Assembly (NCBI GenBank): GCA_002862305.1
Contig: PKCS01000053.1
Location: forward strand, 1 to 64,000
Source of the DNA: Phycisphaerae bacterium
GTDB lineage: Bacteria; Planctomycetota; Phycisphaerae; Phycisphaerales; SM1A02
Reading direction: 5' to 3'
Length of the DNA stretch: 64,000 nt
Shown: one piece after another, positions 1 through 64,000 of the stretch
How positions within the stretch are numbered: the first letter of the stretch is position 1
How the letters are laid out: each line of letters begins with the position of its first letter
Translations under genes and position numbers: made by a program
Notes under the pieces: model-generated
What the model saw: the letters and a program-made list of their open reading frames with translations, nothing else
Databases searched by the model: none
What the model was told of the DNA's origin: nothing

Positions 1-573
1 ACCAATTCATCTCACATCAGAATGACTTCGTGCCGCGAATGTGGTTGAAAGCACTGAAGCTCATCGCTGAAGAAACACCCACCAATACGCGTGGTGGTAC
101 ACCTTGAAATTAATCGAGGAACCCCCCTCATGCCAGCAAATCCCGGTAAATGGGACAAATCCGGTTGAGGTTCGCATGTGATTTCGACATGCAACGATCT
201 ATCGGAACGTTTTCCTGACCGTTATGGACGATATATGAGTGAAATCGTCCACCGTGGCCTTCAATCGTGGTGGACTGATAAGAACCTCAAGTCCACGCGA
301 ACGTCCGTCCGGTCATGCGCGCACCATCGCCAGGTTCGATTCGTGGAACACGACGCGCACCCCGCGACAGCGGTGTGCAGGATTCGGGTTCACCTGATGA
401 CCAGCTCGTGCGCCCTGCGTGCGCCCCGGTGATTGCACGACACGCGGGGCCCGATGCGGGCGGAGGCCGGTCCCGAAGTCCCGGCAACCTGGTTCGAAGC
501 ATCCGAATGCACCATGGGTGACGACGAACCAGGGCATGGTCGGTCCATCGCTTGATTCGGGAACACCACCGAA
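1..573. other. Left-end stretch without a convincing gene
   Basis: The first 300 bases or so are visibly richer in A+T than the rest of the window. Short open frames on both strands (about 12-194 and 234-432) have no plausible ribosome binding site, signal peptide or recognisable domain. GGAACGTTTT at 204-213 is identical to a 10-mer at 62861-62870, upstream of the MerR-like regulator, so this could be a regulatory region of a gene outside the window. An inverted repeat, GATTCGG at 554-560 and CCGAATC at 569-575, overlaps the stop codon of the following leftward gene. It lacks a T tract and is only a weak terminator candidate. Confidence 0.6.
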
Positions 574-3500
574 TCAGCCCGCGCCTCCGCAGTCACCCCA
601 CGATCCCAGCAGCACGGCGAGGTCCGCACCGTTGGTGACCCCGTCCTGGTTGACGTCACCGACGCCTCCGGTGCCCCAGTACCCCAGGACCAGTGCGAGG
701 TCGATGCCGTCGACCAGGCCGTCGGCATTGAGGTCCGCGGGGCAGGCGGGCGGATCGCACGCATCCGGGACCCCGTTCCAGTCGAGGTCAACCGCGGTGC
801 CCGCGGCCAGCTCGCAGGCGTCGGAGACCCCGTCCTGGTCGCAGTCCGGAGCCGATTGGCAGCCGTCGGGAACCCCGTCGGGTCGCCCGCCCGAACCGCC
901 GTCGGCCAGGAAGGCCTCGAGGTCGGCGATGTCGGCGAGGCCGAACTGTTCGAAGGTCCCCCCCGGATGGTTGGTCGGGGCGAACAGCATCTCGGTGATC
1001 ACGGTCCGGGTCGTGTTCCGGATGTTCGGACCCGGCCAGACCGCACCGCCGGAACCGTCGGCGTTGTGGCAGCCCGCGCAGTTGTTGGCGAAGAGCGCTG
1101 CGCCGAGCGCGGCCTCGCCCACCGGTCCCCCGGCACAGTCGAAGGAGACCCCGGAGGTGAGGTCGCAGGAATCCGGGACCTGGTTCCCGTTGCAGTCGGG
1201 AGCGAGGCCCTCGGCGATCTCCAGCGAGTCCTTGAGGCCGTTGCCGTCGCAATCGATCCCCGAAGGGGCGAACGTCACGTCGAGGGTCCCCTGCCCGGTC
1301 TCGCCGTAGTAGCCGCCGAGCCGGATCCAGTAGACCTCCCCGGCGATGACCGGGAAGTTCGCGATCCGGGAATAGTAGGCCTGGCAGCCTGATTCACCGG
1401 AGCCGTCCCCGTTGCAGGCCACGTACTCGAGCTGTGCGCAGGAGTCGCCCCGGTAGAGCGCGAGCGAGGTGTCGTAGGAGCCGGCCTGGCAGGTCGAGAG
1501 GGTCAGGGCGCCGCTCAGCCCGGGGGAGAAGGTGAACCACACGTCGGGGCTCTGCTGCCAGTCGAGGTAGGTACCCTGGCAGAACGAATCGCTGGGATCG
1601 GCGAATTCCGCGGAGGCGGATCGGGTATCGAAGGAGTTCTCGCCGACGACCACCTCGTAGGCGTCCTCGCAGAGGTCCGCCCCGGTCTCCGGCTGGCAGT
1701 TGAAGCAGCCGTCCTGGGGCAGGTCGTTGCCGTCGTCGCAGAACTCACCGGTCTCGAGGATGCCGTTGCCGCAGACCGGTCCGACCACCTCGGGGACGAC
1801 CTGGTGCACGCCACCCTGGTCGGAGACGAGGTAGAGCTCGCCGTCCGAATCCGCCCCGATCGAGACGATCGAGCCCAGCCCCGCGTCCCAGCCGAGGTCG
1901 GCGGTGTGGTCCTCGACCAGCCCGGTGGCGGGATCGTAGGAGTAGACCCGACCGGAGCAGTAGTCCGCGTAGAGGTAGCGCCCGGTGAGCCACGGGTTCG
2001 CGCAGCCCCGGTACAGGTGGCCACCGATGATCGAGCATCCGCCGCCGGCAAGTTCGTGACGGAAGATGGGGAAGACGTACTGCCCGGAGGCGCCGCAGTC
2101 CGCGAGGTCGTACGGAGCCCCCCCCTCGTAGCAGTTCCAGCCGTAGTTGCGCCCCCCCCCGCTGCCGGCGGGCTCGAGGTTGACCTCGTCATCGGCATCG
2201 GCCTGCGGGTCGCTGATCCAGAGGTCCCCGGTGGTGCGGTCGAAGCTGAATCGCCAGGGATTCCGGACCCCCAGCGCCCAGATCTCGTCGCGGGTTCCGG
2301 GATCCCCCACGAAGGGATTGTCGTCGGGGACGAAGTCCGGACCGTCGTCGGGATCGAGCCGGAGGATCTTCCCGAGCAGGCTCTGGGGATCCTGGCTGCG
2401 CCGATTGAGGTCCCCGGCCAGGCCGCCGTCCCCGATGCCGGCGTAGAGCATCCCGTCCGGTCCGAAGGCCAGTCCGCCCCCGTTGTTCGCAGGGCCGTCC
2501 TGGGGAACCTGGACCAGGATCAGCTCGGAACCCAGCGGCACCGAACCGGGCCCACTGGCGGTGAACCGCGAGACCACCGAATCACCAGCGGTGTCGGTGT
2601 AGGAGACGTAGAGGTGGGTGTTCTCGGTGCCGAAGCCCGGGTCGAAGACCATCGAGAAGAGCCCTCGTTGCCCGCCGATCGATACCCGGGAGCTCAGGTC
2701 GAGGAACACACCGCTGGCGCCCGAGTCGTCCTGGTAGCGGATCAGCCCGCCCAGCTCGGTGACGTACACCCGGGAGGCGTCGCCGGGTCGGGTGGCGAAC
2801 CCGGTGGGGTAGCTTGCTCCCGAGGACACGGTCTCCAGCTGCAGGAGTCCGCTCGTGAACGACTCGCACTCGTCGGGGACGGAGTTGTCGTTGCAATCCG
2901 TGCTGTCCCCCTGGGCGAGGTCGTCGTAGTCGGAGATCCCGTTCCCGTTGCAGTCGATGAACCCGATCGTGCCTCCGGGGGTCTGGATCGGCACCGATTC
3001 GACGTCCGGGCCCGGGCCGGGCTTGAAGAGGCCCATGAGCACCGCCCCATCGGCGGGGGAGGCGTCGGTGGTGAAGCTGAAGTTGTAGAGCGTCCCCCAT
3101 CGAAGGGCGTTCGCGTCGGGGTCGGAGGCGTGGGTATCGGTCGACCAGGTGACGCTCGCCGAGCCCACCTGGTGGGCCCAGTCGGTCGAGGCGAAGGGTT
3201 CCGCGCTGTGGTAGTCGACGTCATGGAAGCCGACGTTGTACACCGAGGCCCCCGGGGAGAACGGCACCGTGAAACTCCGCACCGCACGCTCGCTGTTGAG
3301 GTTCTGGGCCGCGTACTCGTAGGTCCAGGTCCCGTTGCTGTTCTCGAAGACCCGGCAACCGACGATGACCATCCCATCCTGCTGGAGCTGGTGGTCGACC
3401 AGTTGCACCGCGTCGTCGTAGTACTTCCAGGCCCGGATCGCGGGGTCCTCGCGGTGGGTCTCGCCCTGGAGGGACATGGTCCAGTTGGCGCCCCCACCGG

Positions 3501-4185
3501 AAATTCCGACCGGTCGCCAGGAGTTGTTGTTGTTCTGGTTCCCCGAGGCGGCATCGTCCTGCGCGATGTACTGGGCCTCGACGATGAACTGACCACCCTG
3601 TTCGAGATCGCTGTGGCGGGCCTGGAGCCGCTTGTAGATCGAGTTGCCGGTGATGTTCAGGTCGGTCGCGGGATAGGGGTAGTAGCCGGTGTGGGGATTG
3701 ACCTCGAATTTCGGCCCCAGACCACTCTGGGAGCCGTTGAGGCCGGCGCTGTAGGGATCCGCGCAGCCCACCCCCAGGTAGTCGGAGCTCCCACCCGAGC
3801 AGCTGGGGCAGCAGAGGTTGTTCTGCAGGGCGAAGAATCCGTGCTTCAGCCAGCTCTGGCCCAACTGGCGGATCACCCCGTCGCGGATCTGGTAGAGATT
3901 CTGGCTGATCACGGGGTGACGGTTGTTGCTCGAGATCCACTCCAGAGGCTGGGTGCCGATGTTGCAGGAGTAGGTCCCGACCGAGAATGCCGCGACGTCG
4001 CCGACGCTGCCGTAGCTGGTGACGTCGTACAGATCGCCGACGATGACGTCGGCGCCCGATGAACTGCTGCAGTCGGAGCCACCGCCGCCGGCCAGCCCGG
4101 GGCTCCCCCCGCTGACCGAAAGCGCGGTCGCGACGAGCGCGCCCGACACCACTGAAAGGACTCCGACCCGAGTGATCGTGATCAT
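574..4185 (-). CDS. Secreted glucose/sorbosone dehydrogenase-like protein with cytochrome c domain and dockerin
   Basis: This is a protein of about 1203 residues with an N-terminal signal peptide (hydrophobic stretch around residues 6-28). Residues ~30-430 are a region I do not recognise. Then come a Ca-binding-like repeat (CNGNGISDYDD), a beta-propeller of the glucose/sorbosone dehydrogenase (GSDH, PQQ-type) family at roughly 470-810, and a myxo-type disulfide repeat (CGNGILETGEFCDDGN). A cytochrome c haem site (CAGCH, near residue 1055) and a C-terminal dockerin pair follow. The inferred role is extracellular oxidation of sugars or alcohols with the electron acceptor on the same chain. The start at 4185 is chosen because GGAGG lies just upstream and a signal peptide follows. 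Frames extend upstream without such features. An inverted repeat spans the stop codon. Confidence 0.85.
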   Translation of the reverse strand: MITITRVGVLSVVSGALVATALSVSGGSPGLAGGGGSDCSSSSGADVIVGDLYDVTSYGSVGDVAAFSVGTYSCNIGTQPLEWISSNNRHPVISQNLYQIRDGVIRQLGQSWLKHGFFALQNNLCCPSCSGGSSDYLGVGCADPYSAGLNGSQSGLGPKFEVNPHTGYYPYPATDLNITGNSIYKRLQARHSDLEQGGQFIVEAQYIAQDDAASGNQNNNNSWRPVGISGGGANWTMSLQGETHREDPAIRAWKYYDDAVQLVDHQLQQDGMVIVGCRVFENSNGTWTYEYAAQNLNSERAVRSFTVPFSPGASVYNVGFHDVDYHSAEPFASTDWAHQVGSASVTWSTDTHASDPDANALRWGTLYNFSFTTDASPADGAVLMGLFKPGPGPDVESVPIQTPGGTIGFIDCNGNGISDYDDLAQGDSTDCNDNSVPDECESFTSGLLQLETVSSGASYPTGFATRPGDASRVYVTELGGLIRYQDDSGASGVFLDLSSRVSIGGQRGLFSMVFDPGFGTENTHLYVSYTDTAGDSVVSRFTASGPGSVPLGSELILVQVPQDGPANNGGGLAFGPDGMLYAGIGDGGLAGDLNRRSQDPQSLLGKILRLDPDDGPDFVPDDNPFVGDPGTRDEIWALGVRNPWRFSFDRTTGDLWISDPQADADDEVNLEPAGSGGGRNYGWNCYEGGAPYDLADCGASGQYVFPIFRHELAGGGCSIIGGHLYRGCANPWLTGRYLYADYCSGRVYSYDPATGLVEDHTADLGWDAGLGSIVSIGADSDGELYLVSDQGGVHQVVPEVVGPVCGNGILETGEFCDDGNDLPQDGCFNCQPETGADLCEDAYEVVVGENSFDTRSASAEFADPSDSFCQGTYLDWQQSPDVWFTFSPGLSGALTLSTCQAGSYDTSLALYRGDSCAQLEYVACNGDGSGESGCQAYYSRIANFPVIAGEVYWIRLGGYYGETGQGTLDVTFAPSGIDCDGNGLKDSLEIAEGLAPDCNGNQVPDSCDLTSGVSFDCAGGPVGEAALGAALFANNCAGCHNADGSGGAVWPGPNIRNTTRTVITEMLFAPTNHPGGTFEQFGLADIADLEAFLADGGSGGRPDGVPDGCQSAPDCDQDGVSDACELAAGTAVDLDWNGVPDACDPPACPADLNADGLVDGIDLALVLGYWGTGGVGDVNQDGVTNGADLAVLLGSWGDCGGAG

Positions 4186-4393
4186 GGGATACCTCCACCG
4201 GATGCGCCGCGCGATGACGACGCGATGCCTGCCAGATTGCGACACCACCGAACCTAGTCGGAACCAGCGAATAATCCAGCAAAAAACGTCCAGCGAACGG
4301 CACCTTGTCGGTCAGCCACCCCGTACGACAGCAGCCGGCCGCGGTTGGCTGGCCGACTGCCGTGATGCTGGACGGAGGTCGAGGACGCGGGGA

Positions 4394-4642
4394 TCAGTCC
4401 TCGCCTTCCTGCTCCCGCTTCGCTTCCTTGTCCTGTTCGCTGCCGATCAGGGCGCCGGAGCCGGCACCGACGGCACCGCCGATGCCTGCGCCAACCGGCC
4501 CACCGATGAGGGCGCCTGCAGTCACGCCGGCTCCGGCACCGATGAGGGCATCCGACTCGGTATGGGTCTTGCAGCCCACGGTCAGCAGCAGGGTGGCCAG
4601 GCCGAGGGTGCAGGGAATGAGGCATCGTCTGGAAACAGTCAT
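4394..4642 (-). CDS. Small glycine-zipper lipoprotein
   Basis: The product is 82 residues with a lipoprotein signal peptide whose lipobox ends at Cys24 (TVGC). A glycine-zipper segment follows (residues ~32-66: repeated GAG, GGPVG, GGAVGAG), then a short charged tail. Such proteins sit in the outer membrane and, in proteobacteria, resemble OsmB/SlyB-type stress lipoproteins. The function here is not known. AAGGAG lies about 8 bases before the ATG, which fixes the start. It is transcribed divergently from the gene at 4992. Confidence 0.8.
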   Translation of the reverse strand: MTVSRRCLIPCTLGLATLLLTVGCKTHTESDALIGAGAGVTAGALIGGPVGAGIGGAVGAGSGALIGSEQDKEAKREQEGED

Positions 4643-4991
4643 GTCATCGACTCCTTGGGTTTGTTTGACGGCCGTACCCTACCGCCTCACAGGTCCTCAC
4701 GGGCCCAGGTTCCGGTAAAAAAGGCCCAGAACGGCCAATTGAACTTCGGGTGAATTGTGGCCGATTCCCCGGAATCTGTTTCATAAGCCCGAATCTTGGA
4801 CTAGTTTAGAGTTCATGAGAGATGACTTCGTCCTCGGGGAGCGCGCGTGCGCCATCCCCCGAGGCGAGTCTTGCAGCACCAGCTGCCGAGAACAGGCCAC
4901 GCCATCCCACCGGTGCAGTCTGTGAATTAGTTCGCAAAGTCAACGAATTCGCCGTTCCTGAACACGGCTCACAAGAGATGGAGATTGCACC
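4643..4991. other. Divergent intergenic region
   Basis: These 349 bases separate the leftward lipoprotein gene and the rightward dockerin gene and must hold both promoters. On the minus strand a TAGGGT hexamer lies about 35 bases before the lipoprotein ATG and could be its -10 element. On the plus strand GGAG precedes the ATG at 4992. I see no small RNA, terminator or conserved frame. Confidence 0.5.
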
Positions 4992-6071
4992 ATGATCACT
5001 CGAACCCTTGCCTTGACCTCGGTTGTGCTCGCCGGCGGTGTCTGCGCCACGGTGCAGGCCCAGTGCGAGGATGAATACGTGGCCGGAACCGCCCTGGTCG
5101 TGCTCACCGACCAGTTCGCCCCCCCTGCGGGTGCGGCGGTGCTCGGCGCCAACCTTCCGTTCCCGCTCAACCCGTTCCCCCCATGCGTGAACGGCGGCCC
5201 CGCCATCCTGTTCGATGCCAGCACCTTCGGCCAGGGCCAGCCCGACCTCACCAACCAGACCATGGACGTGAGCAAGACCTTCAACACCGACACCGGGCGG
5301 TGGGAGATCAGCATCGTCGCCCGGACGGTGGATGGCGCCCCGTTCCTCCAGGGCGCGAACCTCACCATTCCCCTGTTCACCGGCGGGACCGTCCAGGCGG
5401 ACGAGAATCCCGGTGCCCGTTTCGTCATCGACTTCGGCAACGGCTACGAGCAGCCCACCTTCCCGGTCGACGGGGCCAGCGGCGTCGGCGAAATCGCCGG
5501 GGTCATCCCCCAGGATGAGGTCATCGTCGACTACTACTACCGCGGGAACGGCATCGACAACGGCAAGAACGGTGAAGTCGGCAACGCGCCGGTGGTCATC
5601 CGCGAGGATGGCTCCATGACCTTCGCGTGGGGCTTCCAGATCGCCGACGCGCAGGTCTTCAACGAGTGCGGAGTCACCGTGAAGTTCTTCCCCACCGTGG
5701 CCCCCGTGATCTGCACCTGCACCACCGACCTCGATGGCAACTGCGAGGTCAACGGTGCGGACCTGGCGATCCTCCTCGGCCAGTGGGCCACCGCCGGCGA
5801 TGCGGACGTGGACGGAAGCGGCAGCGTCGACGGCGCGGACCTCGCGCTCCTGCTCGGCGAGTGGAACACCTGCGGCGAATCCTACCTGGTCGCCGACGAC
5901 GAGCTGGGCACCCTTCCCCCTCAGGGCGCCTGCTGCTACCTGGATGCCGGCGTGACGGAGAAGTGCGTGCAGTCGTCCAAGAGCTATTGCGAAAGCCTTC
6001 CGAATCACCATTGGGAAGAAGGCGCGAGGTGCTACGTGTATCCATTCTCCTGCCCGTCGCTTGGTGACTGA
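4992..6071 (+). CDS. Secreted dockerin protein with Cys-rich tail, function unknown
   Basis: The product is 359 residues. A signal peptide ends near residue 24 (TVQAQC). Residues ~25-240 are an unrecognised region that is probably all beta. A dockerin pair follows at about 245-292 (DLDGNCEVNGADLAILLGQW, then DVDGSGSVDGADLALLLGEW). Unlike the other dockerin proteins here, about 65 residues follow it, with seven cysteines (GACCYLDAG... KCVQ... YCESL...). They recall short Cys-rich modules seen in planctomycete secreted proteins, which is from memory. The start has GGAG about 8 bases upstream. A hairpin terminator follows the stop codon. Confidence 0.8.
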   Translation: MITRTLALTSVVLAGGVCATVQAQCEDEYVAGTALVVLTDQFAPPAGAAVLGANLPFPLNPFPPCVNGGPAILFDASTFGQGQPDLTNQTMDVSKTFNTDTGRWEISIVARTVDGAPFLQGANLTIPLFTGGTVQADENPGARFVIDFGNGYEQPTFPVDGASGVGEIAGVIPQDEVIVDYYYRGNGIDNGKNGEVGNAPVVIREDGSMTFAWGFQIADAQVFNECGVTVKFFPTVAPVICTCTTDLDGNCEVNGADLAILLGQWATAGDADVDGSGSVDGADLALLLGEWNTCGESYLVADDELGTLPPQGACCYLDAGVTEKCVQSSKSYCESLPNHHWEEGARCYVYPFSCPSLGD

Positions 6072-6095
6072 CGGACCAGTCAATACGATCTGCAG

Positions 6096-6124
6096 CGCCC
6101 CTCGGTCCCACCGGGGGGCGTTTC
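6096..6124 (+). terminator. Intrinsic terminator after the dockerin gene
   Basis: CGCCCCTCGGT and ACCGGGGGGCG form an 11-bp stem with one G-T pair and a CCC loop, followed by TTT. It lies between two convergent genes, with the stop codon of the leftward gene at its edge, and could act in both directions. Confidence 0.6.
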
Positions 6125-7397
6125 ACGTCTGGCAGGGGCCACCGGCCGCCAGTCGGTCGGCGATCGCGAGTCCCGACGCGACCGCCTCCTCGATCGAGGG
6201 GGTCCCGTAGAAATCGCCGGCACAGAAGACCGAGTCCGGACGGGGCGTCGGTTCGTGCCGGTCCCCGGTGGCGGGCAGGGCGTGGGGAACGTCGGTGGTC
6301 AGCAGGTGGCGCCAGGCGTCGGCGGGCACGCCAAGCAGTCCGGCGGCCTCGTCGCGGATCGCGTCGAGGTCGTGGGGGATCCCGCCCGGGGACGTCCCGG
6401 ACGGCGCGTCACCGGGCCCTCGGCGCAGGCTGACCAGCACGCTGTGTTCCCGGGTCCGGGTGATCCCGGGAGCCACCATGCTCGGGCAGCAGGCGAGGTT
6501 GACCAGCCCCGTCCCGGTCCCGTTGAGGTGGATGATCGGTTCGATCGGCAGCGCCCCCCGGGTGGCGAAGTGGACGGCAGTGGTGCCGAACCAGCGATCC
6601 GATGGATCCTCGTCGAGTCCAAGCAGCGTCCGGGCCGCGGGTCGAGGCACCGCCAGCACGATCGAGCGGGCGGAGAGGGTTTCCCCGTCGGCAAGGTGGA
6701 CCAGGCGGTCCTCGACCCGGTTCACCGGTGTCCCAAGGCGAAGCCGGCCCGCGAGGGGGCGCGCCAGCTCGTCGGCCAGCGATTGCATGCCGCCCCGGGG
6801 CAGTTCGGCCCGCCCGTGGGCGAACCGGTGGAACGCAGCGAGAAAGCGGGCCGCCGGGGCCCCCAACTCGAGGTCCAGCAGGACGCCGCCGAAGAAGGGC
6901 CGGAGAAAGGCCTCCCGGAACCGGGTTGAGAATCCGAGCTCGTCGAGCAGCTCCGCGGTCGACCGGTGTTCGTAGGCCGGGTCCGGACGCACGGCAAGAC
7001 GGCGACACCGCGCGACGGCACGGAGGTCCCGGAGCCCGGCCAACCCGCGAAGGATCGGCTCGAGGGAGGCGATCGGGGCCCGGCGAGGGTCGACCACCCG
7101 GATCCGACCGTGGCCTTCGACCACCACCGCCCCGGACGTGAACGAGTGCCTCGGGAGGACCGAGCGCGGTACCAGCGACTCGAGCTGGTGGTAGTTGGAC
7201 ATCGAGACCTGGAATCCCAGCTCGCAGCCGATGCCCTCGACCCGGACGCTGCCGAGTCGGCCACCCACTCGATCACTTGATTCGAGGACCACGACCCGGA
7301 CCCCGCGGTCCTGGAGTCGCCGTGCACAGGCCAGGCCGGCCACGCCGGCACCCACCACCACCACGGCCGGGTCGTTCGATGTGTCGGCAGGCTGCAT
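6123..7397 (-). CDS. FAD-dependent amine oxidase / protoporphyrinogen-oxidase-like protein
   Basis: The product is 424 residues and belongs to the NAD(P)/FAD-binding amine-oxidase superfamily. The N-terminus carries the dinucleotide-binding fold VVVVGAGVAGLACARRL (residues ~11-27), followed by the ESSDRVGGRLGSV motif typical of the family. The C-terminus has CAGDFYGTPSIEEAVASGLA, the usual FAD-contact segment. The substrate is unknown. Close relatives are annotated as protoporphyrinogen oxidase-like or phytoene desaturase-like. The start at 7397 puts the FAD motif at the expected distance. No ribosome binding site precedes it, but TACCAT (7404-7409) lies 6 bases upstream, so the mRNA may be leaderless. 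It follows the ABC-F gene with a 74-base gap. Confidence 0.85.
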   Translation of the reverse strand: MQPADTSNDPAVVVVGAGVAGLACARRLQDRGVRVVVLESSDRVGGRLGSVRVEGIGCELGFQVSMSNYHQLESLVPRSVLPRHSFTSGAVVVEGHGRIRVVDPRRAPIASLEPILRGLAGLRDLRAVARCRRLAVRPDPAYEHRSTAELLDELGFSTRFREAFLRPFFGGVLLDLELGAPAARFLAAFHRFAHGRAELPRGGMQSLADELARPLAGRLRLGTPVNRVEDRLVHLADGETLSARSIVLAVPRPAARTLLGLDEDPSDRWFGTTAVHFATRGALPIEPIIHLNGTGTGLVNLACCPSMVAPGITRTREHSVLVSLRRGPGDAPSGTSPGGIPHDLDAIRDEAAGLLGVPADAWRHLLTTDVPHALPATGDRHEPTPRPDSVFCAGDFYGTPSIEEAVASGLAIADRLAAGGPCQT

Positions 7398-7471
7398 CCG
7401 CGCATGGTAGTGCCGTCTCCCCCGCGAGGCACGTCGCAGCGTGGTGCATCCGGCAGGCAGGAACCCGGGGG

Positions 7472-9301
7472 CTAGGCGCTCCCCCCGCCAGCCTGCCCCT
7501 CGAGCTCCTCCCAACGGGCGTAGAGCGAGCCCACCCGCTGCTCCGCCTCGTGCAGTTGCTGGAACAGCTCGGTCGAGCGGACGTGGTCGGACAGGACCAA
7601 CGGATCCCGGGTGGCCTGTCGCAGGCGTTCCACCTCCGCTTCGGCCTCCGTGATCCGAGCCTCCATCGAATCCAGCTCCCGTTGCTGCAGGTAGCCGAGC
7701 TTGCGGGGCTTCGTGCGGGCGTCGCGTGCGCGCCGCTCCGGGGGCGGGGGTGCCGTGGCGGCGGACGTCGAGGCCCGCCGGACCCGCTCGAGGTGTTCCA
7801 GCCACTGGGGCATGTCGGCGACCTGCCGGAAGCCACCGGCGTCGTCGAGCCCGATCAGCTCGGTGGCCACTCGCTCGAGCATGAACCGGTCATGGGAGAC
7901 CAGCACCAGCGCCCCGGGGAACTCGAGCAGGGCCTCCTCGAGGACCTCAAGGGAGGGGATGTCGAGGTCGTTGGTGGGTTCGTCCAGCAGGAGCACGTCC
8001 GCCGGCTGCAGCATGAGGGTGGCGATGAGCAGTCGGGCCTGCTCGCCCCCCGACAGCAGGGAGACCCGGGTCGCGAGCTGCTCGGGCTCGAAGAGGAATC
8101 GCCTGGCCCAGCCGGTGACGTGGACCATCTTGCCCCGATAGTCGACGGTGTCACCCACCGGGCAGAGGGCCTCCTGGAGGGTCTGTCCGGGGTCGAGCGA
8201 GCCGCGATGCTGGCTGAAGACCACCGTACGCAGGTCAGCGGCGCGCTTGATCGTCCCGGAGTCCGGGGCCAGGTCCCCGGAGATCAGCCGAAGCAGGGTG
8301 GTCTTGCCGGCCCCGTTGGCCCCGAGCAGTCCCAGTCGCTGTCCGGGGGAGAGCACCAGGTCGAGCCCTTCGAAGAGCCGACGCCCTCCCATCGACTTGC
8401 AGACCGAATGGAGCGCGACGAGGCGGCGGGTCTTCCGTTCGGTGGCCTGGAAGTCGATGTCCGTGGTACGGCGGGGTTGCTCGGTCCGGTCCCGCGAGGC
8501 ACGCAGTTCCGCCCGGCGGCCCCGGGCCTGTTCAACCTGGGTCTTGTTGCGGGTCTGTCGCCCCTGGATTCCCTGTTGCAACCACGCGGTGTCCCGCCGG
8601 ACCTTGTTTGCCAGTGCGGACTGCGCCTGGGCCTGGCTCTCGAGGAACTGGTCGCGTCGCCGGAGGAAATCCGAGTAGTTGCCCCGGACGAGGAAGGTGC
8701 CACCGGGGTACGCCGAGGAGAGTTCCATGATCCGCTGGGTGGTTCGCTCGAGGAAGACCCGGTCGTGGGTGATGAAGACCATGGCGGCCCGGGAGCGACG
8801 AACGTGCTGCTCCAGCCAGAGCACTCCCTCGAGGTCGAGGTGGTTGGTGGGCTCGTCGAGGAAGACGACCTCCGGATCCAGCGCGATCGCGCGGGCGAGA
8901 GCGAGTCGTTTACGCCATCCCCCGGAGAGGGTGTCGGCGGGAGCGTCGGGGTCCTCGAATCCGAGCTTCGAGAGCGCGGTGCGGGCCGCGGTCAGGTCGA
9001 CGACGGGTTCCTCCACGCTCCCGGCCGTGCCCTCGGTGACCGCCGCAAGCACGCTCGCCCCCTCGGGGAAGCGATCCGCCTGGGCGATGTAGCAGGTGCG
9101 CAGGCCCCGACGAGTGATCAGTTCCCCCCCATCCGGCGCCTCGAGCCCGGCAAGGATCCGGAGCAGCGTCGACTTCCCGGCCCCGTTGGGTCCGATCAGA
9201 CCGAGACGGTCCCCTTCCTCGATGTGGACGCCGACCCCCTCGAACAGCAGGTTCGAGGGATAGGACTTCACGAGCTCTCGGGCGGTGAGCAGGGTCGACA
9301 T
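7472..9301 (-). CDS. ABC-F family ATPase, Uup-like
   Basis: The product is 609 residues with no membrane segments. It has two ABC ATPase cassettes in tandem: Walker A GPNGAGKS with signature LSGGWRKR in the first, and GANGAGKT with LSGGEQAR in the second. A charged ABC-F linker joins them (residues ~240-310), and a C-terminal coiled coil of about 70 residues follows (QQRELDSMEARITEAEAEVE). That domain order and tail match Uup. Members act on ribosomes or, for Uup, bind DNA and influence transposon excision. Which applies here cannot be told from sequence. The start at 9301 gives the standard N-terminus just before the first cassette. TACACT lies 9 bases upstream and no ribosome binding site is visible. 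It is divergent from the efflux operon. Confidence 0.9.
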   Translation of the reverse strand: MSTLLTARELVKSYPSNLLFEGVGVHIEEGDRLGLIGPNGAGKSTLLRILAGLEAPDGGELITRRGLRTCYIAQADRFPEGASVLAAVTEGTAGSVEEPVVDLTAARTALSKLGFEDPDAPADTLSGGWRKRLALARAIALDPEVVFLDEPTNHLDLEGVLWLEQHVRRSRAAMVFITHDRVFLERTTQRIMELSSAYPGGTFLVRGNYSDFLRRRDQFLESQAQAQSALANKVRRDTAWLQQGIQGRQTRNKTQVEQARGRRAELRASRDRTEQPRRTTDIDFQATERKTRRLVALHSVCKSMGGRRLFEGLDLVLSPGQRLGLLGANGAGKTTLLRLISGDLAPDSGTIKRAADLRTVVFSQHRGSLDPGQTLQEALCPVGDTVDYRGKMVHVTGWARRFLFEPEQLATRVSLLSGGEQARLLIATLMLQPADVLLLDEPTNDLDIPSLEVLEEALLEFPGALVLVSHDRFMLERVATELIGLDDAGGFRQVADMPQWLEHLERVRRASTSAATAPPPPERRARDARTKPRKLGYLQQRELDSMEARITEAEAEVERLRQATRDPLVLSDHVRSTELFQQLHEAEQRVGSLYARWEELEGQAGGGSA

Positions 9302-9497
9302 GATCGTGGGAGTGTAGGGCCCGTGGTCGATGAACGGGATCGGTCCGGCCGCGGTTATCAGCCCCCGAAGCGGGGCGGATGCCCACCAGCCTCGAGATCG
9401 CAGGGGGCAGCTGGCACCGATGCCGGATAGACTGGACGATCGCGATCCGGTCAGGGGACGACCATTCAAGAGGAAGCCACCGGGGCGCCGCCGGGCC

Positions 9498-10940
9498 ATG
9501 AACCACACCACGTCGACAGCCTGCATGGTGGTCCTGCTCGCGGGATGCACCCCCTACGAGCTCCGGGACCTCCGGACCCCGGCGGTGGTGATGCCGGAAT
9601 CCCTCGACGCCCCGGCCCCGGTCCTGGCGGTCCCCGAGCACTGGTGGCTTGCCTTCGACGAGCCCGGGCTCGACGAGACCGTGACGCAGGCGTTCGCCGA
9701 GAACCTGGACCTCCGACAGGCCTGGGCCCGGCTGCAGCAGGCGATGGCGCAGGCCACCATCGTCGGTGCACCCGTCTACCCCGAGGTGAACCTCGACGGC
9801 GGCGCGGAGCGTCGCCGCACCGACTCCGACGGCAATCGACTCTACGCCAACCAGTTTCGGCTCGGCCTCGGGCTGACCTGGGAGCTCGACCTGTGGCAGA
9901 AGATCGCCAACCGCGCGGAGGCCGCGCGCCTGCTCGCCACCGCGACCCGGGACGACGTCGAGCAGACCGCCCTGCTGCTCTCGGGCACCGTGGTGGACCT
10001 GTGGTTCACGATCCAGGAACAGGAGCAGCTGCTGGTGGTGCTGGGCGAGCAGATCCAAGCCTCCCGCGACCAGCTGGAAGTGGTTGAACTCCGCTACGGA
10101 CGGGGCGTCGGCAGCGCGCTGCAGGTCCTCCAGCAGCGCCTTCAGCTCGCCCAGGTGGTCTCCGAGGTCCCCACCGTGGAGGCGGAGCTGGAGGTGACGA
10201 AGAACCAGCTCGCGATCCTCCTGGGACGAGCCCCCCAGTTCCCGGTCGAGCCCCTCCCGGCCCCGGTCCTCCCGGAGCTTCCGGCGTTTCCGATCCTGCC
10301 CGCCCCCCGCGAACTGCTGGACACCCGTCCCGACCTCCGGGCCGCGTACAAGCGCCTTGCGGCCGCGGACCTCGAGGTGGCGGCCGCGATCGCGGACATG
10401 CTCCCCACCATCAGGATCTCCCTCGACGCGGCCTTCAGTTCCCCCAGCCTCTCGACCCTCTTCGACGACACCATCGCAAGCATGGGTGGAAGCCTGCTCC
10501 AGCCGGTGTTCGATGCGGATCGCCGGGGGGCCGAGGTCGAGCGACGCAAGGGGCTCATGCTCGAACGGGCCAGCGCGTTCAGCGAGGCGTTCCTCGTCGC
10601 CCTCCGCGAGATCAAGGACGCGATCGATCGTGAGCTGAACCAGGTCGTCCTCCTGGAGGAGATCCGCGAGCAGGTCGGGATCGCGACCGCCACCCTCGCG
10701 GAGGCGCGCTTCAGCTACGCGAACGGGCAGAACGAGTACCTGGACGTGATCTCCGCGCTGCAGTCGCTGCAGAGCGTCCAGCGACGCGAGGTGACGGTGC
10801 GCAAGCAGTTGCTCGCCACGCGTGCGAGCCTCTACCTCGCGCTGGGCGGCAGCTGGCTGCGCGAGCTGGAACCCGGACCCGGATTCGGCGAGACCGCCCT
10901 CGACCACCCCGCCCCGGATGACGGAGGGCCCCGCACGTGA
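9498..10940 (+). CDS. Outer-membrane efflux lipoprotein, TolC/OprM (NodT) type
   Basis: The product is 480 residues. The lipoprotein signal ends at Cys17 (LLAGC). The rest has the duplicated helical OEP repeat of outer-membrane channel proteins, including LTWELDLWQKIANRAEAARL in the first half and an equivalent SLLQPVFDADRRGAEVERR segment in the second. It forms the exit duct of the tripartite pump encoded downstream. The start at 9498 is chosen for the lipobox, although in-frame upstream codons exist. Its stop overlaps the GTG of the adaptor gene by 3 bases, so the two are translationally coupled. A TAGACT hexamer about 65 bases upstream could be the operon's -10 element. Confidence 0.9.
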   Translation: MNHTTSTACMVVLLAGCTPYELRDLRTPAVVMPESLDAPAPVLAVPEHWWLAFDEPGLDETVTQAFAENLDLRQAWARLQQAMAQATIVGAPVYPEVNLDGGAERRRTDSDGNRLYANQFRLGLGLTWELDLWQKIANRAEAARLLATATRDDVEQTALLLSGTVVDLWFTIQEQEQLLVVLGEQIQASRDQLEVVELRYGRGVGSALQVLQQRLQLAQVVSEVPTVEAELEVTKNQLAILLGRAPQFPVEPLPAPVLPELPAFPILPAPRELLDTRPDLRAAYKRLAAADLEVAAAIADMLPTIRISLDAAFSSPSLSTLFDDTIASMGGSLLQPVFDADRRGAEVERRKGLMLERASAFSEAFLVALREIKDAIDRELNQVVLLEEIREQVGIATATLAEARFSYANGQNEYLDVISALQSLQSVQRREVTVRKQLLATRASLYLALGGSWLRELEPGPGFGETALDHPAPDDGGPRT

Positions 10941-12199
10941 GCGACCGGAAGTCCATCCCCCGACGTCCCGACGGCCTCCGCGTGCTCCTCGCCGTGGTGC
11001 GCTTCCTGCTGCCGGTGCTGGTCATGGCCGGAGCGGTGTACGGGAGCATCCTGCTCATCGGCGCTCGCCCCACCCCGCCACGGATCGACCGGGACCAGCG
11101 CGCCACCCTGGTGGAGACGGTCCTGCCGGTCACCCGTCCGGACCGTGCGGTCATCACCGGCTACGGCACGGTCGAAGCCCACCGGGTCCTCACCCTCCAG
11201 CCCCAGGTCGGGGGCGCGGTCCTGGAGGTGAACCCCTCCCTGGTCGCGGGGGGACTGGTCGGCACCGGCGAGGTGTTGATGCAGATCGAGACCCAGGACT
11301 ACGAACTCGCGCTCCAGCAGCGTCGAGCCGAGGTGGCCAATGCCGAGGTCGACCTGCAGATGGCGGAGGCGAGCTCGCTGGTCGCGCAACGGGAGTGGGA
11401 GCTCCTGGGGGAGTCGATCGAGACCAGCGACATCGGACGGCAGCTGGCCCGCAAGGAGCCCCAGCGCCGCGAGGCGGAGGCGATGCTCGATGCCGCCCGC
11501 GGGAAGCTGAAGCTGGCGGAGCTGGACCTCGAGCGGACGACGATCCGGGCCCCCTTCAACGCCCTGGTGCTGAACGATTCGGTGGAGCTCGGGCAGATCG
11601 TCGCGCCCCGAACCCCGGTCGCGACCCTGGTCGGGACCGACGAGTTCGAGGTCATCGCCTCGATCCCCCTCGCCAAGATCCCCCTGATCGTCATCGACCC
11701 CGCGGACCCCGCCCGGAATTCCCGGGCGACCGTGACCCTCGAGCTGGGTGACGGACGCACGCTGGTCCGACGCGCCCGGGTGGACCGACTCGCGGGCGAG
11801 GTCGAACGCTCCGGACGCCTCGCGAAGGTGATCATCCAGATCCTCGATCCCCTCAACCGCGAGGGGATCCCGGATCGCGGGGTGCTGCTGCTGGGAAGCT
11901 ACGTGCGGGTCGAGATCGAGGGGCCGATGATCGAGGACGTCATCGAGCTGCCACGCTCGGTCCTGCGGGAGAACGACACGATCCTGGTGATGGACGCCGA
12001 CCAGCGGCTCGCGGTCCGCGACTACACCGTGGTGCTCGGGCGGACGGACACCGTGCTCGCCCGGATCGGACTGGAGCCGGGCGACCGGATCATCACCAGC
12101 CCGATCGGGGTCGCGATCGCCGGGATGCCCCTCGCGGAGGTCGGTGCGGTGGAACTCACCGGGCAGGCCGCCCCCGGAGGGGGGAACGAGGGTTCGTGA
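10937..12199 (+). CDS. RND efflux periplasmic adaptor (membrane fusion protein)
   Basis: The product is 420 residues. One membrane-spanning segment near the N-terminus (residues ~15-43) is followed by a biotinyl-lipoyl-like half domain (LTLQPQVGGAVLEVNPSLVA), an alpha-hairpin (~115-200) and the second lipoyl half (TTIRAPFNALVLNDSVELGQ). Beta-barrel and membrane-proximal domains complete it. It links the inner-membrane permease to the outer-membrane factor. The GTG start overlaps the previous stop codon (GTGA), and its own stop overlaps the GTG of the permease gene in the same way, so the three genes are tightly coupled. Confidence 0.9.
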   Translation: MSDRKSIPRRPDGLRVLLAVVRFLLPVLVMAGAVYGSILLIGARPTPPRIDRDQRATLVETVLPVTRPDRAVITGYGTVEAHRVLTLQPQVGGAVLEVNPSLVAGGLVGTGEVLMQIETQDYELALQQRRAEVANAEVDLQMAEASSLVAQREWELLGESIETSDIGRQLARKEPQRREAEAMLDAARGKLKLAELDLERTTIRAPFNALVLNDSVELGQIVAPRTPVATLVGTDEFEVIASIPLAKIPLIVIDPADPARNSRATVTLELGDGRTLVRRARVDRLAGEVERSGRLAKVIIQILDPLNREGIPDRGVLLLGSYVRVEIEGPMIEDVIELPRSVLRENDTILVMDADQRLAVRDYTVVLGRTDTVLARIGLEPGDRIITSPIGVAIAGMPLAEVGAVELTGQAAPGGGNEGS

Positions 12200-15100
12200 C
12201 CACCCCCCGCTCCAGGTATCGAGGGCCCGTGGCCTGGATGGCCGGGCACCCCGTCGCGGCCAACCTCCTGATGCTGGCGCTGCTGATCGGGGGCTTCGTC
12301 TCCGCGTTCAACATCAAGCAGGAGGTGTTCCCGGAGTTCACCCTGGACGTGATCGGGATCTCGGTGAGCTATCCGGGCGCGAGCCCCGAGGAGACCGAGA
12401 CGGGGATCCTGCTGGTCACCGAGGATGCGGTGCGCGGGATCGAGGGCGTCAAGCGGATCACCTCGACCGCCCGGGAGGGATCCGGTTCGGTCAGCGTGGA
12501 GCTGCTCGCCTCCGCGGACGTCGATCGCGTGCTGCAGGACGTCAAGAACGCGGTGGACCGGATCGTGACCTACCCCGAGGACGCCGAGCGACCCAAGGTG
12601 TCGCTCATGGAGAGCCGCAACCGGGTGGTGACGCTGGCGGTGTACGGGCCGTACCCCGAGAAGGTCCTGCGCGGGATGGCGGAGCGGATCCGCGACGAAC
12701 TCTCGATCCGCGAGGACGTCACCGTCACCGAGCTCGGATCCTCGAAGGCCCCGGAGATCTCCATCGAGATCCCCAGCGCGGTCCTTCGTTCCTACGGCAT
12801 CACCCCGGACGAGGTGGCCCGGCGGATCCGGAGCTCCGCGGTCGAACTTCCGGCGGGAAGCCTCAGGACCGACGCCGGGGAGGTCCTCATCCGGACCACC
12901 GAGCGGCGCGACTTCGGCCGGGAATTCGCCGACATCCCGATCATCGCGAACCCGGACGGGTCGGTGGTCCTGCTGGGGGACATGGCGGTCATCGAGGACG
13001 GCTTCCAGGACGTCGACCAGGACCGCATGGTGAACGGGCTGCCCGCGGCCAGCGTCGAGGTGTTCCGGGTGGGGACGGAATCGCCGATCTCGGTGTCCTC
13101 GGCGGTGACCGAGTACCTGGCCGAACTGGCCCCCGAACTGCCCCCCGGGATGACCGCGGAGATCGTGCAGGACGACTCGGTGGCCTATCGCGAGCGCATC
13201 AACCTCCTGCTTCGGAACGCGATGCTCGGGTTGGTGCTGGTGCTCCTGATGCTGGGCCTGTTCCTCGAGCCTCGACTGGCCTTCTGGGTGACGCTCGGGA
13301 TCCCGATCTCGATCCTCGGATCCTTCATGTTCCTCGGGTCCACCGATGCCTCGATCAACATGATCTCCCTCTTCGCGTTCATCGTGACCCTCGGCATCAT
13401 CGTGGACGACGCGGTGGTGGTGGGCGAGAACATCTACGAGAAGCGGGAGCAGGGCATGCCCGCCCTCCAGGCCTCGGTCGAGGGGGCGCGGCAGATCGCC
13501 GGTCCGGTCACCTTCGCGATCCTGACCAACATCGTGGCCTTCACCCCCCTGCTCTTCGTCCCCGGCGCGAGCGGACGGTTCTTCATGCAGATCCCGGCGG
13601 TCGCGATCTCGGTGTTCCTGATCTCCCTCGTGGAATCCCTCTTCATCCTGCCCGCACACCTCTCGCATTCACCCCGGCGGACCCTCTTCTGGAAGATCGT
13701 CTCCCTGCCATCGGACTACTTCAGCCGCGCCCTCCGGCGCTTCATCCGGGCCGTCTACACCCCGGTGGCACGGGTCGCGATGCAGCAGCACTACCTCACG
13801 ATCTCCCTGGGATTCTCGATGCTGGCCCTCTCGGTGAGCCTGGTGCTCGGGGGCTGGCTCCCCTTCACCTTCCTCCCGACGATCGATGCGGACTTCATCC
13901 GGGTCAACGCCCGACTGCCGGTCGGCGTCCCCTACGAGCGGACCCAGGAGCTCCAGCAGCGGGTGCGGGTGGCGCTGGAGACCACCATCGAGGAACTCGG
14001 CGGACCCGCGACGATCCGCAACATCCAGGCGGTCGCGGGGGGAACGATCGGGGGCGGCGGCCCCGGGGCAAGCTCGGGTCGGACCGCGAGCAACCTCTTC
14101 AGCCTGCGCGTCGAGCTGGTCCCCGAAGGCGAGCGCAGCTTCAACGCCAGTGAGTTCAGGCGGATCTGGAGCGAACACACCGGAACCCTCCCCGGCGTCG
14201 AGAGCCTCTCCTTCACCAGCGAGATCGGGCGCCCCTCCGGGGCCGCGATCGACGTCGAACTCAGCCACCGGGACCCCGAGCTCCTGGAGGCGGCCAGTCG
14301 CTCGCTCGCGGATTCCCTGCAGGGCTTCGCGGGCCTGTCCGGGATCGACTCCGGGATCTCCCGCGGCAAGTCCCAGCTCAACTACGCGTTGACCCCCGAG
14401 GCCCGCAGCCTCGGACTCGATTCGATGGAACTCGCCCGCCAGACCAGGAGCTTCCTCTTCGGGTCGGAGGCGCTTCGGCAGCAACGCGGCCGTGACGAGA
14501 TCCGGGTGATGGTCCGACTGCCGGAATCCGAGCGCACCACCCTCCACACCCTGGAGAACCTCCTCCTTCGGGCCCCGGACGGGACCGAGATCCCGCTGCC
14601 GGAGGCGGTCGACGTCACCGAGGGCCGGGCCTACAACTCGATCTCCCGCACCGACGGACGCCGGGTGAACTCGGTGACCGCGGACCTCGACACCGCGGTG
14701 ACCACCGGCAACCTGGTGGTCGCGGAGCTGCAGTCCGAGGTCATTCCACAGCTGCTGCGCGCCTATCCCGGGCTGAGCTGGACGTTCGAAGGCGAGCAGT
14801 CAGAGCAGTGGGAGTCCCTCTCGAGTCTCGCCAAGGGATTCGGCTACGCGATGTTCGCGATCTACGCCCTGCTGGCGATCGCGTTCCGGAGCTGGGCCCA
14901 GCCGCTGATCGTGATGAGCGCCATTCCCTTCGGGGTGATCGGCGCGATCATCGGGCACCTGCTGATGGGCTACAGCATGAGCCTGATCTCGCTGTTCGGC
15001 ATCGTGGCCCTCTCGGGGGTGGTGGTCAACGACTCCCTGGTGCTCCTGGTCACCGCGAACGAGTACCGGCGCACCCATCCCGAGTGGAGCCCCGCCCGGG

Positions 15101-15411
15101 TGGTCGGCGAGGCGGGCGCACGGCGCTTCCGGCCGATCCTCCTGACCAGCGTCACCACCTTCTGCGGGCTGATGCCGATGCTCTTCGAGACCTCGGTGCA
15201 GGCACGGTTCCTGATCCCCATGGCGATCTCCATCGCCTTCGGGATCATCTTCGCGACCGTGATCATCCTGCTGATCGTCCCCGCGCTCTACCTGGCCCTC
15301 GAGGACCTGCTGAGGCTCCGGGACTGGATCACCGGTGGACGCGACCCGCAGGAGCACCGAATCCCCTCGGATCCGGCCACTCCCCCCACCAGCACTCCCC
15401 TGTCCAGCTGA
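12196..15411 (+). CDS. RND-family efflux transporter permease (AcrB/HAE1-like)
   Basis: The product is 1071 residues, the usual length for this family, with 12 predicted membrane segments and two large periplasmic loops. The proton-relay aspartates of helix 4 are present (GIIVDDAVVVGENIYEK). In the helix-10 region the sequence is ALSGVVVNDSLVLLV, so the lysine of E. coli AcrB is not conserved. That is common in the non-enterobacterial HAE/VceF-like subfamilies. The likely role is proton-driven export of drugs, lipids or other amphiphiles. The substrate cannot be deduced. The GTG start overlaps the adaptor stop codon. The next gene begins 26 bases after its stop and is probably in the same transcript. 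Confidence 0.9.
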   Translation: MTTPRSRYRGPVAWMAGHPVAANLLMLALLIGGFVSAFNIKQEVFPEFTLDVIGISVSYPGASPEETETGILLVTEDAVRGIEGVKRITSTAREGSGSVSVELLASADVDRVLQDVKNAVDRIVTYPEDAERPKVSLMESRNRVVTLAVYGPYPEKVLRGMAERIRDELSIREDVTVTELGSSKAPEISIEIPSAVLRSYGITPDEVARRIRSSAVELPAGSLRTDAGEVLIRTTERRDFGREFADIPIIANPDGSVVLLGDMAVIEDGFQDVDQDRMVNGLPAASVEVFRVGTESPISVSSAVTEYLAELAPELPPGMTAEIVQDDSVAYRERINLLLRNAMLGLVLVLLMLGLFLEPRLAFWVTLGIPISILGSFMFLGSTDASINMISLFAFIVTLGIIVDDAVVVGENIYEKREQGMPALQASVEGARQIAGPVTFAILTNIVAFTPLLFVPGASGRFFMQIPAVAISVFLISLVESLFILPAHLSHSPRRTLFWKIVSLPSDYFSRALRRFIRAVYTPVARVAMQQHYLTISLGFSMLALSVSLVLGGWLPFTFLPTIDADFIRVNARLPVGVPYERTQELQQRVRVALETTIEELGGPATIRNIQAVAGGTIGGGGPGASSGRTASNLFSLRVELVPEGERSFNASEFRRIWSEHTGTLPGVESLSFTSEIGRPSGAAIDVELSHRDPELLEAASRSLADSLQGFAGLSGIDSGISRGKSQLNYALTPEARSLGLDSMELARQTRSFLFGSEALRQQRGRDEIRVMVRLPESERTTLHTLENLLLRAPDGTEIPLPEAVDVTEGRAYNSISRTDGRRVNSVTADLDTAVTTGNLVVAELQSEVIPQLLRAYPGLSWTFEGEQSEQWESLSSLAKGFGYAMFAIYALLAIAFRSWAQPLIVMSAIPFGVIGAIIGHLLMGYSMSLISLFGIVALSGVVVNDSLVLLVTANEYRRTHPEWSPARVVGEAGARRFRPILLTSVTTFCGLMPMLFETSVQARFLIPMAISIAFGIIFATVIILLIVPALYLALEDLLRLRDWITGGRDPQEHRIPSDPATPPTSTPLSS

Positions 15412-15437
15412 CCCCCACCACGCCCGGCCCCGATCCC

Positions 15438-16778
15438 GTGAACCCACCCCCCGCCAACGCTCGACGACTCTCGGAGATCCTGGTGGCGTGGTGGCCGCTG
15501 GCACTGAGCTGGCTGATGATGGGGGTCGAGCTGCCGATGATCAGCGCGGTGGTGGCCAGGCTGCCCGACCAGACCGTCCAGCTGGCGGCCTTCGGCGGCG
15601 TGGTCTTCCCCCTGGCCCTCCTGGTGGAGGCGCCGGTGATCATGATGCTCGCCGCGTCCACCGCACTCAGCACCAACGAGGCGGCGTACCGGGTGCTCAA
15701 GCGGTTCATGGCCAGGACCGCCCTCGCCATGACGCTGCTCCACCTGCTCTTCGGATTCACGCCCCTCTACGACCTCGTGGTGGTTCCCCTGCTCGACATC
15801 CCCGAGGAGGTCGTCGAGCCGGCGCGGCTCGGCTTCCAGCTGATGCTCCCCTGGACCTGGGCGATCGCGGACCGGCGGTTCCACCAGGGGGTCCTGATCC
15901 GGTTCGGACTGCGCAGCACCGTCGCGATCGGGACCGGGATCCGCCTGGTCACGACCCTGCTGGTCCTCACGGTCGGTTGGTCCCTGCAGGTCGAGGGCGC
16001 ACTCCTCGCCGGCGCCGCCCTGGCCCTGAGCACCATCGCCGAAGCGGTGTACGCACGAGTCAAGGTGGCCCCGGTGCTCCGCGGCCCGATGCGAACCCGC
16101 CCGGTCAACGACGTGGTGGTCAGGGGACGTGCCCTCTGGAGGTTCTACGTCCCCCTCGCGATGACCCCGCTCCTGGTGCTGGCGATGCAGCCGGTCGGGG
16201 CCGCGGGGATCGACCGGATGCCCAACGCGGTGACCTCGCTGGCGATCTGGGCGCCCCTGAGCAGCCTGGTGTTCTTCTGTCGAAGCCCCGGGGTGGCCTT
16301 CAACGAGGTGGTCATCGGCCACGCCGAGGAGCCGGGGGCTCGCCGGGCGCTCTGGCGATTCGCCTGGACCGCGGGGCTGGCCGCGTCCGGGGTGCTGGGC
16401 CTGCTCGCCCTTCCACCCAGTGCACGCTTCTGGTTCGGCACCATGATCGGGCTGGACCCCGACCTGGTCGACCTCGGGGTCCGGTCCCTCTGGATCGCCC
16501 TGCCGATCCCGCTGATGACCTTCCTCCAGTCCTACTTCCAGGGCTGCATCGTCAATGCGCACCGGACCCGGTTCATCACCGAGTCGGTGGTGATCTACGT
16601 CGTGGTCACCGGGGTGGTGATCGGGTCCGGGATCTGGATCCAGCCGGCCCACGGCATCACGGTGGTGATGCTGGCCACCACGCTCGGGAACCTCGCCCAG
16701 ACCCTCTGGCTCGGGGTGAGCTACCTCCGACTGGTGCCGGCCGGCGGCCACGTCGCGGCCGGGAACCACGAAAAGTGA
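15438..16778 (+). CDS. Multi-pass membrane protein, MATE/MOP-flippase-like
   Basis: The product is 446 residues with about 12 hydrophobic segments and little soluble sequence. The duplicated layout and an opening like WWPLALSWLMMGVELPMISA recall the MOP superfamily (MATE exporters, polysaccharide flippases) or the ANKH-like branch. I cannot assign a family with certainty. The GTG at 15438 is chosen because it lies just before the first membrane helix and 26 bases after the RND permease stop. The position in the operon suggests export of a related substrate or a lipid/polymer flippase role, which is inference. Confidence 0.65.
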   Translation: MNPPPANARRLSEILVAWWPLALSWLMMGVELPMISAVVARLPDQTVQLAAFGGVVFPLALLVEAPVIMMLAASTALSTNEAAYRVLKRFMARTALAMTLLHLLFGFTPLYDLVVVPLLDIPEEVVEPARLGFQLMLPWTWAIADRRFHQGVLIRFGLRSTVAIGTGIRLVTTLLVLTVGWSLQVEGALLAGAALALSTIAEAVYARVKVAPVLRGPMRTRPVNDVVVRGRALWRFYVPLAMTPLLVLAMQPVGAAGIDRMPNAVTSLAIWAPLSSLVFFCRSPGVAFNEVVIGHAEEPGARRALWRFAWTAGLAASGVLGLLALPPSARFWFGTMIGLDPDLVDLGVRSLWIALPIPLMTFLQSYFQGCIVNAHRTRFITESVVIYVVVTGVVIGSGIWIQPAHGITVVMLATTLGNLAQTLWLGVSYLRLVPAGGHVAAGNHEK

Positions 16779-16842
16779 TTGGAACCCGCGCCACGGAACG
16801 ATATGGTGGACGTCCCTTCTGACCCAAGCCCGGAGCCCATCG

Positions 16843-17064
16843 ATGTCCAAGAAGAAGCAGCAGCAGCAGAAGAAGAAGATGCGTGACTTCCGGAAGAAGA
16901 AGAAGGCGGCCTCACGGCGGGAGGCGGTGCGCGAGGACCAGGAGCAGGCGGAGAAGCCGCTGCCTCGCGGGGGCAACCGCCCCGACTTCGCCTCGAGCAA
17001 GACCGGGACGCGATCCATGGGCGGTGGCGGCGGCAGCCAGATGCATCGCCCCCAGGGTGGGTGA
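16843..17064 (+). CDS. Small lysine-rich protein, unknown
   Basis: The product is 73 residues, strongly basic at the N-terminus (MSKKKQQQQKKKMRDFRKKK) and Gly-rich at the C-terminus (GGGGGSQMHRPQGG). GGAG lies about 8 bases before the ATG. No domain is recognised. The composition would fit a nucleic-acid-binding or ribosome-associated protein, but that is a guess. It is convergent with the crcB pair, whose stop codon lies 7 bases downstream. Confidence 0.6.
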   Translation: MSKKKQQQQKKKMRDFRKKKKAASRREAVREDQEQAEKPLPRGGNRPDFASSKTGTRSMGGGGGSQMHRPQGG

Positions 17065-17070
17065 CACGCC

Positions 17071-17622
17071 TCAGTCCTGCGTCACTTCGGACGGGTCCCG
17101 GGCGAGTGGGTGCCGGGCCAGCACGATCAGCTGCCCCAGCTTGAGCCCCCCCCACGTCGCGAGCACCCCCAGGACCACGCTCCCCACGACGTTGACCAGC
17201 AGTCCCACCGTGTCGCCGCCGGCGTTGAGCTGGAGCGACACGAGGCTGAAGAGGCTGAAGGTGGTCATCCCGCCCAGGAACCCGGTGATCAGGATGGCCG
17301 AGGCCAGTTGCGCGCGCACGTCCGCGGCGAACTCCCGGAAGACCGGGGCGGTGGGATCCCCGGGCGGCCACCACCCCCTCGAGCACAGCGGCGCCGCGAG
17401 GCGGCTGCCCGCCATGCGACTCGGCTGGTCGCGGTTGTAGACCGCCTCGATCAGCATGAACACCAGGCCGATCAGGAGGCACCCGAGCACGTTCACGATC
17501 ATCACCGCGACGTACTGCGGGAGGCCGATCACGTCGTGCGCGAGGTAGGCAAGCAGGTGTCGGGCCAGCGCCCCGAAGGCGCCGCCCACGCCGATCCCCA
17601 GCATCATGATCAGGGTCCTCAC
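17071..17622 (-). CDS. crcB: Fluoride channel CrcB/Fluc, second copy
   Basis: The product is 183 residues with four membrane segments. It keeps the family motifs GGAFGALARH, IVNVLGCLLIG and GFLGGMTTFSLFSL, which line the dual-topology fluoride pore. A hydrophilic insertion of about 40 residues lies between helices 2 and 3 and is longer than usual. The GTG start overlaps the stop codon of the upstream crcB (GTGA). Paired crcB genes may make heterodimers, as proposed for some bacteria. The role is export of fluoride from the cytoplasm. Confidence 0.88.
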   Translation of the reverse strand: MRTLIMMLGIGVGGAFGALARHLLAYLAHDVIGLPQYVAVMIVNVLGCLLIGLVFMLIEAVYNRDQPSRMAGSRLAAPLCSRGWWPPGDPTAPVFREFAADVRAQLASAILITGFLGGMTTFSLFSLVSLQLNAGGDTVGLLVNVVGSVVLGVLATWGGLKLGQLIVLARHPLARDPSEVTQD

Positions 17623-18056
17623 GCCGCCACCACCCCTCCCAGCGTCCAACCCCCGAGCACCGCGAGGAAGCAGGCGCCCACCGAGACCAGGATGTTGGCG
17701 GTGAACCAGCGCCGGTCCTCGATCGCGAGGAAGACGTTATCGAGGGCGAAGGAACTGAAGGTGGTGAACGCCCCGCAGAAACCGACCGCGGTCAGGGCGA
17801 GCAGCTCGCCGTACTCGATCCTCTCGATCTCGAGGTTCAGCGGGGAGAGCGGCCCGAGCCGGAGGCCCGCCTGCTCGAGGGTCAGCCAGTTGACGAAGAA
17901 CCCGGCCAGGAAGCTGCCCAGCAGGTTGACCACCAGGATCCCGCACCAGCCGGGAAGCGAGGTACGCGCGGACACCAGGGTGAGCACGAGGTAGCGGGCC
18001 AGGGCCCCGATCGTTCCACCGAGCATCACCAGCGGGATGGCGAGGATGAGGGTCAT
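17619..18056 (-). CDS. crcB: Fluoride channel CrcB/Fluc, first copy
   Basis: The product is 145 residues with four membrane helices. Classic motifs are GGTIGALARY, VVNLLGSFLAG and GFCGAFTTFSSFALDN. The start at 18056 is chosen because GGAGTCG lies upstream and the first helix begins immediately. A TTG frame extends to 18131 but adds a hydrophilic leader unlike the family. Its stop overlaps the GTG of the second crcB. A candidate promoter lies at 18103-18131, which would leave only about 40 bases of leader. That is too short for a full crcB-type fluoride riboswitch. Confidence 0.88.
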   Translation of the reverse strand: MTLILAIPLVMLGGTIGALARYLVLTLVSARTSLPGWCGILVVNLLGSFLAGFFVNWLTLEQAGLRLGPLSPLNLEIERIEYGELLALTAVGFCGAFTTFSSFALDNVFLAIEDRRWFTANILVSVGACFLAVLGGWTLGGVVAA

Positions 18057-18102
18057 GGGCGCGTCGACTCCGGGAAATTCGCGGGACACCGCGCTGGCCC
18101 CG

Positions 18103-18131
18103 ATTCTCACCAACGAAGGGACGAGCGTCAA
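18103..18131 (-). promoter_or_regulatory. Candidate sigma-70-type promoter for the crcB pair
   Basis: Read leftward, TTGACG (18126-18131) and GAGAAT (18103-18108) are separated by 17 bases. Transcription would begin about 40 bases before the crcB start at 18056. Confidence 0.4.
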
Positions 18132-18143
18132 AGCATGGCCTTG

Positions 18144-18178
18144 AAAACGACGCCGACCCCCCGGATGCGGGGGGTCGG
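18144..18178 (-). terminator. Intrinsic terminator after tRNA-Gly(TCC)
   Basis: CCGACCCCCCG and CGGGGGGTCGG form a perfect 11-bp stem with a 4-base loop (18153-18178). Read leftward it is followed by CGTCGTTTTC. It separates the tRNA transcript from the crcB promoter. Confidence 0.75.
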
Positions 18179-18192
18179 TACCTGTTCAGGAA

Positions 18193-18264
18193 GCGGGCGA
18201 AGGGGTTCGAACCCTCGACATTCAGCTTGGAAGGCTGACGCTCTACCAACTGAGCTACGCCCGC
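18193..18264 (-). tRNA. tRNA-Gly (anticodon TCC)
   Basis: A complete 72-base cloverleaf reads leftward: acceptor GCGGGCG/CGCCCGC, D stem GCTC/GAGC, anticodon stem TCAGC/GCTGA with loop CTTCCAA, and T arm with TTCGAAC. The anticodon is TCC. CCA is not encoded. It is nearly identical in its core to tRNA-Gly(CCC) at 41774-41844. Confidence 0.95.
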
Positions 18265-18367
18265 GCCAGGTCCGTTGAACGGACGACTTCACGATATCAG
18301 ACCGGGGCTGGACTGTCGTGGGCCCTGATCCGGGTCCGGGGAATTTGACCGCAGGTGAGGCGCGGTC

Positions 18368-18907
18368 TCAGCCCACGGACTGTCCGTGACGGGCCACGAT
18401 GTCCGGCCAGGCGCCCTTGAGGGACTGGGCCCAGTCGGCGATGCGGGACTCCGTGAGGTGGTCCTGGGTGTCCTCGTCGATCGCGAGACCGCAGAACTCG
18501 CCGTCGATCACCGCCAGGGACTCCTCGAACTCGTGGGTGTCGGTCGGCGTGAAGGCGATGCCGCCGGTGGCCCCACGCTCGAGCAGCTTCTTGTAGAGGA
18601 TGCCCATCGCGTCCTGGTAGGTGTCCGCGTAGGAGCACTGGTCCCCGACGCCGATCATTGTCACGGAACAGGACAGGTCGACGTCGTCGAGGTCGTCGTA
18701 GACGTCGCTCCACCCGTACTCGAGCTCACCCACGTCCCAGGTCGGGATCGCGCAGACGAGGAAGTCCCAGTTGTTCAGGTCGCTGGCCCCGACCTTGTTG
18801 ACGTCGACGAACTCCAGCTCGATCTCGGGCTTGAGCGCCTCGAGGACGATCTCCGCAACGTGCCAGGTCCGTCCAGTGCAGGATCCGTAAATCAGTGCCG
18901 CTTTCAC
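18368..18907 (-). CDS. Flavodoxin
   Basis: The product is 179 residues, matching long-chain flavodoxins. The N-terminal FMN phosphate loop is present as YGSCTGRTWHVAE (T/S-x-T-G-x-T pattern). The acidic segments WDFLVCAIPTWDVGELEYGW and MIGVGDQCSYADTYQDAMG correspond to the flavin-contact loops. It is a small one-electron carrier that could serve metabolic enzymes under iron limitation. The start is GTG with GGAG about 9 bases upstream, and the family N-terminus begins right there. The gene stands alone, with 253 bases between it and the xylanase gene. I see nothing else in that gap. Confidence 0.9.
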   Translation of the reverse strand: MKAALIYGSCTGRTWHVAEIVLEALKPEIELEFVDVNKVGASDLNNWDFLVCAIPTWDVGELEYGWSDVYDDLDDVDLSCSVTMIGVGDQCSYADTYQDAMGILYKKLLERGATGGIAFTPTDTHEFEESLAVIDGEFCGLAIDEDTQDHLTESRIADWAQSLKGAWPDIVARHGQSVG

Positions 18908-19160
18908 TCGTGTACTCCGTGTGGTTCGGGGTTCGTGGTGCGTCGGTCCCGGGTTCCGGCTGCCGGGCCGAAGGTCTGGAACGGGCGTTCGTGAGGGCCC
19001 GTTGAGACAGATTCTCACAAGTGTAGCGGCTGGATACCCACCGCGACGGACTGGATCCCCCATTCCCGTCCAATCCGTGGAGCCCCGGTGCCACCGCGAG
19101 GCGGCTGGGCGGCCGATCGGCGACGCCGGCTCCGGGCCGACCGTGCCACGGGATGGGTGG

Positions 19161-21029
19161 TCAGTCGCACACCCCGCCCCAGGCCGCGAGCAGGTTGGCA
19201 AGGTCCGCCCCATCGGTGGTCCCGGAGCCGTCGAGGTCCGAGGCGCCCGGCTGGCCCCAGCCGGCGAGCAGTGCCGCGAGGTCCGCGCCACTCACCGCGC
19301 CATCCCCGTCGAGGTCCTGGGCGCAGCCCGTGCAGGGTCCGCTCCCGGGCACGGCCTCGAGCGACACCTCCAGCACCAGGGCCTCGGATCCGACCGGGAC
19401 CTCGAACCAGCCGGTCGCCAGCCCACCGGGCAGCTCGGCCTCCAGTCGGTAGCGGCCGTGGTAGCCGCGGAACCCGAACCGCCCGTCGGGATCGGTGGCT
19501 CCCGCGGCCTCGGTGCTCCACTCGTCCATCAGTTCGAGGAAGCGGACCCCGGATTCGGTCAGCGACCAGTCCAGCGAGACGAGCGCCGCGTCGGGCCCGT
19601 TGTTCAGGGCACCGGCCCAGAACCCCCACAGGAGGATCCCCTCCACGGCGGGGTGGCTGAACGCGGAGCGGAAGACGGTCTCGAGCGCATCCGCACGAGC
19701 CGACTCGTCCACCACCGGGCAATCGAACTCCGTGATCCAGATCGGCCTGCCGGCCCGGGCCAGGTGGTCGAGCCGCCGGAGGACCACCTCGCCTTCCGGG
19801 GCCTCGGGGAAGTGCCCCTGGGCCCCGATCCCGTCGACCTCGGCCCCTCCCGCCTCGAGGTCCGCGACCTGCTGCAACATCGCGGTCTGGCGATTGCTGG
19901 TCAGGATGCTGAAGTCGTTCACGAACAGCTTCACCCCGGGATCGAGCGATCGCACCTGCTGGAACATCTCCGCACGGACCCCGGGACCCAGCCGATCGGC
20001 GAAGAACCGGTTGGTGATCATCTCGTTGTTCACGTCCCAATGCTCGAAGACCCCCTCGTAGCGTGGCACCACGCTTGCGGCCCGCTGCTCCATCGCCTCC
20101 CGGAGCTCGATGCCGACCAGGGGCTGGACCCAGTCGGGGACCCGGAGCTGGTTGGCCCACCAGACGCAGTGGCCCCGGAGGCGGAGGTCGTTGGCGAGGC
20201 AGAACGCCGCCATGGCGTCGGCGTCCGAATAGTCGGTCGGCCCGGGGGTGGCCTGGTTCTGCCGCCACTTCACGGCGTTCTCCATCACCGCCCACTGGAA
20301 GTGCTCGGCGACGAAGGCGGTGTAGAGGGGGTTGTCCATGTGGTTGCGGTTGATCGCGGTCCCGAAACCGAAGGCGTTTCGCTCCTGGACCACCGAAAGC
20401 GGCACGTCCGCGAGACGACAGCCGTCGGCATCAGTCAGTTCGACCGTGACCGGGCGGGTGCGCAGCGCCTCGATCCGGGCATCCGCGGCGGGCCGCCAGC
20501 CGGGATCGAGTTCGGTCACCGACATCGAGTCGACGAGGAGGTCGACCCCCGCGGCGGGACCCTGCACGTAGAACCGCAGGGACTCGACCTCGCCGACCGG
20601 GCGGTAGGTGAAGGCCCCGAGGAACTCGCGCCACTCGTCGGAGCGGGCGGTGCCCTGCCCCAGCAGGATCCAGTCCGTCCCGGACTCGTCGATCTTGCGG
20701 TACTTGATGGTCACCTCGTCCGGTCCGCCGGAGCCCAGCCTGACCCATCCGCTCACCGCGTAGGATCGACCCGGGACGAGTCGGTCGGTGACGAACTGGC
20801 CCACCCCGTTCCAGGAACTGGTCCGGTTGCCGACTCGCATCGCGCAGCAGCCCTCGTGGACGACCAGGGATTCCGGGTCAAGGGTCACCGGGCCCACCGG
20901 CACCCATTCCACGGCCCCCGCCTCGAACCCACCATCCTCGAGGACTTCCACGGGGACCTGGGCATCGCAGTCCCCGACGAGCGCGCCGGCGAGCAGGGTG
21001 ATGATCGTGGTGGTGAGGGCGTGCTTCAT
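19161..21029 (-). CDS. Secreted GH10 endo-1,4-beta-xylanase with CBM and dockerin
   Basis: The product is 622 residues. A signal peptide (1-23) is followed by a carbohydrate-binding module of the CBM4/9 jelly-roll type (residues ~26-175), then a GH10 barrel (~190-530). The acid/base glutamate is in WDVNNEMITN (Glu336) and the nucleophile in WITEFD (Glu434). A short beta region and a C-terminal dockerin pair follow (DLDGDGAVSGADLAALLAGW, DLDGSGTTDGADLANLLAAW). It hydrolyses xylan outside the cell. The start at 21029 has the signal peptide immediately after it. A longer frame to 21077 has none. TAGCCT about 50 bases upstream may be the -10 element. Confidence 0.9.
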   Translation of the reverse strand: MKHALTTTIITLLAGALVGDCDAQVPVEVLEDGGFEAGAVEWVPVGPVTLDPESLVVHEGCCAMRVGNRTSSWNGVGQFVTDRLVPGRSYAVSGWVRLGSGGPDEVTIKYRKIDESGTDWILLGQGTARSDEWREFLGAFTYRPVGEVESLRFYVQGPAAGVDLLVDSMSVTELDPGWRPAADARIEALRTRPVTVELTDADGCRLADVPLSVVQERNAFGFGTAINRNHMDNPLYTAFVAEHFQWAVMENAVKWRQNQATPGPTDYSDADAMAAFCLANDLRLRGHCVWWANQLRVPDWVQPLVGIELREAMEQRAASVVPRYEGVFEHWDVNNEMITNRFFADRLGPGVRAEMFQQVRSLDPGVKLFVNDFSILTSNRQTAMLQQVADLEAGGAEVDGIGAQGHFPEAPEGEVVLRRLDHLARAGRPIWITEFDCPVVDESARADALETVFRSAFSHPAVEGILLWGFWAGALNNGPDAALVSLDWSLTESGVRFLELMDEWSTEAAGATDPDGRFGFRGYHGRYRLEAELPGGLATGWFEVPVGSEALVLEVSLEAVPGSGPCTGCAQDLDGDGAVSGADLAALLAGWGQPGASDLDGSGTTDGADLANLLAAWGGVCD

Positions 21030-21144
21030 CCTGGGCGCGCTCCGGTCCGGGGCCCCCCGTTGGTCCAAGGCTAGCACCGTCCGCGACCATGGGGAACCGC
21101 AACCCCAGGAATGGAGCCGGTTTCACGCACCGGGGAGAACCGGT

Positions 21145-21939
21145 TCACTCGCCGGATGCTGGCGGGGTGGCCAGGCGTTCCGCGAGACGATCCGAGATCA
21201 GCTGGTACCCCTCGGGAGTGAGTTCCAGGGCTCCCGCGGCGAATTCAGGCAAGAGCCCGTCCTCGGCACCCACCAGGTCCCGGAGGTCGATCACGGCGGA
21301 GGCGGGGACGATCGAACCCTCGGCCAGTTCCCGGTTGATCCCCGCCACCGAGCGATCGATCAACTCGGTCCAGATGAAGCGGCGCGAGAACGGCACGGGT
21401 CCCGGGGGCACGATGGTGAGCACCAGGGGCCTGGCTCCCTGCGCCGCGAGCGCCTCGTGGATCGTGCGAAGGTTCGCGCGGAGTGCGCCGAGCACCTCGT
21501 CGGGGGATCGATCGGTGTAGCCCAGTGCCTTGAGGTCGTTGACCCCGACCTGGACCAGCACCGTCCGACCGGTGAGTCCCGGAGGTCGCGCGGAGACCGC
21601 GGCCGCGAGCTGGGCCGCGGTGAGCCCCGGCAGCCCGATCGCGTCCGCCTCGATCCCGCCGATGGTGGGCCTGGGTGACCAGTCGGCCACCCGCGAGTCC
21701 CCCAGGAGCAACACCGGCGAGTCGGAGGCCTCCAGGGCGGGTGCGAGGACCGCGGTGCCCAGGGGATCCGCACGGAGTTCGGCGGTGTTCCGCAGCTCGC
21801 GCAGTCCCCCGATGGTGAGTCCGACGAACACCCCGATGAACCCGCACAGCAGGCCCACGAACACCACCCCCAGCAGGACCGGTCGGGTGCCGGGCTCCGC
21901 CTCGGGCGCGTTCGGGGTGGTGGGTGGTCGCTGGTCCAT
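21145..21939 (-). CDS. Membrane-anchored SGNH/GDSL-hydrolase-like protein
   Basis: The product is 264 residues. A single membrane helix (~21-45) anchors a periplasmic SGNH fold: block I LLLGDSR (Ser82) and block III VQVGVNDL are present. The usual C-terminal DxxHLTxxGY block reads GALELTPEGY here, so the catalytic Asp and His are replaced (Glu239 at the His position). The protein may therefore be inactive, or the dyad may be supplied elsewhere. It is followed by 115 bases to the xylanase start region. The upstream peroxiredoxin gene ends 30 bases before its start. Confidence 0.7.
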   Translation of the reverse strand: MDQRPPTTPNAPEAEPGTRPVLLGVVFVGLLCGFIGVFVGLTIGGLRELRNTAELRADPLGTAVLAPALEASDSPVLLLGDSRVADWSPRPTIGGIEADAIGLPGLTAAQLAAAVSARPPGLTGRTVLVQVGVNDLKALGYTDRSPDEVLGALRANLRTIHEALAAQGARPLVLTIVPPGPVPFSRRFIWTELIDRSVAGINRELAEGSIVPASAVIDLRDLVGAEDGLLPEFAAGALELTPEGYQLISDRLAERLATPPASGE

Positions 21940-21969
21940 GGCCTTGGCTCCGTGGAGGGGGGCGGACGA

Positions 21970-22434
21970 CTACAGGCCCGCGATCGCCGCCCGGATCCCG
22001 TCGAAGTCGACCTGTTCGCCGTCCTGCCCGACCCACGCGTACCGGATCGTCCCCCCCCGGGCCACGAGGAAGACCGCACGCTGGGAGATGCCACGCTGCC
22101 CGAAGGCGTCGTCGTGGAGCGTTCCGTAGCTGGCGCAGACGTCCTTGTTGAAGTCCGAGAGCAGCGGGAACGGGAGTTCCTCGAGCTGGCGGAACTTCTG
22201 GGCCACGAACGAGGAGTCGACGGAGATCCCGAGGACCGAGACCCCGAGCTCGCCCCACTCCGACCAGTCGTCGCGGAGCGTGCAGAACTCCTCGGTGCAC
22301 ACCGAACTGAAGGCGAGGGGGTAGAAGAGCAGGAGCACCGGCCCCTCATCGAAGGCGGCCCCGGCATCGACCATCTGGCCGGGACCCTGGGGGAGCACGA
22401 ATGGCGGCGCGTTGTCGTCGACCTTGAGGATCAT
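21970..22434 (-). CDS. Peroxiredoxin, AhpE/BCP-like
   Basis: The product is 154 residues with the thioredoxin fold of the AhpC/TSA family. The peroxidatic cysteine lies in PLAFSSVCTEEF (Cys46). A second cysteine five residues later (Cys51) could be resolving, as in some atypical members. It reduces hydrogen peroxide or organic peroxides in the cytoplasm. AAGGAG lies upstream of the ATG. The gene sits between the acyl-CoA synthetase (upstream, 50-base gap) and the SGNH-like gene, all leftward, so the three are probably one transcript. Confidence 0.9.
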   Translation of the reverse strand: MILKVDDNAPPFVLPQGPGQMVDAGAAFDEGPVLLLFYPLAFSSVCTEEFCTLRDDWSEWGELGVSVLGISVDSSFVAQKFRQLEELPFPLLSDFNKDVCASYGTLHDDAFGQRGISQRAVFLVARGGTIRYAWVGQDGEQVDFDGIRAAIAGL

Positions 22435-22484
22435 GGGCGGGGGTTCTCCTTGCTTCGGAAGGGGTTGGTCGGGAATGGCCTGGC

Positions 22485-23960
22485 TCAGAGCTGCCCCGGG
22501 GTCTCCGGCGACAGCTGGCGGCGGACGATCTTGCTGGTGGCGTTCCGCGGGAGCGCCTCGAGTCCCCGTATCTCGCGCGGGACCTTGAACTGGGCGAGGT
22601 GTTCCCGGCAGAATGCCCGGATCGCCTTGGCGTCGAAGCTCGCCCCGTCGACCAGTTCCACGAACGCGAGCGCGACCTCCCCCCGGCTCGGGTCCGGCTG
22701 GCCGATCACCGCGGAATCCTTGACCGACTCGTGGCGGTTGAGGACCTCCTCGATCTCGCGGGGGAAGACGTTCTCCCCGCCGATGATCAGCATCTCCTTG
22801 ATGCGGCCGGTGATCGCCAGGAACCCGTCGGCGTCGACCCGTCCCATGTCGCCGGTCCGGAAGAACCCGTCCTCGTCGAAGACCGCGGCGGTCTCCTCGG
22901 GAAGGTTGAAGTAGCCCTGCATCACGTTGTCCCCGCGCAGGCGGACCTCGCCGTCACGGTCGGCGCCGAGCACCGAGCCGTCCTCCTCGCTGACGATCCG
23001 GTGCTCGATCCCGGGGAGGAACCGGCCGACGGTCCCCCGGCGATTCTCCCAGGGGAGGCACCAGTTGGTGACCGGGGCGGTCTCGGTCAGGCCGTAGCCC
23101 TCGCAGATCTCGCGTCCCGTCTTCTCCTTGAAGGACTCGTACACCGCGTCACTGAGCGGTTCGCCCCCGGAGACCAGGTAGCGCAGGGAACGCACGTCGT
23201 CCGGGCAGAGGTCCTTCTGCATCCGAAGCGCGTTGTACATCGCGGGGATCCCCAGCATGGCGGTCGGCCGATGCTTCCTGATCAGCGACAGCACCTTGTT
23301 GGGAATGAACCTCGCGGAATACACCACCCCGCAGCCCACCGAGAGCGGCATCAGGGTCAGCACCGTCATCCCGAAGGAGTGGAACTGGGGCAGGACCCCG
23401 AAGAGGACGTCCTTGCGGGTGAAGCGGGCCCAGGTGCGCACCTGCTCGACGTTGGCGGCGAGGTTGCCGTGGCTCAGCACCACCCCCTTGGGACGCCCCG
23501 AGGTCCCCGAGGTGTAGAGGATCACCGCGGTGTCCTCCGGGCGACGGCGGCGGGCCCGGCCCAGGGGCGGGAATCCGATCGACAGGTCCTCGAGGCGCAG
23601 GACCTCGAGACCCGCGGGCAGCCCGCCCACGAAGTCGATCATCGGCTGGACGGTGATGATGGTGTCGAGGCCCGCGTCGCGCGCGACGTACTCGAGGTCG
23701 TCGCGCGAGAGGAGGTAGTTCAGGGGGACCGCGGTCCGCCCCTCGCCCCAGACCGCGATCAGGCTGGCGGGGAAGAGCCCGGAGGTGGGCAGCATGATGC
23801 CCACCCGTTCCGCGCTGGTGGTGCGACGGATCGCGCGCCCGATGTGCTGTGCCAGCACCCACATCGTGATCCCCCGCCAGGTGCGCTGGTCGTCCCGGAC
23901 CACCTGGCGCAGCGGGGCGCGGAGGAGGTTGAATCGGATGCGCGTTCCAAGGTCCTTCAT
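22485..23960 (-). CDS. AMP-forming acyl-CoA/acyl-ACP synthetase
   Basis: The product is 491 residues of the ANL adenylating family. Motifs seen are the P-loop YTSGTSGRPKGVVLSHGNL, GYGLTETAP, the hinge region TGDMGRVDADGFLAITGR, IKEMLIIGGENVFPREIEEV, and a C-terminal catalytic lysine in RNATSKIVRRQL. It activates a carboxylic acid, probably a fatty acid, through an acyl-adenylate. The exact chain length is unknown. The start at 23960 lies only 20 bases from the divergent start codon at 23981. TATCGT lies 8 bases before the ATG and there is no ribosome binding site, which suggests a leaderless mRNA. Confidence 0.88.
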   Translation of the reverse strand: MKDLGTRIRFNLLRAPLRQVVRDDQRTWRGITMWVLAQHIGRAIRRTTSAERVGIMLPTSGLFPASLIAVWGEGRTAVPLNYLLSRDDLEYVARDAGLDTIITVQPMIDFVGGLPAGLEVLRLEDLSIGFPPLGRARRRRPEDTAVILYTSGTSGRPKGVVLSHGNLAANVEQVRTWARFTRKDVLFGVLPQFHSFGMTVLTLMPLSVGCGVVYSARFIPNKVLSLIRKHRPTAMLGIPAMYNALRMQKDLCPDDVRSLRYLVSGGEPLSDAVYESFKEKTGREICEGYGLTETAPVTNWCLPWENRRGTVGRFLPGIEHRIVSEEDGSVLGADRDGEVRLRGDNVMQGYFNLPEETAAVFDEDGFFRTGDMGRVDADGFLAITGRIKEMLIIGGENVFPREIEEVLNRHESVKDSAVIGQPDPSRGEVALAFVELVDGASFDAKAIRAFCREHLAQFKVPREIRGLEALPRNATSKIVRRQLSPETPGQL

Positions 23961-23980
23961 GAGGCTGTACGATACGCCAC
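23945..23980. promoter_or_regulatory. Overlapping divergent promoters in a 20-base gap
   Basis: Rightward, TTCCAA (23945-23950) and TACGAT (23968-23973) are spaced by 17 bases, and the ATG at 23981 is 7 bases beyond. Leftward, TATCGT (23969-23974 read on the minus strand) is 8 bases before the ATG at 23960. The two -10 elements share the core GTACGATAC, and the -35 regions must lie inside the opposite gene. Confidence 0.45.
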
Positions 23981-24745
23981 ATGAACGGATCTCGCCTGCT
24001 GCCGGGTACCCTCCTTCGCCTCGGTGCGCCGGCCCTCCTGTTCTGGGCCATCGGCGTGGTCGGTGGATGCGCCTCCAACGGCAAGCAGCTGGACGCCGCC
24101 ATCGGTTCGTACAACGCCGGTCGGTATCAGCAGGCCTACGACCAGGCCCGGCAAGCGCGCCAGTCCTCCTCCGGGGCCGCCCGCTTCGAATCGGCCTACC
24201 TCGCCGGCCTCTCGGCGATCCGCATCGAACGCCCGCTCACCGCACGGACCTACCTCGAGGAAGCGGCCCGCTCCCGGGATCCGCTGGTCTCGGGACGCGC
24301 CGAGGTCAGCCTGGGGACCCTTCTCCTGGAGGACGGGGAGCCTCGACAGGCGGCCCGAGCCTTCGACCGTGCGGCCGGCAAGCTCACCGGGGCCGATCGT
24401 GTCCGGGCGAAGTACCGGGCGGGACTCGCCTACCGAGCGGCCGGCGACGAGTCCGCGGCGGAAACCCGACTGTCCGACGGGGCCCAGGCCCTCACGCCGG
24501 GTCGATTCACCATCCAGGGTGGCTTCTTCACCGATCGCCTGCGGGCGGTGCGGCGTGCCGAGCAGCTTTCCGCCGAGGGGCGGACGTGGTCGATCGGCCC
24601 CGCGACGGTGGTCCCCGCCGAAGCCAGGGGGACGACCGGCTGGGCCGCCCAGATCGGTGATTTCCCGACCCGCACCGACGCGGAGCTGACCCGGAGGCGG
24701 CTCGGGGACTCGAAGACCTTCGTGACCAAGATCGTGGCTCCCTGA
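23981..24745 (+). CDS. TPR-type lipoprotein with SPOR-like tail
   Basis: The product is 254 residues. The lipoprotein signal ends at Cys30 (VVGGC). Residues ~35-170 form tetratricopeptide-like helical repeats (YNAGRYQQAYDQARQAR, VSLGTLLLEDGEPRQAARAF). The C-terminal ~70 residues (FFTDRLRAVRRAEQL... WAAQIGDFPTRTDAELTRR) resemble a SPOR domain, which binds peptidoglycan. This suggests an envelope scaffold. The start is set by the lipobox. A TACGAT box 7 bases upstream and the absence of a ribosome binding site point to leaderless translation. The next gene starts 25 bases after its stop. Confidence 0.8.
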   Translation: MNGSRLLPGTLLRLGAPALLFWAIGVVGGCASNGKQLDAAIGSYNAGRYQQAYDQARQARQSSSGAARFESAYLAGLSAIRIERPLTARTYLEEAARSRDPLVSGRAEVSLGTLLLEDGEPRQAARAFDRAAGKLTGADRVRAKYRAGLAYRAAGDESAAETRLSDGAQALTPGRFTIQGGFFTDRLRAVRRAEQLSAEGRTWSIGPATVVPAEARGTTGWAAQIGDFPTRTDAELTRRRLGDSKTFVTKIVAP

Positions 24746-24770
24746 CCTCCCGGTGGCCTACACTCGAACG

Positions 24771-25643
24771 ATGCCGGGATTCCAGGTGATCATCGCCCTG
24801 CTTCTGCTGACGCTGCTGCCGGCCGGCGCGGGACGTGCCCAGGACGACCGCACGGCCTCGGACCGATGGCGGGAGGAGCTCCGCCGGATCGAACGCGTGC
24901 ACTTCGCCCCCGGGCTCCCCGCAGCGACCCGGACCGCGGGCCTGCGCACCCTGGAGTCGATCTCGGACCCCCGGGCCTTCCAACCGATGGTCGAACGATT
25001 CAACGGCGCCGAGGACGACGTGCGACTGGCCATGCTTGATGGATTCTCCGGCAACGGGGAGGCCGGACAGGCGGCCCTGGCGTGGACCGCGGTCCACGCC
25101 CGCGACCCCGCCCTCCGCAACGAATCGCTCCTGCGGCTGCAACGACCCGCACCGCGTGAGGTCCTCGCGGTGCTCGACGCGGCCCTTCGCCACCCCCACC
25201 GGGCGGTGGCCGCGAACGCCGCCGGGGTGGTCAACCTGCTCGACGTCACCGAGGCGATCCCCCTCCTCATCGAGACCCAGCTCATCGCGGTCCGGGACGA
25301 GGTGGTCGAGGGATTCTCGGGAGGCGGCCTGATCCGAAGCGGCCAGCAGATCGCCTACGTCGCGAACGTGATCCCGGTCTTCGGGCCCGGCTCGGTCGCC
25401 TACCAGCCGGTGGTCGGGACCCTGAACGAGGGCTTCGGGGTCGACGCGGGGACCGGGCTCAGGCTGGTCTGCCGCCCCGGGATCAACCAGGCCCTGGTGC
25501 GACTGACCAGCCGGGCGTCCGGCCGATCGACCGCGGCGCTCGGGTACGACGTGGCTCGTTGGCGTGACTGGCACGCTCGCGTGTTCCTCCCCTCGCGGGA
25601 ACCTCCCCCACGCGGCCCGGGACCGACGGGCGGCACGCCCTGA
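24771..25643 (+). CDS. Secreted HEAT-repeat-like protein
   Basis: The product is 290 residues with a signal peptide (1-24, ending AGRAQ). Residues ~50-180 look like HEAT/PBS-type helical repeats (AGLRTLESISDPRAFQPMVE, VRLAMLDGFSGNGEAGQAAL, ALRHPHRAVAANAAGVVNLL). The C-terminal part is beta-rich and not recognised. The ATG at 24771 is preceded by TACACT 6 bases upstream. A GTG frame from 24753 would add only six residues. It follows the TPR lipoprotein and may work with it at the envelope. The leftward aminotransferase gene ends 3 bases away. Confidence 0.7.
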   Translation: MPGFQVIIALLLLTLLPAGAGRAQDDRTASDRWREELRRIERVHFAPGLPAATRTAGLRTLESISDPRAFQPMVERFNGAEDDVRLAMLDGFSGNGEAGQAALAWTAVHARDPALRNESLLRLQRPAPREVLAVLDAALRHPHRAVAANAAGVVNLLDVTEAIPLLIETQLIAVRDEVVEGFSGGGLIRSGQQIAYVANVIPVFGPGSVAYQPVVGTLNEGFGVDAGTGLRLVCRPGINQALVRLTSRASGRSTAALGYDVARWRDWHARVFLPSREPPPRGPGPTGGTP

Positions 25644-25645
25644 GC

Positions 25646-26848
25646 TCAGAGCGCGTGGACCGCCTCGGCCAGGGCGAGGTACTGCTCGGGTTCGTTGTAC
25701 GCCTGCGCACTGACCCGGACGAACCATGACCCACCCCAGTCCATGACCGGGACTTCGATCCGGTGACGGTCGTACAGGGCCAGCTGGAGGGCCATCGGGT
25801 CGTCGAAGGCGGCGCACGCGGACTCGGGGAGCCGCACCGTCGCGATCGATCCGAGGAGGTCGCCCTCCAGGGGACTCACCGGCTCGACGCCCCAGTGCTC
25901 GACCAGGCATCGATGCGCCCAGGCGGCCAGGGCATGGTTGGCGGCACGCAACCGGTCCCAGCCGAAGCGACGCTCCCCGAAGGCCAGGGCCTCGGGCACC
26001 GAGAGCCAGGGCGTGAAGTCCGCGGTGCCCTGCCAGGAGAACCGCTTGCGGAACGGGTCGTCGGAATGGTGGCTGATGATCGTCGGCTGCACGCGATCCG
26101 CGAGGTCCGGGTGGACCATGAGCACCGCGGTGCCCTTCGGGGCGAAGCACCACTTGTGCAGGTTCCCGGTCCAGGCGATCGCCCCCAGATCGAAGTAGCG
26201 TCGGACGTCCACGTCCAGCATCCCCGGAGCGTGCGCGGCATCGATCATCACCCGGACGCCCCGGGGGGCGAGCTCGGCGAGCAGGCGCTCGATCGGGAAG
26301 ACCAGGCCGGTGGGCGAGCTGACCTGGTCGATCACCAGCAGGCGGGTGGCCGGGGGGATCGAGGCGAGCAGGCGCTCGAGCAGGTCGTCCTCCGAACGGA
26401 TCGGGAGGGCCAGGTCGAACTCGACGTAGTCGGCGCCGTCCCGGGCGGCCGTCCACTGCAGCGCCTTCCGGATCGCGTTGTAGACGTGGGAGGAGGTGGC
26501 GACCGCGTCCCCCGGCGCGAAGCTCAGGGAGCGCGCGACCGCGTTGACCGCGGCGGTGGCGTTGACCATGAAGGCGGTACCCGCCGGATCGGCGCCGACG
26601 AACCCCGCGGCGGCGTCGAGGGACACCCCCAGCAACTCGGGCATCCGGCGATCCATGAGTTCCACCGGTCGACGCTCGATTCGTCGACGCCAGTCGTCCT
26701 GGACGTCGAGCACCACGCGAGGAACCGCCCCGAAGGAGCCGTGGTTCAGGAACGCGATGTCGGGGTCCAGCAGCCAGGCATCCCGGCACGCGGCACCGAA
26801 CCCCTCGGGGCGGATCGGTGGCTCGGGTGAACGCAGCTGAGTGTCCAT
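25646..26848 (-). CDS. Class V aminotransferase, isopenicillin-N-epimerase-like
   Basis: The product is 400 residues with the PLP-dependent fold type I. NHGSFGAVP at the N-terminus, the aspartate of MIDAAHAPGM (Asp203) and the Schiff-base lysine in TGNLHKWCFAPKG (Lys232) match the CefD-like branch. Members include epimerases, cysteine desulfurase-like enzymes and ergothioneine-type lyases. The substrate here is unknown. No beta-lactam or ergothioneine genes are nearby. The start at 26848 has TACCGT 6 bases upstream and no ribosome binding site. It is convergent with the HEAT-like gene. Confidence 0.87.
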   Translation of the reverse strand: MDTQLRSPEPPIRPEGFGAACRDAWLLDPDIAFLNHGSFGAVPRVVLDVQDDWRRRIERRPVELMDRRMPELLGVSLDAAAGFVGADPAGTAFMVNATAAVNAVARSLSFAPGDAVATSSHVYNAIRKALQWTAARDGADYVEFDLALPIRSEDDLLERLLASIPPATRLLVIDQVSSPTGLVFPIERLLAELAPRGVRVMIDAAHAPGMLDVDVRRYFDLGAIAWTGNLHKWCFAPKGTAVLMVHPDLADRVQPTIISHHSDDPFRKRFSWQGTADFTPWLSVPEALAFGERRFGWDRLRAANHALAAWAHRCLVEHWGVEPVSPLEGDLLGSIATVRLPESACAAFDDPMALQLALYDRHRIEVPVMDWGGSWFVRVSAQAYNEPEQYLALAEAVHAL

Positions 26849-26967
26849 CACTGCACGGTATCCGATCAGGGCCCCCGCCCCTGGTCCGCCCCGGGATTCC
26901 AGGGTGGGGGCCAGCCTGTTGGCATGACGGGACTTAGGCACCGGCGCAGGGGGGGCACCGTACAGTT

Positions 26968-27019
26968 TCCGAACAAAATATGCAGGGAGACCCTGACATA
27001 GTCCGAACAACATGGTCAG
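26968..27019 (+). promoter_or_regulatory. Direct repeat upstream of lexA, putative operator
   Basis: TCCGAACAAAATATGCAG (26968-26985) and TCCGAACAACATGGTCAG (27002-27019) match at 14 of 18 positions and are 34 bases apart, about three helical turns. The core CGAAC recalls the half site of Gram-positive-type LexA boxes, but the second half is not a clean inverted copy. The rest of the 301-base stretch 26849-27149 shows nothing else I can interpret. Confidence 0.35.
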
Positions 27020-27149
27020 ATGGTGTCAGGGGTGGCGTCCACACCCCGTCTCGTCCATCGGCCGTGCGGAGCACGACCACCCGTACCAACCATCCCCCAC
27101 GGCCCTGGAAGGGCCTTCCGGGGTCCAGTCCAGGAACGACGCCCGTCCG

Positions 27150-27848
27150 ATGAGCAGCACCCCCCCCAATCCCCCGACATCCCGGCCCGCCGCCCGACCC
27201 GAGCGCTCCCTCCAGCCCCTCGTCGCCCTCGGACCGGGCGGGACCTACCGGATCGACTACGTCCCCAATGGCGGATCGCTGACCGCCTTGCATCCGAACC
27301 ACGCCCTCGCGACCGGGTCCCGGGAACCACGGGGGACCGGAGCCGAGCCGATGCGGCCGATCGCGCGGAGCTTCCTCGACTGGGTGCTGGGCATCACCCG
27401 ACTCAGGCTGCCGGAAACGGTCCACGAGGAACCCGCCCCCACCACCACCTCCGACCTGCACACCCGAACCCGCGAGGACGTCCCCGTGCGGGACCCCCGA
27501 CGGTCCCGACCGTCCGAGGGGACGTCCCCAGCGGGTGCAGGCCGTGGAGGCTTCACCTTCACCGAGTCCGGCCGGAACCGGCTGACCGCCCGAACCCCCC
27601 AGGACATCTGTTCCCTGATCACCAACCGCATGGAGGGCACCCACCGTGTCACTGACCCCGAAGCAGATTGCGATCTTCCGACTGATCCGCGACGCCAGGA
27701 TGTCGCATGGCATCTCCCCCACGATGCAGGAACTGGCCGACGAACTCGGCGTGAGCAAGGTCACGGTCTTCGAGCACGTCGAGGCCCTGGTCCGGAAGGG
27801 GGCCCTCACCCGCGACAAGAACAAGGCTCGCTCTTTATCGATTGCTGA
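27150..27848 (+). CDS. Possible hypothetical protein overlapping lexA
   Basis: From 27150 to about 27640 this frame (starting MSSTPPNPPTSRP) shows G or C at most third codon positions, as real genes here do. After that the bias disappears, although the frame stays open to 27848, inside lexA. Segments such as GPGGTYRIDYVPNGG and SFLDWVLGITRLRLPE look protein-like, and the rest is Pro/Arg-rich. Either the true end is hidden by a sequence error, or the GC bias is incidental and this is a long lexA leader. No domain or ribosome binding site is recognised. Confidence 0.3.
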   Translation: MSSTPPNPPTSRPAARPERSLQPLVALGPGGTYRIDYVPNGGSLTALHPNHALATGSREPRGTGAEPMRPIARSFLDWVLGITRLRLPETVHEEPAPTTTSDLHTRTREDVPVRDPRRSRPSEGTSPAGAGRGGFTFTESGRNRLTARTPQDICSLITNRMEGTHRVTDPEADCDLPTDPRRQDVAWHLPHDAGTGRRTRREQGHGLRARRGPGPEGGPHPRQEQGSLFIDC

Positions 27849-28266
27849 GGACTACGTCCTCCCGGACGAGATGCACGACGGGGTCAGCTTCCCGCTGGTC
27901 GGACGGATCGCCGCGGGGTATCCGATCGAGCGGATGCAGGACGACGAGTCCCTCGACCTCTCGTCCTTCTTCGGACCCACCACCGGCAGCGTGGGCGCGA
28001 CCTTCGCCCTGCAGGTCGAGGGGGATTCGATGCAGGACGAGGGCATCTTCAGCGGCGATTACGTGATCGTGGAGCGGCGCCAGACCGCTCGCAACGGTGA
28101 ACGGGTGGTGGCCCTCCTCCCCGAGGGCGAGACCACGCTCAAGACGTTCTACAAGGAGAAGGACGGTCGGATCCGGCTCCAGCCGGCGAACGAGGCGTTC
28201 GACCCGATCATCGTCGACCACTGCCAGGTCCAGGGCGTGGTCATCGGGGTCCTGCGGCGATACTGA
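27646..28266 (+). CDS. lexA: LexA repressor
   Basis: The product is 206 residues. A winged helix-turn-helix DNA-binding domain lies at 1-65 (TPKQIAIFRLIRD, MQELADELGVSKVTVFEHVE). The S24 self-cleavage domain has the scissile Ala90-Gly91 (GRIAAGYP), Ser128 (VEGDSMQ) and Lys166 (TTLKTFYK). It represses DNA-damage genes until RecA-stimulated autocleavage. The recognition helix (VSKVTVFEHVE) differs from E. coli, so a different operator is expected. The GTG start has GGAGGG about 10 bases upstream. Convergent with trpA. Confidence 0.95.
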   Translation: MSLTPKQIAIFRLIRDARMSHGISPTMQELADELGVSKVTVFEHVEALVRKGALTRDKNKARSLSIAEDYVLPDEMHDGVSFPLVGRIAAGYPIERMQDDESLDLSSFFGPTTGSVGATFALQVEGDSMQDEGIFSGDYVIVERRQTARNGERVVALLPEGETTLKTFYKEKDGRIRLQPANEAFDPIIVDHCQVQGVVIGVLRRY

Positions 28267-28296
28267 ACCACGGCCCTGCCCGGCCCGCCCCCCCCG

Positions 28297-29079
28297 CTAC
28301 CGGAGGTCGGTGACGAAGGCGTGCGCGGCGGCGCACACGTCCGCTCCCTGGTGATGGGCCTGGTCGAGCACCCGTACCAGTGCGGACCCCACCACCGCAC
28401 CGTCGGCGTGCCGGCCCACGGCCCGTACGTGCTCCGCGGTGGAGATTCCGAAGCCCACGCACACCGGGAGGTCAGTGACCGTCCGCAGCGCCTCCACGCG
28501 ACCTTCGATGTCGGGGGCGCTCGAACGTTCCCCGGTCACCCCGGCCCGGGCGAGCAGGTAGACGAATCCACTGGCCCGGTCCGCGATCGCACGCTGGCGC
28601 TCGAGTCCCGTCGTGGGGGCGACCAGCGGCGAGAGGGTCAGGCCCGCCCGCCGGCAGGCGGTGCCCAGGCGATCGAAGTCGTCGAGGTCCGCATCCGGGA
28701 CGATGAGCCCGTCGAATCCGGCGTCCCCGCAGCTCGTGACGAACGCGTCGACGCCCACGTGGACCACGATCGACGTCGAGACCATCGCGACCAGGGCGGA
28801 CTCGATCGACCCGCGGACCCTCCGAACCTCCTCGAGCACGCGCTCGGGGGTGATCCCCCGCGAGAGTGCCCGGTGCATCGCGGAGGCGATCACCGGCCCG
28901 TCCGCGATCGGATCCGAGAACGGGATGCCGACCTCGATGATGTCCGCCCCCGCGGCGTCCATCGCGACCAGCAGGTCGCCCAGGACCGGTTCCGGGGGAT
29001 CCCCGGCCGTGAGGTAGGGCATGATCGCCGGTCGTCCATCATCGCGGCAGCGGGAGAAGGCCTGGTCCACCCTGTTCAT
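28297..29079 (-). CDS. trpA: Tryptophan synthase alpha chain
   Basis: The product is 260 residues forming a TIM barrel that cleaves indole-3-glycerol phosphate to indole and glyceraldehyde 3-phosphate. The signature IEVGIPFSDPIADGPVI carries the two acidic catalytic residues. YLLARAGVTGE and GFGISTAEHVRAV are the phosphate-binding loops. The strand that often reads GYYNP is VSTSIVVHVGV here, a mild deviation. GGAGG precedes the ATG. No trpB is in the window, so the usual trpBA pairing is broken or trpB lies elsewhere. It follows the sulfatase gene on the same strand after 39 bases. Confidence 0.93.
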   Translation of the reverse strand: MNRVDQAFSRCRDDGRPAIMPYLTAGDPPEPVLGDLLVAMDAAGADIIEVGIPFSDPIADGPVIASAMHRALSRGITPERVLEEVRRVRGSIESALVAMVSTSIVVHVGVDAFVTSCGDAGFDGLIVPDADLDDFDRLGTACRRAGLTLSPLVAPTTGLERQRAIADRASGFVYLLARAGVTGERSSAPDIEGRVEALRTVTDLPVCVGFGISTAEHVRAVGRHADGAVVGSALVRVLDQAHHQGADVCAAAHAFVTDLR

Positions 29080-29118
29080 GTCAATGCCTCCAGTCCCGAC
29101 ATCCTTGCAGGTTCCGCT

Positions 29119-30567
29119 TCACGGTTCCACCCGACCTGGTGGTCGAGCACCCGTACCCCGGAGCTCGCGCGCCCGGTCACCCAGTTCGGCACGGGCCACC
29201 TCCGCCAGCGCGGACAGGCGCTGCACCACCTCCGGATGGGCGCTCGCGAGGTCGGTGGTCTCTCCGGGATCGGACTCGAGATCGAAGAGCTCCAGACCGA
29301 TCCGACGCCCGTAGTCGTAGCGGCCGGGGATGCCGTTGTTGCCGGGTGCCCGACCCTCCATCGACCGGTACCCGTGGGGGAAGTGGAGTTTCCACCGTCC
29401 GGACCGCATCGCTTCGAGCGAGCCGTTCCCGTACCAGAAGAAGAGTGCCTCGTGCGGGCTGCTCGCACCCGGCTCGTCGCGCAGCAGGGGCAGCAGGCTG
29501 CGACCATCGATCACCCGGGATCCGAGGTGGGCCTCGCTCCCGGTGAGTTCGGCGATGGTGGGGAGCAGGTCGATGGTCATGCACGGTTCGGCGGTCGTGG
29601 TCCCCGGTGGGATCACGCCCGGGAGACGTGCGACCATGGGGACCCTGACCCCGCCCTCGAAGGTGGTGCCCTTGCCCTCCCGGAGTCCGCCGGTGGAACC
29701 GGCGTGGTCCCCGTAGGAGAGCCAGGGGCCGTTGTCGCTGGTGAAGATGACGAGGGTGCGGTCGAGCACCCCGACCTCCTCGAGGGCCTCGCGCACCACC
29801 CCCACCGACCAGTCCAGCTCCCGAATCACGTCGCCGTACGGGCCGTAGCGGGTGGTCTGCCGGAACTCGGGCGCGATCCCGAGGGGCACGTGCGGCATGG
29901 GGTGGGCGATGAGCAGGAAGAAGGGCCGGTCCGCATGGTCGCGGATGAATGCGACCGCTTCCCGGGTGATCCGACGCGTGATGAGGTCCTGATCCCCGAG
30001 ATCGTCGATCGGTTCGAGCACCGGATCACGCGCGCCGGACTGGATCCGGTACCAGGAAAGCGGCGGCCACGCGTCCGGTGATTCCGGGTGGAGCGGCCAC
30101 ATGTCGTTGGAGTAGGGGATGCCCGAGTAGAGATCGAAGCCATGCCGGACCGGCAGGAACTCGGGATGGTGACCGAGGTGCCACTTGCCCAGGCATGCGG
30201 TCGCGTAGCCACGGGGACGGAGCACCTCGGCGATGGTGACCTCGCCCGCATCGAGGCCGACCCGGGAGGACGGACCGAGGGCACCCGCGATGCCGATCCG
30301 GTTGGCATAGCACCCGGTCAGGAGGGAGGCCCGGCTCGCCGAGCACACCGGCTGCGAGACGTAGAAGTCAGTGAAGCGGATGCCCTCCGCCGCGAGCCGG
30401 TCGATGTTGGGGGTGGGGATCTCCACCGAACCCTGGCAGCCGAGGTCCCCCCAGCCCTGGTCGTCGGTGAAGACGATGACCACGTTGCACGGAGGGTCGG
30501 CGGGGGACGGAACCGACTGGACGAGGAGCAGATGGAAGGTGGCGAGCGCGGACGAGACGATGACCAT
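29119..30567 (-). CDS. Secreted arylsulfatase-type sulfatase
   Basis: The product is 482 residues with a short signal peptide (1-23). The formylglycine site is CSASRASLLTG (Cys75), the CxAxR variant of the sulfatase motif. Metal ligands are in IVFTDDQGWGD (Asp35/Asp36) and TSDNGPW, and GKWHLGH and HVPL segments also match. It hydrolyses sulfate esters of polysaccharides or lipids and needs a formylglycine-generating enzyme, not seen here. TAGGCT lies 6 bases before the ATG, with no ribosome binding site. Sulfatases of this type are abundant in marine planctomycetes. Confidence 0.92.
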   Translation of the reverse strand: MVIVSSALATFHLLLVQSVPSPADPPCNVVIVFTDDQGWGDLGCQGSVEIPTPNIDRLAAEGIRFTDFYVSQPVCSASRASLLTGCYANRIGIAGALGPSSRVGLDAGEVTIAEVLRPRGYATACLGKWHLGHHPEFLPVRHGFDLYSGIPYSNDMWPLHPESPDAWPPLSWYRIQSGARDPVLEPIDDLGDQDLITRRITREAVAFIRDHADRPFFLLIAHPMPHVPLGIAPEFRQTTRYGPYGDVIRELDWSVGVVREALEEVGVLDRTLVIFTSDNGPWLSYGDHAGSTGGLREGKGTTFEGGVRVPMVARLPGVIPPGTTTAEPCMTIDLLPTIAELTGSEAHLGSRVIDGRSLLPLLRDEPGASSPHEALFFWYGNGSLEAMRSGRWKLHFPHGYRSMEGRAPGNNGIPGRYDYGRRIGLELFDLESDPGETTDLASAHPEVVQRLSALAEVARAELGDRARELRGTGARPPGRVEP

Positions 30568-30702
30568 GCGTGGAGCCTACACCATGAGCCCCAGTCCGGC
30601 TCGGGAGTCCGACGTCGATCAGAGCCCGGACGATTTTCGGGAGGTGACTTGCAAAAGCGCTCGCGAGTGATCATGCTCTGACCAGCACGTGTCCGCACGT
30701 GA

Positions 30703-30742
30703 AAGCGCCCGCGAGCCTCCGACCGCGGGCGCTTGTCTTTTT
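30703..30742 (+). terminator. Strong rightward intrinsic terminator without a rightward gene
   Basis: AAGCGCCCGCG (30703-30713) and CGCGGGCGCTT (30724-30734) form a perfect 11-bp stem with a 10-base loop, followed rightward by GTCTTTTT. Leftward it is followed only by TTTCAC, so it may also end the lipoprotein transcript from 30761. Both flanking genes run leftward. Confidence 0.7.
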
Positions 30743-30760
30743 GCCGGCGTTCCCGACCGG

Positions 30761-32131
30761 TCAGCGTCCGGGTGCGAGCAGGCCGAGCCGGATGGCCAGG
30801 AGGGCGAGCACGCCCGAGACCAGCAGCGCCGCCAGCACCCCGAGCCCCACCGCGAACCCGAGGCGGAGGCTGACCCCGTCGACCACGCCGCCAAGCTCCC
30901 CGGAGAGCCCCTTCGGGAGGTCTTCCGCGAGTGACTCGAGCTTGGTCTCCTGGCGGAGGAGGGTCTGGTCGAGTCGTTCGAGCGTGCTGGAGATCGAGTC
31001 GGAGCTGGTGCTGATCTCCCTGGCCGCCTGCTCGATCCGCTCGGCAAGGACCCCGGCCTGCGATTCGAAGCTGGTCGCCAGCGTGGTGAGGGCCCCGGTC
31101 AATCGCTGGCGACTGGTCTCGAGCACCCCGGAGAGGTCCTTCAGGGTGCTCACGAAGGACTCCATCCTGCCGGTGAACGACTGCTCGAACCCCCCGAGCC
31201 GCGTGGAGAGGGTGTCGAAGCTCCGATCCATGGTGTCGTTGAGTCGACCGAGGTCGCCCGCGAGCCCCCCCACCCCCTCCAACACCGACTGCAGCGACGG
31301 GGTCGCCAGCATCTTCGTGAAGGCCAGCTGGATCTCCCAGCTGGCGAGCATCGGCAGCCGCTCGATGACGAACTGGAAGTTCTGGAGTTCGTTGTCCAGC
31401 TGGTCGATCCCCGCGTTCGCGCGCTCGACCGATGCCAGCATGCCGGAGAACTTCACTTCGTCCATCGAGTCCAGCGACATCAGCAGCCCGACCTCCCGCG
31501 GCCACCAGAAGCGACTTGTGTCCTGTTCATGCTGTTTCATCCATTTCTGCACGTCCTTCTCGAAGGGAGTCAGCGGCGCCTTCACCGCGTCCGTGAGCTT
31601 CGACCAGATCAGGGACTGGATGCCGTCGAGCGCCTTGACCAGCGGCTCCGCCTTCTCACCCATGATCGACGGGGCCTCCCGCTTCACGATCAGGTAGGCG
31701 ATCCGCATGATGAAGAGTTCCTGGAAGATGTTGGACGCCGGGATCGGGTTGGCCGCGCAACTGACCAGCCCCCGGCCCATGTCGATCCTGACTTCCTGCA
31801 GCCAGATCGACTGTTCCAGCGTGAGTGAATCGTCCTCGAGGAGCTTCCCGACCGCTTGCGAGGTCATGCTGGTGCCGTAGTCGGCGATCAGGAACCCGAT
31901 GTACCGGAGGTGCTGCCCGTCGGAGCGCGAGTCAAACTCGGCCTGGAGCTTCTGGATCAGTCCGTCGGTGGTGCTGGTGTCGATGGTGGACGGGTCGATC
32001 CGCTGCGGCGGGCTGGTGGTCATGCATCCGGCAACGACGGCCAGCAGGGCCGCGAGGACGAACGCCGTCGCCGACCGGCGCACGGAAGGCTGGGCGGGCG
32101 GGTGGTGGCACGGAAGGTCAGTTCGATCCAT
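30761..32131 (-). CDS. Lipoprotein with coiled coil and C-terminal membrane helix
   Basis: The product is 456 residues. A long basic n-region is followed by a lipobox ending at Cys36 (VVAGC). Residues ~40-300 are mostly helical and unrecognised. Residues ~300-420 are a heptad-like coiled coil reminiscent of chemoreceptor signalling helices or phage tape proteins. A strong membrane helix ends the protein (~428-452). No enzyme motif is seen. The start at 32131 is chosen because GGAG is properly spaced. It lies 14 bases inside the end of the upstream M20 peptidase gene, so the two are coupled. Confidence 0.7.
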   Translation of the reverse strand: MDRTDLPCHHPPAQPSVRRSATAFVLAALLAVVAGCMTTSPPQRIDPSTIDTSTTDGLIQKLQAEFDSRSDGQHLRYIGFLIADYGTSMTSQAVGKLLEDDSLTLEQSIWLQEVRIDMGRGLVSCAANPIPASNIFQELFIMRIAYLIVKREAPSIMGEKAEPLVKALDGIQSLIWSKLTDAVKAPLTPFEKDVQKWMKQHEQDTSRFWWPREVGLLMSLDSMDEVKFSGMLASVERANAGIDQLDNELQNFQFVIERLPMLASWEIQLAFTKMLATPSLQSVLEGVGGLAGDLGRLNDTMDRSFDTLSTRLGGFEQSFTGRMESFVSTLKDLSGVLETSRQRLTGALTTLATSFESQAGVLAERIEQAAREISTSSDSISSTLERLDQTLLRQETKLESLAEDLPKGLSGELGGVVDGVSLRLGFAVGLGVLAALLVSGVLALLAIRLGLLAPGR

Positions 32132-33281
32132 CGAGAAGTGCTCCAAGCAGGACGGGCATTCGTTCGAATTCATCGACCGGCATCCACTCGTTGGCCTGGT
32201 GGGCCCGGGCGATGTCCCCCGGGCCGAAGATCACCGACCGGCGATCGATCAGGCCGAGGCGGCCGGCGTCGGTGCCGTAGTTCACGCCCTCCGCCTCCGA
32301 ATGCCCGCTCACCCGGCACACCTCCTGGAGGAAGGCGTCGTCGGGCGGGGTCGAGAAGGCCGGGGTCTCGTTGAGGAGCTCCATCGTGCAGGCGCCCTCC
32401 TCGGGGCGTTCGGCGAGCCGCACCCCGGCGGCGTCGAGGGCGTCCCGGAGTCGGCCGAGGATCGCGTCGGAGGACTGGCCGGGCAGCAGGCGGATTCCGA
32501 CCAGCACCTCGCAGCGCTCGGGCATCACGTTGATGGCGGAGCCGCCGTCGATGCCCGCGATGGTCAGCACCGGATGGGGCACCTCGGGGAACAGGCTGCT
32601 GTCCGCGGTACGCTCCTCGACGAGCTCGGCACGCAGGGCGGCCAGGCAACGCAGGAGGGGCAGCGCACCCTCGATCGCATTGACGCCCTGCGCGGGGAAC
32701 CCGGTGTGGCAGGGACGACCGGCGACGGCGAACCGGAGCTTCAGGTGTCCCTTGTGGCCTCGCACGGGACGCAGGGAGGTCGGCTCGCCGACCACCACCC
32801 GTCGCGGCAGAGGTCGTGCGACGTCCCAGTCCCTGACGAAGTGCCCGGCCCCGACGGTGCCGACCTCCTCGCTGTGGGTGAGCAGCAGCGCGAGCGGCCG
32901 GTCGAAGCCCGCCTCCGCCCGATCCCTGAGGAGGTTCGCGGCGATCGCGTCGAACGCCTTCATGTCGCACGCGCCGCGCCCGTACAGCCGACCATCGCGT
33001 TCGACGAGGGTCCAGGGATCGGTGTCCCAGTCCGGTTCCCCGGCGGGCACGGTGTCGACGTGTCCGCTGAGCAGCCACCCGTCCCCGTCGTGCGCGGGGG
33101 GGCCGCACTCCACCAGCATGTTCTCGAAGTCGTCACCGCAGTCCATGCGCTCGATGCGCAAGGCGGGGTGGTCGAGGTACTCCTCGAGGAAGTCGAAGAG
33201 ACCTCGCGGCGTCCGATCGCTGGTGGTATCGAAGGCGACCAGCCGACCGAGCAGCTCCTGATCGCTCAGGCGTTTCGTCAT
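32118..33281 (-). CDS. M20 peptidase, acetylornithine deacetylase (ArgE)-like
   Basis: The product is 387 residues, a normal length for ArgE/DapE. Metal-binding motifs are GHVDTVPAGE, GRGACDMKAFD, HSEEVGTVGAG and GEPTS. The dimerisation domain carries HTGFPAQGVNAIEG. It probably removes the acetyl group from N-acetylornithine, though other N-acyl amino acids are possible because no other arginine genes are near. The start at 33281 has TATTCT 6 bases upstream and no ribosome binding site. Its 3' end overlaps the lipoprotein gene. It is divergent from the M43 protease gene. Confidence 0.85.
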   Translation of the reverse strand: MTKRLSDQELLGRLVAFDTTSDRTPRGLFDFLEEYLDHPALRIERMDCGDDFENMLVECGPPAHDGDGWLLSGHVDTVPAGEPDWDTDPWTLVERDGRLYGRGACDMKAFDAIAANLLRDRAEAGFDRPLALLLTHSEEVGTVGAGHFVRDWDVARPLPRRVVVGEPTSLRPVRGHKGHLKLRFAVAGRPCHTGFPAQGVNAIEGALPLLRCLAALRAELVEERTADSSLFPEVPHPVLTIAGIDGGSAINVMPERCEVLVGIRLLPGQSSDAILGRLRDALDAAGVRLAERPEEGACTMELLNETPAFSTPPDDAFLQEVCRVSGHSEAEGVNYGTDAGRLGLIDRRSVIFGPGDIARAHQANEWMPVDEFERMPVLLGALLDGSN

Positions 33282-33430
33282 AGGGGCAGAATAATCAACC
33301 ACGGACGGCTCGACAGATCCGCGAGCCTCGGGAACTCCCACAAATCTGAAGTTGATTCTTTCGATTTATCGCCCCCAGGCGTACCCTCGTGGGTGATCAC
33401 CCCACTCTTCCGGATGCAGGAGCCAACCAC

Positions 33431-35575
33431 ATGCCGACCTCCCTCACCGCCCGCCTCGCCCTGGGTCTCGCGATTCTTCCCCTGGTCGCCCACTCCGCCA
33501 CCGCCCAGTCGACCGGTGCGATCGTGGAGCCGGATGCCGCGACCCTGGCGGAGCTGAGCAGCGAACGTCCGTGGCAGACCAATGACGGAATCATCCACTT
33601 CCAGGGGCGACGATACGCCAGCTGGAAGGCCTACTTCGACGAGCGCGAATCCCGGGGACTGAACGACCACCGCTGCGCCTTCCGCCCCGCGGACGCCCCC
33701 GCCCCCGATCCGGGGACCATGCTGATGTCGCCCGCGGACTGCTCCTGCTCGAGCAACAACCCCAGCGAGGAGTACGATCCCTCGGTCGGGGTCCTCAGGG
33801 TCCCCTGCGTGGTGCACGTCATCCGCAACAGCTCCGGCACCCAGGGTGACATCCCGCTGGAGCGGGTGATCAGCGGCATCCGGATCCTCAACGAGGACTT
33901 CTCGGCACGTTCCGGGACCAACGGCGCGAACGGGAACAACGCCAACATCGAGTTCTACCTCGCCGAGGTCGACCCCGACGGGAATCCCACCAACGGGGTG
34001 ACCTTCAGCAACAACGACACCTGGTACAACGACGGCGGCTCCTACTGGAATTCGCTCAGCTGGGATCCGTCCCGGTACATGAACATCTACACCACGACCG
34101 CCGGAGGAAATCTCGGCTACGTCCCGTTCCTCCCCGCCTGCGGGTCCCCGGGCTCGGCCTCGGACCGCGTGGTGGTCCTCTGGGAATCCTACGGGGAGGG
34201 CGCCCCCATCGGGCCGCCATACAACCTCGGCCGCACCCTGACCCACGAGGTCGGGCACTACCTGGGGCTGAACCACACCTTCAACGGGTGCGAGGGCGGC
34301 AACTGCAACACCGGCGGGGACCTGATCTGCGACACCAGTCCCCAGAACTCCCCCACCTTCGGGTGCAACGGATCCTCCTGCAGCGGGGTCGCTCCGGACG
34401 ACAACTACATGGACTACTCCGACGACATCTGCATGGAGCAGTTCACGCCGTTCCAGAACCGACGGATGCGCTGCACGCTCGAGTACTACCGAACCGACCT
34501 CACGGACCCGGTCGTGCAGCTCATCCAGCTCGAGCAGGTGGGTGACGTCCCGGCCCTGGTCCCCCCCGCCGGCCTGACCGCGGAAGTCCGGATCACCGAG
34601 CTGCAGTCGGGCGGGCTGGTCCCGGGCAGCCCGCGAGTGGTCATCGACACCGGCACCGGGGAGCAGTCGATCCCCCTGGCCAGCCAGGGCGGGGGGCTCT
34701 ACGCCGCCCAGCTCTCGGACCTGCCCTGCGGCAACCAGCTGGACTGGTACTTCACCGCCGAGGATTCCGCGGGGCTCACCCGCCGACTTCCGGCGTCCGG
34801 GGCCTTCTCGGCCCCCATCGCGGACGGAATCGACCAGGTCGCCGACCTCGACTTCGACACCTCCGCCGGATGGACCGCGGAAACCACCGCCACCGCCGGT
34901 GGCTGGGAGCGTGGGGTCCCGACCGGGGACACCACCTCGGTCGACGTGTGCAGCGCACCCGGCACCGACGCGGACGGCAGCGGCAGCTGCTGGCTGACCG
35001 GCAACGGGTTCTCCCAGAGCGCCTGCGCCAACGACATCGACGGCGGCAACACCATCCTCACCTCCGCGGTCTACCAGGTCACCGAGCCGGCCACCGAGGT
35101 CCGCTTCTCGTGGTGGTACGACAACACCAGTGCGAACAACACCGAGTACGACGACGTCTTCATCGTCGAGGTGAGTGGGGACTCCGGCACGAGCTGGACC
35201 TCGCTCCTGACGGTGTCCAACGGGGACAGCGCCCAGAACGGCTGGACCACCAGCTCGTTCGTGATCCGTGACTACGTCTCGGTCAGCTCCGGTTTCCGGA
35301 TCCGCTTCATCGCGAGCGACCAGGACCCCGGGTCGGTGGTCGAGGCCGGCGTGGACGCGTTCTCGATCTCCTCCATCAACTGCGGCGATGAGCCGGTGTG
35401 CGAGGGGGACATCAACGGTGATAACGCGGTGAGCGGGCAGGACCTGGCCGTGGTGCTGTCGACCTGGGCCCAGACCGGACCGGGCATCCCCGGCGACCTC
35501 AACGGGGACCTGGTGGTCAACGGCTCCGACATCGCGCTGATCCTCGGCAACTGGGGCCCCTGCACCGGGAACTGA
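33431..35575 (+). CDS. Secreted M43 (pappalysin-like) metalloprotease with dockerin
   Basis: The product is 714 residues. A signal peptide (1-25) and a propeptide-like region are followed by an M43 catalytic domain (~115-360) with the zinc motif THEVGHYLGLNH (His272, Glu273, His276, His282) and a Met-turn in YMDYSDD. A beta region (~360-450) follows. Then comes a MAM-like beta-sandwich (~475-660, containing WWYDNTSANN) that is nearly identical to one in the subtilase at 59381-61744. A dockerin pair ends the protein. It is an extracellular protease. The start is set by the signal peptide. A hairpin terminator follows. Confidence 0.9.
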   Translation: MPTSLTARLALGLAILPLVAHSATAQSTGAIVEPDAATLAELSSERPWQTNDGIIHFQGRRYASWKAYFDERESRGLNDHRCAFRPADAPAPDPGTMLMSPADCSCSSNNPSEEYDPSVGVLRVPCVVHVIRNSSGTQGDIPLERVISGIRILNEDFSARSGTNGANGNNANIEFYLAEVDPDGNPTNGVTFSNNDTWYNDGGSYWNSLSWDPSRYMNIYTTTAGGNLGYVPFLPACGSPGSASDRVVVLWESYGEGAPIGPPYNLGRTLTHEVGHYLGLNHTFNGCEGGNCNTGGDLICDTSPQNSPTFGCNGSSCSGVAPDDNYMDYSDDICMEQFTPFQNRRMRCTLEYYRTDLTDPVVQLIQLEQVGDVPALVPPAGLTAEVRITELQSGGLVPGSPRVVIDTGTGEQSIPLASQGGGLYAAQLSDLPCGNQLDWYFTAEDSAGLTRRLPASGAFSAPIADGIDQVADLDFDTSAGWTAETTATAGGWERGVPTGDTTSVDVCSAPGTDADGSGSCWLTGNGFSQSACANDIDGGNTILTSAVYQVTEPATEVRFSWWYDNTSANNTEYDDVFIVEVSGDSGTSWTSLLTVSNGDSAQNGWTTSSFVIRDYVSVSSGFRIRFIASDQDPGSVVEAGVDAFSISSINCGDEPVCEGDINGDNAVSGQDLAVVLSTWAQTGPGIPGDLNGDLVVNGSDIALILGNWGPCTGN

Positions 35576-35597
35576 GCCGCCTTCCCGTCCGAACCAC

Positions 35598-35626
35598 GCC
35601 CCACGGTCGCACGACCGTGGGGCTTT
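35598..35626 (+). terminator. Intrinsic terminator after the M43 protease gene
   Basis: GCCCCACGGTCG (35598-35609) and CGACCGTGGGGC (35612-35623) form a perfect long stem, followed by TTTC. It separates the protease from the hydrolase gene, which starts 39 bases further on. Confidence 0.8.
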
Positions 35627-35664
35627 CATGTACCTTCGTGTCCCACCCCGAACACGGAGCCCCC

Positions 35665-36339
35665 ATGCCCCTCGAGATCACCTACCACGGACATTCCACC
35701 TTCCTGCTGGACGATGGCACCCATCAGCTGCTGCTGGACCCCTTCCACGACGACAACCCCGCCTGCGAGACCCCCGCGGACCGGATCGAGTGCACCCACG
35801 TGCTGGTCAGCCATGGCCACGAGGACCACATGAGCGACGCAGCCTCGATCGCGATCCGTTGCGACGCCACCGTCTTCGCCACCCACGAGATCACCACCTA
35901 CCTCGGGGAACAGGGGGTCCAGCGACTGGAACCCGGCAACACCGGCGGCTGCATCCAGGCCCCGTTCGGCTCCGTCGCCTTCACCCCCGCCCTGCATTCA
36001 TCCTCCTTCCAGGGCCGCTACATGGGCGACCCCCTGGGAGCGGTGATCACCATGGGCGGCCACGTCACCTACTTCGCGGGGGACACCGCGCTTTTCAGTG
36101 ACATGAAGCTGATCCGGGAGCTGTACGAGCCGGACATCGCGATCCTCCCGATCGGTGATCGATTCACCATGGGGGTGCGCCAGGCCACGATCGCCGCGGA
36201 GTGGATCGCCCCGAAGCTCGCGATCCCCTGCCACTACGACACCTGGGATCCGATCCGAGCGGACTCCGATGCCTTCGCGCCGGCGGGGATCAGGACCCGG
36301 GCGATGTCCCCCGGGGAGACGATCGATCCCGATGCCTGA
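35665..36339 (+). CDS. Metal-dependent hydrolase, UPF0173/metallo-beta-lactamase fold
   Basis: The product is 224 residues, the standard length of UPF0173. Zinc-binding motifs are YHGHST at the N-terminus, SHGHEDHMSD (HxHxDH pattern), a histidine in PALHSSS, FAGDTALFSD and IPCHYDT at the C-terminus. The substrate is unknown for the family. GGAG lies upstream of the ATG at 35665. It is convergent with the cytochrome c gene that ends 10 bases downstream. Confidence 0.88.
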   Translation: MPLEITYHGHSTFLLDDGTHQLLLDPFHDDNPACETPADRIECTHVLVSHGHEDHMSDAASIAIRCDATVFATHEITTYLGEQGVQRLEPGNTGGCIQAPFGSVAFTPALHSSSFQGRYMGDPLGAVITMGGHVTYFAGDTALFSDMKLIRELYEPDIAILPIGDRFTMGVRQATIAAEWIAPKLAIPCHYDTWDPIRADSDAFAPAGIRTRAMSPGETIDPDA

Positions 36340-36348
36340 GGTCCGTCG

Positions 36349-37680
36349 CTAGCCGCGATTGCGTCTCGATTCCACCTCGATGAACTCCATCAGTTCGCGG
36401 ACTTCCCTGCGCTCGACCGGGGCACTCAGCAGCAGGACGTTCATCGCCCCGGAACGGGCCCCAAGGTCGATCGACTCAGGTGGGACCACCGGATTCCGCG
36501 GGTTGCCGTCGGAGTTGTCGTAGTCCCAGGCCCCCCGGATCACGGTGCCGGCGGGAAGGCGCAACGGTTGTTCCAACACCAGCGTCGAGCGGTAGTGGGG
36601 ATTCCAGTCGTCGATCTCGAGCAGGGACACCGGCGACTCCGCCTCCGGCAGCCGGGCTTCAAGCCGGAGGGCCCGGCAGCGGGCCGAGGCACGGGGCGTG
36701 AGCGCAACGACGTCCACCGCGACCGGAAGCGTGAGCTGGTTGGCATACCGACGGGTTTCCCCGGCCTTCAGGGTGACCCGGGGCACCATGAGGTTGACCG
36801 GGAGGAGCGGCCGCCCGGGCGCCGCGTTCGGGAGGGTCTCCAGGACCAGGGTGTCGTCGAGCACTCGTTCGCGTCCCTGGGGACGGTAGTGGACCTCGCT
36901 CAGGATGTCCGAGCCCGGGGGAACGGGCACGTAGAATCCTTCCGGATACTCGAGGCGACCACCTCCGGGCCCCACGATCCCCAGGGCTCCCGCAGGGACC
37001 GAGCGGATGTCAGCCATCATGTAGCTTCCCGGCTCCTCGTCCCAGTCGACCATTCGGCGTCCGTCCCCGGTGGGGTCCGCCGAGAACGCCACCGCACCGA
37101 GCGTCTGGGGAGCGGCGCTTCGGTAATCGAGCGCGCGGACCCGAAGGGGTCTCGGGTTCCCGACCGGGAGGACGAAGGTTCGCTTGTCGCGTTCAGCCTT
37201 GTACCAGCGAACGCCACCCTCTGCGGGGACCGTCCACGGCGAGCGCATCCGGAGGTGGAGCCTCGGGGAAGCCTCGGAGGCATCGAGGGGACGCGCCTCG
37301 GGTGCCTCCTCGACGACCGACGGTCCGGCAGGCGGCTCCCCGGTGGGACAGCCGGCCGTGAGCCAGGCGAGGAGGGCCGAACGATCCGGTTCGGGGAGGG
37401 TGCGATCCCCGTGCACCGGGCGACCTCCGCTGACCAGCCAGGGTGGCATCAGGCGGTTCCCGACCACCTCCGCGACAAAGCTCCGACGTGGACGGAAGTC
37501 CTCGGGCGAGGCGAGAACGAAGGGGGCGGCACCGTCGGGGGCGTGGCAGTCCCCGCACCTGGCGGCCACCAGAGAACCGATCCCCCCGTGCCAGGTGGGC
37601 GGCGGCTCGGTGGTCGCGGACGGTACGGCCCCCGAGAGCTGCATCCCGACCACCATCGCATGGAAGAGCCCCGGGATCAC
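36349..37680 (-). CDS. Cytochrome c / copper-monooxygenase-like protein
   Basis: The product is 443 residues. A single haem-binding site CGDCH lies at residues 42-46, in a short cytochrome-like domain of the planctomycete type (APDGAAPFVLASPEDF... MPPWLVSGG). The remaining ~300 residues are all beta, with a segment SDILSEVHYRPQG that resembles the PHM-type copper ascorbate-dependent monooxygenase fold, but I cannot point to the full set of copper ligands. The GTG start overlaps the stop codon of the upstream redoxin gene (GTGA), so the two are coupled. In many planctomycetes, redoxin, cytochrome and monooxygenase domains are one protein (from memory). Confidence 0.7.
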   Translation of the reverse strand: MIPGLFHAMVVGMQLSGAVPSATTEPPPTWHGGIGSLVAARCGDCHAPDGAAPFVLASPEDFRPRRSFVAEVVGNRLMPPWLVSGGRPVHGDRTLPEPDRSALLAWLTAGCPTGEPPAGPSVVEEAPEARPLDASEASPRLHLRMRSPWTVPAEGGVRWYKAERDKRTFVLPVGNPRPLRVRALDYRSAAPQTLGAVAFSADPTGDGRRMVDWDEEPGSYMMADIRSVPAGALGIVGPGGGRLEYPEGFYVPVPPGSDILSEVHYRPQGRERVLDDTLVLETLPNAAPGRPLLPVNLMVPRVTLKAGETRRYANQLTLPVAVDVVALTPRASARCRALRLEARLPEAESPVSLLEIDDWNPHYRSTLVLEQPLRLPAGTVIRGAWDYDNSDGNPRNPVVPPESIDLGARSGAMNVLLLSAPVERREVRELMEFIEVESRRNRG

Positions 37681-38255
37681 GGAACCCGCTCGATCCGGCA
37701 GCCGACCGCCGGTGGATGCGGCTCCGGCACCGGCCGTCCCTGGCAGGCCAGCGTGATTGCCTCGCGGAGGTCATGGCGACTCGGCTGTTCCCGACGGTTC
37801 CCGATGGAAGCGTAGAGGTCGTTGATGCGGCCCCGATAGCACACCTGGAACCGGTCGGGGCCCAGGCATTCCAGCACCAGCCCTTCCGGGGTGATCCGGG
37901 CATCGAACCGTTCGACGAGGTGCTTGTCGGGGTCGAGCAGGATCGTGCCCTCCAGCCGATAGTCACGCGCGTGCTCCGCAGCACGGTCGAGAGTGAGTCC
38001 GCTGCGAGGGTAGACGAGGAAGGTCGAGACGCCCTGCTCGCGTGCCCGGGCGAGGGTGCGACGAAGCTGGGGCGCCATCGCGTTCCCGATCGGGCAGTCG
38101 ACGCTGGTGAACACCACCGCCAGGACCTCGCCCGGTTCGGCGGGCAGCTGGGGTGCTTCCACGGGACGGGGAGACGCCGGGGACGAGGGACCCGGTCCGG
38201 GGCCTCGGCAGCCGAGAACGACCAGCGCGAGGACAGGTCCGAAGAGGACCCACAT
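37677..38255 (-). CDS. Thioredoxin-fold redoxin lipoprotein
   Basis: The product is 192 residues. A lipobox ends at Cys16 (VVLGC) and a proline-rich linker follows. The thioredoxin fold (~42-185) carries VVFTSVDCPIGNAMAPQLRR with a single active-site cysteine (Cys54) and no CxxC, as in AhpC/TSA-like redoxins. It would act on the periplasmic side. Its stop overlaps the start of the cytochrome c/monooxygenase-like gene, which suggests that the redoxin and the cytochrome work as a pair. Confidence 0.75.
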   Translation of the reverse strand: MWVLFGPVLALVVLGCRGPGPGPSSPASPRPVEAPQLPAEPGEVLAVVFTSVDCPIGNAMAPQLRRTLARAREQGVSTFLVYPRSGLTLDRAAEHARDYRLEGTILLDPDKHLVERFDARITPEGLVLECLGPDRFQVCYRGRINDLYASIGNRREQPSRHDLREAITLACQGRPVPEPHPPAVGCRIERVP

Positions 38256-38311
38256 CGTCCTGGGACTGCGGGACGCGGGATTGGCGTGATCGATTCGCAC
38301 TGATGAGGTGG

Positions 38312-39361
38312 TCAGTTGGAGCAGGCCTCGGCGTAGTCGGTGCAGGCCTGGTTCCAGTTCTCGCAGCAGTACTCGAAGCCCGGGGTGGTGTGCACGCAGT
38401 TGCAGATCTGGGGTGGGATCATCAGGGCCGCGCAGGAGGAGCAGCCCCCACCGCCGCCACCGGGGCCTCCGCCCCCCCCACCGGGACCGCCGCCGCCGGC
38501 GAAGTTCGAGAGTTCCGGCATCCCACGGTAGCACCCCAGGGAGAAGGGGAACTGGTCCTGGAGGTGGTAGTGGTAGCCGCGGACCGGGTCGGAATGGCCA
38601 CCGCAGTCGTCGAGGTCGGTGGGCGGGAGGCCCCCGACGTCGTTGAGTCCGTGAATCGGATAGCCGTCGAAGGCGTAGCCCACGATGCCGGAATGGCCAT
38701 CGGGATCGTCGACCTCCCCGAAGCAGGGGCTCATCTGGTGGTAGTGGTACCGACCGTCCGGCGAGGCGTGGCCGCGGCAGAAGTCCATGCAGATGTTCCC
38801 GGGGGCGGGAACGCCTCCGCCGTCGTAGGCGTTGTAGATGGCGGCCCCGGTGATCGCGACGCCGATCGGACCCAGGGTGTCGAGCACGTCGACCGCGGGA
38901 TCATCGGTCGGGACCGGTTCCAGGGGGATCATCCAGACGTTGTTCTGGACGCTCGGGGTGTTCGGGTTGAAGCAGTTCTGGCCGGTGTCGGGATCGAAGT
39001 AGCTGCCGTCGAAGGGACCGGTCGCGTGGCAGGGGAGCCCGGTGGTGGTGACCACCATCATCCCCTCCGCCTGGGTGACCACCACCGCGTCGCAGAAGGG
39101 ATTCGTCGGGCAGGTGAAGTTCCACTGGGAGAGCACGATGGCAAGGTCCGCACCGCCCACCGAACCGCTGGCGTCGAGGTCCGCGGTCGCGTCGGCGGTG
39201 TTCCAGTAGGCGAGCACCACCGCGAGGTCCGCGCCGTTCACCTGCCCGTCCCGGTCGAGGTCCGCGGTGCAGCTGGCCTGCGCGAGGGCCGGGGAGCTGG
39301 TACCGAGGGCGAGCGCGGCTCCCAGCACCACCAGCGGGATCGAGGTCTCGGGAGCGGGCAT
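38312..39361 (-). CDS. YHYH-domain secreted protein with N-terminal dockerin
   Basis: The product is 349 residues. A signal peptide (1-28) is followed directly by a dockerin pair (~32-80: DLDRDGQVNGADLAVVLAYW, DLDASGSVGGADLAIVLSQW). This is the reverse of the usual C-terminal placement. A YHYH domain follows (~85-285) with DGRYHYHQMSPC, GYAFDGYPIHG and RGYHYHLQDQ. A polyglycine linker (~292-310) and a Cys-rich tail (eight Cys, CSSC... CNC... CCENW... ACTDY) end the protein. The function of YHYH domains is not known. AAAGGATG precedes the ATG. Confidence 0.82.
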   Translation of the reverse strand: MPAPETSIPLVVLGAALALGTSSPALAQASCTADLDRDGQVNGADLAVVLAYWNTADATADLDASGSVGGADLAIVLSQWNFTCPTNPFCDAVVVTQAEGMMVVTTTGLPCHATGPFDGSYFDPDTGQNCFNPNTPSVQNNVWMIPLEPVPTDDPAVDVLDTLGPIGVAITGAAIYNAYDGGGVPAPGNICMDFCRGHASPDGRYHYHQMSPCFGEVDDPDGHSGIVGYAFDGYPIHGLNDVGGLPPTDLDDCGGHSDPVRGYHYHLQDQFPFSLGCYRGMPELSNFAGGGGPGGGGGGPGGGGGGCSSCAALMIPPQICNCVHTTPGFEYCCENWNQACTDYAEACSN

Positions 39362-39571
39362 GGCATCATCCTTTCTGGTGGTGCGGAACGGTCCGGGGAC
39401 GCGGCGTCGATGGATCGACGGACCGGATCCACACGGAGCACGGGCCGACTCGTAAATAGTGACGGGCGTGCTGTCGGACGACAAGGACCCACTTCCGTAT
39501 TTGCCGAAATCCACGGGCGATGTGACCTGCGATCGGCGACAGGGCACCCGGACGAGGACAGGGGATTGTTT

Positions 39572-39577
39572 TATACT
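39572..39577 (+). promoter_or_regulatory. Candidate -10 element for fumC
   Basis: TATACT is the best -10 match in the 260-base gap before fumC, 44 bases before the start codon. No good -35 hexamer is seen at 16-18 bases upstream. Confidence 0.35.
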
Positions 39578-39621
39578 CCGTCAGCATTCCTCGCACCCAC
39601 ACCCCCAGCCCCAGGCCGCCC

Positions 39622-41070
39622 ATGCACGACCAGCCCGCGACGCCCGACGCCAGGACCGAACACGACTCCATGGGACACATGGAGGTGCCCGCCGACGCCC
39701 TCTACGGCGCCACCACCCAGCGGGCGGTGATGAACTTCCCGATCAAGGGCGAACCGGTCACCTGGAACGTCATCCACGCGTTCCTGCTGGTCAAGCGGTC
39801 CGCCGCGGAAGCGAACCGAACCCTCGGCAAGCTCGACCCCGAACTGGCCGGGCACATCGTCACCGCCTGCGACCGGATGCTCGCCGACCTCGAGGATCCC
39901 GGCCGACGCGACGAGGCGATGGCCCACTTCCCGGTCGACGTCTACCAGACCGGGTCGGGCACCTCCACGAACATGAACACCAACGAGGTGATCGCGAACC
40001 TGGTCGCCACCGCGACCGGGGGCACGATCGGATCGCACGACCCGGTCCATCCCAACGACCACGTCAACATGGGCCAGTCCTCCAACGACACCTTCCCCAC
40101 CGCGATGAACGTCGCGTGCGCCCTCGCCCTGCGGGACCAGCTGGTCCCCGCCCTCGAGACCCTCGCCGGCTCCCTCGAGCGGAAGGCCACCGAGTTCGAC
40201 GACGTCGTGAAGATCGGACGCACCCACCTCCAGGACGCCACCCCGATCCGCCTCGGCCAGGAATTCTCGGGCTTCGCCGCCCAGGTCCGCTACGGGGTCG
40301 ACCGGTGCCTCCAGGCGATGCGGGAGCTCGCGGGCAACCTCGCGATCGGGGGGACCGCGGTCGGGACCGGCATCAACACCCACCCCCGCTTCGCGGGCCT
40401 GGTCACCAGGTCGCTCAGCGAGGCCACCGGAATGGAGTTCGGCGAGGCCGCGAACCACTTCGAGGCGCAGTCGGCGATCGACTCCATGGTCGACGCCCAC
40501 GCACGGCTCAAGACCGTGGCGGTCAGCCTCTCCGTGGTCTCCAGCAACATCCGGCTGATGGCCTGCGGCCCGCGCTGCGGCCTGAACGAGCTGGTCCTCC
40601 CGGCGGTCCAGCCGGGTTCGTCGATCATGCCCGGCAAGGTGAACCCCGTGATCCTCGAATCCGCGATGCAGGTGTGCATGAAGGTCGTCGGCAACGACGG
40701 GACCATCGCCCTCGCGGGCATGGGGGGACTCGGGTCCCTGCTCAACCTGAACGTGGCCCTCCCGCTGGCCGCGACCACCATGCTCGAGAGCATCCTGCTG
40801 CTCGCCAGCTCGGCCGGGAACCTCGCCGTGCGCTGCGTCGACGGGCTCTCGGCCAACACCGACTCGATCCAGGCACTGGTGGAACGAAGCCTGATGCTGG
40901 GCACCGCCCTGGTCCCGGCCCTGGGCTACAACGAATCCGCCCGGATCGCGAAGGCCTGCCACGAGACCGGCCAGACCATCCGGGAGTACTGCCTGGAGCA
41001 CGGGCTGCTCGACGCGGACCAGCTGGACGAGCTGCTGGACGTCAGCTCCATGACCCATCCCCATGACTGA
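39622..41070 (+). CDS. fumC: Fumarate hydratase class II
   Basis: The product is 482 residues, the normal length. The fumarase/aspartase signature GSSIMPGKVN is at residues 332-341. SGTSTNMNTNEV (~112-123), MGQSSNDTFPT (~150-160) and IGRTHLQDATP (~198-208) are the other active-site segments. It hydrates fumarate to L-malate in the TCA cycle in an iron-free manner. The ATG at 39622 has no obvious ribosome binding site. Its 3' end overlaps the carbonic anhydrase gene by 8 bases. Confidence 0.96.
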   Translation: MHDQPATPDARTEHDSMGHMEVPADALYGATTQRAVMNFPIKGEPVTWNVIHAFLLVKRSAAEANRTLGKLDPELAGHIVTACDRMLADLEDPGRRDEAMAHFPVDVYQTGSGTSTNMNTNEVIANLVATATGGTIGSHDPVHPNDHVNMGQSSNDTFPTAMNVACALALRDQLVPALETLAGSLERKATEFDDVVKIGRTHLQDATPIRLGQEFSGFAAQVRYGVDRCLQAMRELAGNLAIGGTAVGTGINTHPRFAGLVTRSLSEATGMEFGEAANHFEAQSAIDSMVDAHARLKTVAVSLSVVSSNIRLMACGPRCGLNELVLPAVQPGSSIMPGKVNPVILESAMQVCMKVVGNDGTIALAGMGGLGSLLNLNVALPLAATTMLESILLLASSAGNLAVRCVDGLSANTDSIQALVERSLMLGTALVPALGYNESARIAKACHETGQTIREYCLEHGLLDADQLDELLDVSSMTHPHD

Positions 41071-41677
41071 CCCGACCACCACCCCCCGATCCCCGGAGGA
41101 GGCGATCGCCGAGCTGCTCGCCGGCAACGATCGCTACGTCGCGGGACGGACCGTGTCCACCAACCCCCCCGAGGCCCGCGCCGGGCTCGCGGCCGGGCAG
41201 GCCCCCTTCGCGGCGTTCATCCGGTGCGCGGACTCCCGGGTCGCCCCGGAACTCGTCTTCGACCAACCCCTGGGGGCGATCTTCGTGACCGCGATCGCCG
41301 GCAACGTGGTGACCACCGAAGTGGTGGCGAGCCTCGAATACGCGGTGGAAGTGCTCGGTACCCGGCTGGTGGTGGTCATGGGGCATTCGGGATGCGGTGC
41401 GGTGGAGGCCGCGATCCGCTATCGCGACCAGCCCGAGGCGCTGCCGGGCTCCCTGCCCGAGCTGATCGCGCAGGTCACGGTGACGGGGGGCCCGGCGGAC
41501 GGGGAGGAGCTGCCTGGGCTGGTGGCCACGTCGGTCGTCGCCAACGCCAACGAAGGCGTGGACCAGCTCCTCCGGCGCTCCCCGGTGATCGCCGAAGCGG
41601 TCGCGGAGGAGCGGGCCCGCGTGGTGGCCGGGGTGTTCGACCTGGGGACCGGCCGTTTCGAGCTCACTCGCCCCTGA
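41063..41677 (+). CDS. Beta-class carbonic anhydrase
   Basis: The product is 204 residues. Zinc ligands and catalytic residues are in CADSRV (Cys55, Asp57, Arg59) and GHSGCGAV (His108, Cys111). It interconverts CO2 and bicarbonate and could feed carboxylases. The gene overlaps the end of fumC by 8 bases, so they are translationally coupled. A terminator follows directly. Confidence 0.95.
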   Translation: MTDPTTTPRSPEEAIAELLAGNDRYVAGRTVSTNPPEARAGLAAGQAPFAAFIRCADSRVAPELVFDQPLGAIFVTAIAGNVVTTEVVASLEYAVEVLGTRLVVVMGHSGCGAVEAAIRYRDQPEALPGSLPELIAQVTVTGGPADGEELPGLVATSVVANANEGVDQLLRRSPVIAEAVAEERARVVAGVFDLGTGRFELTRP

Positions 41678-41700
41678 CCGCCGGCGGAGGGGGCGGTTTC
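41677..41700 (+). terminator. Intrinsic terminator after the carbonic anhydrase gene
   Basis: ACCGCC (41677-41682) pairs with GGCGGT (41692-41697) around a 9-base loop, followed by TTC. The stem begins at the last base of the stop codon. Confidence 0.5.
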
Positions 41701-41722
41701 TCCACCATGACCAGGCCCGACG

Positions 41723-41751
41723 TTGGCCGGAACACGAACCGTTGGTAGACT
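41723..41751 (+). promoter_or_regulatory. Sigma-70-type promoter of tRNA-Gly(CCC)
   Basis: TTGGCC (41723-41728) and TAGACT (41746-41751) are separated by 17 bases. The tRNA begins 22 bases after the -10 element, so transcription would start about 15 bases upstream of the mature 5' end. Confidence 0.55.
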
Positions 41752-41773
41752 AGGTCGAGCGCTGAGGCGCGAC

Positions 41774-41844
<71 letters not shown>

Positions 41845-41905
41845 TTTGTAGACTCCGACCGATCGCACCGGGAGGGATGACGAGCACCCCCGCTCGGGAC
41901 CGAGG

Positions 41906-42547
41906 TCAGCCGGGTCCGGACCCCTCGCACAACTGATAGAGATCGACCAGGGTGGCGGGGCTGGCAGAACGTGCCTCGGGATGGTCCGCCCAGTACGCCA
42001 GCGTTGCACGGCGACTCAGGAACCGCGGGAGCGACAGCTCCCCGCCGGGGTCGGATCGGGCCTGGAGCCCGCCGTACAGTCGTTCGGCCAGTTCGGGACC
42101 GAGCCGGGGATCCTCGCGGAGCGAGGCACTGAGGAGCAGCCATCGATCGTCGATCGGTTCGATGACCGAGGCGTATCCCGCGCAGACCTCGGGGAGCGAC
42201 ACGCCCCCGCCGGCGAGCAGGCGGCGGATCCGGGAGACCTCGAGGCGTTCGTCGTACCACGTCGCCACCAGCATCTCGGCGTCGTTTCGGGAGAAGTCCG
42301 CGGGAACCTCGAACAACGCGGAGCACAGCGCGATGCGTCGTTCGAGGATCGACTCCAGGGTCGAGAGTGCCGAACGAAGCACGGCCGCCGGCGTCGAAGG
42401 ACCGGACGTGGTCTCGGGGGCCTCGGCGTGTTCCTGGACGATCGGGGCGGGGTCCGGCGGGGCCATCGAGGAGGATGAGCAGCCGGGGAGTCCGGACAGC
42501 AACCCGACCAGGGCCACCCGGATCGTTGTGGTCGCGACCGAAGGCAT
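41906..42547 (-). CDS. Lipoprotein of unknown function
   Basis: The product is 213 residues with a lipobox ending at Cys23 (GLPGC) and a Ser/Pro-rich linker. The rest is mostly helical with no motif I recognise. Segments such as LESILERRIALCSALFEVPA and DDRWLLLSASLREDPRLGPE suggest a helical bundle. The start at 42547 is set by the signal peptide. TATCCT lies 8 bases upstream and no ribosome binding site is visible. Confidence 0.7.
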   Translation of the reverse strand: MPSVATTTIRVALVGLLSGLPGCSSSSMAPPDPAPIVQEHAEAPETTSGPSTPAAVLRSALSTLESILERRIALCSALFEVPADFSRNDAEMLVATWYDERLEVSRIRRLLAGGGVSLPEVCAGYASVIEPIDDRWLLLSASLREDPRLGPELAERLYGGLQARSDPGGELSLPRFLSRRATLAYWADHPEARSASPATLVDLYQLCEGSGPG

Positions 42548-42757
42548 CGCAGCCGAGGATAGCAGGATCACCACCCCCGAAGGGCGCCCGCGATCCACGC
42601 CCGTGATCCATGGGGTGGGTGCGAGGCGCCTCGGCGTCCGCTCCACGACCCCGCGCAGCGACCGGTACGCCTGGCTCGAGAAAAGCCTATCCTTGTGCCG
42701 TCCCGGGAAGGACCCTGCCCGTCGGACGGCCTAGGCTCAGGTCCAAGGAGATCACCC

Positions 42758-43153
42758 GTGCCGAACCTCTTCCTTCCCATCCTCACCGGCTGGTGCGCCC
42801 TCTGGCTGGTCCTGGCCGGCATCGGGTTCCTGTTCGGACTTCGCTGCACCAGGGGCCCCGAGACCCATCGCTGGTTCACCGGCTTCTGGGTGATGACCAT
42901 CTTCTGGGTCGCGGTCGACCTGGTGATCGTGGTCTGGGCGCTCCTGGCCCCGGTGGACGACGTCGCCGAATTCCAGAAGCTGCTGCTGATCAACAGCGGA
43001 CTCGACGTGGTGTACATCATCGTCGGCGGCATCCTCGTCACCCGGAAGGACCGGCTCGCTTCCGGATTCGGGGCGGCGATCATCCTCCAGGGGGTGTTCC
43101 TGCTGGGATTCGACCTGGCGTGGTGGTGGATCCTCGGCCAGCCCGTCGCCTGA
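42758..43153 (+). CDS. Small four-helix membrane protein
   Basis: The product is 131 residues with four hydrophobic helices (~5-25, 42-66, 78-97, 107-127). No catalytic motif is recognised. It resembles small conserved DUF proteins of bacterial membranes. The GTG start is supported by AAGGAG about 7 bases upstream. An ATG-type extension further upstream would add a hydrophilic leader and is rejected. Confidence 0.72.
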
Positions 43154-43170
43154 GGGACCCGGAGTTCGCG

Positions 43171-43524
43171 ATGAACGCCTCGCTTCCGGAAAAGACCTGC
43201 GCTCGGTGTGGACGACGGTTCGCCTGGCGCAAGAAGTGGGAACGCGACTGGGAACACGTCCGGTACTGTTCCAACGCCTGCAAGCGCGGCCGGCCCGGCG
43301 ACGAGGAGCGACGGCTCGAGGAGCGGATCCTCGCCGCGGTGTCCGGGGCACCCGCCCGGGGCAGGCCCCTGGAGGAACTGGCACGCACCCCCGCGGAACG
43401 GGAACCCCTCCGACAGGCGGCCAGGCGACTGGCCCTCGCGGGCCGGATCAGCCTCCTCCAGTCCGGACGAACCATCGATCCCCGAGACCTCCGCGGACCG
43501 GTGCGGATCGCCTCGCCGAAATGA
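43171..43524 (+). CDS. DUF2256-DUF3253 zinc-finger protein
   Basis: The product is 117 residues. Residues ~8-42 are a DUF2256 zinc knuckle ([18 protein letters not shown], then YCSNACK). Residues ~48-110 fit DUF3253, a small helical, winged-helix-like domain ([20 protein letters not shown]). The fused form is found in several bacterial groups. The function is unknown, possibly nucleic-acid binding. GGAG precedes the ATG. It is separated from the membrane protein gene by 17 bases, so both are likely in one transcript. Confidence 0.82.
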
Positions 43525-43557
43525 ACCGGCCGACCCGGCCAGAGGGGGGCGACTAGG

Positions 43558-44100
43558 ATGGGGCCACCCATGGAAGTACCCGAATCCATCCCCTGCCCAC
43601 CCCGATTCTCGGAACACGTGTTCACGAGAGCCTACGAGGTCCCGGTCCCCTGGCAGGTCCCCTGGTCCTGGTTGATGACGCCGGAGACCTTCACCAAGGG
43701 GCAGGTGTGGCCGTTCCGGGTCGAGTTCCTCGACACCCCCCTGCCCGACGGCCGGATCGCCCGCGGGTTCGACGTGGGGACGCTGAACGCCCACCACGGG
43801 CCGTTCATGAACTTCTGCGGCCGCATCACCCGGGTCGAGACCGGACCGGACGGGGGGCGGCGCGACCTGCACTACGACTACGGGGCCTACGCACTGGCGT
43901 TCCGCCTGATCCGGCCCACCCTGCTCCGCGTCGAAGCGGCCCCGAGCAGCCCGACCACCAGCGTGGTGACGGTGCGCATCGAGTCCCACGTCCGGCGCGG
44001 CATGCACCGGGCCTGGACCCTCGCGCAGCGATGCTTCTGGCCGGGCTTCGGCCTCGCCCTGCGCAAGGCCTGCCGTCGAGCCAACCAGGTGCCTTCCTGA
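43558..44100 (+). CDS. Hypothetical protein
   Basis: The product is 180 residues and soluble, with no signal peptide. The sequence PWSWLMTPETFTKGQVWPFR and a mixed alpha/beta pattern could fit a SRPBCC/START-like fold, but I do not recognise the family. The C-terminus is basic and helical. The start at 43558 has AGAGGGGGG about 9 bases upstream. A second ATG at 43570 is possible. It lies in a rightward run of short genes leading to the SDR. Confidence 0.65.
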   Translation: MGPPMEVPESIPCPPRFSEHVFTRAYEVPVPWQVPWSWLMTPETFTKGQVWPFRVEFLDTPLPDGRIARGFDVGTLNAHHGPFMNFCGRITRVETGPDGGRRDLHYDYGAYALAFRLIRPTLLRVEAAPSSPTTSVVTVRIESHVRRGMHRAWTLAQRCFWPGFGLALRKACRRANQVPS

Positions 44101-44136
44101 GTCCGAATCGCCCCCCCCGCACCCCCTACGGAGCCC

Positions 44137-44940
44137 ATGACCATGACCACCGACGACCCGACCACTCTCTTCACCCTCGAGGGCGTCACCGCGGCGGTCG
44201 TCGGCGCCTCCTCCGGGATCGGCCGCAGTCTCAGCCTGGCCTATGCGCGGGCGGGGGCGACGGTGTACGCGGCCGCACGCCGGGTGGACCGCCTCGAGGA
44301 ACTCGCGTCGGAGGCTCCGGACGGTCGGATCATCCCCCACGAAGTCGACGTCTGCCGGGAATCGGACATCGCGGGGTTCATCGAACGGATCGAGCAGGAT
44401 GGACAAGTCGCCACCGTGGTGCTCAATGCGGCGGGGCTGTTCTCCTACACGCCTCCGCCGATGCCCGACGAGGAGTTCGCGAAGGTGCTCGATGTCAACC
44501 TCATGGGCACCTGGCGGGTCCTGGTCGCCTTCGGCGAACACCTCAAGCGGGCGAACCGACCAGGCAGCCTGATCACGATCGGATCCAGCTGCACCACGTT
44601 CACCGTCGCCCCGTCCAACCATGCCTACTTCGCCTCGAAGGGTGGGGTCGAGAACCTGGTTCGCTGGGTGGCCGCCGACCTCGCGGAGTCGGACATCCGG
44701 GTCAACCTCATCGCCCCGGGCTGGATCGAGACCGACATGGTGGAGACCGCGCTCTCCCGGGAGGACCGGGTCTCGATCCTCAAGGAACACCTGCCCCTGA
44801 AGCGGATCGGGACCACCGATGACGTCACCGGTGCGGGACTGTTCCTCGCCAGCGAGGCTTCCCGGTACGTGACCGGGATCACGCTGCTGGTGGACGGGGG
44901 CCTCGCCCTGAACCGGGTCTGGAACATCCGACCGACCTAG
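44137..44940 (+). CDS. Short-chain dehydrogenase/reductase
   Basis: The product is 267 residues. The cofactor loop is GASSGIG (23-29), NAAG lies at 97-100, the catalytic Ser is at 150-151 (GSSC), and Tyr164/Lys168 sit in YFASK. The C-terminus LLVDGGLALNRVW matches classical SDRs. It probably oxidises or reduces an alcohol/ketone with NAD(P). The arginine after the first strand (AARRVDR) slightly favours NADP. The substrate is unknown. Confidence 0.92.
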   Translation: MTMTTDDPTTLFTLEGVTAAVVGASSGIGRSLSLAYARAGATVYAAARRVDRLEELASEAPDGRIIPHEVDVCRESDIAGFIERIEQDGQVATVVLNAAGLFSYTPPPMPDEEFAKVLDVNLMGTWRVLVAFGEHLKRANRPGSLITIGSSCTTFTVAPSNHAYFASKGGVENLVRWVAADLAESDIRVNLIAPGWIETDMVETALSREDRVSILKEHLPLKRIGTTDDVTGAGLFLASEASRYVTGITLLVDGGLALNRVWNIRPT

Positions 44941-44986
44941 CCGCGGCACGGTGGTGACGGGACCAGGGAAAAGCCCGACTGTACGC

Positions 44987-45015
44987 TTGGTCGACCCCAC
45001 GTCGCCTGCTAAGGT
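44987..45015 (+). promoter_or_regulatory. Sigma-70-type promoter of the patatin-like gene
   Basis: TTGGTC (44987-44992) and TAAGGT (45010-45015) are separated by 17 bases. The start codon lies 39 bases after the -10 element, with GGAG in between. Confidence 0.45.
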
Positions 45016-45053
45016 CGGACGTTCCCGCCGCCCCTCGGCTCCATGGAGTGCTG

Positions 45054-46976
45054 ATGACCACCAAACCGCGATCCGGACCCTCTTCGACCACCCGCCGCGC
45101 CCGCGTGTGGGTGGCCGTGGTCGTCGGCTGCCTCAGTCAGGCCACCTCGCTGCACGGAAGCGGGCAGGCACCCCCCGAGCCGGTGCACCTCGCGGTGGCC
45201 GGTGGTGGGTTCTACTCGCACACGCACGCCACCGGCTGGCTGGCTGCCATGATGGACCTCTGGGACACCGGCGACCCGGGGGTGCCCCTGGCCAACGTTC
45301 GATCCATGAGTGGAATCTCCGGGGGCTCGTGGTTCCTGACGCACATCGGGTACTCGGAGGCATTCATCGAGCAGCTCGCCTCGAACCGCGACGGCTGGAC
45401 GGACTCCGCCGGCTACCTGGGGCGGGTCCGGAACGCCTTCGAGGGGTTCGAGGCCTTCGACTGTTCGGTGCTGCCCGGGGGCGGCCTCCAGGACCTCTGC
45501 GAGACGGTTGCGATCCTCAATCCGGTCTTCTCCGTCCTGCAGAGTGCCGGGAACATCCTGGACCCCAGGTGGCAGGAGACCTGCGAGGCGATCGTCTTCG
45601 AGCCGTTCGGGATGCGCTCGGCGTTGCAGGGCGTGCGACTCGCGGACCTCGACGCCCGTCCCGCCTGGGCCCGCGAGAAGGACTTCATCTTCACCACGGT
45701 GGCCTCCGGCTGGAACGACGTCCTCTGCAATCGATACGTCTTCCCGATCTCGCTGCTGAACCAGTACGTCAGCAGCACCGATGCCTCCGCCGGCCAGCCC
45801 TTCGGGGTGCCGATGCTCTGGTCGGGCGTCGCCGCGGGACGCACCGCCCCGGACCTGCTTCCGGGCGGCCCCCTGGAACTCACCTACTTCGAGCAGGGGA
45901 TGTCCCCGGGCGACGGAACCACCGTCACCATCGGTCGGAACGACCCTTCGGACATCACCGTCCTCGGCGCGACCGCGGCCTCGTCCGCCGCGGGCGGGGT
46001 CGCCTCCTCCTACGAGTTCTACCGGGAGTCCCTCGGGTTCTCCCCGCAGATCGCCAACACCCTCGGGAACTACCTGCGCAACCTCTCGGTCCCCCTGCGT
46101 TTCACCGACTCGGGATTCCGGACGCGGGGCAACGTCCCGAGCGCCTCCTACCAGGACCTCGCCGGCGAACGGTACCTCCGCATCAGCGACGGCGGGATCC
46201 ACGATTCGACGTCGGTCACCGCCCTCCTGCACCACCTGGAACGGAACCAGGAGCTCGAGGGATTCGAGATCATCCTTCTCGACCCCTCCTTCTTCCCGCT
46301 GGTCTCCTGCGCCCCCGGGGAGGTCCCCCTGGCGCGCAGCGTGGCATTCCTCTTCGGGTATTCCGCCAAGGACCCCTTCCTCTGCCTGGAACTGGGCGGG
46401 ACCCCGGGGCCCTCGATCTGCCTCGAGGACGATCCCTGCAGCAGCTCGGTGCCGACGGCCCAGATCCAGGTCTTCGAGGCCGGGGACTGGCCCACCTCGG
46501 AGGACGTGGCGTGGTCATGGCAGGGGATCGACGGACCCACCGGGGCGCAGGTCGACCTCCGAATCCTCAGCATCCCGGTCACCACCATCGCGAACCCGGA
46601 CTTCGACCTGCCCGCAGGCCGATCGGGTCGTCTGCACGTCTTCTCCGGGTCGACCCAGGCGCAGGACGGCATCCCCCTTTCCGGCGCCAACCTCGATGCC
46701 TACGACGCGATGTACCGGATGATCCGGGTCGCCCTCGCGCAGGACGGCAACGAGGAGGGGCGCCAGGCGGTGTTCGACGCGCTCAACCTCGCTCCGACGG
46801 CCCCCTGCATCGCGGACTTCGACGGGGACGGGGAACGTGGGGGCGCGGACCTCGCCATCCTGCTCTCGTTCTGGGGCGAGGACGCCCCGGGCGTGGACGT
46901 CGACGGGGACGGCGTGGTGGGCGGCACGGACCTCGCCACGCTCCTCGCATTCTGGGGGCCGTGCGCCAGCCCGTGA
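45054..46976 (+). CDS. Secreted patatin/cPLA2-like phospholipase with dockerin
   Basis: The product is 640 residues with a signal peptide (~1-39). The lipase core has the glycine-rich oxyanion loop LAVAGGGFYSH and the nucleophile in SMSGISGGSWF (Ser89), a GxSGG motif close to the cytosolic phospholipase A2/patatin type. The catalytic Asp is in RISDGGIHDST. A C-terminal beta domain and a dockerin pair follow (DFDGDGERGGADLAILLSFW, DVDGDGVVGGTDLATLLAFW). It likely cleaves acyl esters of phospholipids or other lipids outside the cell. Secreted bacterial patatins with dockerins are unusual. The ATG at 45054 has GGAG upstream. The AlkA-like gene begins 34 bases after its stop. Confidence 0.85.
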   Translation: MTTKPRSGPSSTTRRARVWVAVVVGCLSQATSLHGSGQAPPEPVHLAVAGGGFYSHTHATGWLAAMMDLWDTGDPGVPLANVRSMSGISGGSWFLTHIGYSEAFIEQLASNRDGWTDSAGYLGRVRNAFEGFEAFDCSVLPGGGLQDLCETVAILNPVFSVLQSAGNILDPRWQETCEAIVFEPFGMRSALQGVRLADLDARPAWAREKDFIFTTVASGWNDVLCNRYVFPISLLNQYVSSTDASAGQPFGVPMLWSGVAAGRTAPDLLPGGPLELTYFEQGMSPGDGTTVTIGRNDPSDITVLGATAASSAAGGVASSYEFYRESLGFSPQIANTLGNYLRNLSVPLRFTDSGFRTRGNVPSASYQDLAGERYLRISDGGIHDSTSVTALLHHLERNQELEGFEIILLDPSFFPLVSCAPGEVPLARSVAFLFGYSAKDPFLCLELGGTPGPSICLEDDPCSSSVPTAQIQVFEAGDWPTSEDVAWSWQGIDGPTGAQVDLRILSIPVTTIANPDFDLPAGRSGRLHVFSGSTQAQDGIPLSGANLDAYDAMYRMIRVALAQDGNEEGRQAVFDALNLAPTAPCIADFDGDGERGGADLAILLSFWGEDAPGVDVDGDGVVGGTDLATLLAFWGPCASP

Positions 46977-47010
46977 CCGACCTTCGCACCCCGACCGGAG
47001 TCGCCACCCC

Positions 47011-47709
47011 ATGACACCACCCGTGGGTCAACCCTCCCGGGCCGCCCTCCGAGCACTCGCCCGCCGGGACCCCGCACTGGGACGGCTCCTGAAGGACGTG
47101 GGCCCGTTCCCGGGGATCGGCGGCCCCCGGACCGCGGATTCACACTTCCACGCCCTCGCCCGAAGCATCATCTACCAGCAGCTGGCGGGCCGCGCGGCGA
47201 AGACGATCCACGATCGTGTCCGGCGACTCGGCCCCGGGCGCAGGTTCCCGACCCCCCCGGAGGTCCTCCGGCTCTCCGAGCGACGACTCCGGGCCGCGGG
47301 GCTCTCCAAGGGGAAGCACCGGGCGATCGTGGGACTGGCTCGTGCGGTCGAGGATCGGACGCTCCCCCTCCGCTCGATCGCGCGACTCGAGGACGAGGTG
47401 ATCATCGAGCGACTGACCCGCCTGCACGGGATCGGGACCTGGACCGCGGAGATGTTCCTCATGTTCCGACTCGGTCGACTGGACGTGATGCCCGCCGGGG
47501 ACCTCGGGGTCCGCGAGGGCATCCGGGTTCTCGACCGGCTCGCGGAGCGTCCGACCCCCGCCCGGGTCCTGGAGCGAGCCGAACCGTGGCGGCCCCTGAG
47601 GTCGGTGGCGACGTGGTGCCTCTACCGGGCCGCGGACCGGGCCAAGTCCCCGTCCGCCCGCTCGCGGGCGGAAGCGGAGGAAGCCGGGGCGGATGACGTC
47701 GCCGCCTGA
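47011..47709 (+). CDS. DNA-3-methyladenine glycosylase, AlkA/HhH-GPD type
   Basis: The product is 232 residues. The helix-hairpin-helix LHGIGTWTAEMFLMF (139-152) and the catalytic Asp164 (MPAGDLGVREG) are typical of HhH-GPD DNA glycosylases that remove alkylated purines. There is no iron-sulfur cluster. The C-terminal ~30 residues are Ala/Glu-rich and overlap the end of the opposite gene by 88 bases. GGAG precedes the ATG. Confidence 0.9.
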   Translation: MTPPVGQPSRAALRALARRDPALGRLLKDVGPFPGIGGPRTADSHFHALARSIIYQQLAGRAAKTIHDRVRRLGPGRRFPTPPEVLRLSERRLRAAGLSKGKHRAIVGLARAVEDRTLPLRSIARLEDEVIIERLTRLHGIGTWTAEMFLMFRLGRLDVMPAGDLGVREGIRVLDRLAERPTPARVLERAEPWRPLRSVATWCLYRAADRAKSPSARSRAEAEEAGADDVAA

Positions 47710-49343
47710 CGGACGACGATCGGGACGTACCCCGCCTCGAGCCCCGGGGGCGGCGTCACCAGCAGCGCGGGATCGAGGGTCGCGAGCTCACCCCCGGTGC
47801 GTGGCGGGAGGTAGCTTCGATCGATCGGCCAGTTTCGGTGGATCGCCTCCACCAGGGCCTGCAGGCGACGGCGCTTGACCTCCGGCCATCCGTATTGCTG
47901 GAAGACCGGCTGGTCGATGAACCGGTACCAGGCGTAGTGGACGGTCGAGCCGTCCACCAGGTCGACGGTCATGACCCGCGAGGTTGGGCCGGGATTCGCC
48001 CAGGCGCCCTCCAGGGGCAGCGCGTCGTAGGGGGCGGGCGTGGGATCGGGAGCCGGGAAGCGACTCGTGGCCAGGCCGCTCGACTCCGGCACGTCGGCGC
48101 GATCCACCACGCGAAGCCCCTCGGCGTCCTCGGCAAAGAAGGCCGGGAACCGCGCCACCCCGGGACCGGTGCCCTCGGGCCATTGGAGGCCGAAGATCCC
48201 GCCCTCGAACACCGTCGGTCTCGCCAGTTGGTTCACCCCCTTGATCACGCGTCCTCCCTGTCGGTAGGTCACCGAACCGGTCCCGATCCCCGGGCGGTGG
48301 GTGGTCGCGGGATCGAGCACCCCCGTGGGCATCGGTCCACCCGCGCGCCAGGCGAGGATGGCATCGTGGATCGTCTCCCGGGAGAACAGGGTGACGTCGC
48401 GCACCAGGTGGGTCCGGCCCTGGGCATCCACCGGGAACTGGAGCTGGGGGATCCGTGAGAAGCCCGCCCCGGAGCCCGTGGTGGAGGCGAGGACCGGTAC
48501 GGTATTGATCTCCATCGAGCCCGCGACCGCACCCGAACCGGTGCGGCTGTCGAGCCCGCGACCGACGTCGAAGGGGTAGTCGCGGGCGATGCGGCTCCAG
48601 GTCTCGGGCAGGTAGTAGGCCACGGGCCCCTTGAAGTTCTCCGCGTCCAGGAAGAGGGTCCAGCTGTGGGAACCGGTGGGCTGGGGGTGGTCGGTGGGAT
48701 CGGTCAGGGGCAGGGCCAGGTAGGCGTAGCCGAGGTAGGCCCCCATCGGCCGTCCCGCGAAGGGCAGCCCGTCGGGGGGGAGCAGCAGGCGATTGCTCAA
48801 CTGGGCGATGCCCAGCCGGTCGTCGGGGAGCGGTTCGGAGCTGCGGAAGAACGGCCAACCGGGGGTGGCGATCTCGGTGGTGTAGCAGTCCGGGGTCGAA
48901 TTCATGCTGAATTTCGGGGACCCGTAGTGGAAGCGATTCCCGGCCCAGTACCCGAGCCCGCCCTCCATGGTCTGGAAGACGCTGCCGTAGGTGGGCCCGC
49001 GTTCCGGCCAGTGGTCACGGGCGATGGTCCCGGGGGGACAGAGCGGCTCGGAGTCGTTGTCGTCGTGCTCGGGGGTGATCCAGGCGGACGGCAGTCCGAT
49101 CTGGAACCCGCCGATCGGCTCCTCGATGAGGGACCAGACCGCGGCGTGGAAGCCGGCGCCGTAGCGGTACTCCGGGGGTGCGGAGGTGGCGTGGCTCCCG
49201 ATGTACCCGTGGAGGCCGTCGTGCCGGAGGACCGGTGCCTCCTGGGGTGCAGGGAACGCGGGGATCGCGAGGAGGGCAGGCAGCACGCACCCGGGCAGGA
49301 GGCGGGAGCGAGAGCGGTACGCGGGACGGGATGGAAGGGGCAT
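47622..49343 (-). CDS. Large secreted protein of unknown function
   Basis: The product is 573 residues with a signal peptide (~1-33, ending PAFPAPQ). The mature protein is rich in Gly, Pro and aromatic residues, with no recognised domain and no dockerin. The frame extends far upstream without a signal peptide or coding-like composition, so 49343 is taken as the start. GGGA lies about 10 bases before it. The last 88 bases overlap the AlkA-like gene tail to tail. Confidence 0.7.
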   Translation of the reverse strand: MPLPSRPAYRSRSRLLPGCVLPALLAIPAFPAPQEAPVLRHDGLHGYIGSHATSAPPEYRYGAGFHAAVWSLIEEPIGGFQIGLPSAWITPEHDDNDSEPLCPPGTIARDHWPERGPTYGSVFQTMEGGLGYWAGNRFHYGSPKFSMNSTPDCYTTEIATPGWPFFRSSEPLPDDRLGIAQLSNRLLLPPDGLPFAGRPMGAYLGYAYLALPLTDPTDHPQPTGSHSWTLFLDAENFKGPVAYYLPETWSRIARDYPFDVGRGLDSRTGSGAVAGSMEINTVPVLASTTGSGAGFSRIPQLQFPVDAQGRTHLVRDVTLFSRETIHDAILAWRAGGPMPTGVLDPATTHRPGIGTGSVTYRQGGRVIKGVNQLARPTVFEGGIFGLQWPEGTGPGVARFPAFFAEDAEGLRVVDRADVPESSGLATSRFPAPDPTPAPYDALPLEGAWANPGPTSRVMTVDLVDGSTVHYAWYRFIDQPVFQQYGWPEVKRRRLQALVEAIHRNWPIDRSYLPPRTGGELATLDPALLVTPPPGLEAGYVPIVVRQAATSSAPASSASARERADGDLARSAAR

Positions 49344-49409
49344 CGGCGGTTCCCTGGAGGATCGAGTGCACCGGGCGCCGCAAGCGCCCGACGCGGCTAC
49401 CATACCGTC

Positions 49410-49727
49410 ATGACCGAGCAGGCAAGAACCTTCCTCAAGGCGCTCTTCGTGATGGGGCTGGTCGAGGGGACCTCGACGCTGGTGCTGTTCTTCATCGCCA
49501 TGCCGTTGAAGCACCTCGGCAACGTGCCGGTGGTGGTTCCCGTCGTCGGGACCGTCCACGGGGTGCTGTTCATCGTGCTGGTCCTGATGTTCCTGATCGG
49601 TCGATGGGTGGTCCCCCTGTCGTGGAAGATGGTCCTCCTGGGCTTCGTGGCCGCGGTGGTGCCCTTCGGGCCCTTCCTGATCGACTTCAAGATCGCCCAG
49701 ATGCTCCGCGAGGACCAGCCGGCCTGA
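49410..49727 (+). CDS. DUF3817 small membrane protein
   Basis: The product is 105 residues with three membrane helices. ALFVMGLVEGTSTLVLFFIA and MPLKHLGNVP match the DUF3817 family, whose function is unknown. TACCAT (49398-49403) lies exactly 6 bases before the ATG, with no ribosome binding site, so the mRNA is probably leaderless. It is convergent with the desaturase gene, whose stop lies 30 bases away. Confidence 0.82.
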   Translation: MTEQARTFLKALFVMGLVEGTSTLVLFFIAMPLKHLGNVPVVVPVVGTVHGVLFIVLVLMFLIGRWVVPLSWKMVLLGFVAAVVPFGPFLIDFKIAQMLREDQPA

Positions 49728-49756
49728 TTTCGACGGTCCCGGGCGGGTCCCCGGGG

Positions 49757-50737
49757 TCAGCCCTGGGTGGCGTCGTGACGGTCGGAGCGGGCCTGTTCCT
49801 TGACCTGCCTGCGACGCCGGTCCCGGACGTGCTTCGGGGGCACCACGTCCCAGGCGAGCCCGAGTCGTTCCAGCAGCTTGATCTGGTAGTAGGTGACGTC
49901 GATCTCCCACCAGCGATGCTGGTTCGAGGCACTCACCGGATCGTGGTGGTGGTTGTTGTGCCAGCCCTCGCCCACGGTGAGGAGCGCCACGAACCAGTTG
50001 TTCCGGCTGCAGTCGTCGGTCTCGTAGTTGGAGTAGCCGAAGAGGTGGGTCAGGGAGTTCACGGACCACGTGATGTGCCAGACCACCACGGTGCGCAGGA
50101 AGACCCCCCAGACCAGCAGGCTCGCGCCGAACTGGAACCCGACGGCGAGCCCCCCGCTGGCGGCCCCGATCGCGAAACCCACCAGGAAGTAGAGGACCGC
50201 GTGCGCCACGTAGATCAGCACCCAGGCGTGGGACTTCTCGAGGTTCATGTAGAAGCGGTCCCGCAGGACGTCCGGGGCGTACTTGCGATAGGACTCGAGG
50301 GTGTGGGTCGATCGGTTCCGCACCAGCAACCAGCCGACGTGGGCCCAGAGGAAGGCGACCATCGGCGTGTGGGGGTCGGATTCGTGGTCGGAATGCTTGT
50401 GGTGGTAGCGGTGCATGGCGACCCACTTCCCGGGGGTGTCCTCCATGCAGCAGAGGGCGATCACCACGAACGTCCGCTCCAGCCACTTGGGGACCTTGGC
50501 GGAACGGTGGGTGAGCAATCGGTGGTAGCAGAGGTTGATCGCCTGGCCGTAGAAGTGGACGCCGACCAGCATCAGGATCAGGCCGGTCCAGCTGAAGAAC
50601 CACGGGACCAGGGCCATCAGGGCCAGCAGGTGGATGCCGACGATCGGGATCGCATAGACCCAGCGGATCTGTCCGGGAACGATGGAATCCGGGAGGGCGA
50701 GCCTCGGTCGGGCGGTGGGGGCAAGCGGCTGTGACAT
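49757..50737 (-). CDS. Acyl-CoA (delta-9 type) fatty acid desaturase
   Basis: The product is 326 residues, multi-pass. The three histidine boxes of membrane desaturases are complete: HRLLTH, HRYHHKHSD and HNNHHHDP. It introduces a double bond into acyl chains to adjust membrane fluidity. The N-terminal start is uncertain: ATG at 50737 or 50755. Neither has a strong ribosome binding site. A 154-base gap separates it from the metalloprotease gene upstream. A GC-rich hairpin lies at 50860-50886 without a T tract. Confidence 0.88.
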   Translation of the reverse strand: MSQPLAPTARPRLALPDSIVPGQIRWVYAIPIVGIHLLALMALVPWFFSWTGLILMLVGVHFYGQAINLCYHRLLTHRSAKVPKWLERTFVVIALCCMEDTPGKWVAMHRYHHKHSDHESDPHTPMVAFLWAHVGWLLVRNRSTHTLESYRKYAPDVLRDRFYMNLEKSHAWVLIYVAHAVLYFLVGFAIGAASGGLAVGFQFGASLLVWGVFLRTVVVWHITWSVNSLTHLFGYSNYETDDCSRNNWFVALLTVGEGWHNNHHHDPVSASNQHRWWEIDVTYYQIKLLERLGLAWDVVPPKHVRDRRRRQVKEQARSDRHDATQG

Positions 50738-50891
50738 GGGTGAGCGCGGTTCCATGCACCAGGAGGTGGTGCGGCTCGAGGTTGGGGTACGCCATCCTTG
50801 ACGACGATGCGGGAGTATAGCGCCTTCCCGGCCGGAGCACACCCGGAACCCGGGCATGGCGCCCCCCCATCACGGGCAGGGGGGCGACCGG

Positions 50892-53504
50892 TCAGCCGGT
50901 CCAGCGGGAAAGGAGGTAGGCGAGGTCCTGGCCGTTGGTGACTCCGTCCCCGTTGCAGTCACCCGGGCCCCCGACCTGGTTCCAGCCGGAGAGCAGGATC
51001 GAGAGGTCCGGCCCACCGATCAGGCCGTCCTGGTTCAGGTCACAGGGGTCCGGGACCACGACCTCGCAGGTGCCGAAGCCGAAGGCGTCCAGGCCCGCCT
51101 CGATGACCGAGCCGTCCCCGTTGTCGCAGACCGTCCACCGCATGAGGACCTGGTTGGTCGGGGCGAGGTAGTCCGAGACCCTGATCTCCTGGACGAGCCA
51201 GCCCCCCACCGAGGTGTTGTCGTTGGGGCCGGCCTCGTCGACCAGCACCCAGTCCTGGCCGAGGTTGTTGGTGATCTCGATCACCATCACGTCGGCCCCG
51301 GGGGAGGCGCCGGCACTGTTGTCGTACCACTGCGCCCAGGTCACGATGGTGTCCTGGTCCGCGACCACCCGGGGCGAGCGCAGGATGGTGCAGCCGTCAT
51401 CCACGTCGGTGTTCCCCGTCGCCGCCCCGGTCAGGGCGCACTGGCCGGACCCGTCGAAGTCGTTGGCGGGGTCACCGCGGTCCGAGACCCCGTCGGGGAC
51501 CCCGAATTCCCAGATCCCGCTGTCGGTCGAGGTGACGTCCCCGCTCACCACCCAGCCGATGTTCGAGCCCTCGAAGTCCTCGAGCTCGAACCCGACCCCG
51601 ACCGAGATCGGATCGCTCGAGTACTGGTTTCCATCCGTCGCCGAGATCCGCAGTTCGAGTTCGACCGCGCCGGGGCAGGCGAGGTCCGCGGGGATCGCGG
51701 CACCGTAGAGGTCGGACGCGCCGGGCACCGGCTCGAGCACCAGGGTCTGGGACCCGACGCGAAGCCGGGCGGTCGCGGGGACCAGCTCGACGTCGATGGA
51801 GGACAGGATCGCCTGGACGATCTGGCCCGGCGTGACCTCGGTCGGGGGACCACCAGCGAACAGCAGGGACACGGTGGGCTCGACGATGACGTCCACGTCG
51901 GCGACGGAGCTGTTCCCGATCGAGTCGGCGAGGGTGTAGCTGAAGGAATCAGGCCCCAGGTAGTCGGTGGGCGGGGTGTACAGGACCGCGTCGAAGCCGT
52001 TGATCGCGTTGGAGAGCAGCTCGAGGGAAGCGCCCTGCTGGCTGGTGGCGGGCAGCTCGGTGATCGAGATCGCCCCGCAGCTCACGACCGAGTCGTTGGT
52101 GAGCAGGGGCAGGGTGATCGAGAAGTTGGACGACACCGAGAACTGGTCGTCCACCGCGACCGCGCCCTCGCCGGATCCGGTGTAGTTGCAGGGGATCGAT
52201 TCGATCCGGTTGCGGATCACGTCCTCGACCCTCGGGTGGAAGATCATCCGCATGTTCGCGACCCCGCCGGGACACTGGTGGCAGTAGCTCATGATCGTGC
52301 CATCGTTGCCCACCGAGCAGTCCTGGGGGGAACTCCCGCAACCGTCGATCGGCGGCGAGTACTGGTGGGTGTGGGTGGACCCGAAGCTGTGGCCGGTCTC
52401 GTGGGTGAACACCATGAGGTCCCAGTTCTGGCTGCTGTTGGTCACGATCGGGTAGGGGAAGAACCCGTTGAGGTTCGCGCTCAGCGCGTAGGGCGGGTTG
52501 CCCCCGCTGCCACAGAGCCCGCCGAGGAACGCGACCCCACCCCCGAGGTAGCGACCGCTCAGGAAGTGCGCGAGGTCGCGGTCCACGTCGGACATGTTCG
52601 CCACCCAGTAGTCCTGGAAGGCGTACAGTTCGTTGGAGGTGTTCCCGGCCGACCACGGATCGTTCTGGGTCCAGAGCCGGAGGTAGTTCAACTCGAGGTT
52701 GACGTTGAACTGGTCGACGAAGATCTCCGTCGAGGCGGCCAGGAGCAGGGCGGTGTACGCCGAGGCCGCCGAGGAGTTGCCGTTGAAGAGGTTCTGGAGG
52801 TACTCGTTGTCGGTCTCGATGGCGAAGCCGACCTTCCGGCAGGGCAGGCCACCGGCGAGCGCGGATCGAAGCTGCATCGGCGGCGCGGAACCACCCAGCC
52901 CCGCGTCGTCGATGAGGGTGCACTCCAGGGGCGTCAGTTCCAGGGCTCCCTCGGGCATCTCGCCCGCGTCGAAGCTCAGGATCGGCTGGTCGGAGGTGAT
53001 CGCCCCGCTGGAGATCATGAAGGTCCGGTCGTCGATCCGTGCGTGGCCCATGGTGCCCATCGCCCCGTGGGCGAGCAGCACGCGCTCCTCCGAGTTCCCC
53101 ACCACGTGACCGGCGAGCACCACCAGGTCCGGATGCTCGAGTTCGCGCTCGATCGTCCGCCCGGGGTCGACGGGATCGGGCTCGGCCAGCACGATCCGGG
53201 TCCCGGGATGGATGGCGGAGGCCAGGTGCACCAGGACGTCCACGTCGAGGTCCGGGCCCATCGGGACCCCGGTGACGACCACGTCACCGTACAGCGTGGC
53301 CTGGCGAGCCACCTCGCGGAGCCTGGCGTCGTCCACCTCGATGGTCGCGGCCGAGAAGTCCGTCCAGGGCGAATGGGCCGCGGACCGGACGAACGGCGAG
53401 TCCAGGGGCCGGGGGGAGGCATCAAGGACCTGACCGAAGGTGGTGCCGCCCAGGGTTCCGACAAGGAGGGGGATCAGGAAGGCTGCGGATCGTTGGGGCC
53501 CCAT
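50892..53504 (-). CDS. Secreted zinc metalloprotease (reprolysin-like) with dockerin
   Basis: The product is 870 residues. A signal peptide (1-24) and a propeptide of about 190 residues precede a metzincin domain (~220-430) with FTHETGHSFGSTHTH (His368, Glu369, His372, His378) and a Met-turn in GTIMSYC. A cadherin-like beta domain follows (~440-545; SFSYTLADSIGNSS), then a second beta domain and a MAM-like module that is a distant relative of those in the M43 and subtilase proteins. A dockerin pair ends the protein (DLNQDGLIGGPDLSILLSGW, DCNGDGVTNGQDLAYLLSRW). GGAG precedes the ATG. It probably degrades extracellular protein. Confidence 0.88.
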   Translation of the reverse strand: MGPQRSAAFLIPLLVGTLGGTTFGQVLDASPRPLDSPFVRSAAHSPWTDFSAATIEVDDARLREVARQATLYGDVVVTGVPMGPDLDVDVLVHLASAIHPGTRIVLAEPDPVDPGRTIERELEHPDLVVLAGHVVGNSEERVLLAHGAMGTMGHARIDDRTFMISSGAITSDQPILSFDAGEMPEGALELTPLECTLIDDAGLGGSAPPMQLRSALAGGLPCRKVGFAIETDNEYLQNLFNGNSSAASAYTALLLAASTEIFVDQFNVNLELNYLRLWTQNDPWSAGNTSNELYAFQDYWVANMSDVDRDLAHFLSGRYLGGGVAFLGGLCGSGGNPPYALSANLNGFFPYPIVTNSSQNWDLMVFTHETGHSFGSTHTHQYSPPIDGCGSSPQDCSVGNDGTIMSYCHQCPGGVANMRMIFHPRVEDVIRNRIESIPCNYTGSGEGAVAVDDQFSVSSNFSITLPLLTNDSVVSCGAISITELPATSQQGASLELLSNAINGFDAVLYTPPTDYLGPDSFSYTLADSIGNSSVADVDVIVEPTVSLLFAGGPPTEVTPGQIVQAILSSIDVELVPATARLRVGSQTLVLEPVPGASDLYGAAIPADLACPGAVELELRISATDGNQYSSDPISVGVGFELEDFEGSNIGWVVSGDVTSTDSGIWEFGVPDGVSDRGDPANDFDGSGQCALTGAATGNTDVDDGCTILRSPRVVADQDTIVTWAQWYDNSAGASPGADVMVIEITNNLGQDWVLVDEAGPNDNTSVGGWLVQEIRVSDYLAPTNQVLMRWTVCDNGDGSVIEAGLDAFGFGTCEVVVPDPCDLNQDGLIGGPDLSILLSGWNQVGGPGDCNGDGVTNGQDLAYLLSRWTG

Positions 53505-53604
53505 TGATTGCTCCGTGGGTGGGGTGGCGGTGACTCAGACTTCCCGAGCGATGAGGGACGATGGTGTCTCTAGTTGTACGGGAACAACCTTGGGATGTCC
53601 TCCG

Positions 53605-53622
53605 AAAAACCTCCCTTGGAGG
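53605..53622 (-). terminator. Intrinsic terminator after the RuvC-like gene
   Basis: Read leftward, CCTCC (53618-53622) pairs with GGAGG (53610-53614) around a 3-base loop and is followed by TTTTT (53605-53609). Nearby, GTTGT and ACAAC (53573-53588) form an inverted repeat that may be an operator of the metalloprotease gene. Confidence 0.6.
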
Positions 53623-53648
53623 CAAATAAGGGGGGTCGGTGGTCGAAC

Positions 53649-54137
53649 TCAGTGCATATCGGGCAGACGAGGGAGCCAGCCCATCTCGAGGACCGCGTGG
53701 AGGCCGAGGAGGATCGCCTCCGCGGCGTCGTGCCGCAGCCCCCCCCGGGGCCGACGAGCGCCGCTCCAGTCGATCACCGAGCGCGCCAGGCGTCCCGCGT
53801 GGCGCTTGGCCTCGGGCCCCGACGTGCGATGCCGGGGCAGCAGCAGCCGGGTACGCCAATCCGTGGCGTGGACCTGGCGGAACTCGATCCCATCGTGCTG
53901 CGCCTGGCGCTCCCACACCTCGGCGAGTTCCCCCCCGCCCTCGACCCAGACCCAGCCCGGAACGGGGTCCTCGCGGAGGATCGCGTGGACCCCCCGCCGG
54001 AGCTCGCGGACCGAACCGAAATGCTTGGAGCGATAGGCTCGGAGCCGACCGTCCGCCCCGTACTGGGCCAGGCCGGTCCGCAGGCCGAGGTCCACCGCCA
54101 GCAGCTCGGTGCCGGGCCGGGGCCCGTCACTGGTCAT
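53649..54137 (-). CDS. RuvC-like (RNase H fold) nuclease-type protein
   Basis: The product is 162 residues. LLAVDLGLRTGLAQYG (Asp16), WVWVEGGGE (Glu66) and RHDAAEAILLGLHA (Asp137) have the layout of RuvC-family nucleases: Asp in strand 1, Glu at the end of strand 4, Asp in the last helix. It is close in size to RuvC (about 170), but with a different motif context. It could be a Holliday-junction-type resolvase or a phage/plasmid RuvC-like protein. It starts 21 bases after typA, so they are likely cotranscribed. A terminator follows. Confidence 0.72.
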   Translation of the reverse strand: MTSDGPRPGTELLAVDLGLRTGLAQYGADGRLRAYRSKHFGSVRELRRGVHAILREDPVPGWVWVEGGGELAEVWERQAQHDGIEFRQVHATDWRTRLLLPRHRTSGPEAKRHAGRLARSVIDWSGARRPRGGLRHDAAEAILLGLHAVLEMGWLPRLPDMH

Positions 54138-54158
54138 GCCGGGCCTCCACCGACTCGA

Positions 54159-56033
54159 TCAGCCATCGGAACGACCCTCTCGTGCATTCTTCTGTCGCCG
54201 GGCGATCTGGCGGCGGGTGGCTTCATCGAGGATTCGCTTTCGGAGCCGGATCGCCTCCGGCGTGACCTCGACCAGCTCGTCGTCCGCGATGTACTCGAGG
54301 GCCGCCTCGAGGCTCAGCACCCTGGATGACTTGAGCACCACCGTGGCCTCCTTGGTGGACTCACGCATGTTCGAGAACGCCTTCGCCTTGACGATGTTGA
54401 CCTCGAGATCATGCTCGCGGGCGGTCTCCCCCACGACCTGGCCGGCGTAGATCGGGTCACCGGGTTCGACGAAGAGCACGCCTCGCTGGGAGAGGTTCAG
54501 CATGGCGAAGGTGGTGGCGGACCCGGAATCCGTCGCGACCATGACCCCGGTGCCGCGGGTGGGGTTGGCGTCCCGACGGGGCGCGAAGGCCTTGAAGGCA
54601 TGGGTCATCACCGCCTGGCCACCGGTGGCGGTCAGCATCTGGCTGCGCAGCCCGATCAGCCCCCGGGCGGGGATCTCGCAGTCGAGGTGCATCCGGTCGG
54701 CTCGCGGTTCCACCGCCAGCACCTCCCCGCCGCGGAGTCCGAGCAGTTCCATCGCCGAACCGAGCCCACCCTCGTCCACGTCGATGTAGAGCCGCTCCAC
54801 GGGTTCGCAGGTCACCCCGTCCACGACCTTCTCGATCACCTCCGGTCGACCGACGGTGAGTTCGTAGCCCTCTCGACGCATGTTCTCGATCAGGATGCCC
54901 AGGTGCAGGAGGCCCCGGCCCGAGACCCGGAACTCCTCGGAGCTCTCACCGGGTTCGACCCGAAGGGCCAGGTTGCTTCGCAGCTCCCGGTCCAGGCGGT
55001 CGGCGATCTGGCGGGAGGTGACGAACTTCCCGGAACGGCCCGAGTTGGGCGAATCGTTGATGCGGAAGAGCATGTGCAGGGTGGGCTCGTCGACCTCGAT
55101 CCGTTCAAGGGCCTCCGGTTCGCGGGCACAGGCGATGGTGTCGCCGATCTGGAACTCCCCGAGTCCTTCCAGCGCACAGAGGTCACCGGCGGAGACCACC
55201 TCGGCCTCGGCACGACCCAGGTCCTGGAACCGGAAGAGCCTCTGCACCCGGGCGGTTCGATTCCCATCCTCGTGGCAGACGGTCACCGCGTCCCCGCGCC
55301 GGACGGTGCCGGAGAACACCCGGCCGATCGCGATGCGCCCGGCATAGGAGGAGTAGTCCTGGCTGGCGACCAGCATCCTGAACCGAGCGTCGGGATCGCC
55401 CAGGGGCGGAGGCAGGTGCTCCACCACGCACGAGAGCAGCGGGGCCATCGTCCCCTCCCGGGCGTCGGAGTCCACCGCGGACCAGCCGGCCCGTCCCGAG
55501 GCGAAGACCACCGGGAAGTCCAGGCGCTCGTCGCTGGCGCCCAGGGCGACCAGGAGGTCGAAGACCTGGTCCACCACGCCGTCGGGCCTCGCGTTGGTGC
55601 GGTCGCACTTGTTGACCACCAGGATGAGGGGAAGGTCGAGCTCGAGGGCCTTGCCCAGCACGAAACGCGTCTGGGGCATGGGACCCTCGAAGGCGTCCAC
55701 GAGCAGCAGCACGCCGTCCGCCATGGTGAGCACCCGTTCCACCTCGCCCCCGAAGTCCGCGTGCCCGGGGGTGTCCAGCAGGTTGATGCGCATCGACCGA
55801 CCCGCGTGGGCGCCGGTGTCCGGGACCCAGGTGACGGCGCAGTTCTTCGAGGTGATGGTGATCCCGCGCTCCCGTTCGAGGGGGTCGGAATCCAGGACGC
55901 AATCCTCGCGCTCGCGGACCTCGACCGCCGCACCGCAGTGGGCGAGGAGGGAGTCGACCAGGGTGGTCTTCCCGTGGTCGACGTGGGCGATGATCGCGAC
56001 GTTCCGGATGTCTGGGTCTGCGATGCGTTCCAT
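54159..56033 (-). CDS. typA: Translational GTPase TypA/BipA
   Basis: The product is 624 residues. G domain motifs are IIAHVDHGKTTLVD, the ERERGITI switch I, DTPGHADFGGEV and NKCDR. TypA-specific C-terminal segments are present (RGLIGLRSQMLTATGG, LSQRGVLFVEPGD). It binds 70S ribosomes and helps large-subunit assembly and stress tolerance. The start at 56033 is the family N-terminus. TACCCT lies 10 bases upstream and no ribosome binding site is seen. Confidence 0.95.
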   Translation of the reverse strand: MERIADPDIRNVAIIAHVDHGKTTLVDSLLAHCGAAVEVREREDCVLDSDPLERERGITITSKNCAVTWVPDTGAHAGRSMRINLLDTPGHADFGGEVERVLTMADGVLLLVDAFEGPMPQTRFVLGKALELDLPLILVVNKCDRTNARPDGVVDQVFDLLVALGASDERLDFPVVFASGRAGWSAVDSDAREGTMAPLLSCVVEHLPPPLGDPDARFRMLVASQDYSSYAGRIAIGRVFSGTVRRGDAVTVCHEDGNRTARVQRLFRFQDLGRAEAEVVSAGDLCALEGLGEFQIGDTIACAREPEALERIEVDEPTLHMLFRINDSPNSGRSGKFVTSRQIADRLDRELRSNLALRVEPGESSEEFRVSGRGLLHLGILIENMRREGYELTVGRPEVIEKVVDGVTCEPVERLYIDVDEGGLGSAMELLGLRGGEVLAVEPRADRMHLDCEIPARGLIGLRSQMLTATGGQAVMTHAFKAFAPRRDANPTRGTGVMVATDSGSATTFAMLNLSQRGVLFVEPGDPIYAGQVVGETAREHDLEVNIVKAKAFSNMRESTKEATVVLKSSRVLSLEAALEYIADDELVEVTPEAIRLRKRILDEATRRQIARRQKNAREGRSDG

Positions 56034-56082
56034 GCGGTGACACAGGGTATCGCCGCGTCCGGTGGCACGCTCGCGGCCCGGT

Positions 56083-57180
56083 TCAATCGGGCGCGTCGGA
56101 GGACTCCGGGGAAACGACCACGAAGCGGACCAGGACCGCACGGTGGTCCGAGGGCCACGGGTCGTACCCGAGGTCCGTACCAGCCCCCCCGGTGTCCCCG
56201 AGCACCTGGGCGGAGATCGGGCGGAGGTTCCCGGAGGCGTAGACCCGGTCGATGCGGTCGAGCACCGCGCTCCGGGGATCCGATCCGGCGGCCCCGTCCT
56301 CCCGGGCTCGGTAGGGGCGACGACTGGTGGTGGCCAGGGCGTATGCCGGGGTCCAGGTGTGCCCGGGATCCGCCACCGGATCCGGCCTCAGGAGCCGGAA
56401 GGCATCCCGCAGCGGGGGCAGGGGCTCGTCGGAGCCCAGTGCGAGCTCCTCGCCGAACGAATCCGGGTCCGAGAGGAGCCGGGATCCCTTCCACGGGACC
56501 ACCGCCTTGAGCGGGCGACCCGTGGGGTTGCCCACCCAGCGGTCCGCCCCCCGCTCCAGGTACCCGGGAGTCCAGTCGAGGTGGGAGGGTTCGTTGAAGT
56601 CCCCCCCCACCACCACCGGAACGCCGCGGTCCAGGGCGGGGTGGACGGCGCGGTAGGTGCGGGCGTAGACCTCGCCCTTGTCGCTGGCCGCGAGGAGCTC
56701 GCGGGCGTCCAGCGGACGGGATTCGATGAGGCGGTCCTGGCACTCGTAGGGACCGTAGGGGTACGGCTCCCAGTGCACGTTGTGGACCACCACCGGGCCG
56801 AAGGGCAGCTCGACCTCCGCGGTGTTCGGCCCGAGGGACTTGAGCGGATGGCGGGCGAGGGTGGTCTGCCCGCGATCCCCGTCCCCCTTCATCCGCCAGC
56901 GGGGATCGAGCTCCGCGAGGAGTGCGTGGACCGCCCCACCACCACCGGCTTCCTGCAGGAGCACGACGTCGGGGGCATGCTCGTGGATGATCTCGACGAT
57001 CCTCGGCCGCCGGGAGTCCCGGTACAGCGGGCTGGCGGCATCGGGGCCAGGCGGGTTCCCGTCGGTGAGGATGTTGAAGGCCAGCACCGTGAACTCGTTG
57101 ACGGGTGCCGGACCGGGGGCCCGGTCGGGCACGGCCTGGTGCAGGAGGACCAGAACGGGCAGCAGGAAGGTGCAGGACAT
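56083..57180 (-). CDS. Secreted endonuclease/exonuclease/phosphatase-family hydrolase
   Basis: The product is 365 residues with a short signal peptide (1-18). The EEP fold is shown by LAFNILTDG at the N-terminus, VLLQEAG (metal-binding Glu), VHNVHWEP, VVGGDFNEPSHLD and the final PSDHRAVLVRF. Substrates could be phosphodiesters of nucleic acid, lipid or inositol phosphates. GGAG precedes the ATG. It follows the SpoIIE phosphatase gene by 22 bases. Confidence 0.85.
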   Translation of the reverse strand: MSCTFLLPVLVLLHQAVPDRAPGPAPVNEFTVLAFNILTDGNPPGPDAASPLYRDSRRPRIVEIIHEHAPDVVLLQEAGGGGAVHALLAELDPRWRMKGDGDRGQTTLARHPLKSLGPNTAEVELPFGPVVVHNVHWEPYPYGPYECQDRLIESRPLDARELLAASDKGEVYARTYRAVHPALDRGVPVVVGGDFNEPSHLDWTPGYLERGADRWVGNPTGRPLKAVVPWKGSRLLSDPDSFGEELALGSDEPLPPLRDAFRLLRPDPVADPGHTWTPAYALATTSRRPYRAREDGAAGSDPRSAVLDRIDRVYASGNLRPISAQVLGDTGGAGTDLGYDPWPSDHRAVLVRFVVVSPESSDAPD

Positions 57181-57202
57181 GACTTGGCTCCCGGTCGGGT
57201 GG

Positions 57203-59218
57203 TCAGCGTCGCTTGAGCACGATGAGGGTGACGTCGTCCAGGGGACGGGAGCTGCCCCGGAACTCGTCGAGCTCGCGGATGATCGCATCGGCGATCGACT
57301 GGGCGGACTCCGAGGCGTGGCGACGGAGGAGGTCGCGCAGGCGGTCCTTGCCGTAGAGCTCCTTCTCGGGGGAGGCGGTCTCCCAGACCCCGTCGGTGGC
57401 GACGACCAGGAGCGAGCCGGGGCCACCGAACTCGCCGGCATACTCCTCGTACTCGTGGTCCTGGACGATGCCCAGGGGCACGCCCCCGCCGTCGGGTTCG
57501 CGGAACCGGTCGCGCTGCGGGTCGTAGAGGATCGGCGGATCGTGCCCCGCGCTCCCCCACCGGAAGCTGGAACCGTCGGGACTGATGCGCAGCATGAGCA
57601 GCGTCATGAACCGTCCGCTGGGCACGTCCTGCACGAGGACCTGGTTCACGTCGGTGAGCACCGTGCCGATGTCGCCCACCGAGTGGAGCCGGGTGCGCAG
57701 GGCGGAGCGCGCGGTGGCCATGATCAGCGCAGCCCCGATCCCGTGACCGGTCACGTCCCCGATCGCGACCAGGGTCGAGCCGTCGCACTCGGAGGAGATC
57801 GATTCGATCTGGGTCGGGAAGTCGAAGTAGTCGCCGCCGGTCTCGTCGGAGTAGATGCTGGTGGCGGCGACGTCGACGTGCTCGAGTTCGGGAGTCTCCC
57901 CCGGGAGCAGGTGCTGCTGGACCTCCATGGCGACCGCGAGCGCGGAACGCATCGCCAGCCGTTCACGCAGGGCCCGGGTGAGTTCCTCAAGGTCGTCCGA
58001 GAGCTCGAGGAACTCCCGACCGCCACGGGCCTCGAAGGTCGCCTCGAGATCCCCGTCGATGATGCGGCTCGCGGTGTGCCGGAGGGCGACGATGGGATTG
58101 ACGATCGAACGAGCCAGGAGGAACCCCGCGATGCCCGCGAACACCAGGACCGCGATGCCGGAGTACACCAGTCGGTCCTGCACCACCCGGACCCCGGCGA
58201 GCAGGTCGGATTCGGGGATGATGGTGACCAGCGTCCAGTCCGGTCCCCAGGCGACATCGACGTCCTCGGAACTCACCTTGTAGGACCCGCCCTCCGGGGT
58301 GGCGAAGGAGGCGTGGCGGAATCCGCGGGGATCCACGTAGGTGCGTTCGGGGTCCGCCAGCACCTTCGCGGCCCCGGCGACGAGGGGATCCGGGGCGTTC
58401 CCCGCGAGCAGGATCTTCTCGCCCTGGGTGGTGGGCACCTCCGGGGAACCCGTCGCCACCAGGTGGCCCGAGGCGTTCATGATGAAGACCTGGCCATTGG
58501 GGCTGATCTGGATGTCGGAAAGCTGTTCCGAGAGCGCCTGCACCGTGAACCCCACGTCGACCACCGCGGAACGAGCGTCCGCGTCGGTGTCCAGGACCAG
58601 GACCGAGCGCCCGCACCCGACGACGGGGAGCACCTCCGAGCCGGCCCAGACGTACAGCGGCGACCAGCCGCGGCCGTCGGTGCCGCCGGAGGCCGCGAGG
58701 TACCACGGGCGATCCTCGGGGCGATAGGGGAAGGAGCCGATCGGGTCGTCGGGATCGAAGCGACCCTGGGCATCCAGGATCCACTCCCTGCAGTCCTCGC
58801 CGGAAGCGTTCCGGAACATCGCGAGCTTGGTGCGGCCGTCCGCGATCCGTTCGACCCAGATGGTGTCGCGTCGCTCGTTGCAGACCAGGATCGCGCTCAC
58901 CCCGGCGAAGGACCGCAGTTGGATCATCAGGGTCGGGACCAGCTGCTGCATCTGCGCGAAGGTCCCGACCTCGAACTGGCCGGTGCTGATGAGGGCCGCG
59001 TTCATCTCGCTCAGTCGGCGGGGACCGGAGAGCGTGCCCAGGACCGCCTGTCGCATCCGCTCCGTGGCCTGGTCGGTGATCCGGTCCAGGAGGTCCGCGC
59101 TGGTGCGCTTGGTGCCCCCCACCGCAAGGGTCCCGAGGAGGAACGCGACCCCGAGCACCAGGGCGAGCAGCCAGGCCGGGTAGGTGACGGAGACTGAGAG
59201 GCGGCGGCGTGGCGGCAT
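57203..59218 (-). CDS. Sensor-type SpoIIE/PP2C phosphatase with Cache and HAMP domains
   Basis: The product is 671 residues. A membrane helix (~11-35), a periplasmic dCache-like sensor (~40-330), a second helix (~342-364), a HAMP linker (~365-420) and a PP2C-type phosphatase domain (~440-671) follow in order. Phosphatase motifs are GGDYFDF, VAIGDVTGHGIGAALIM, SAGHDPP, VVATDGVWE and PLDDVTLIV. It resembles regulators that dephosphorylate anti-anti-sigma factors in partner-switching pathways. The signal is unknown. AAGGAAGG precedes the ATG. TACCAT about 65 bases upstream may be its -10 element. No STAS or anti-sigma partner gene is nearby. Confidence 0.9.
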   Translation of the reverse strand: MPPRRRLSVSVTYPAWLLALVLGVAFLLGTLAVGGTKRTSADLLDRITDQATERMRQAVLGTLSGPRRLSEMNAALISTGQFEVGTFAQMQQLVPTLMIQLRSFAGVSAILVCNERRDTIWVERIADGRTKLAMFRNASGEDCREWILDAQGRFDPDDPIGSFPYRPEDRPWYLAASGGTDGRGWSPLYVWAGSEVLPVVGCGRSVLVLDTDADARSAVVDVGFTVQALSEQLSDIQISPNGQVFIMNASGHLVATGSPEVPTTQGEKILLAGNAPDPLVAGAAKVLADPERTYVDPRGFRHASFATPEGGSYKVSSEDVDVAWGPDWTLVTIIPESDLLAGVRVVQDRLVYSGIAVLVFAGIAGFLLARSIVNPIVALRHTASRIIDGDLEATFEARGGREFLELSDDLEELTRALRERLAMRSALAVAMEVQQHLLPGETPELEHVDVAATSIYSDETGGDYFDFPTQIESISSECDGSTLVAIGDVTGHGIGAALIMATARSALRTRLHSVGDIGTVLTDVNQVLVQDVPSGRFMTLLMLRISPDGSSFRWGSAGHDPPILYDPQRDRFREPDGGGVPLGIVQDHEYEEYAGEFGGPGSLLVVATDGVWETASPEKELYGKDRLRDLLRRHASESAQSIADAIIRELDEFRGSSRPLDDVTLIVLKRR

Positions 59219-59321
59219 GGACCTTCCTTCGGCGGCGGATCGGGCCGGGAGGCACGGCAGGCAGCATCGACCCGGGTGACTTCGATGGTAGCAGCTCGTC
59301 GGCGGCGACATGCGGAACGAA

Positions 59322-59348
59322 CAGCCCCGCCCACGAGGGGCGGGGCTG
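59322..59348 (-). terminator. Intrinsic terminator after the subtilase gene
   Basis: CAGCCCCGCCC (59322-59332) and GGGCGGGGCTG (59338-59348) form a perfect 11-bp stem with a 5-base loop. Leftward it is followed by TTCGTTCC. Confidence 0.55.
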
Positions 59349-59380
59349 GGTCATGCATTCGCGGGAACCGGTGCGCCGGG

Positions 59381-61744
59381 TCAGGGGTTCCAGTCGGCGA
59401 GCACCTGGGCGAGGTCCTGTCCGTTGACGACTCCGTCGCAGTTCGCGTCGCCCGAACAGCCGGGCCCGGTGCAGTTCCAGTTGCCGAGGATCAGGGCGAG
59501 GTCGACCCCACCGATGAACCCGTCGTTGTCCAGGTCGCCGCTGGTGGTGCACGCGGGCTCCTCGACGCAGCTGAAGCTGCCGAGCGAGAACCCGTCGATC
59601 GCGGCCTCGACCACGGAACCGGGATCGGCGTCCGAGGCGGTGAACCGGATCCGGAAGCCGCTGGACACCTGCACGAAGTCACCGATGGTGAAGGTCTCGC
59701 TCACCCAGCCGGTCTGGGCGCTGTTCCCGTTGGCGACCGCGGCGTACTGCACCCAGGAATCACCCGAGTCACCGCTGACCTCGATCACGAACAGGTCGTC
59801 GTACTGGTCGTTGTTCGCGCTGGTGTTGTCGTACCACCAGGCGAAGGTGACCGGATCCGCGTCCACCGCATCCGCGTAGATCGCGGAGGTGAGGGTGGTG
59901 GACCCGTTGTCGATGTCGTTCGCGCAGGCACTGTTCGAGACGCCGTTCCCGGTCACCCAGCACAGCCCGCTGCCGTCGAAGTCCTGCGACGGGGCACTGC
60001 AGTCGTCGACCGAGATGCTGTCCGCGGAGGGAACCGCGCGCACCCAGCCACCCACGTCCGCGGACGTGGTGGCCGTCCAGCCGGCGGAGGTGTTGAAGTC
60101 CAGCTCGACCTCCGGCGGAGTGCCGACCAGGACCCCGAAGGGCTGGAAGGCCCCGTTGGCGGGCAGGGTCTGCTGCCCGGCCTGGGCGCCGGTGTACCGA
60201 AGGTAGAACTGCGGGGTGTCGCTGCAGCTGGCACTGGGGAGGCTGCCCTCCCAGACGTTGCCGAAGGTGTTCTGGATGGGCGCGGGGCGCCACGGCTCGC
60301 TGGTGGTCTGCCGGGTGAACAGCTCGACCGAGGTGAGGGCGTCCTCGCGGGGATCGACGACGAACTGGACCGTGGTGGAGACGCCGGGCTCGACCGAGGA
60401 GGGAAGGTCGGTCACCAGCGAGCCGACCGGACCCTGGAAGAGGTCGTTGAGGGTCGCCGCGGCGTCGATGACGCCGCCGGTGACGATCAGGCCGTTGAGG
60501 GAGTTCACGGGCCGGGCGTTGTCGAGGATCTTCGCCACGACCTCCTCGGGAGAGGGGTTCCCCATCTCCCGATAGACCAGCGCGGCGAGTCCGGCCACGT
60601 GGGGGGAGGCCATCGAGGTGCCGCTCTGCGAGGTGTAGCCTCCGTTGGTGTAGGTGCTGTTGATGTTCACGCCGGGGGCGGCGACGTCCACCGAGGGGAT
60701 CCCGTACTGCGAGAAGCCCGCGAGGTTGTCGTTGCAGTCGACCGCGGCCACCGAGATGATGTTCGGGAGCGAGTAGCCGGCGGGGTAGGAGGCGCCGTTG
60801 GAGCCGTTGTTGCCCGCAGCGGCCACGAAGACATGCTGGTACTGCTGGCCGGCGGCCTGGATCACGTCGAAGGCGGACTGGGAGGCACCACCGCCCCCGT
60901 AGCTGTTGTTCGAGACCTTGGCGCCGTTCTGGCAGGCGTAGTTGATCGCGTTCAGGATCGCCTGGGAGTCGAGGAAGACGTCACCGACCCGCAGGGGCAT
61001 GAGCTTGCAGACCCAGGCGACCCCGACGACCCCGACGCCGTTGTCGCCCACCGCACCGATGGTGCCGCAGACGTGCGTCCCGTGGCCGATGGTGTCGGAG
61101 GGGAATCGATCGTTGTCGTAGAAATCCCAGCCCGAGATGTCGTCGATGAGGCCGTTGAAGTCGTCATCGAGGCCGTTGGAGGCTTCACCGGGCTTCACGT
61201 AGAGGTTGTCGACGAGGTCGGGGTGGCTGAGGTCCATGCCGCTGTCGATGACCGCGACCACGATGTCCTCGTTGCCGACCGTGACGTCCCAGGCGTCGGG
61301 CATGCCGATCGACTGCATGCCGCAGAGGTTCCCGATGCCTTCCGCGGGCAGGGTGGTGTAGGAATCGAGGAGGTAGACGGGTTCGGCGTACCGCAGGACG
61401 TCGGTCCGGTACTTCACCAGCTCGAGGGCCTCGGCCACGGGGACCGAGAGCTCGATGCAGTGGAGCCCCTCGACGAGATCGAAGGTCTGGAGGGATCGGC
61501 CGACCAGGCCGAAGATCTCCTGCTGCTGGGCGGGGGAGGCCGTCGGCGTGAATCGGATGAAGATCCGGTCCTTCGCGTGCGGGTGGTCGAGGGCGTTGGT
61601 CGTGGGGTGGGTGGTCGGGATCTGCGTCTCGACGTCGACGTCAGCGACGGGGCGGGTGCCCAGGTCCTGGGCGGCTAGCGCTCCGAAGGAGGCGAAGGTG
61701 AGCCCGAGCAGTCCGGTCGTGGCAGCAGTCAGGTGGTAGGGCAT
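59381..61744 (-). CDS. Secreted subtilase (S8) with MAM-like module and dockerin
   Basis: The product is 787 residues. A signal peptide (1-25) and an I9-like propeptide (~55-130) precede the catalytic domain (~145-430) with the triad Asp167 (AVIDSGMD), His221 (GHGTHV) and Ser377 (SGTSMASPH), and oxyanion Asn (AAAGNNG). A beta linker, a MAM-like module (~550-735; WWYDNTSANN) nearly identical to that of the M43 protease, and a dockerin pair follow. It is an extracellular serine protease. AGGAAT precedes the ATG. A candidate promoter with a 19-base spacer lies at 61854-61884. Confidence 0.93.
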   Translation of the reverse strand: MPYHLTAATTGLLGLTFASFGALAAQDLGTRPVADVDVETQIPTTHPTTNALDHPHAKDRIFIRFTPTASPAQQQEIFGLVGRSLQTFDLVEGLHCIELSVPVAEALELVKYRTDVLRYAEPVYLLDSYTTLPAEGIGNLCGMQSIGMPDAWDVTVGNEDIVVAVIDSGMDLSHPDLVDNLYVKPGEASNGLDDDFNGLIDDISGWDFYDNDRFPSDTIGHGTHVCGTIGAVGDNGVGVVGVAWVCKLMPLRVGDVFLDSQAILNAINYACQNGAKVSNNSYGGGGASQSAFDVIQAAGQQYQHVFVAAAGNNGSNGASYPAGYSLPNIISVAAVDCNDNLAGFSQYGIPSVDVAAPGVNINSTYTNGGYTSQSGTSMASPHVAGLAALVYREMGNPSPEEVVAKILDNARPVNSLNGLIVTGGVIDAAATLNDLFQGPVGSLVTDLPSSVEPGVSTTVQFVVDPREDALTSVELFTRQTTSEPWRPAPIQNTFGNVWEGSLPSASCSDTPQFYLRYTGAQAGQQTLPANGAFQPFGVLVGTPPEVELDFNTSAGWTATTSADVGGWVRAVPSADSISVDDCSAPSQDFDGSGLCWVTGNGVSNSACANDIDNGSTTLTSAIYADAVDADPVTFAWWYDNTSANNDQYDDLFVIEVSGDSGDSWVQYAAVANGNSAQTGWVSETFTIGDFVQVSSGFRIRFTASDADPGSVVEAAIDGFSLGSFSCVEEPACTTSGDLDNDGFIGGVDLALILGNWNCTGPGCSGDANCDGVVNGQDLAQVLADWNP

Positions 61745-61853
61745 AAGAGATTCCTGTCAGGAGGGTGAGTGTTCATTTCGAGTCTATCAGTGATCCGTCC
61801 GAATCCATGGAACGGAACCAGCAAGAGGTGGGGGAAACCCGTAGGTGCCTTCT

Positions 61854-61884
61854 AATATAAACGTTCGTTGATTCAATGGTCCAA
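61854..61884 (-). promoter_or_regulatory. Candidate promoter of the subtilase gene with a regulator motif in the spacer
   Basis: Read leftward, TTGGAC (61879-61884) and TATATT (61854-61859) are separated by 19 bases, the spacing typical of MerR-controlled promoters. The spacer holds GAACGTTT (61859-61866 read leftward), the same motif found near the MerR-like regulator gene. The regulator gene ends 20 bases further upstream, with a T8 tract (61883-61890) that may help end its transcript. Confidence 0.4.
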
Positions 61885-61902
61885 AAAAAAGGCCCTTTTT
61901 CG

Positions 61903-62829
61903 TCATTTGGCCCGGAGACGTTGGACACCGGCGGATTCCAGGATCGCGTGCATGCTCTGGAAGGAGGGATGGATGGTGAAGTATTCGCAGACCGAACCGT
62001 CCAGTTCCATGGTCTTGCAGGATCGGCCGCCGAGCATGAAGTGGACCTTGCCGCGGATGCAGTCCTCGATGAGATCGATGATCGCCTGACGCTCCTCCTG
62101 GGAGTTGACGGGCTCGCTGATCGAAAGCCACACGAAGTCGACGTTGCCTTCCCGGCCGTCGGTGGGCAGTGCCTCGCAACGAAGGGCTCGCGCGGGGGTG
62201 TTGGCGCCCAGGTTGATGGCACGGCCGCCGCACTCCTCCACGACGCCGGCGGCCAACAGGGTCGGCAGCAGGTAGGCATTCCCGGCGGAACCGCCACCGA
62301 CCGCCTTGAATTCAGGTTCGTCGAAGGACGACATCACCCGCATCTGTTCGATCGACTGCAGGCAGACCTGCGTGGCCCGGTGCTCCTTGACGATTTCCGC
62401 GGGGCCGTGGGGACCGTGGCCCAGTTCCTCCATGGCGGGACGGATGATCAGGTCACCGAGTTCGGCGATCGACTCCCCGGACAGGAACCGGTGCAGGAGC
62501 AGGGCTTCCGCACGATCGCCCTCACCGGCCTCCAGGTAGTCCACGAAGGACTTGTAGAGTGAATCCTCCGTCGGACTCGTGGCGCGTTCGGCGAACGCGG
62601 CGGTCACGGGGCCGGACAGGCCCAGCTTCTCCGGAGCGCTCACCACCAGCTGGCGATCGCGGATGAAGCGAACCGCCTCCTTGACGCGGATCCGTCGGTG
62701 CCCGCCCGCCGTCCTGGTGGACTCGAGGAGGCCTCGATCCACCCAGCGCTTGAGGGAGGACTCGCTCATTCCGATGGCCACGGCGAGATCCCGTGGCGAC
62801 AAGGTTTTGGACCCATCTGTGACCGGCAT
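61903..62829 (-). CDS. MerR-family regulator with CarH/LitR-like B12-binding-type domain
   Basis: The product is 308 residues. An N-terminal MerR/excisionase-like winged helix (residues ~10-60; the TAGGHRRI wing is at 40-47) is followed by a helical cap (~85-165) and a Rossmann-like cobalamin-binding-type domain (~172-305), the order of CarH/LitR photoreceptors. The cap keeps Glu149-His150 of the W-x9-EH motif but has Gly at the Trp position. The expected axial histidine of the B12 domain appears to be Tyr186 (SAGNAYLL). It may thus bind another ligand or none. TAGGAT lies 6 bases before the ATG with no ribosome binding site. It is divergent from the photolyase gene. Confidence 0.85.
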   Translation of the reverse strand: MPVTDGSKTLSPRDLAVAIGMSESSLKRWVDRGLLESTRTAGGHRRIRVKEAVRFIRDRQLVVSAPEKLGLSGPVTAAFAERATSPTEDSLYKSFVDYLEAGEGDRAEALLLHRFLSGESIAELGDLIIRPAMEELGHGPHGPAEIVKEHRATQVCLQSIEQMRVMSSFDEPEFKAVGGGSAGNAYLLPTLLAAGVVEECGGRAINLGANTPARALRCEALPTDGREGNVDFVWLSISEPVNSQEERQAIIDLIEDCIRGKVHFMLGGRSCKTMELDGSVCEYFTIHPSFQSMHAILESAGVQRLRAK

Positions 62830-62861
62830 GATCTCATCCTACCCCCCCCACTGGCCAAAAG

Positions 62862-62967
62862 GAACGTTTTGCACGAATTGACTGATTTTTTCTTCTGATA
62901 AGCTTGACAGGGTGGCCGTGAACACTAATCTGGTGACCGATATGAACGTTTTAGAACGATTTCGTTC
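62862..62967. promoter_or_regulatory. Operator-like repeats between the regulator and photolyase genes
   Basis: GAACGTTTT occurs at 62862-62870, and GAACGTTTTA at 62944-62953 is followed 10 bases later by GAACGATTTC (62954-62963). GAACGA and TCGTTC (62954-62967) form a perfect inverted repeat with a 2-base gap, nested in TGAACG/CGTTCA (62943-62968). The left copy lies just upstream of the regulator's own promoter. The right cluster lies just after the photolyase -10 element. Confidence 0.5.
62904..62931 (+). promoter_or_regulatory. Sigma-70-type promoter for the photolyase side
   Basis: TTGACA (62904-62909) and TAATCT (62926-62931) are separated by 16 bases, the closest match to consensus in this window. 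Transcription should start near 62938, inside the operator cluster. Confidence 0.6.
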
Positions 62968-63034
62968 ATTCACCGACACGGGGCCCGTTGGATCGTACCG
63001 CAGTCAATCCCCATTGATCCTTCGGGTAGCAGAA

Positions 63035-63067
63035 CAGGGGAGCGCTCACGCGCTCCCCTGTTTCTTC
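63035..63067 (+). terminator. Intrinsic terminator in the photolyase leader
   Basis: CAGGGGAGCGC (63035-63045) and GCGCTCCCCTG (63050-63060) form a perfect 11-bp stem with a TCAC loop, followed by TTTCTTC. It lies downstream of the promoter at 62904-62931 and 33 bases before the photolyase ATG. It may act as an attenuator or end a short RNA of about 130 bases. A frame of 53 codons (62942-63103) crosses it and overlaps the photolyase start, but its codon use is unlike genes here. Confidence 0.75.
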
Positions 63068-63099
63068 ATTGGGGAGGTGGACCAGCCAGGGGGCCTCGA

Positions 63100-64000
63100 A
63101 TGACCGACATGATCTGGTTTCGTGGGGACCTGAGGATCCAGGACCACCCAGCCCTCGAAGCCGCCTGCCACGGCGACACCCCCCCCCACGCGGTCTTCGC
63201 CCTGACCCCGGAGACCTGGCTCGAACACGGCTGGGGGCCGCCCAAGGTGGCCTACCTTCTCAAGAGCCTCCGCGCACTCGCCAACGAACTCGCGGAGCTG
63301 GGGATCACCCTGCACCTGGTCGAGGCGGGCAGCTTTGAACGCTCGGCCAGTCTCGTCGTGGAGCTCGCCGGACGACTGGGGATCGAAACCGTCCACGCGG
63401 GACTCGAATACGGGGTGGACGAACGAGACCGGGACGCGCTGGTCGCGGACGGCCTGACGCAGGCCGGCCGCCGACTCCAGCTCCACCACACCCAGACGAT
63501 CCTCCCCGTCGAGGAAATCGCCAGCGGCTCCGGGACCCCCTACCGGGTCTTCACCCCCTTTCGAAAGGCGTGGGAAGCGACGTGGTTCGCCGAGGGCCGT
63601 TCCCCCACCGGACGCCTCGAGCCGGTCGGCCCCGCCACCACGCCCACGAGGATCCCCGACCGCGTCGAGGGATTCGACGACTGGCCCGGGCTCGGGCAAT
63701 GGGAGGCCGGGACCGAATCCGGAATGCAGCGACTCGGGGACTTCATCGTTCGAGCGCTCGACGCCTACGACTCCGCCCGCGACCTGCCCGATCGGGACGG
63801 AACCAGCAGCCTTTCGCCCTGGCTCGCCATCGGCTCCATCTCACCCGGCATGTGCCTCGAGGCGCTCATCCAGCGCCTCGGTCCCGAACTCGCCCGATGG
63901 CCGAAGGGTGCGCGATCCTGGCAGGGCGAACTCGTCTGGCGGGAGTTCTACCGTCACGTACTCGGCTGCTTCCCCGAGCTCTCGAAGAATCGGCCGATGC
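63100..64000 (+). CDS. phr: Deoxyribodipyrimidine photolyase (N-terminal part, cut by the window end)
   Basis: The first 300 residues are visible. MIWFRGDLRIQDHPAL is the standard start of the class I photolyase/cryptochrome antenna domain. The C-terminal FAD domain begins within the window (SLSPWLAIGSISPGMCLEAL, WQGELVWREFYRHVLG). It repairs UV-induced cyclobutane dimers with blue light. The ATG at 63100 has AGGGGG 6 bases upstream. A second ATG at 63109 is possible. Placement beside a CarH-like regulator fits light-controlled photolyase genes of other bacteria. Confidence 0.93.
   Translation, partial: MTDMIWFRGDLRIQDHPALEAACHGDTPPHAVFALTPETWLEHGWGPPKVAYLLKSLRALANELAELGITLHLVEAGSFERSASLVVELAGRLGIETVHAGLEYGVDERDRDALVADGLTQAGRRLQLHHTQTILPVEEIASGSGTPYRVFTPFRKAWEATWFAEGRSPTGRLEPVGPATTPTRIPDRVEGFDDWPGLGQWEAGTESGMQRLGDFIVRALDAYDSARDLPDRDGTSSLSPWLAIGSISPGMCLEALIQRLGPELARWPKGARSWQGELVWREFYRHVLGCFPELSKNRPM

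Follow-up and report, generated by a model that had tools for sequence, protein, structure and literature searches.

Several described bacterial systems resemble parts of the locus analysed here. UpsM of Rhodobacter sphaeroides is a small RNA generated by intrinsic termination within a 5' leader, and roughly one transcript in 100 reads through (PMC5089854, here and below as far as the accessible part of that paper describes it). The likeness extends to a promoter, a leader-terminated small RNA, a downstream gene reached by read-through, a short frame over the terminator and a setting of photo-oxidative stress, and a route of this kind appears workable because UpsM exhibits both the rare read-through and the short frame (PMC5089854). 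The systems differ in phylum and in downstream genes, UpsM preceding the dcw cluster; UpsM also comes with Hfq and RNase E data, whereas a CarH-type regulator goes unmentioned in the accessible text (PMC5089854), and the two are likened by architecture, not by sequence. The CcsR1–4 RNAs, also of R. sphaeroides, are several small RNAs from one transcript associated with oxidative stress, and in this recall the tandem hairpins of one genome described below; according to the available part of the source, however, they derive from a 3' UTR and are matured by RNase E, whereas the hairpins considered here lie in 5' leaders and several are terminator-like (PMC8625941).

On the side of the regulator, the class II LitR proteins PplR and PmlR of Pseudomonas are LitR/CarH-family repressors found with photolyase, folE and other light-induced genes (PMC9758184, accessible in part). 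Their operators have the form T(G/A)TACA-N12-TGTA(C/T)A, in contrast to the 9-bp direct repeats reported here, and the accessible text on the Pseudomonas light regulons does not mention a small RNA (PMC9758184). BldC of Streptomyces has a MerR-like helix-turn-helix (HTH), and each protomer binds one 9-bp direct repeat, a length equal to the repeat spacing upstream of regulators of the type described below; as far as the available text goes, BldC is a protein of 68 residues with no effector domain, whereas here the MerR-like HTH is joined to a CarH-like fold (PMC5859096). A literature search, which left subscription papers mostly outside its scope, found no work linking photolyase to a small RNA with LitR or CarH, or to leader transcription attenuation; nothing relevant to light-linked small RNAs in Planctomycetes appeared among the matches listed, and nothing relevant was found on noncoding RNA in Phycisphaera.

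The photolyase leader and its terminator

The DNA analysed is a 64-kb window, and the assembly containing it comprises 2.67 Mb. The plus strand carries a photolyase gene, phr (63100–64000, continuing past the window end; Pfam PF00875, E = 1.9e-40), whose open frame on the contig is 514 amino acids long. As stated in the initial annotation, no rightward gene is evident upstream; the neighbour is a divergent gene (62829–61903). Between them a sigma-70-like promoter, TTGACA-16-TAATCT, can be read from the plus strand at 62904–62931. It had been described as near-consensus: both boxes are indeed present with a spacer of 16, and the −35 box (TTGACA, 62904–62909) is perfect, but the strength implied by that term is not borne out, as the −10 box (TAATCT, 62926–62931) matches the consensus at three of six positions and a consensus pattern scan did not list the promoter.

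Placing the 5' end from the −10 box and the 3' end from the terminator gives a predicted small RNA, or leader, of about 130 nt on the plus strand (62938–63069). Its fold has a z score of −4.3, and none of 200 shuffles was as low. No Rfam family reached its gathering score at the locus, where the remaining matches were at chance level; in the window only two tRNAs elsewhere did so, and 12 related loci yielded none. The locus has the defining arrangement of a leader-derived small RNA, a promoter and a terminator within one gene's 5' leader, as judged from sequence and conservation and with a poor −10 box.

The terminator (63033–63070, plus strand) combines a GC-rich hairpin with an interrupted T-rich tract, as expected of intrinsic terminators. 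Its stem, at 63033–63062, is a perfect 13-bp helix (arms AACAGGGGAGCGC and GCGCTCCCCTGTT, 4-nt loop) followed by TCTTCATT; this is the perfect hairpin with a T-rich tail recognised previously in front of the photolyase gene, although the gap then given as 33 bases is in fact 37 bases from the stem end to the ATG at 63100. Among perfect stems with loops of 3–8 nt it is the longest in the window (13 pairs; the next longest have 11), and 20 first-order Markov shuffles of the window contained a mean of 0.15 places with at least 13 pairs. A strict pattern scan did not list the terminator at 63033; by our reading, this is because the interrupted T tract fails the rule once a G-U pair extends the stem. 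The tail score (nT) of 3.89 exceeds those of the other three hairpins scored in the window. These are 35598, which follows a 728-aa frame with its end at 35575 and scores 3.48; 59322 on the minus strand, which follows a gene with its end at 59381 and scores 3.02; and 18153, which scores 2.29 on one strand and 1.86 on the other. An imperfect tail is therefore ordinary here.

All five genomes of the genus have a photolyase-family match, and three have the regulator. The divergent regulator/photolyase pair is found in the window genome, G002 and G003; in G001 the photolyase gene is present and its leader is cut by a contig end, and G004 (75% complete) has a distant photolyase-family match only and lacks the regulator. 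The terminator hairpin, whose conservation in relatives had been named earlier as a point to look at, is kept in four of the five genomes, namely all four with the locus (nT 3.29 in G001, 4.58 in G002 and 4.84 in G003). G002 and G003 have promoter-like boxes at the matching place, as read by eye, and a T6 tract at the terminator. Their T tracts end 14 nt (G002) and 15 nt (G003) before the photolyase ATG, a gap that fits no further promoter; in these two genomes photolyase expression therefore requires read-through, or else a promoter within the RNA.

Immediately 5' of the terminator is a further hairpin, overlooked in the initial annotation. This hairpin 1 (62983–63027, plus strand) has 11 pairs, joining 62983–62987 to 63023–63027 and 62990–62995 to 63015–63020, and encloses the loop motif GCAGTCA(A/C)TCCCCA (63000–63013), which has a single variable position across the window genome, G001, G002 and G003. 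Each sequence was folded alone with the 14 motif bases forced unpaired. In that order of genomes the stems have 11, 9, 10 and 10 pairs, and flank shuffles reached the real energy (−16.7 kcal/mol in the window genome) 3, 2, 0 and 3 times in 2,000. The stem sequences differ between the window genome, G001 and the G002/G003 pair, with pairing kept throughout; G002 and G003 differ at just 4 of the 86 bases of the region, and the independent stems therefore number three. In the terminated RNA, most of the motif stays unpaired in each of the four genomes (per-base paired probability at most 0.50, mostly below 0.3). RNAalifold, applied to the four-sequence alignment, recovered the terminator alone, because the MAFFT alignment offsets the arms of hairpin 1 by one base, and it yielded no formal covariation count for hairpin 1.

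A search for complements of the loop listed 13 sites with one mismatch; of the 10 opened, nearly all appear to be coding and none is a convincing target. One site, L179, precedes a possible ATG by about 90 nt; the sole site shared between genomes (L178/L187) is within a gene. The true pattern outnumbers its reversed control (47 versus 16 in the window genome), but the control differs in dinucleotide content and the excess is hence not evidence.

The divergent regulator and its predicted regulon

The divergent gene (61903–62829, minus strand) encodes P0001, a BldC/MerR-like regulator with a predicted CarH fold. It matches the NCBIfam profiles TransRegCarH (E = 1.3e-7) and HTH_BldC (E = 7.9e-7), both below the curated cut-offs, and PDB entry 8jbs (phmmer, E = 4.3e-14). 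Its AlphaFold model (pLDDT 88) has Thermus CarH (5c8f) as best Foldseek match (E = 8.6e-11), and the model points to the MerR-type HTH plus B12-binding fold of CarH and class I LitR. The axial-ligand histidine of CarH is absent: Tyr186 aligns to a histidine of 8jbs which we take to be the cobalamin ligand, with neighbouring residues as the cap. All 22 aligned proteins, the product of 61903–62829 and 21 homologs, have tyrosine at this position, and all 22 keep the neighbouring E149-H150. Because tyrosine replaces the ligand, P0001 may not bind B12 in the known way, and its group may detect a signal other than B12, or differ in how it binds B12. Relatives of P0001 in named records come mostly from Phycisphaerales, Phycisphaerae and other planctomycete metagenome-assembled genomes, with some from other phyla.

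Candidate operators flank the promoter on the plus strand. The upstream one (62862–62888), a two-mismatch site, comprises three 9-bp units, GAACGTTTT GCACGAATT GACTGATTT, the second and third of which are degenerate; the downstream one (62935–62962), near the transcription start, reads GACCGATAT GAACGTTTT A GAACGATTT, its two strict units being 10 bp apart. Two strict GAACGTTTT-like units exactly 9 bp apart occur in 21 of 81 upstream regions (those of 80 named loci and of the window locus) versus none of 78 control regions, and 9 is the spacing in 22 of the 35 counted unit spacings up to 30 bp. The window locus is outside the 21, since its strict units are either solitary or 10 bp from one another and their 9-bp neighbours are degenerate. 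As far as these patterns go, the regulator group appears to have direct repeats of the BldC type, the window locus through degenerate units only. In L010 and L052, many short GGTCGGTGCCTGTCCCCAATTCAGGG-type repeats lie upstream of the regulator, between it and the promoter.

Operator-like pairs with up to two mismatches number 6, 3, 5, 4 and 3 in the window genome and G001–G004, respectively, compared with 0, 1, 0, 1 and 0 for the reversed pattern. Two fall at the photolyase locus of the window, and eleven other sites in the genus were opened. Four of these precede a bacteriorhodopsin-type gene (L222 in the window genome, L208 in G002, L205 in G003 and L206 in G004), identified with Pfam PF01036 in L222 and L208, by a PDB sequence search also in L222, and by reading in L205 and L206. 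Three precede fasciclin-like secreted proteins, as identified by reading (L202, L204 and L210). Site L213 is cut by a contig end, and L217, L220 and L221, opened and read, have no evident target gene. With operator-like repeats upstream, the bacteriorhodopsin-type genes of L222 (1501–2438; contig G000:C40 of the window genome), L208, L205 and L206 are predicted cases of a regulator-controlled rhodopsin in Planctomycetes. Fasciclin-like secreted proteins, assigned mostly by reading, also recur at loci L005–L019 (family f1), where they often directly follow the divergent promoter of the regulator.

Terminator-bearing RNAs in other genera

Matches to the regulator at E = 0.001 were found in 52 of 121 family genomes, and 29 were strong (E = 1.6e-31 or better). 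All strong loci except L027 were read by eye, over about 420 nt each and more for L010. A terminator-bearing RNA follows the promoter or operator in 10 of these 28: three in genus g1, three in g33, two in g38 and two in g7. The RNAs of the other genera have different sequences, with C-rich loops and the same position divergent from the regulator; since they do not align with the genus module, common descent is not established. At most of the other loci read, protein genes occupy this place instead, e.g., fasciclin (with Pfam tested on L044 only) and folE (L022).

The g33 RNA consists of GCCACCCCATGGC, a long hairpin and a T tract, and in five genomes the next rightward frame, marC-like by sequence, starts 259–357 nt away. 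In g38, a Pfam MarC gene lies 230 nt beyond the RNA of G069 (L059), the hairpin of which has a poor tail, and a photolyase-related gene (PF04244) lies 88 nt beyond that of G090. A photolyase-type gene is also next in G010, G052 and G090. In the g7 genome G010 (L023, 2581–2908), four tandem hairpins with the loop AACTCGTAGCGTGCCCC, the fourth changed and shorter, stand between the regulator and the photolyase gene. Of their 14 stem pairs, seven have changes in both partners, matched by none of 500 shuffles, in a comparison of four copies from one genome; for the g33/g38 terminator, this holds for 3 of 16 pairs.

An automatic terminator scan of the 80 named loci reported seven, all in g1 or g33; L059, L052 and L120, unreported by it, were judged by eye. 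Mapped onto a tree of 34 regulators, the RNA, present beside 12 of them, requires three changes, fewer than in any of 500 label shuffles, with the proviso that several protein labels were assigned by reading and that near copies inflate the clustering. Three changes imply either one gain and two losses, or three gains.

Covariance models were built for the genus RNA (R2), the G010 hairpins (R1) and the third RNA type (R3), and each was run on 181 family genomes under strict filters that left just 15–34 scored candidates per genome. Model R2 matched 40 of the 181 at E = 0.05, strongly at its four training loci only. A wider family of the genus RNA was considered and set aside, the weak matches opened (L126, L128 and L129) being ordinary gene-end terminators. 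Across 301 genomes from the order, matches at E = 0.001 numbered 10 genomes for R2 and 6 for R3, the further ones being weak; the five new loci opened (L223–L227) are terminator-like, and their fetched flanks contain neither a regulator nor a photolyase homolog. Outside its training set, R1 matched a stretch of G014 that is apparently coding and, at E = 0.005, the G052 locus. R3 matched 16 of the 181 genomes at E = 0.05, and seven matches adjoin the regulator, namely six training loci and, independently, G090 (E = 2.7e-4); the weak matches L156 and L157 have no regulator setting by eye, and a weak full-length match, G168:C33, lies away from the regulator. In the 181 family genomes, none of the three models found a second match as strong as the described loci, the strong matches being training loci. 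Independent model support is limited to G090 (R3) and G052 (R1), and by these searches the genus RNA module is restricted to one genus.

Competing explanations for the leader RNA

We give somewhat better than even credence to the reading of 62938–63069 as a small RNA of about 130 nt that terminates within the 5' leader, with photolyase expressed by read-through. The initial annotation had offered photolyase read-through and a stand-alone RNA of about 130 bases as two readings; the two are compatible and both may be partly true, with conservation favouring the terminated RNA. It is favoured because the terminator hairpin occurs in four of the five genus genomes, each time alongside hairpin 1 and its invariant loop, and because the RNAs of other genera keep their position divergent from the regulator even where no photolyase gene lies downstream. 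The same reading draws support from hairpin 1 and its loop adjoining the terminator in all four locus-bearing genomes, from the openness of that loop, from the gap behind the terminator of G002 and G003, too short to hold a photolyase promoter, from the C-rich-loop RNAs at 10 of the 28 strong loci, including the G010 array, from the marC-like frames that follow the RNAs of g33 and of G069 in g38, from the operator-like sites before rhodopsin and fasciclin-like genes, and from the precedent of UpsM as partly accessible (PMC5089854). It is weakened by the outcomes of the loop-complement search and of RNAalifold, by the restriction of the module to one genus with unalignable RNAs in the others, and by the upstream partners that the 5' arm of the terminator has in the nascent RNA, as an attenuator would.

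Those partners raise the rather unlikely alternative of a leader acting purely in cis, as an attenuator or in the manner of a riboswitch, in which hairpin 1 would sense a ligand or protein and set termination against read-through, the short RNA being a by-product. In each of the four genus genomes the terminator is close to the start codon of photolyase, and G010, G052 and G090 likewise have a photolyase-type gene downstream. When the nascent RNA is cut at the 5' arm of the terminator, this arm is paired upstream with probabilities of 0.38 in the window genome, 0.67 in G001, 0.66 in G002 and 0.67 in G003, and the partner in G002 is a perfect one of 9 bp (CCCCTGATC with GATCAGGGG). The partners differ, however, with the competing fold opening hairpin 1 in G001, a short helix in G003 and weak pairing in the window genome; no conserved antiterminator was found across the four genomes, and a long perfect partner exists in G002 only. 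In the read-through transcript of the window genome, the loop motif also pairs with GGGGAGG 3' of the terminator, which could damp translation; this partner is missing in G001–G003. A simple attenuator is likewise ill-suited to the four serial terminator-like hairpins of G010 and to RNAs that lie 230–357 nt from a marC-like frame. An ordinary terminator with no regulatory role, photolyase being transcribed from an unrecognised promoter, is improbable: the opened weak matches to the genus RNA are of this plain kind, but here there is no upstream rightward gene to terminate, an invariant loop and structure-preserving stem differences lie 5' of the terminator, and the T tracts of G002 and G003 come within 14–15 nt of the ATG.

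Hardly any more credible, and if anything slightly less so, is attenuation controlled by ribosomes on the short open frame that crosses the terminator (62942–63103, plus strand), coupled to photolyase by an ATGA overlap, as proposed in the initial annotation. The frame and its overlap with the photolyase start exist as described, the frame of the loop motif likewise ends in a TGA overlapping the photolyase ATG in G001 and G002, and UpsM has a weakly translated short frame over its terminator, according to the accessible text (PMC5089854). The overlap occurs in three of the four genomes, a degree of agreement (at least three of four in one frame) expected by chance in 27 of 81 cases, i.e., a third. 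Substitutions at codon positions 1, 2 and 3 number 6, 8 and 5 between the window genome and G001, and 1, 2 and 1 between G002 and G003, with no third-position excess in either comparison and no clear sign of a conserved peptide. The G003 frame continues in frame into photolyase, the G002 frame lacks a counterpart of the first half of the window frame, and differences in spacing and in terminator loop length (4, 5, 6 and 6 nt in the window genome, G001, G002 and G003) are not multiples of three. A leader peptide is unlikely given the codon-position counts and the G003 fusion, although the ATGA overlap in three genomes speaks against dismissing it.

The terminated small RNA can be set in a working scheme. 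Locus architecture, a conserved loop on a stem maintained despite sequence changes, the terminator, the spacing of the repeats near regulators of this type and the recurrence in other genera are computed features; repression, light control, partial read-through and action in trans are predicted. The regulator would most likely repress the promoter by filling the 9-bp direct repeats that flank this promoter, and its release, probably in light or photo-oxidative stress, would allow transcription. Most transcripts would stop at the terminator, giving an RNA of about 130 nt that displays the accessible C-rich loop GCAGUCAAUCCCCA, and a fraction would read through to form photolyase mRNA. The functional element is probably the loop, which may pair with G-rich ribosome-binding regions in other mRNAs or bind a protein. 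The loops of the CcsR RNAs reportedly carry a shared anti-Shine-Dalgarno-like motif.

More tentatively, and as a possibility that we consider less probable than its alternatives taken together, planctomycetes of this family may carry a class of light-controlled small RNAs, born by termination between a CarH/BldC-like photoregulator lacking the ligand histidine and a DNA-repair target. Its C-rich loop would have been kept or re-invented in several sequence-unrelated forms, once amplified into a tandem array of four hairpins, and it would re-programme the translation of other mRNAs in light stress. If the terminated small RNA is real, it would join rhodopsin, photolyase and an RNA in one predicted regulon and provide a structure-supported, light-tied small RNA in Planctomycetes. 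It would also add an RNA arm to bacterial photoreception through regulators of the CarH/LitR type, which the accessible literature describes only as regulators of protein genes.
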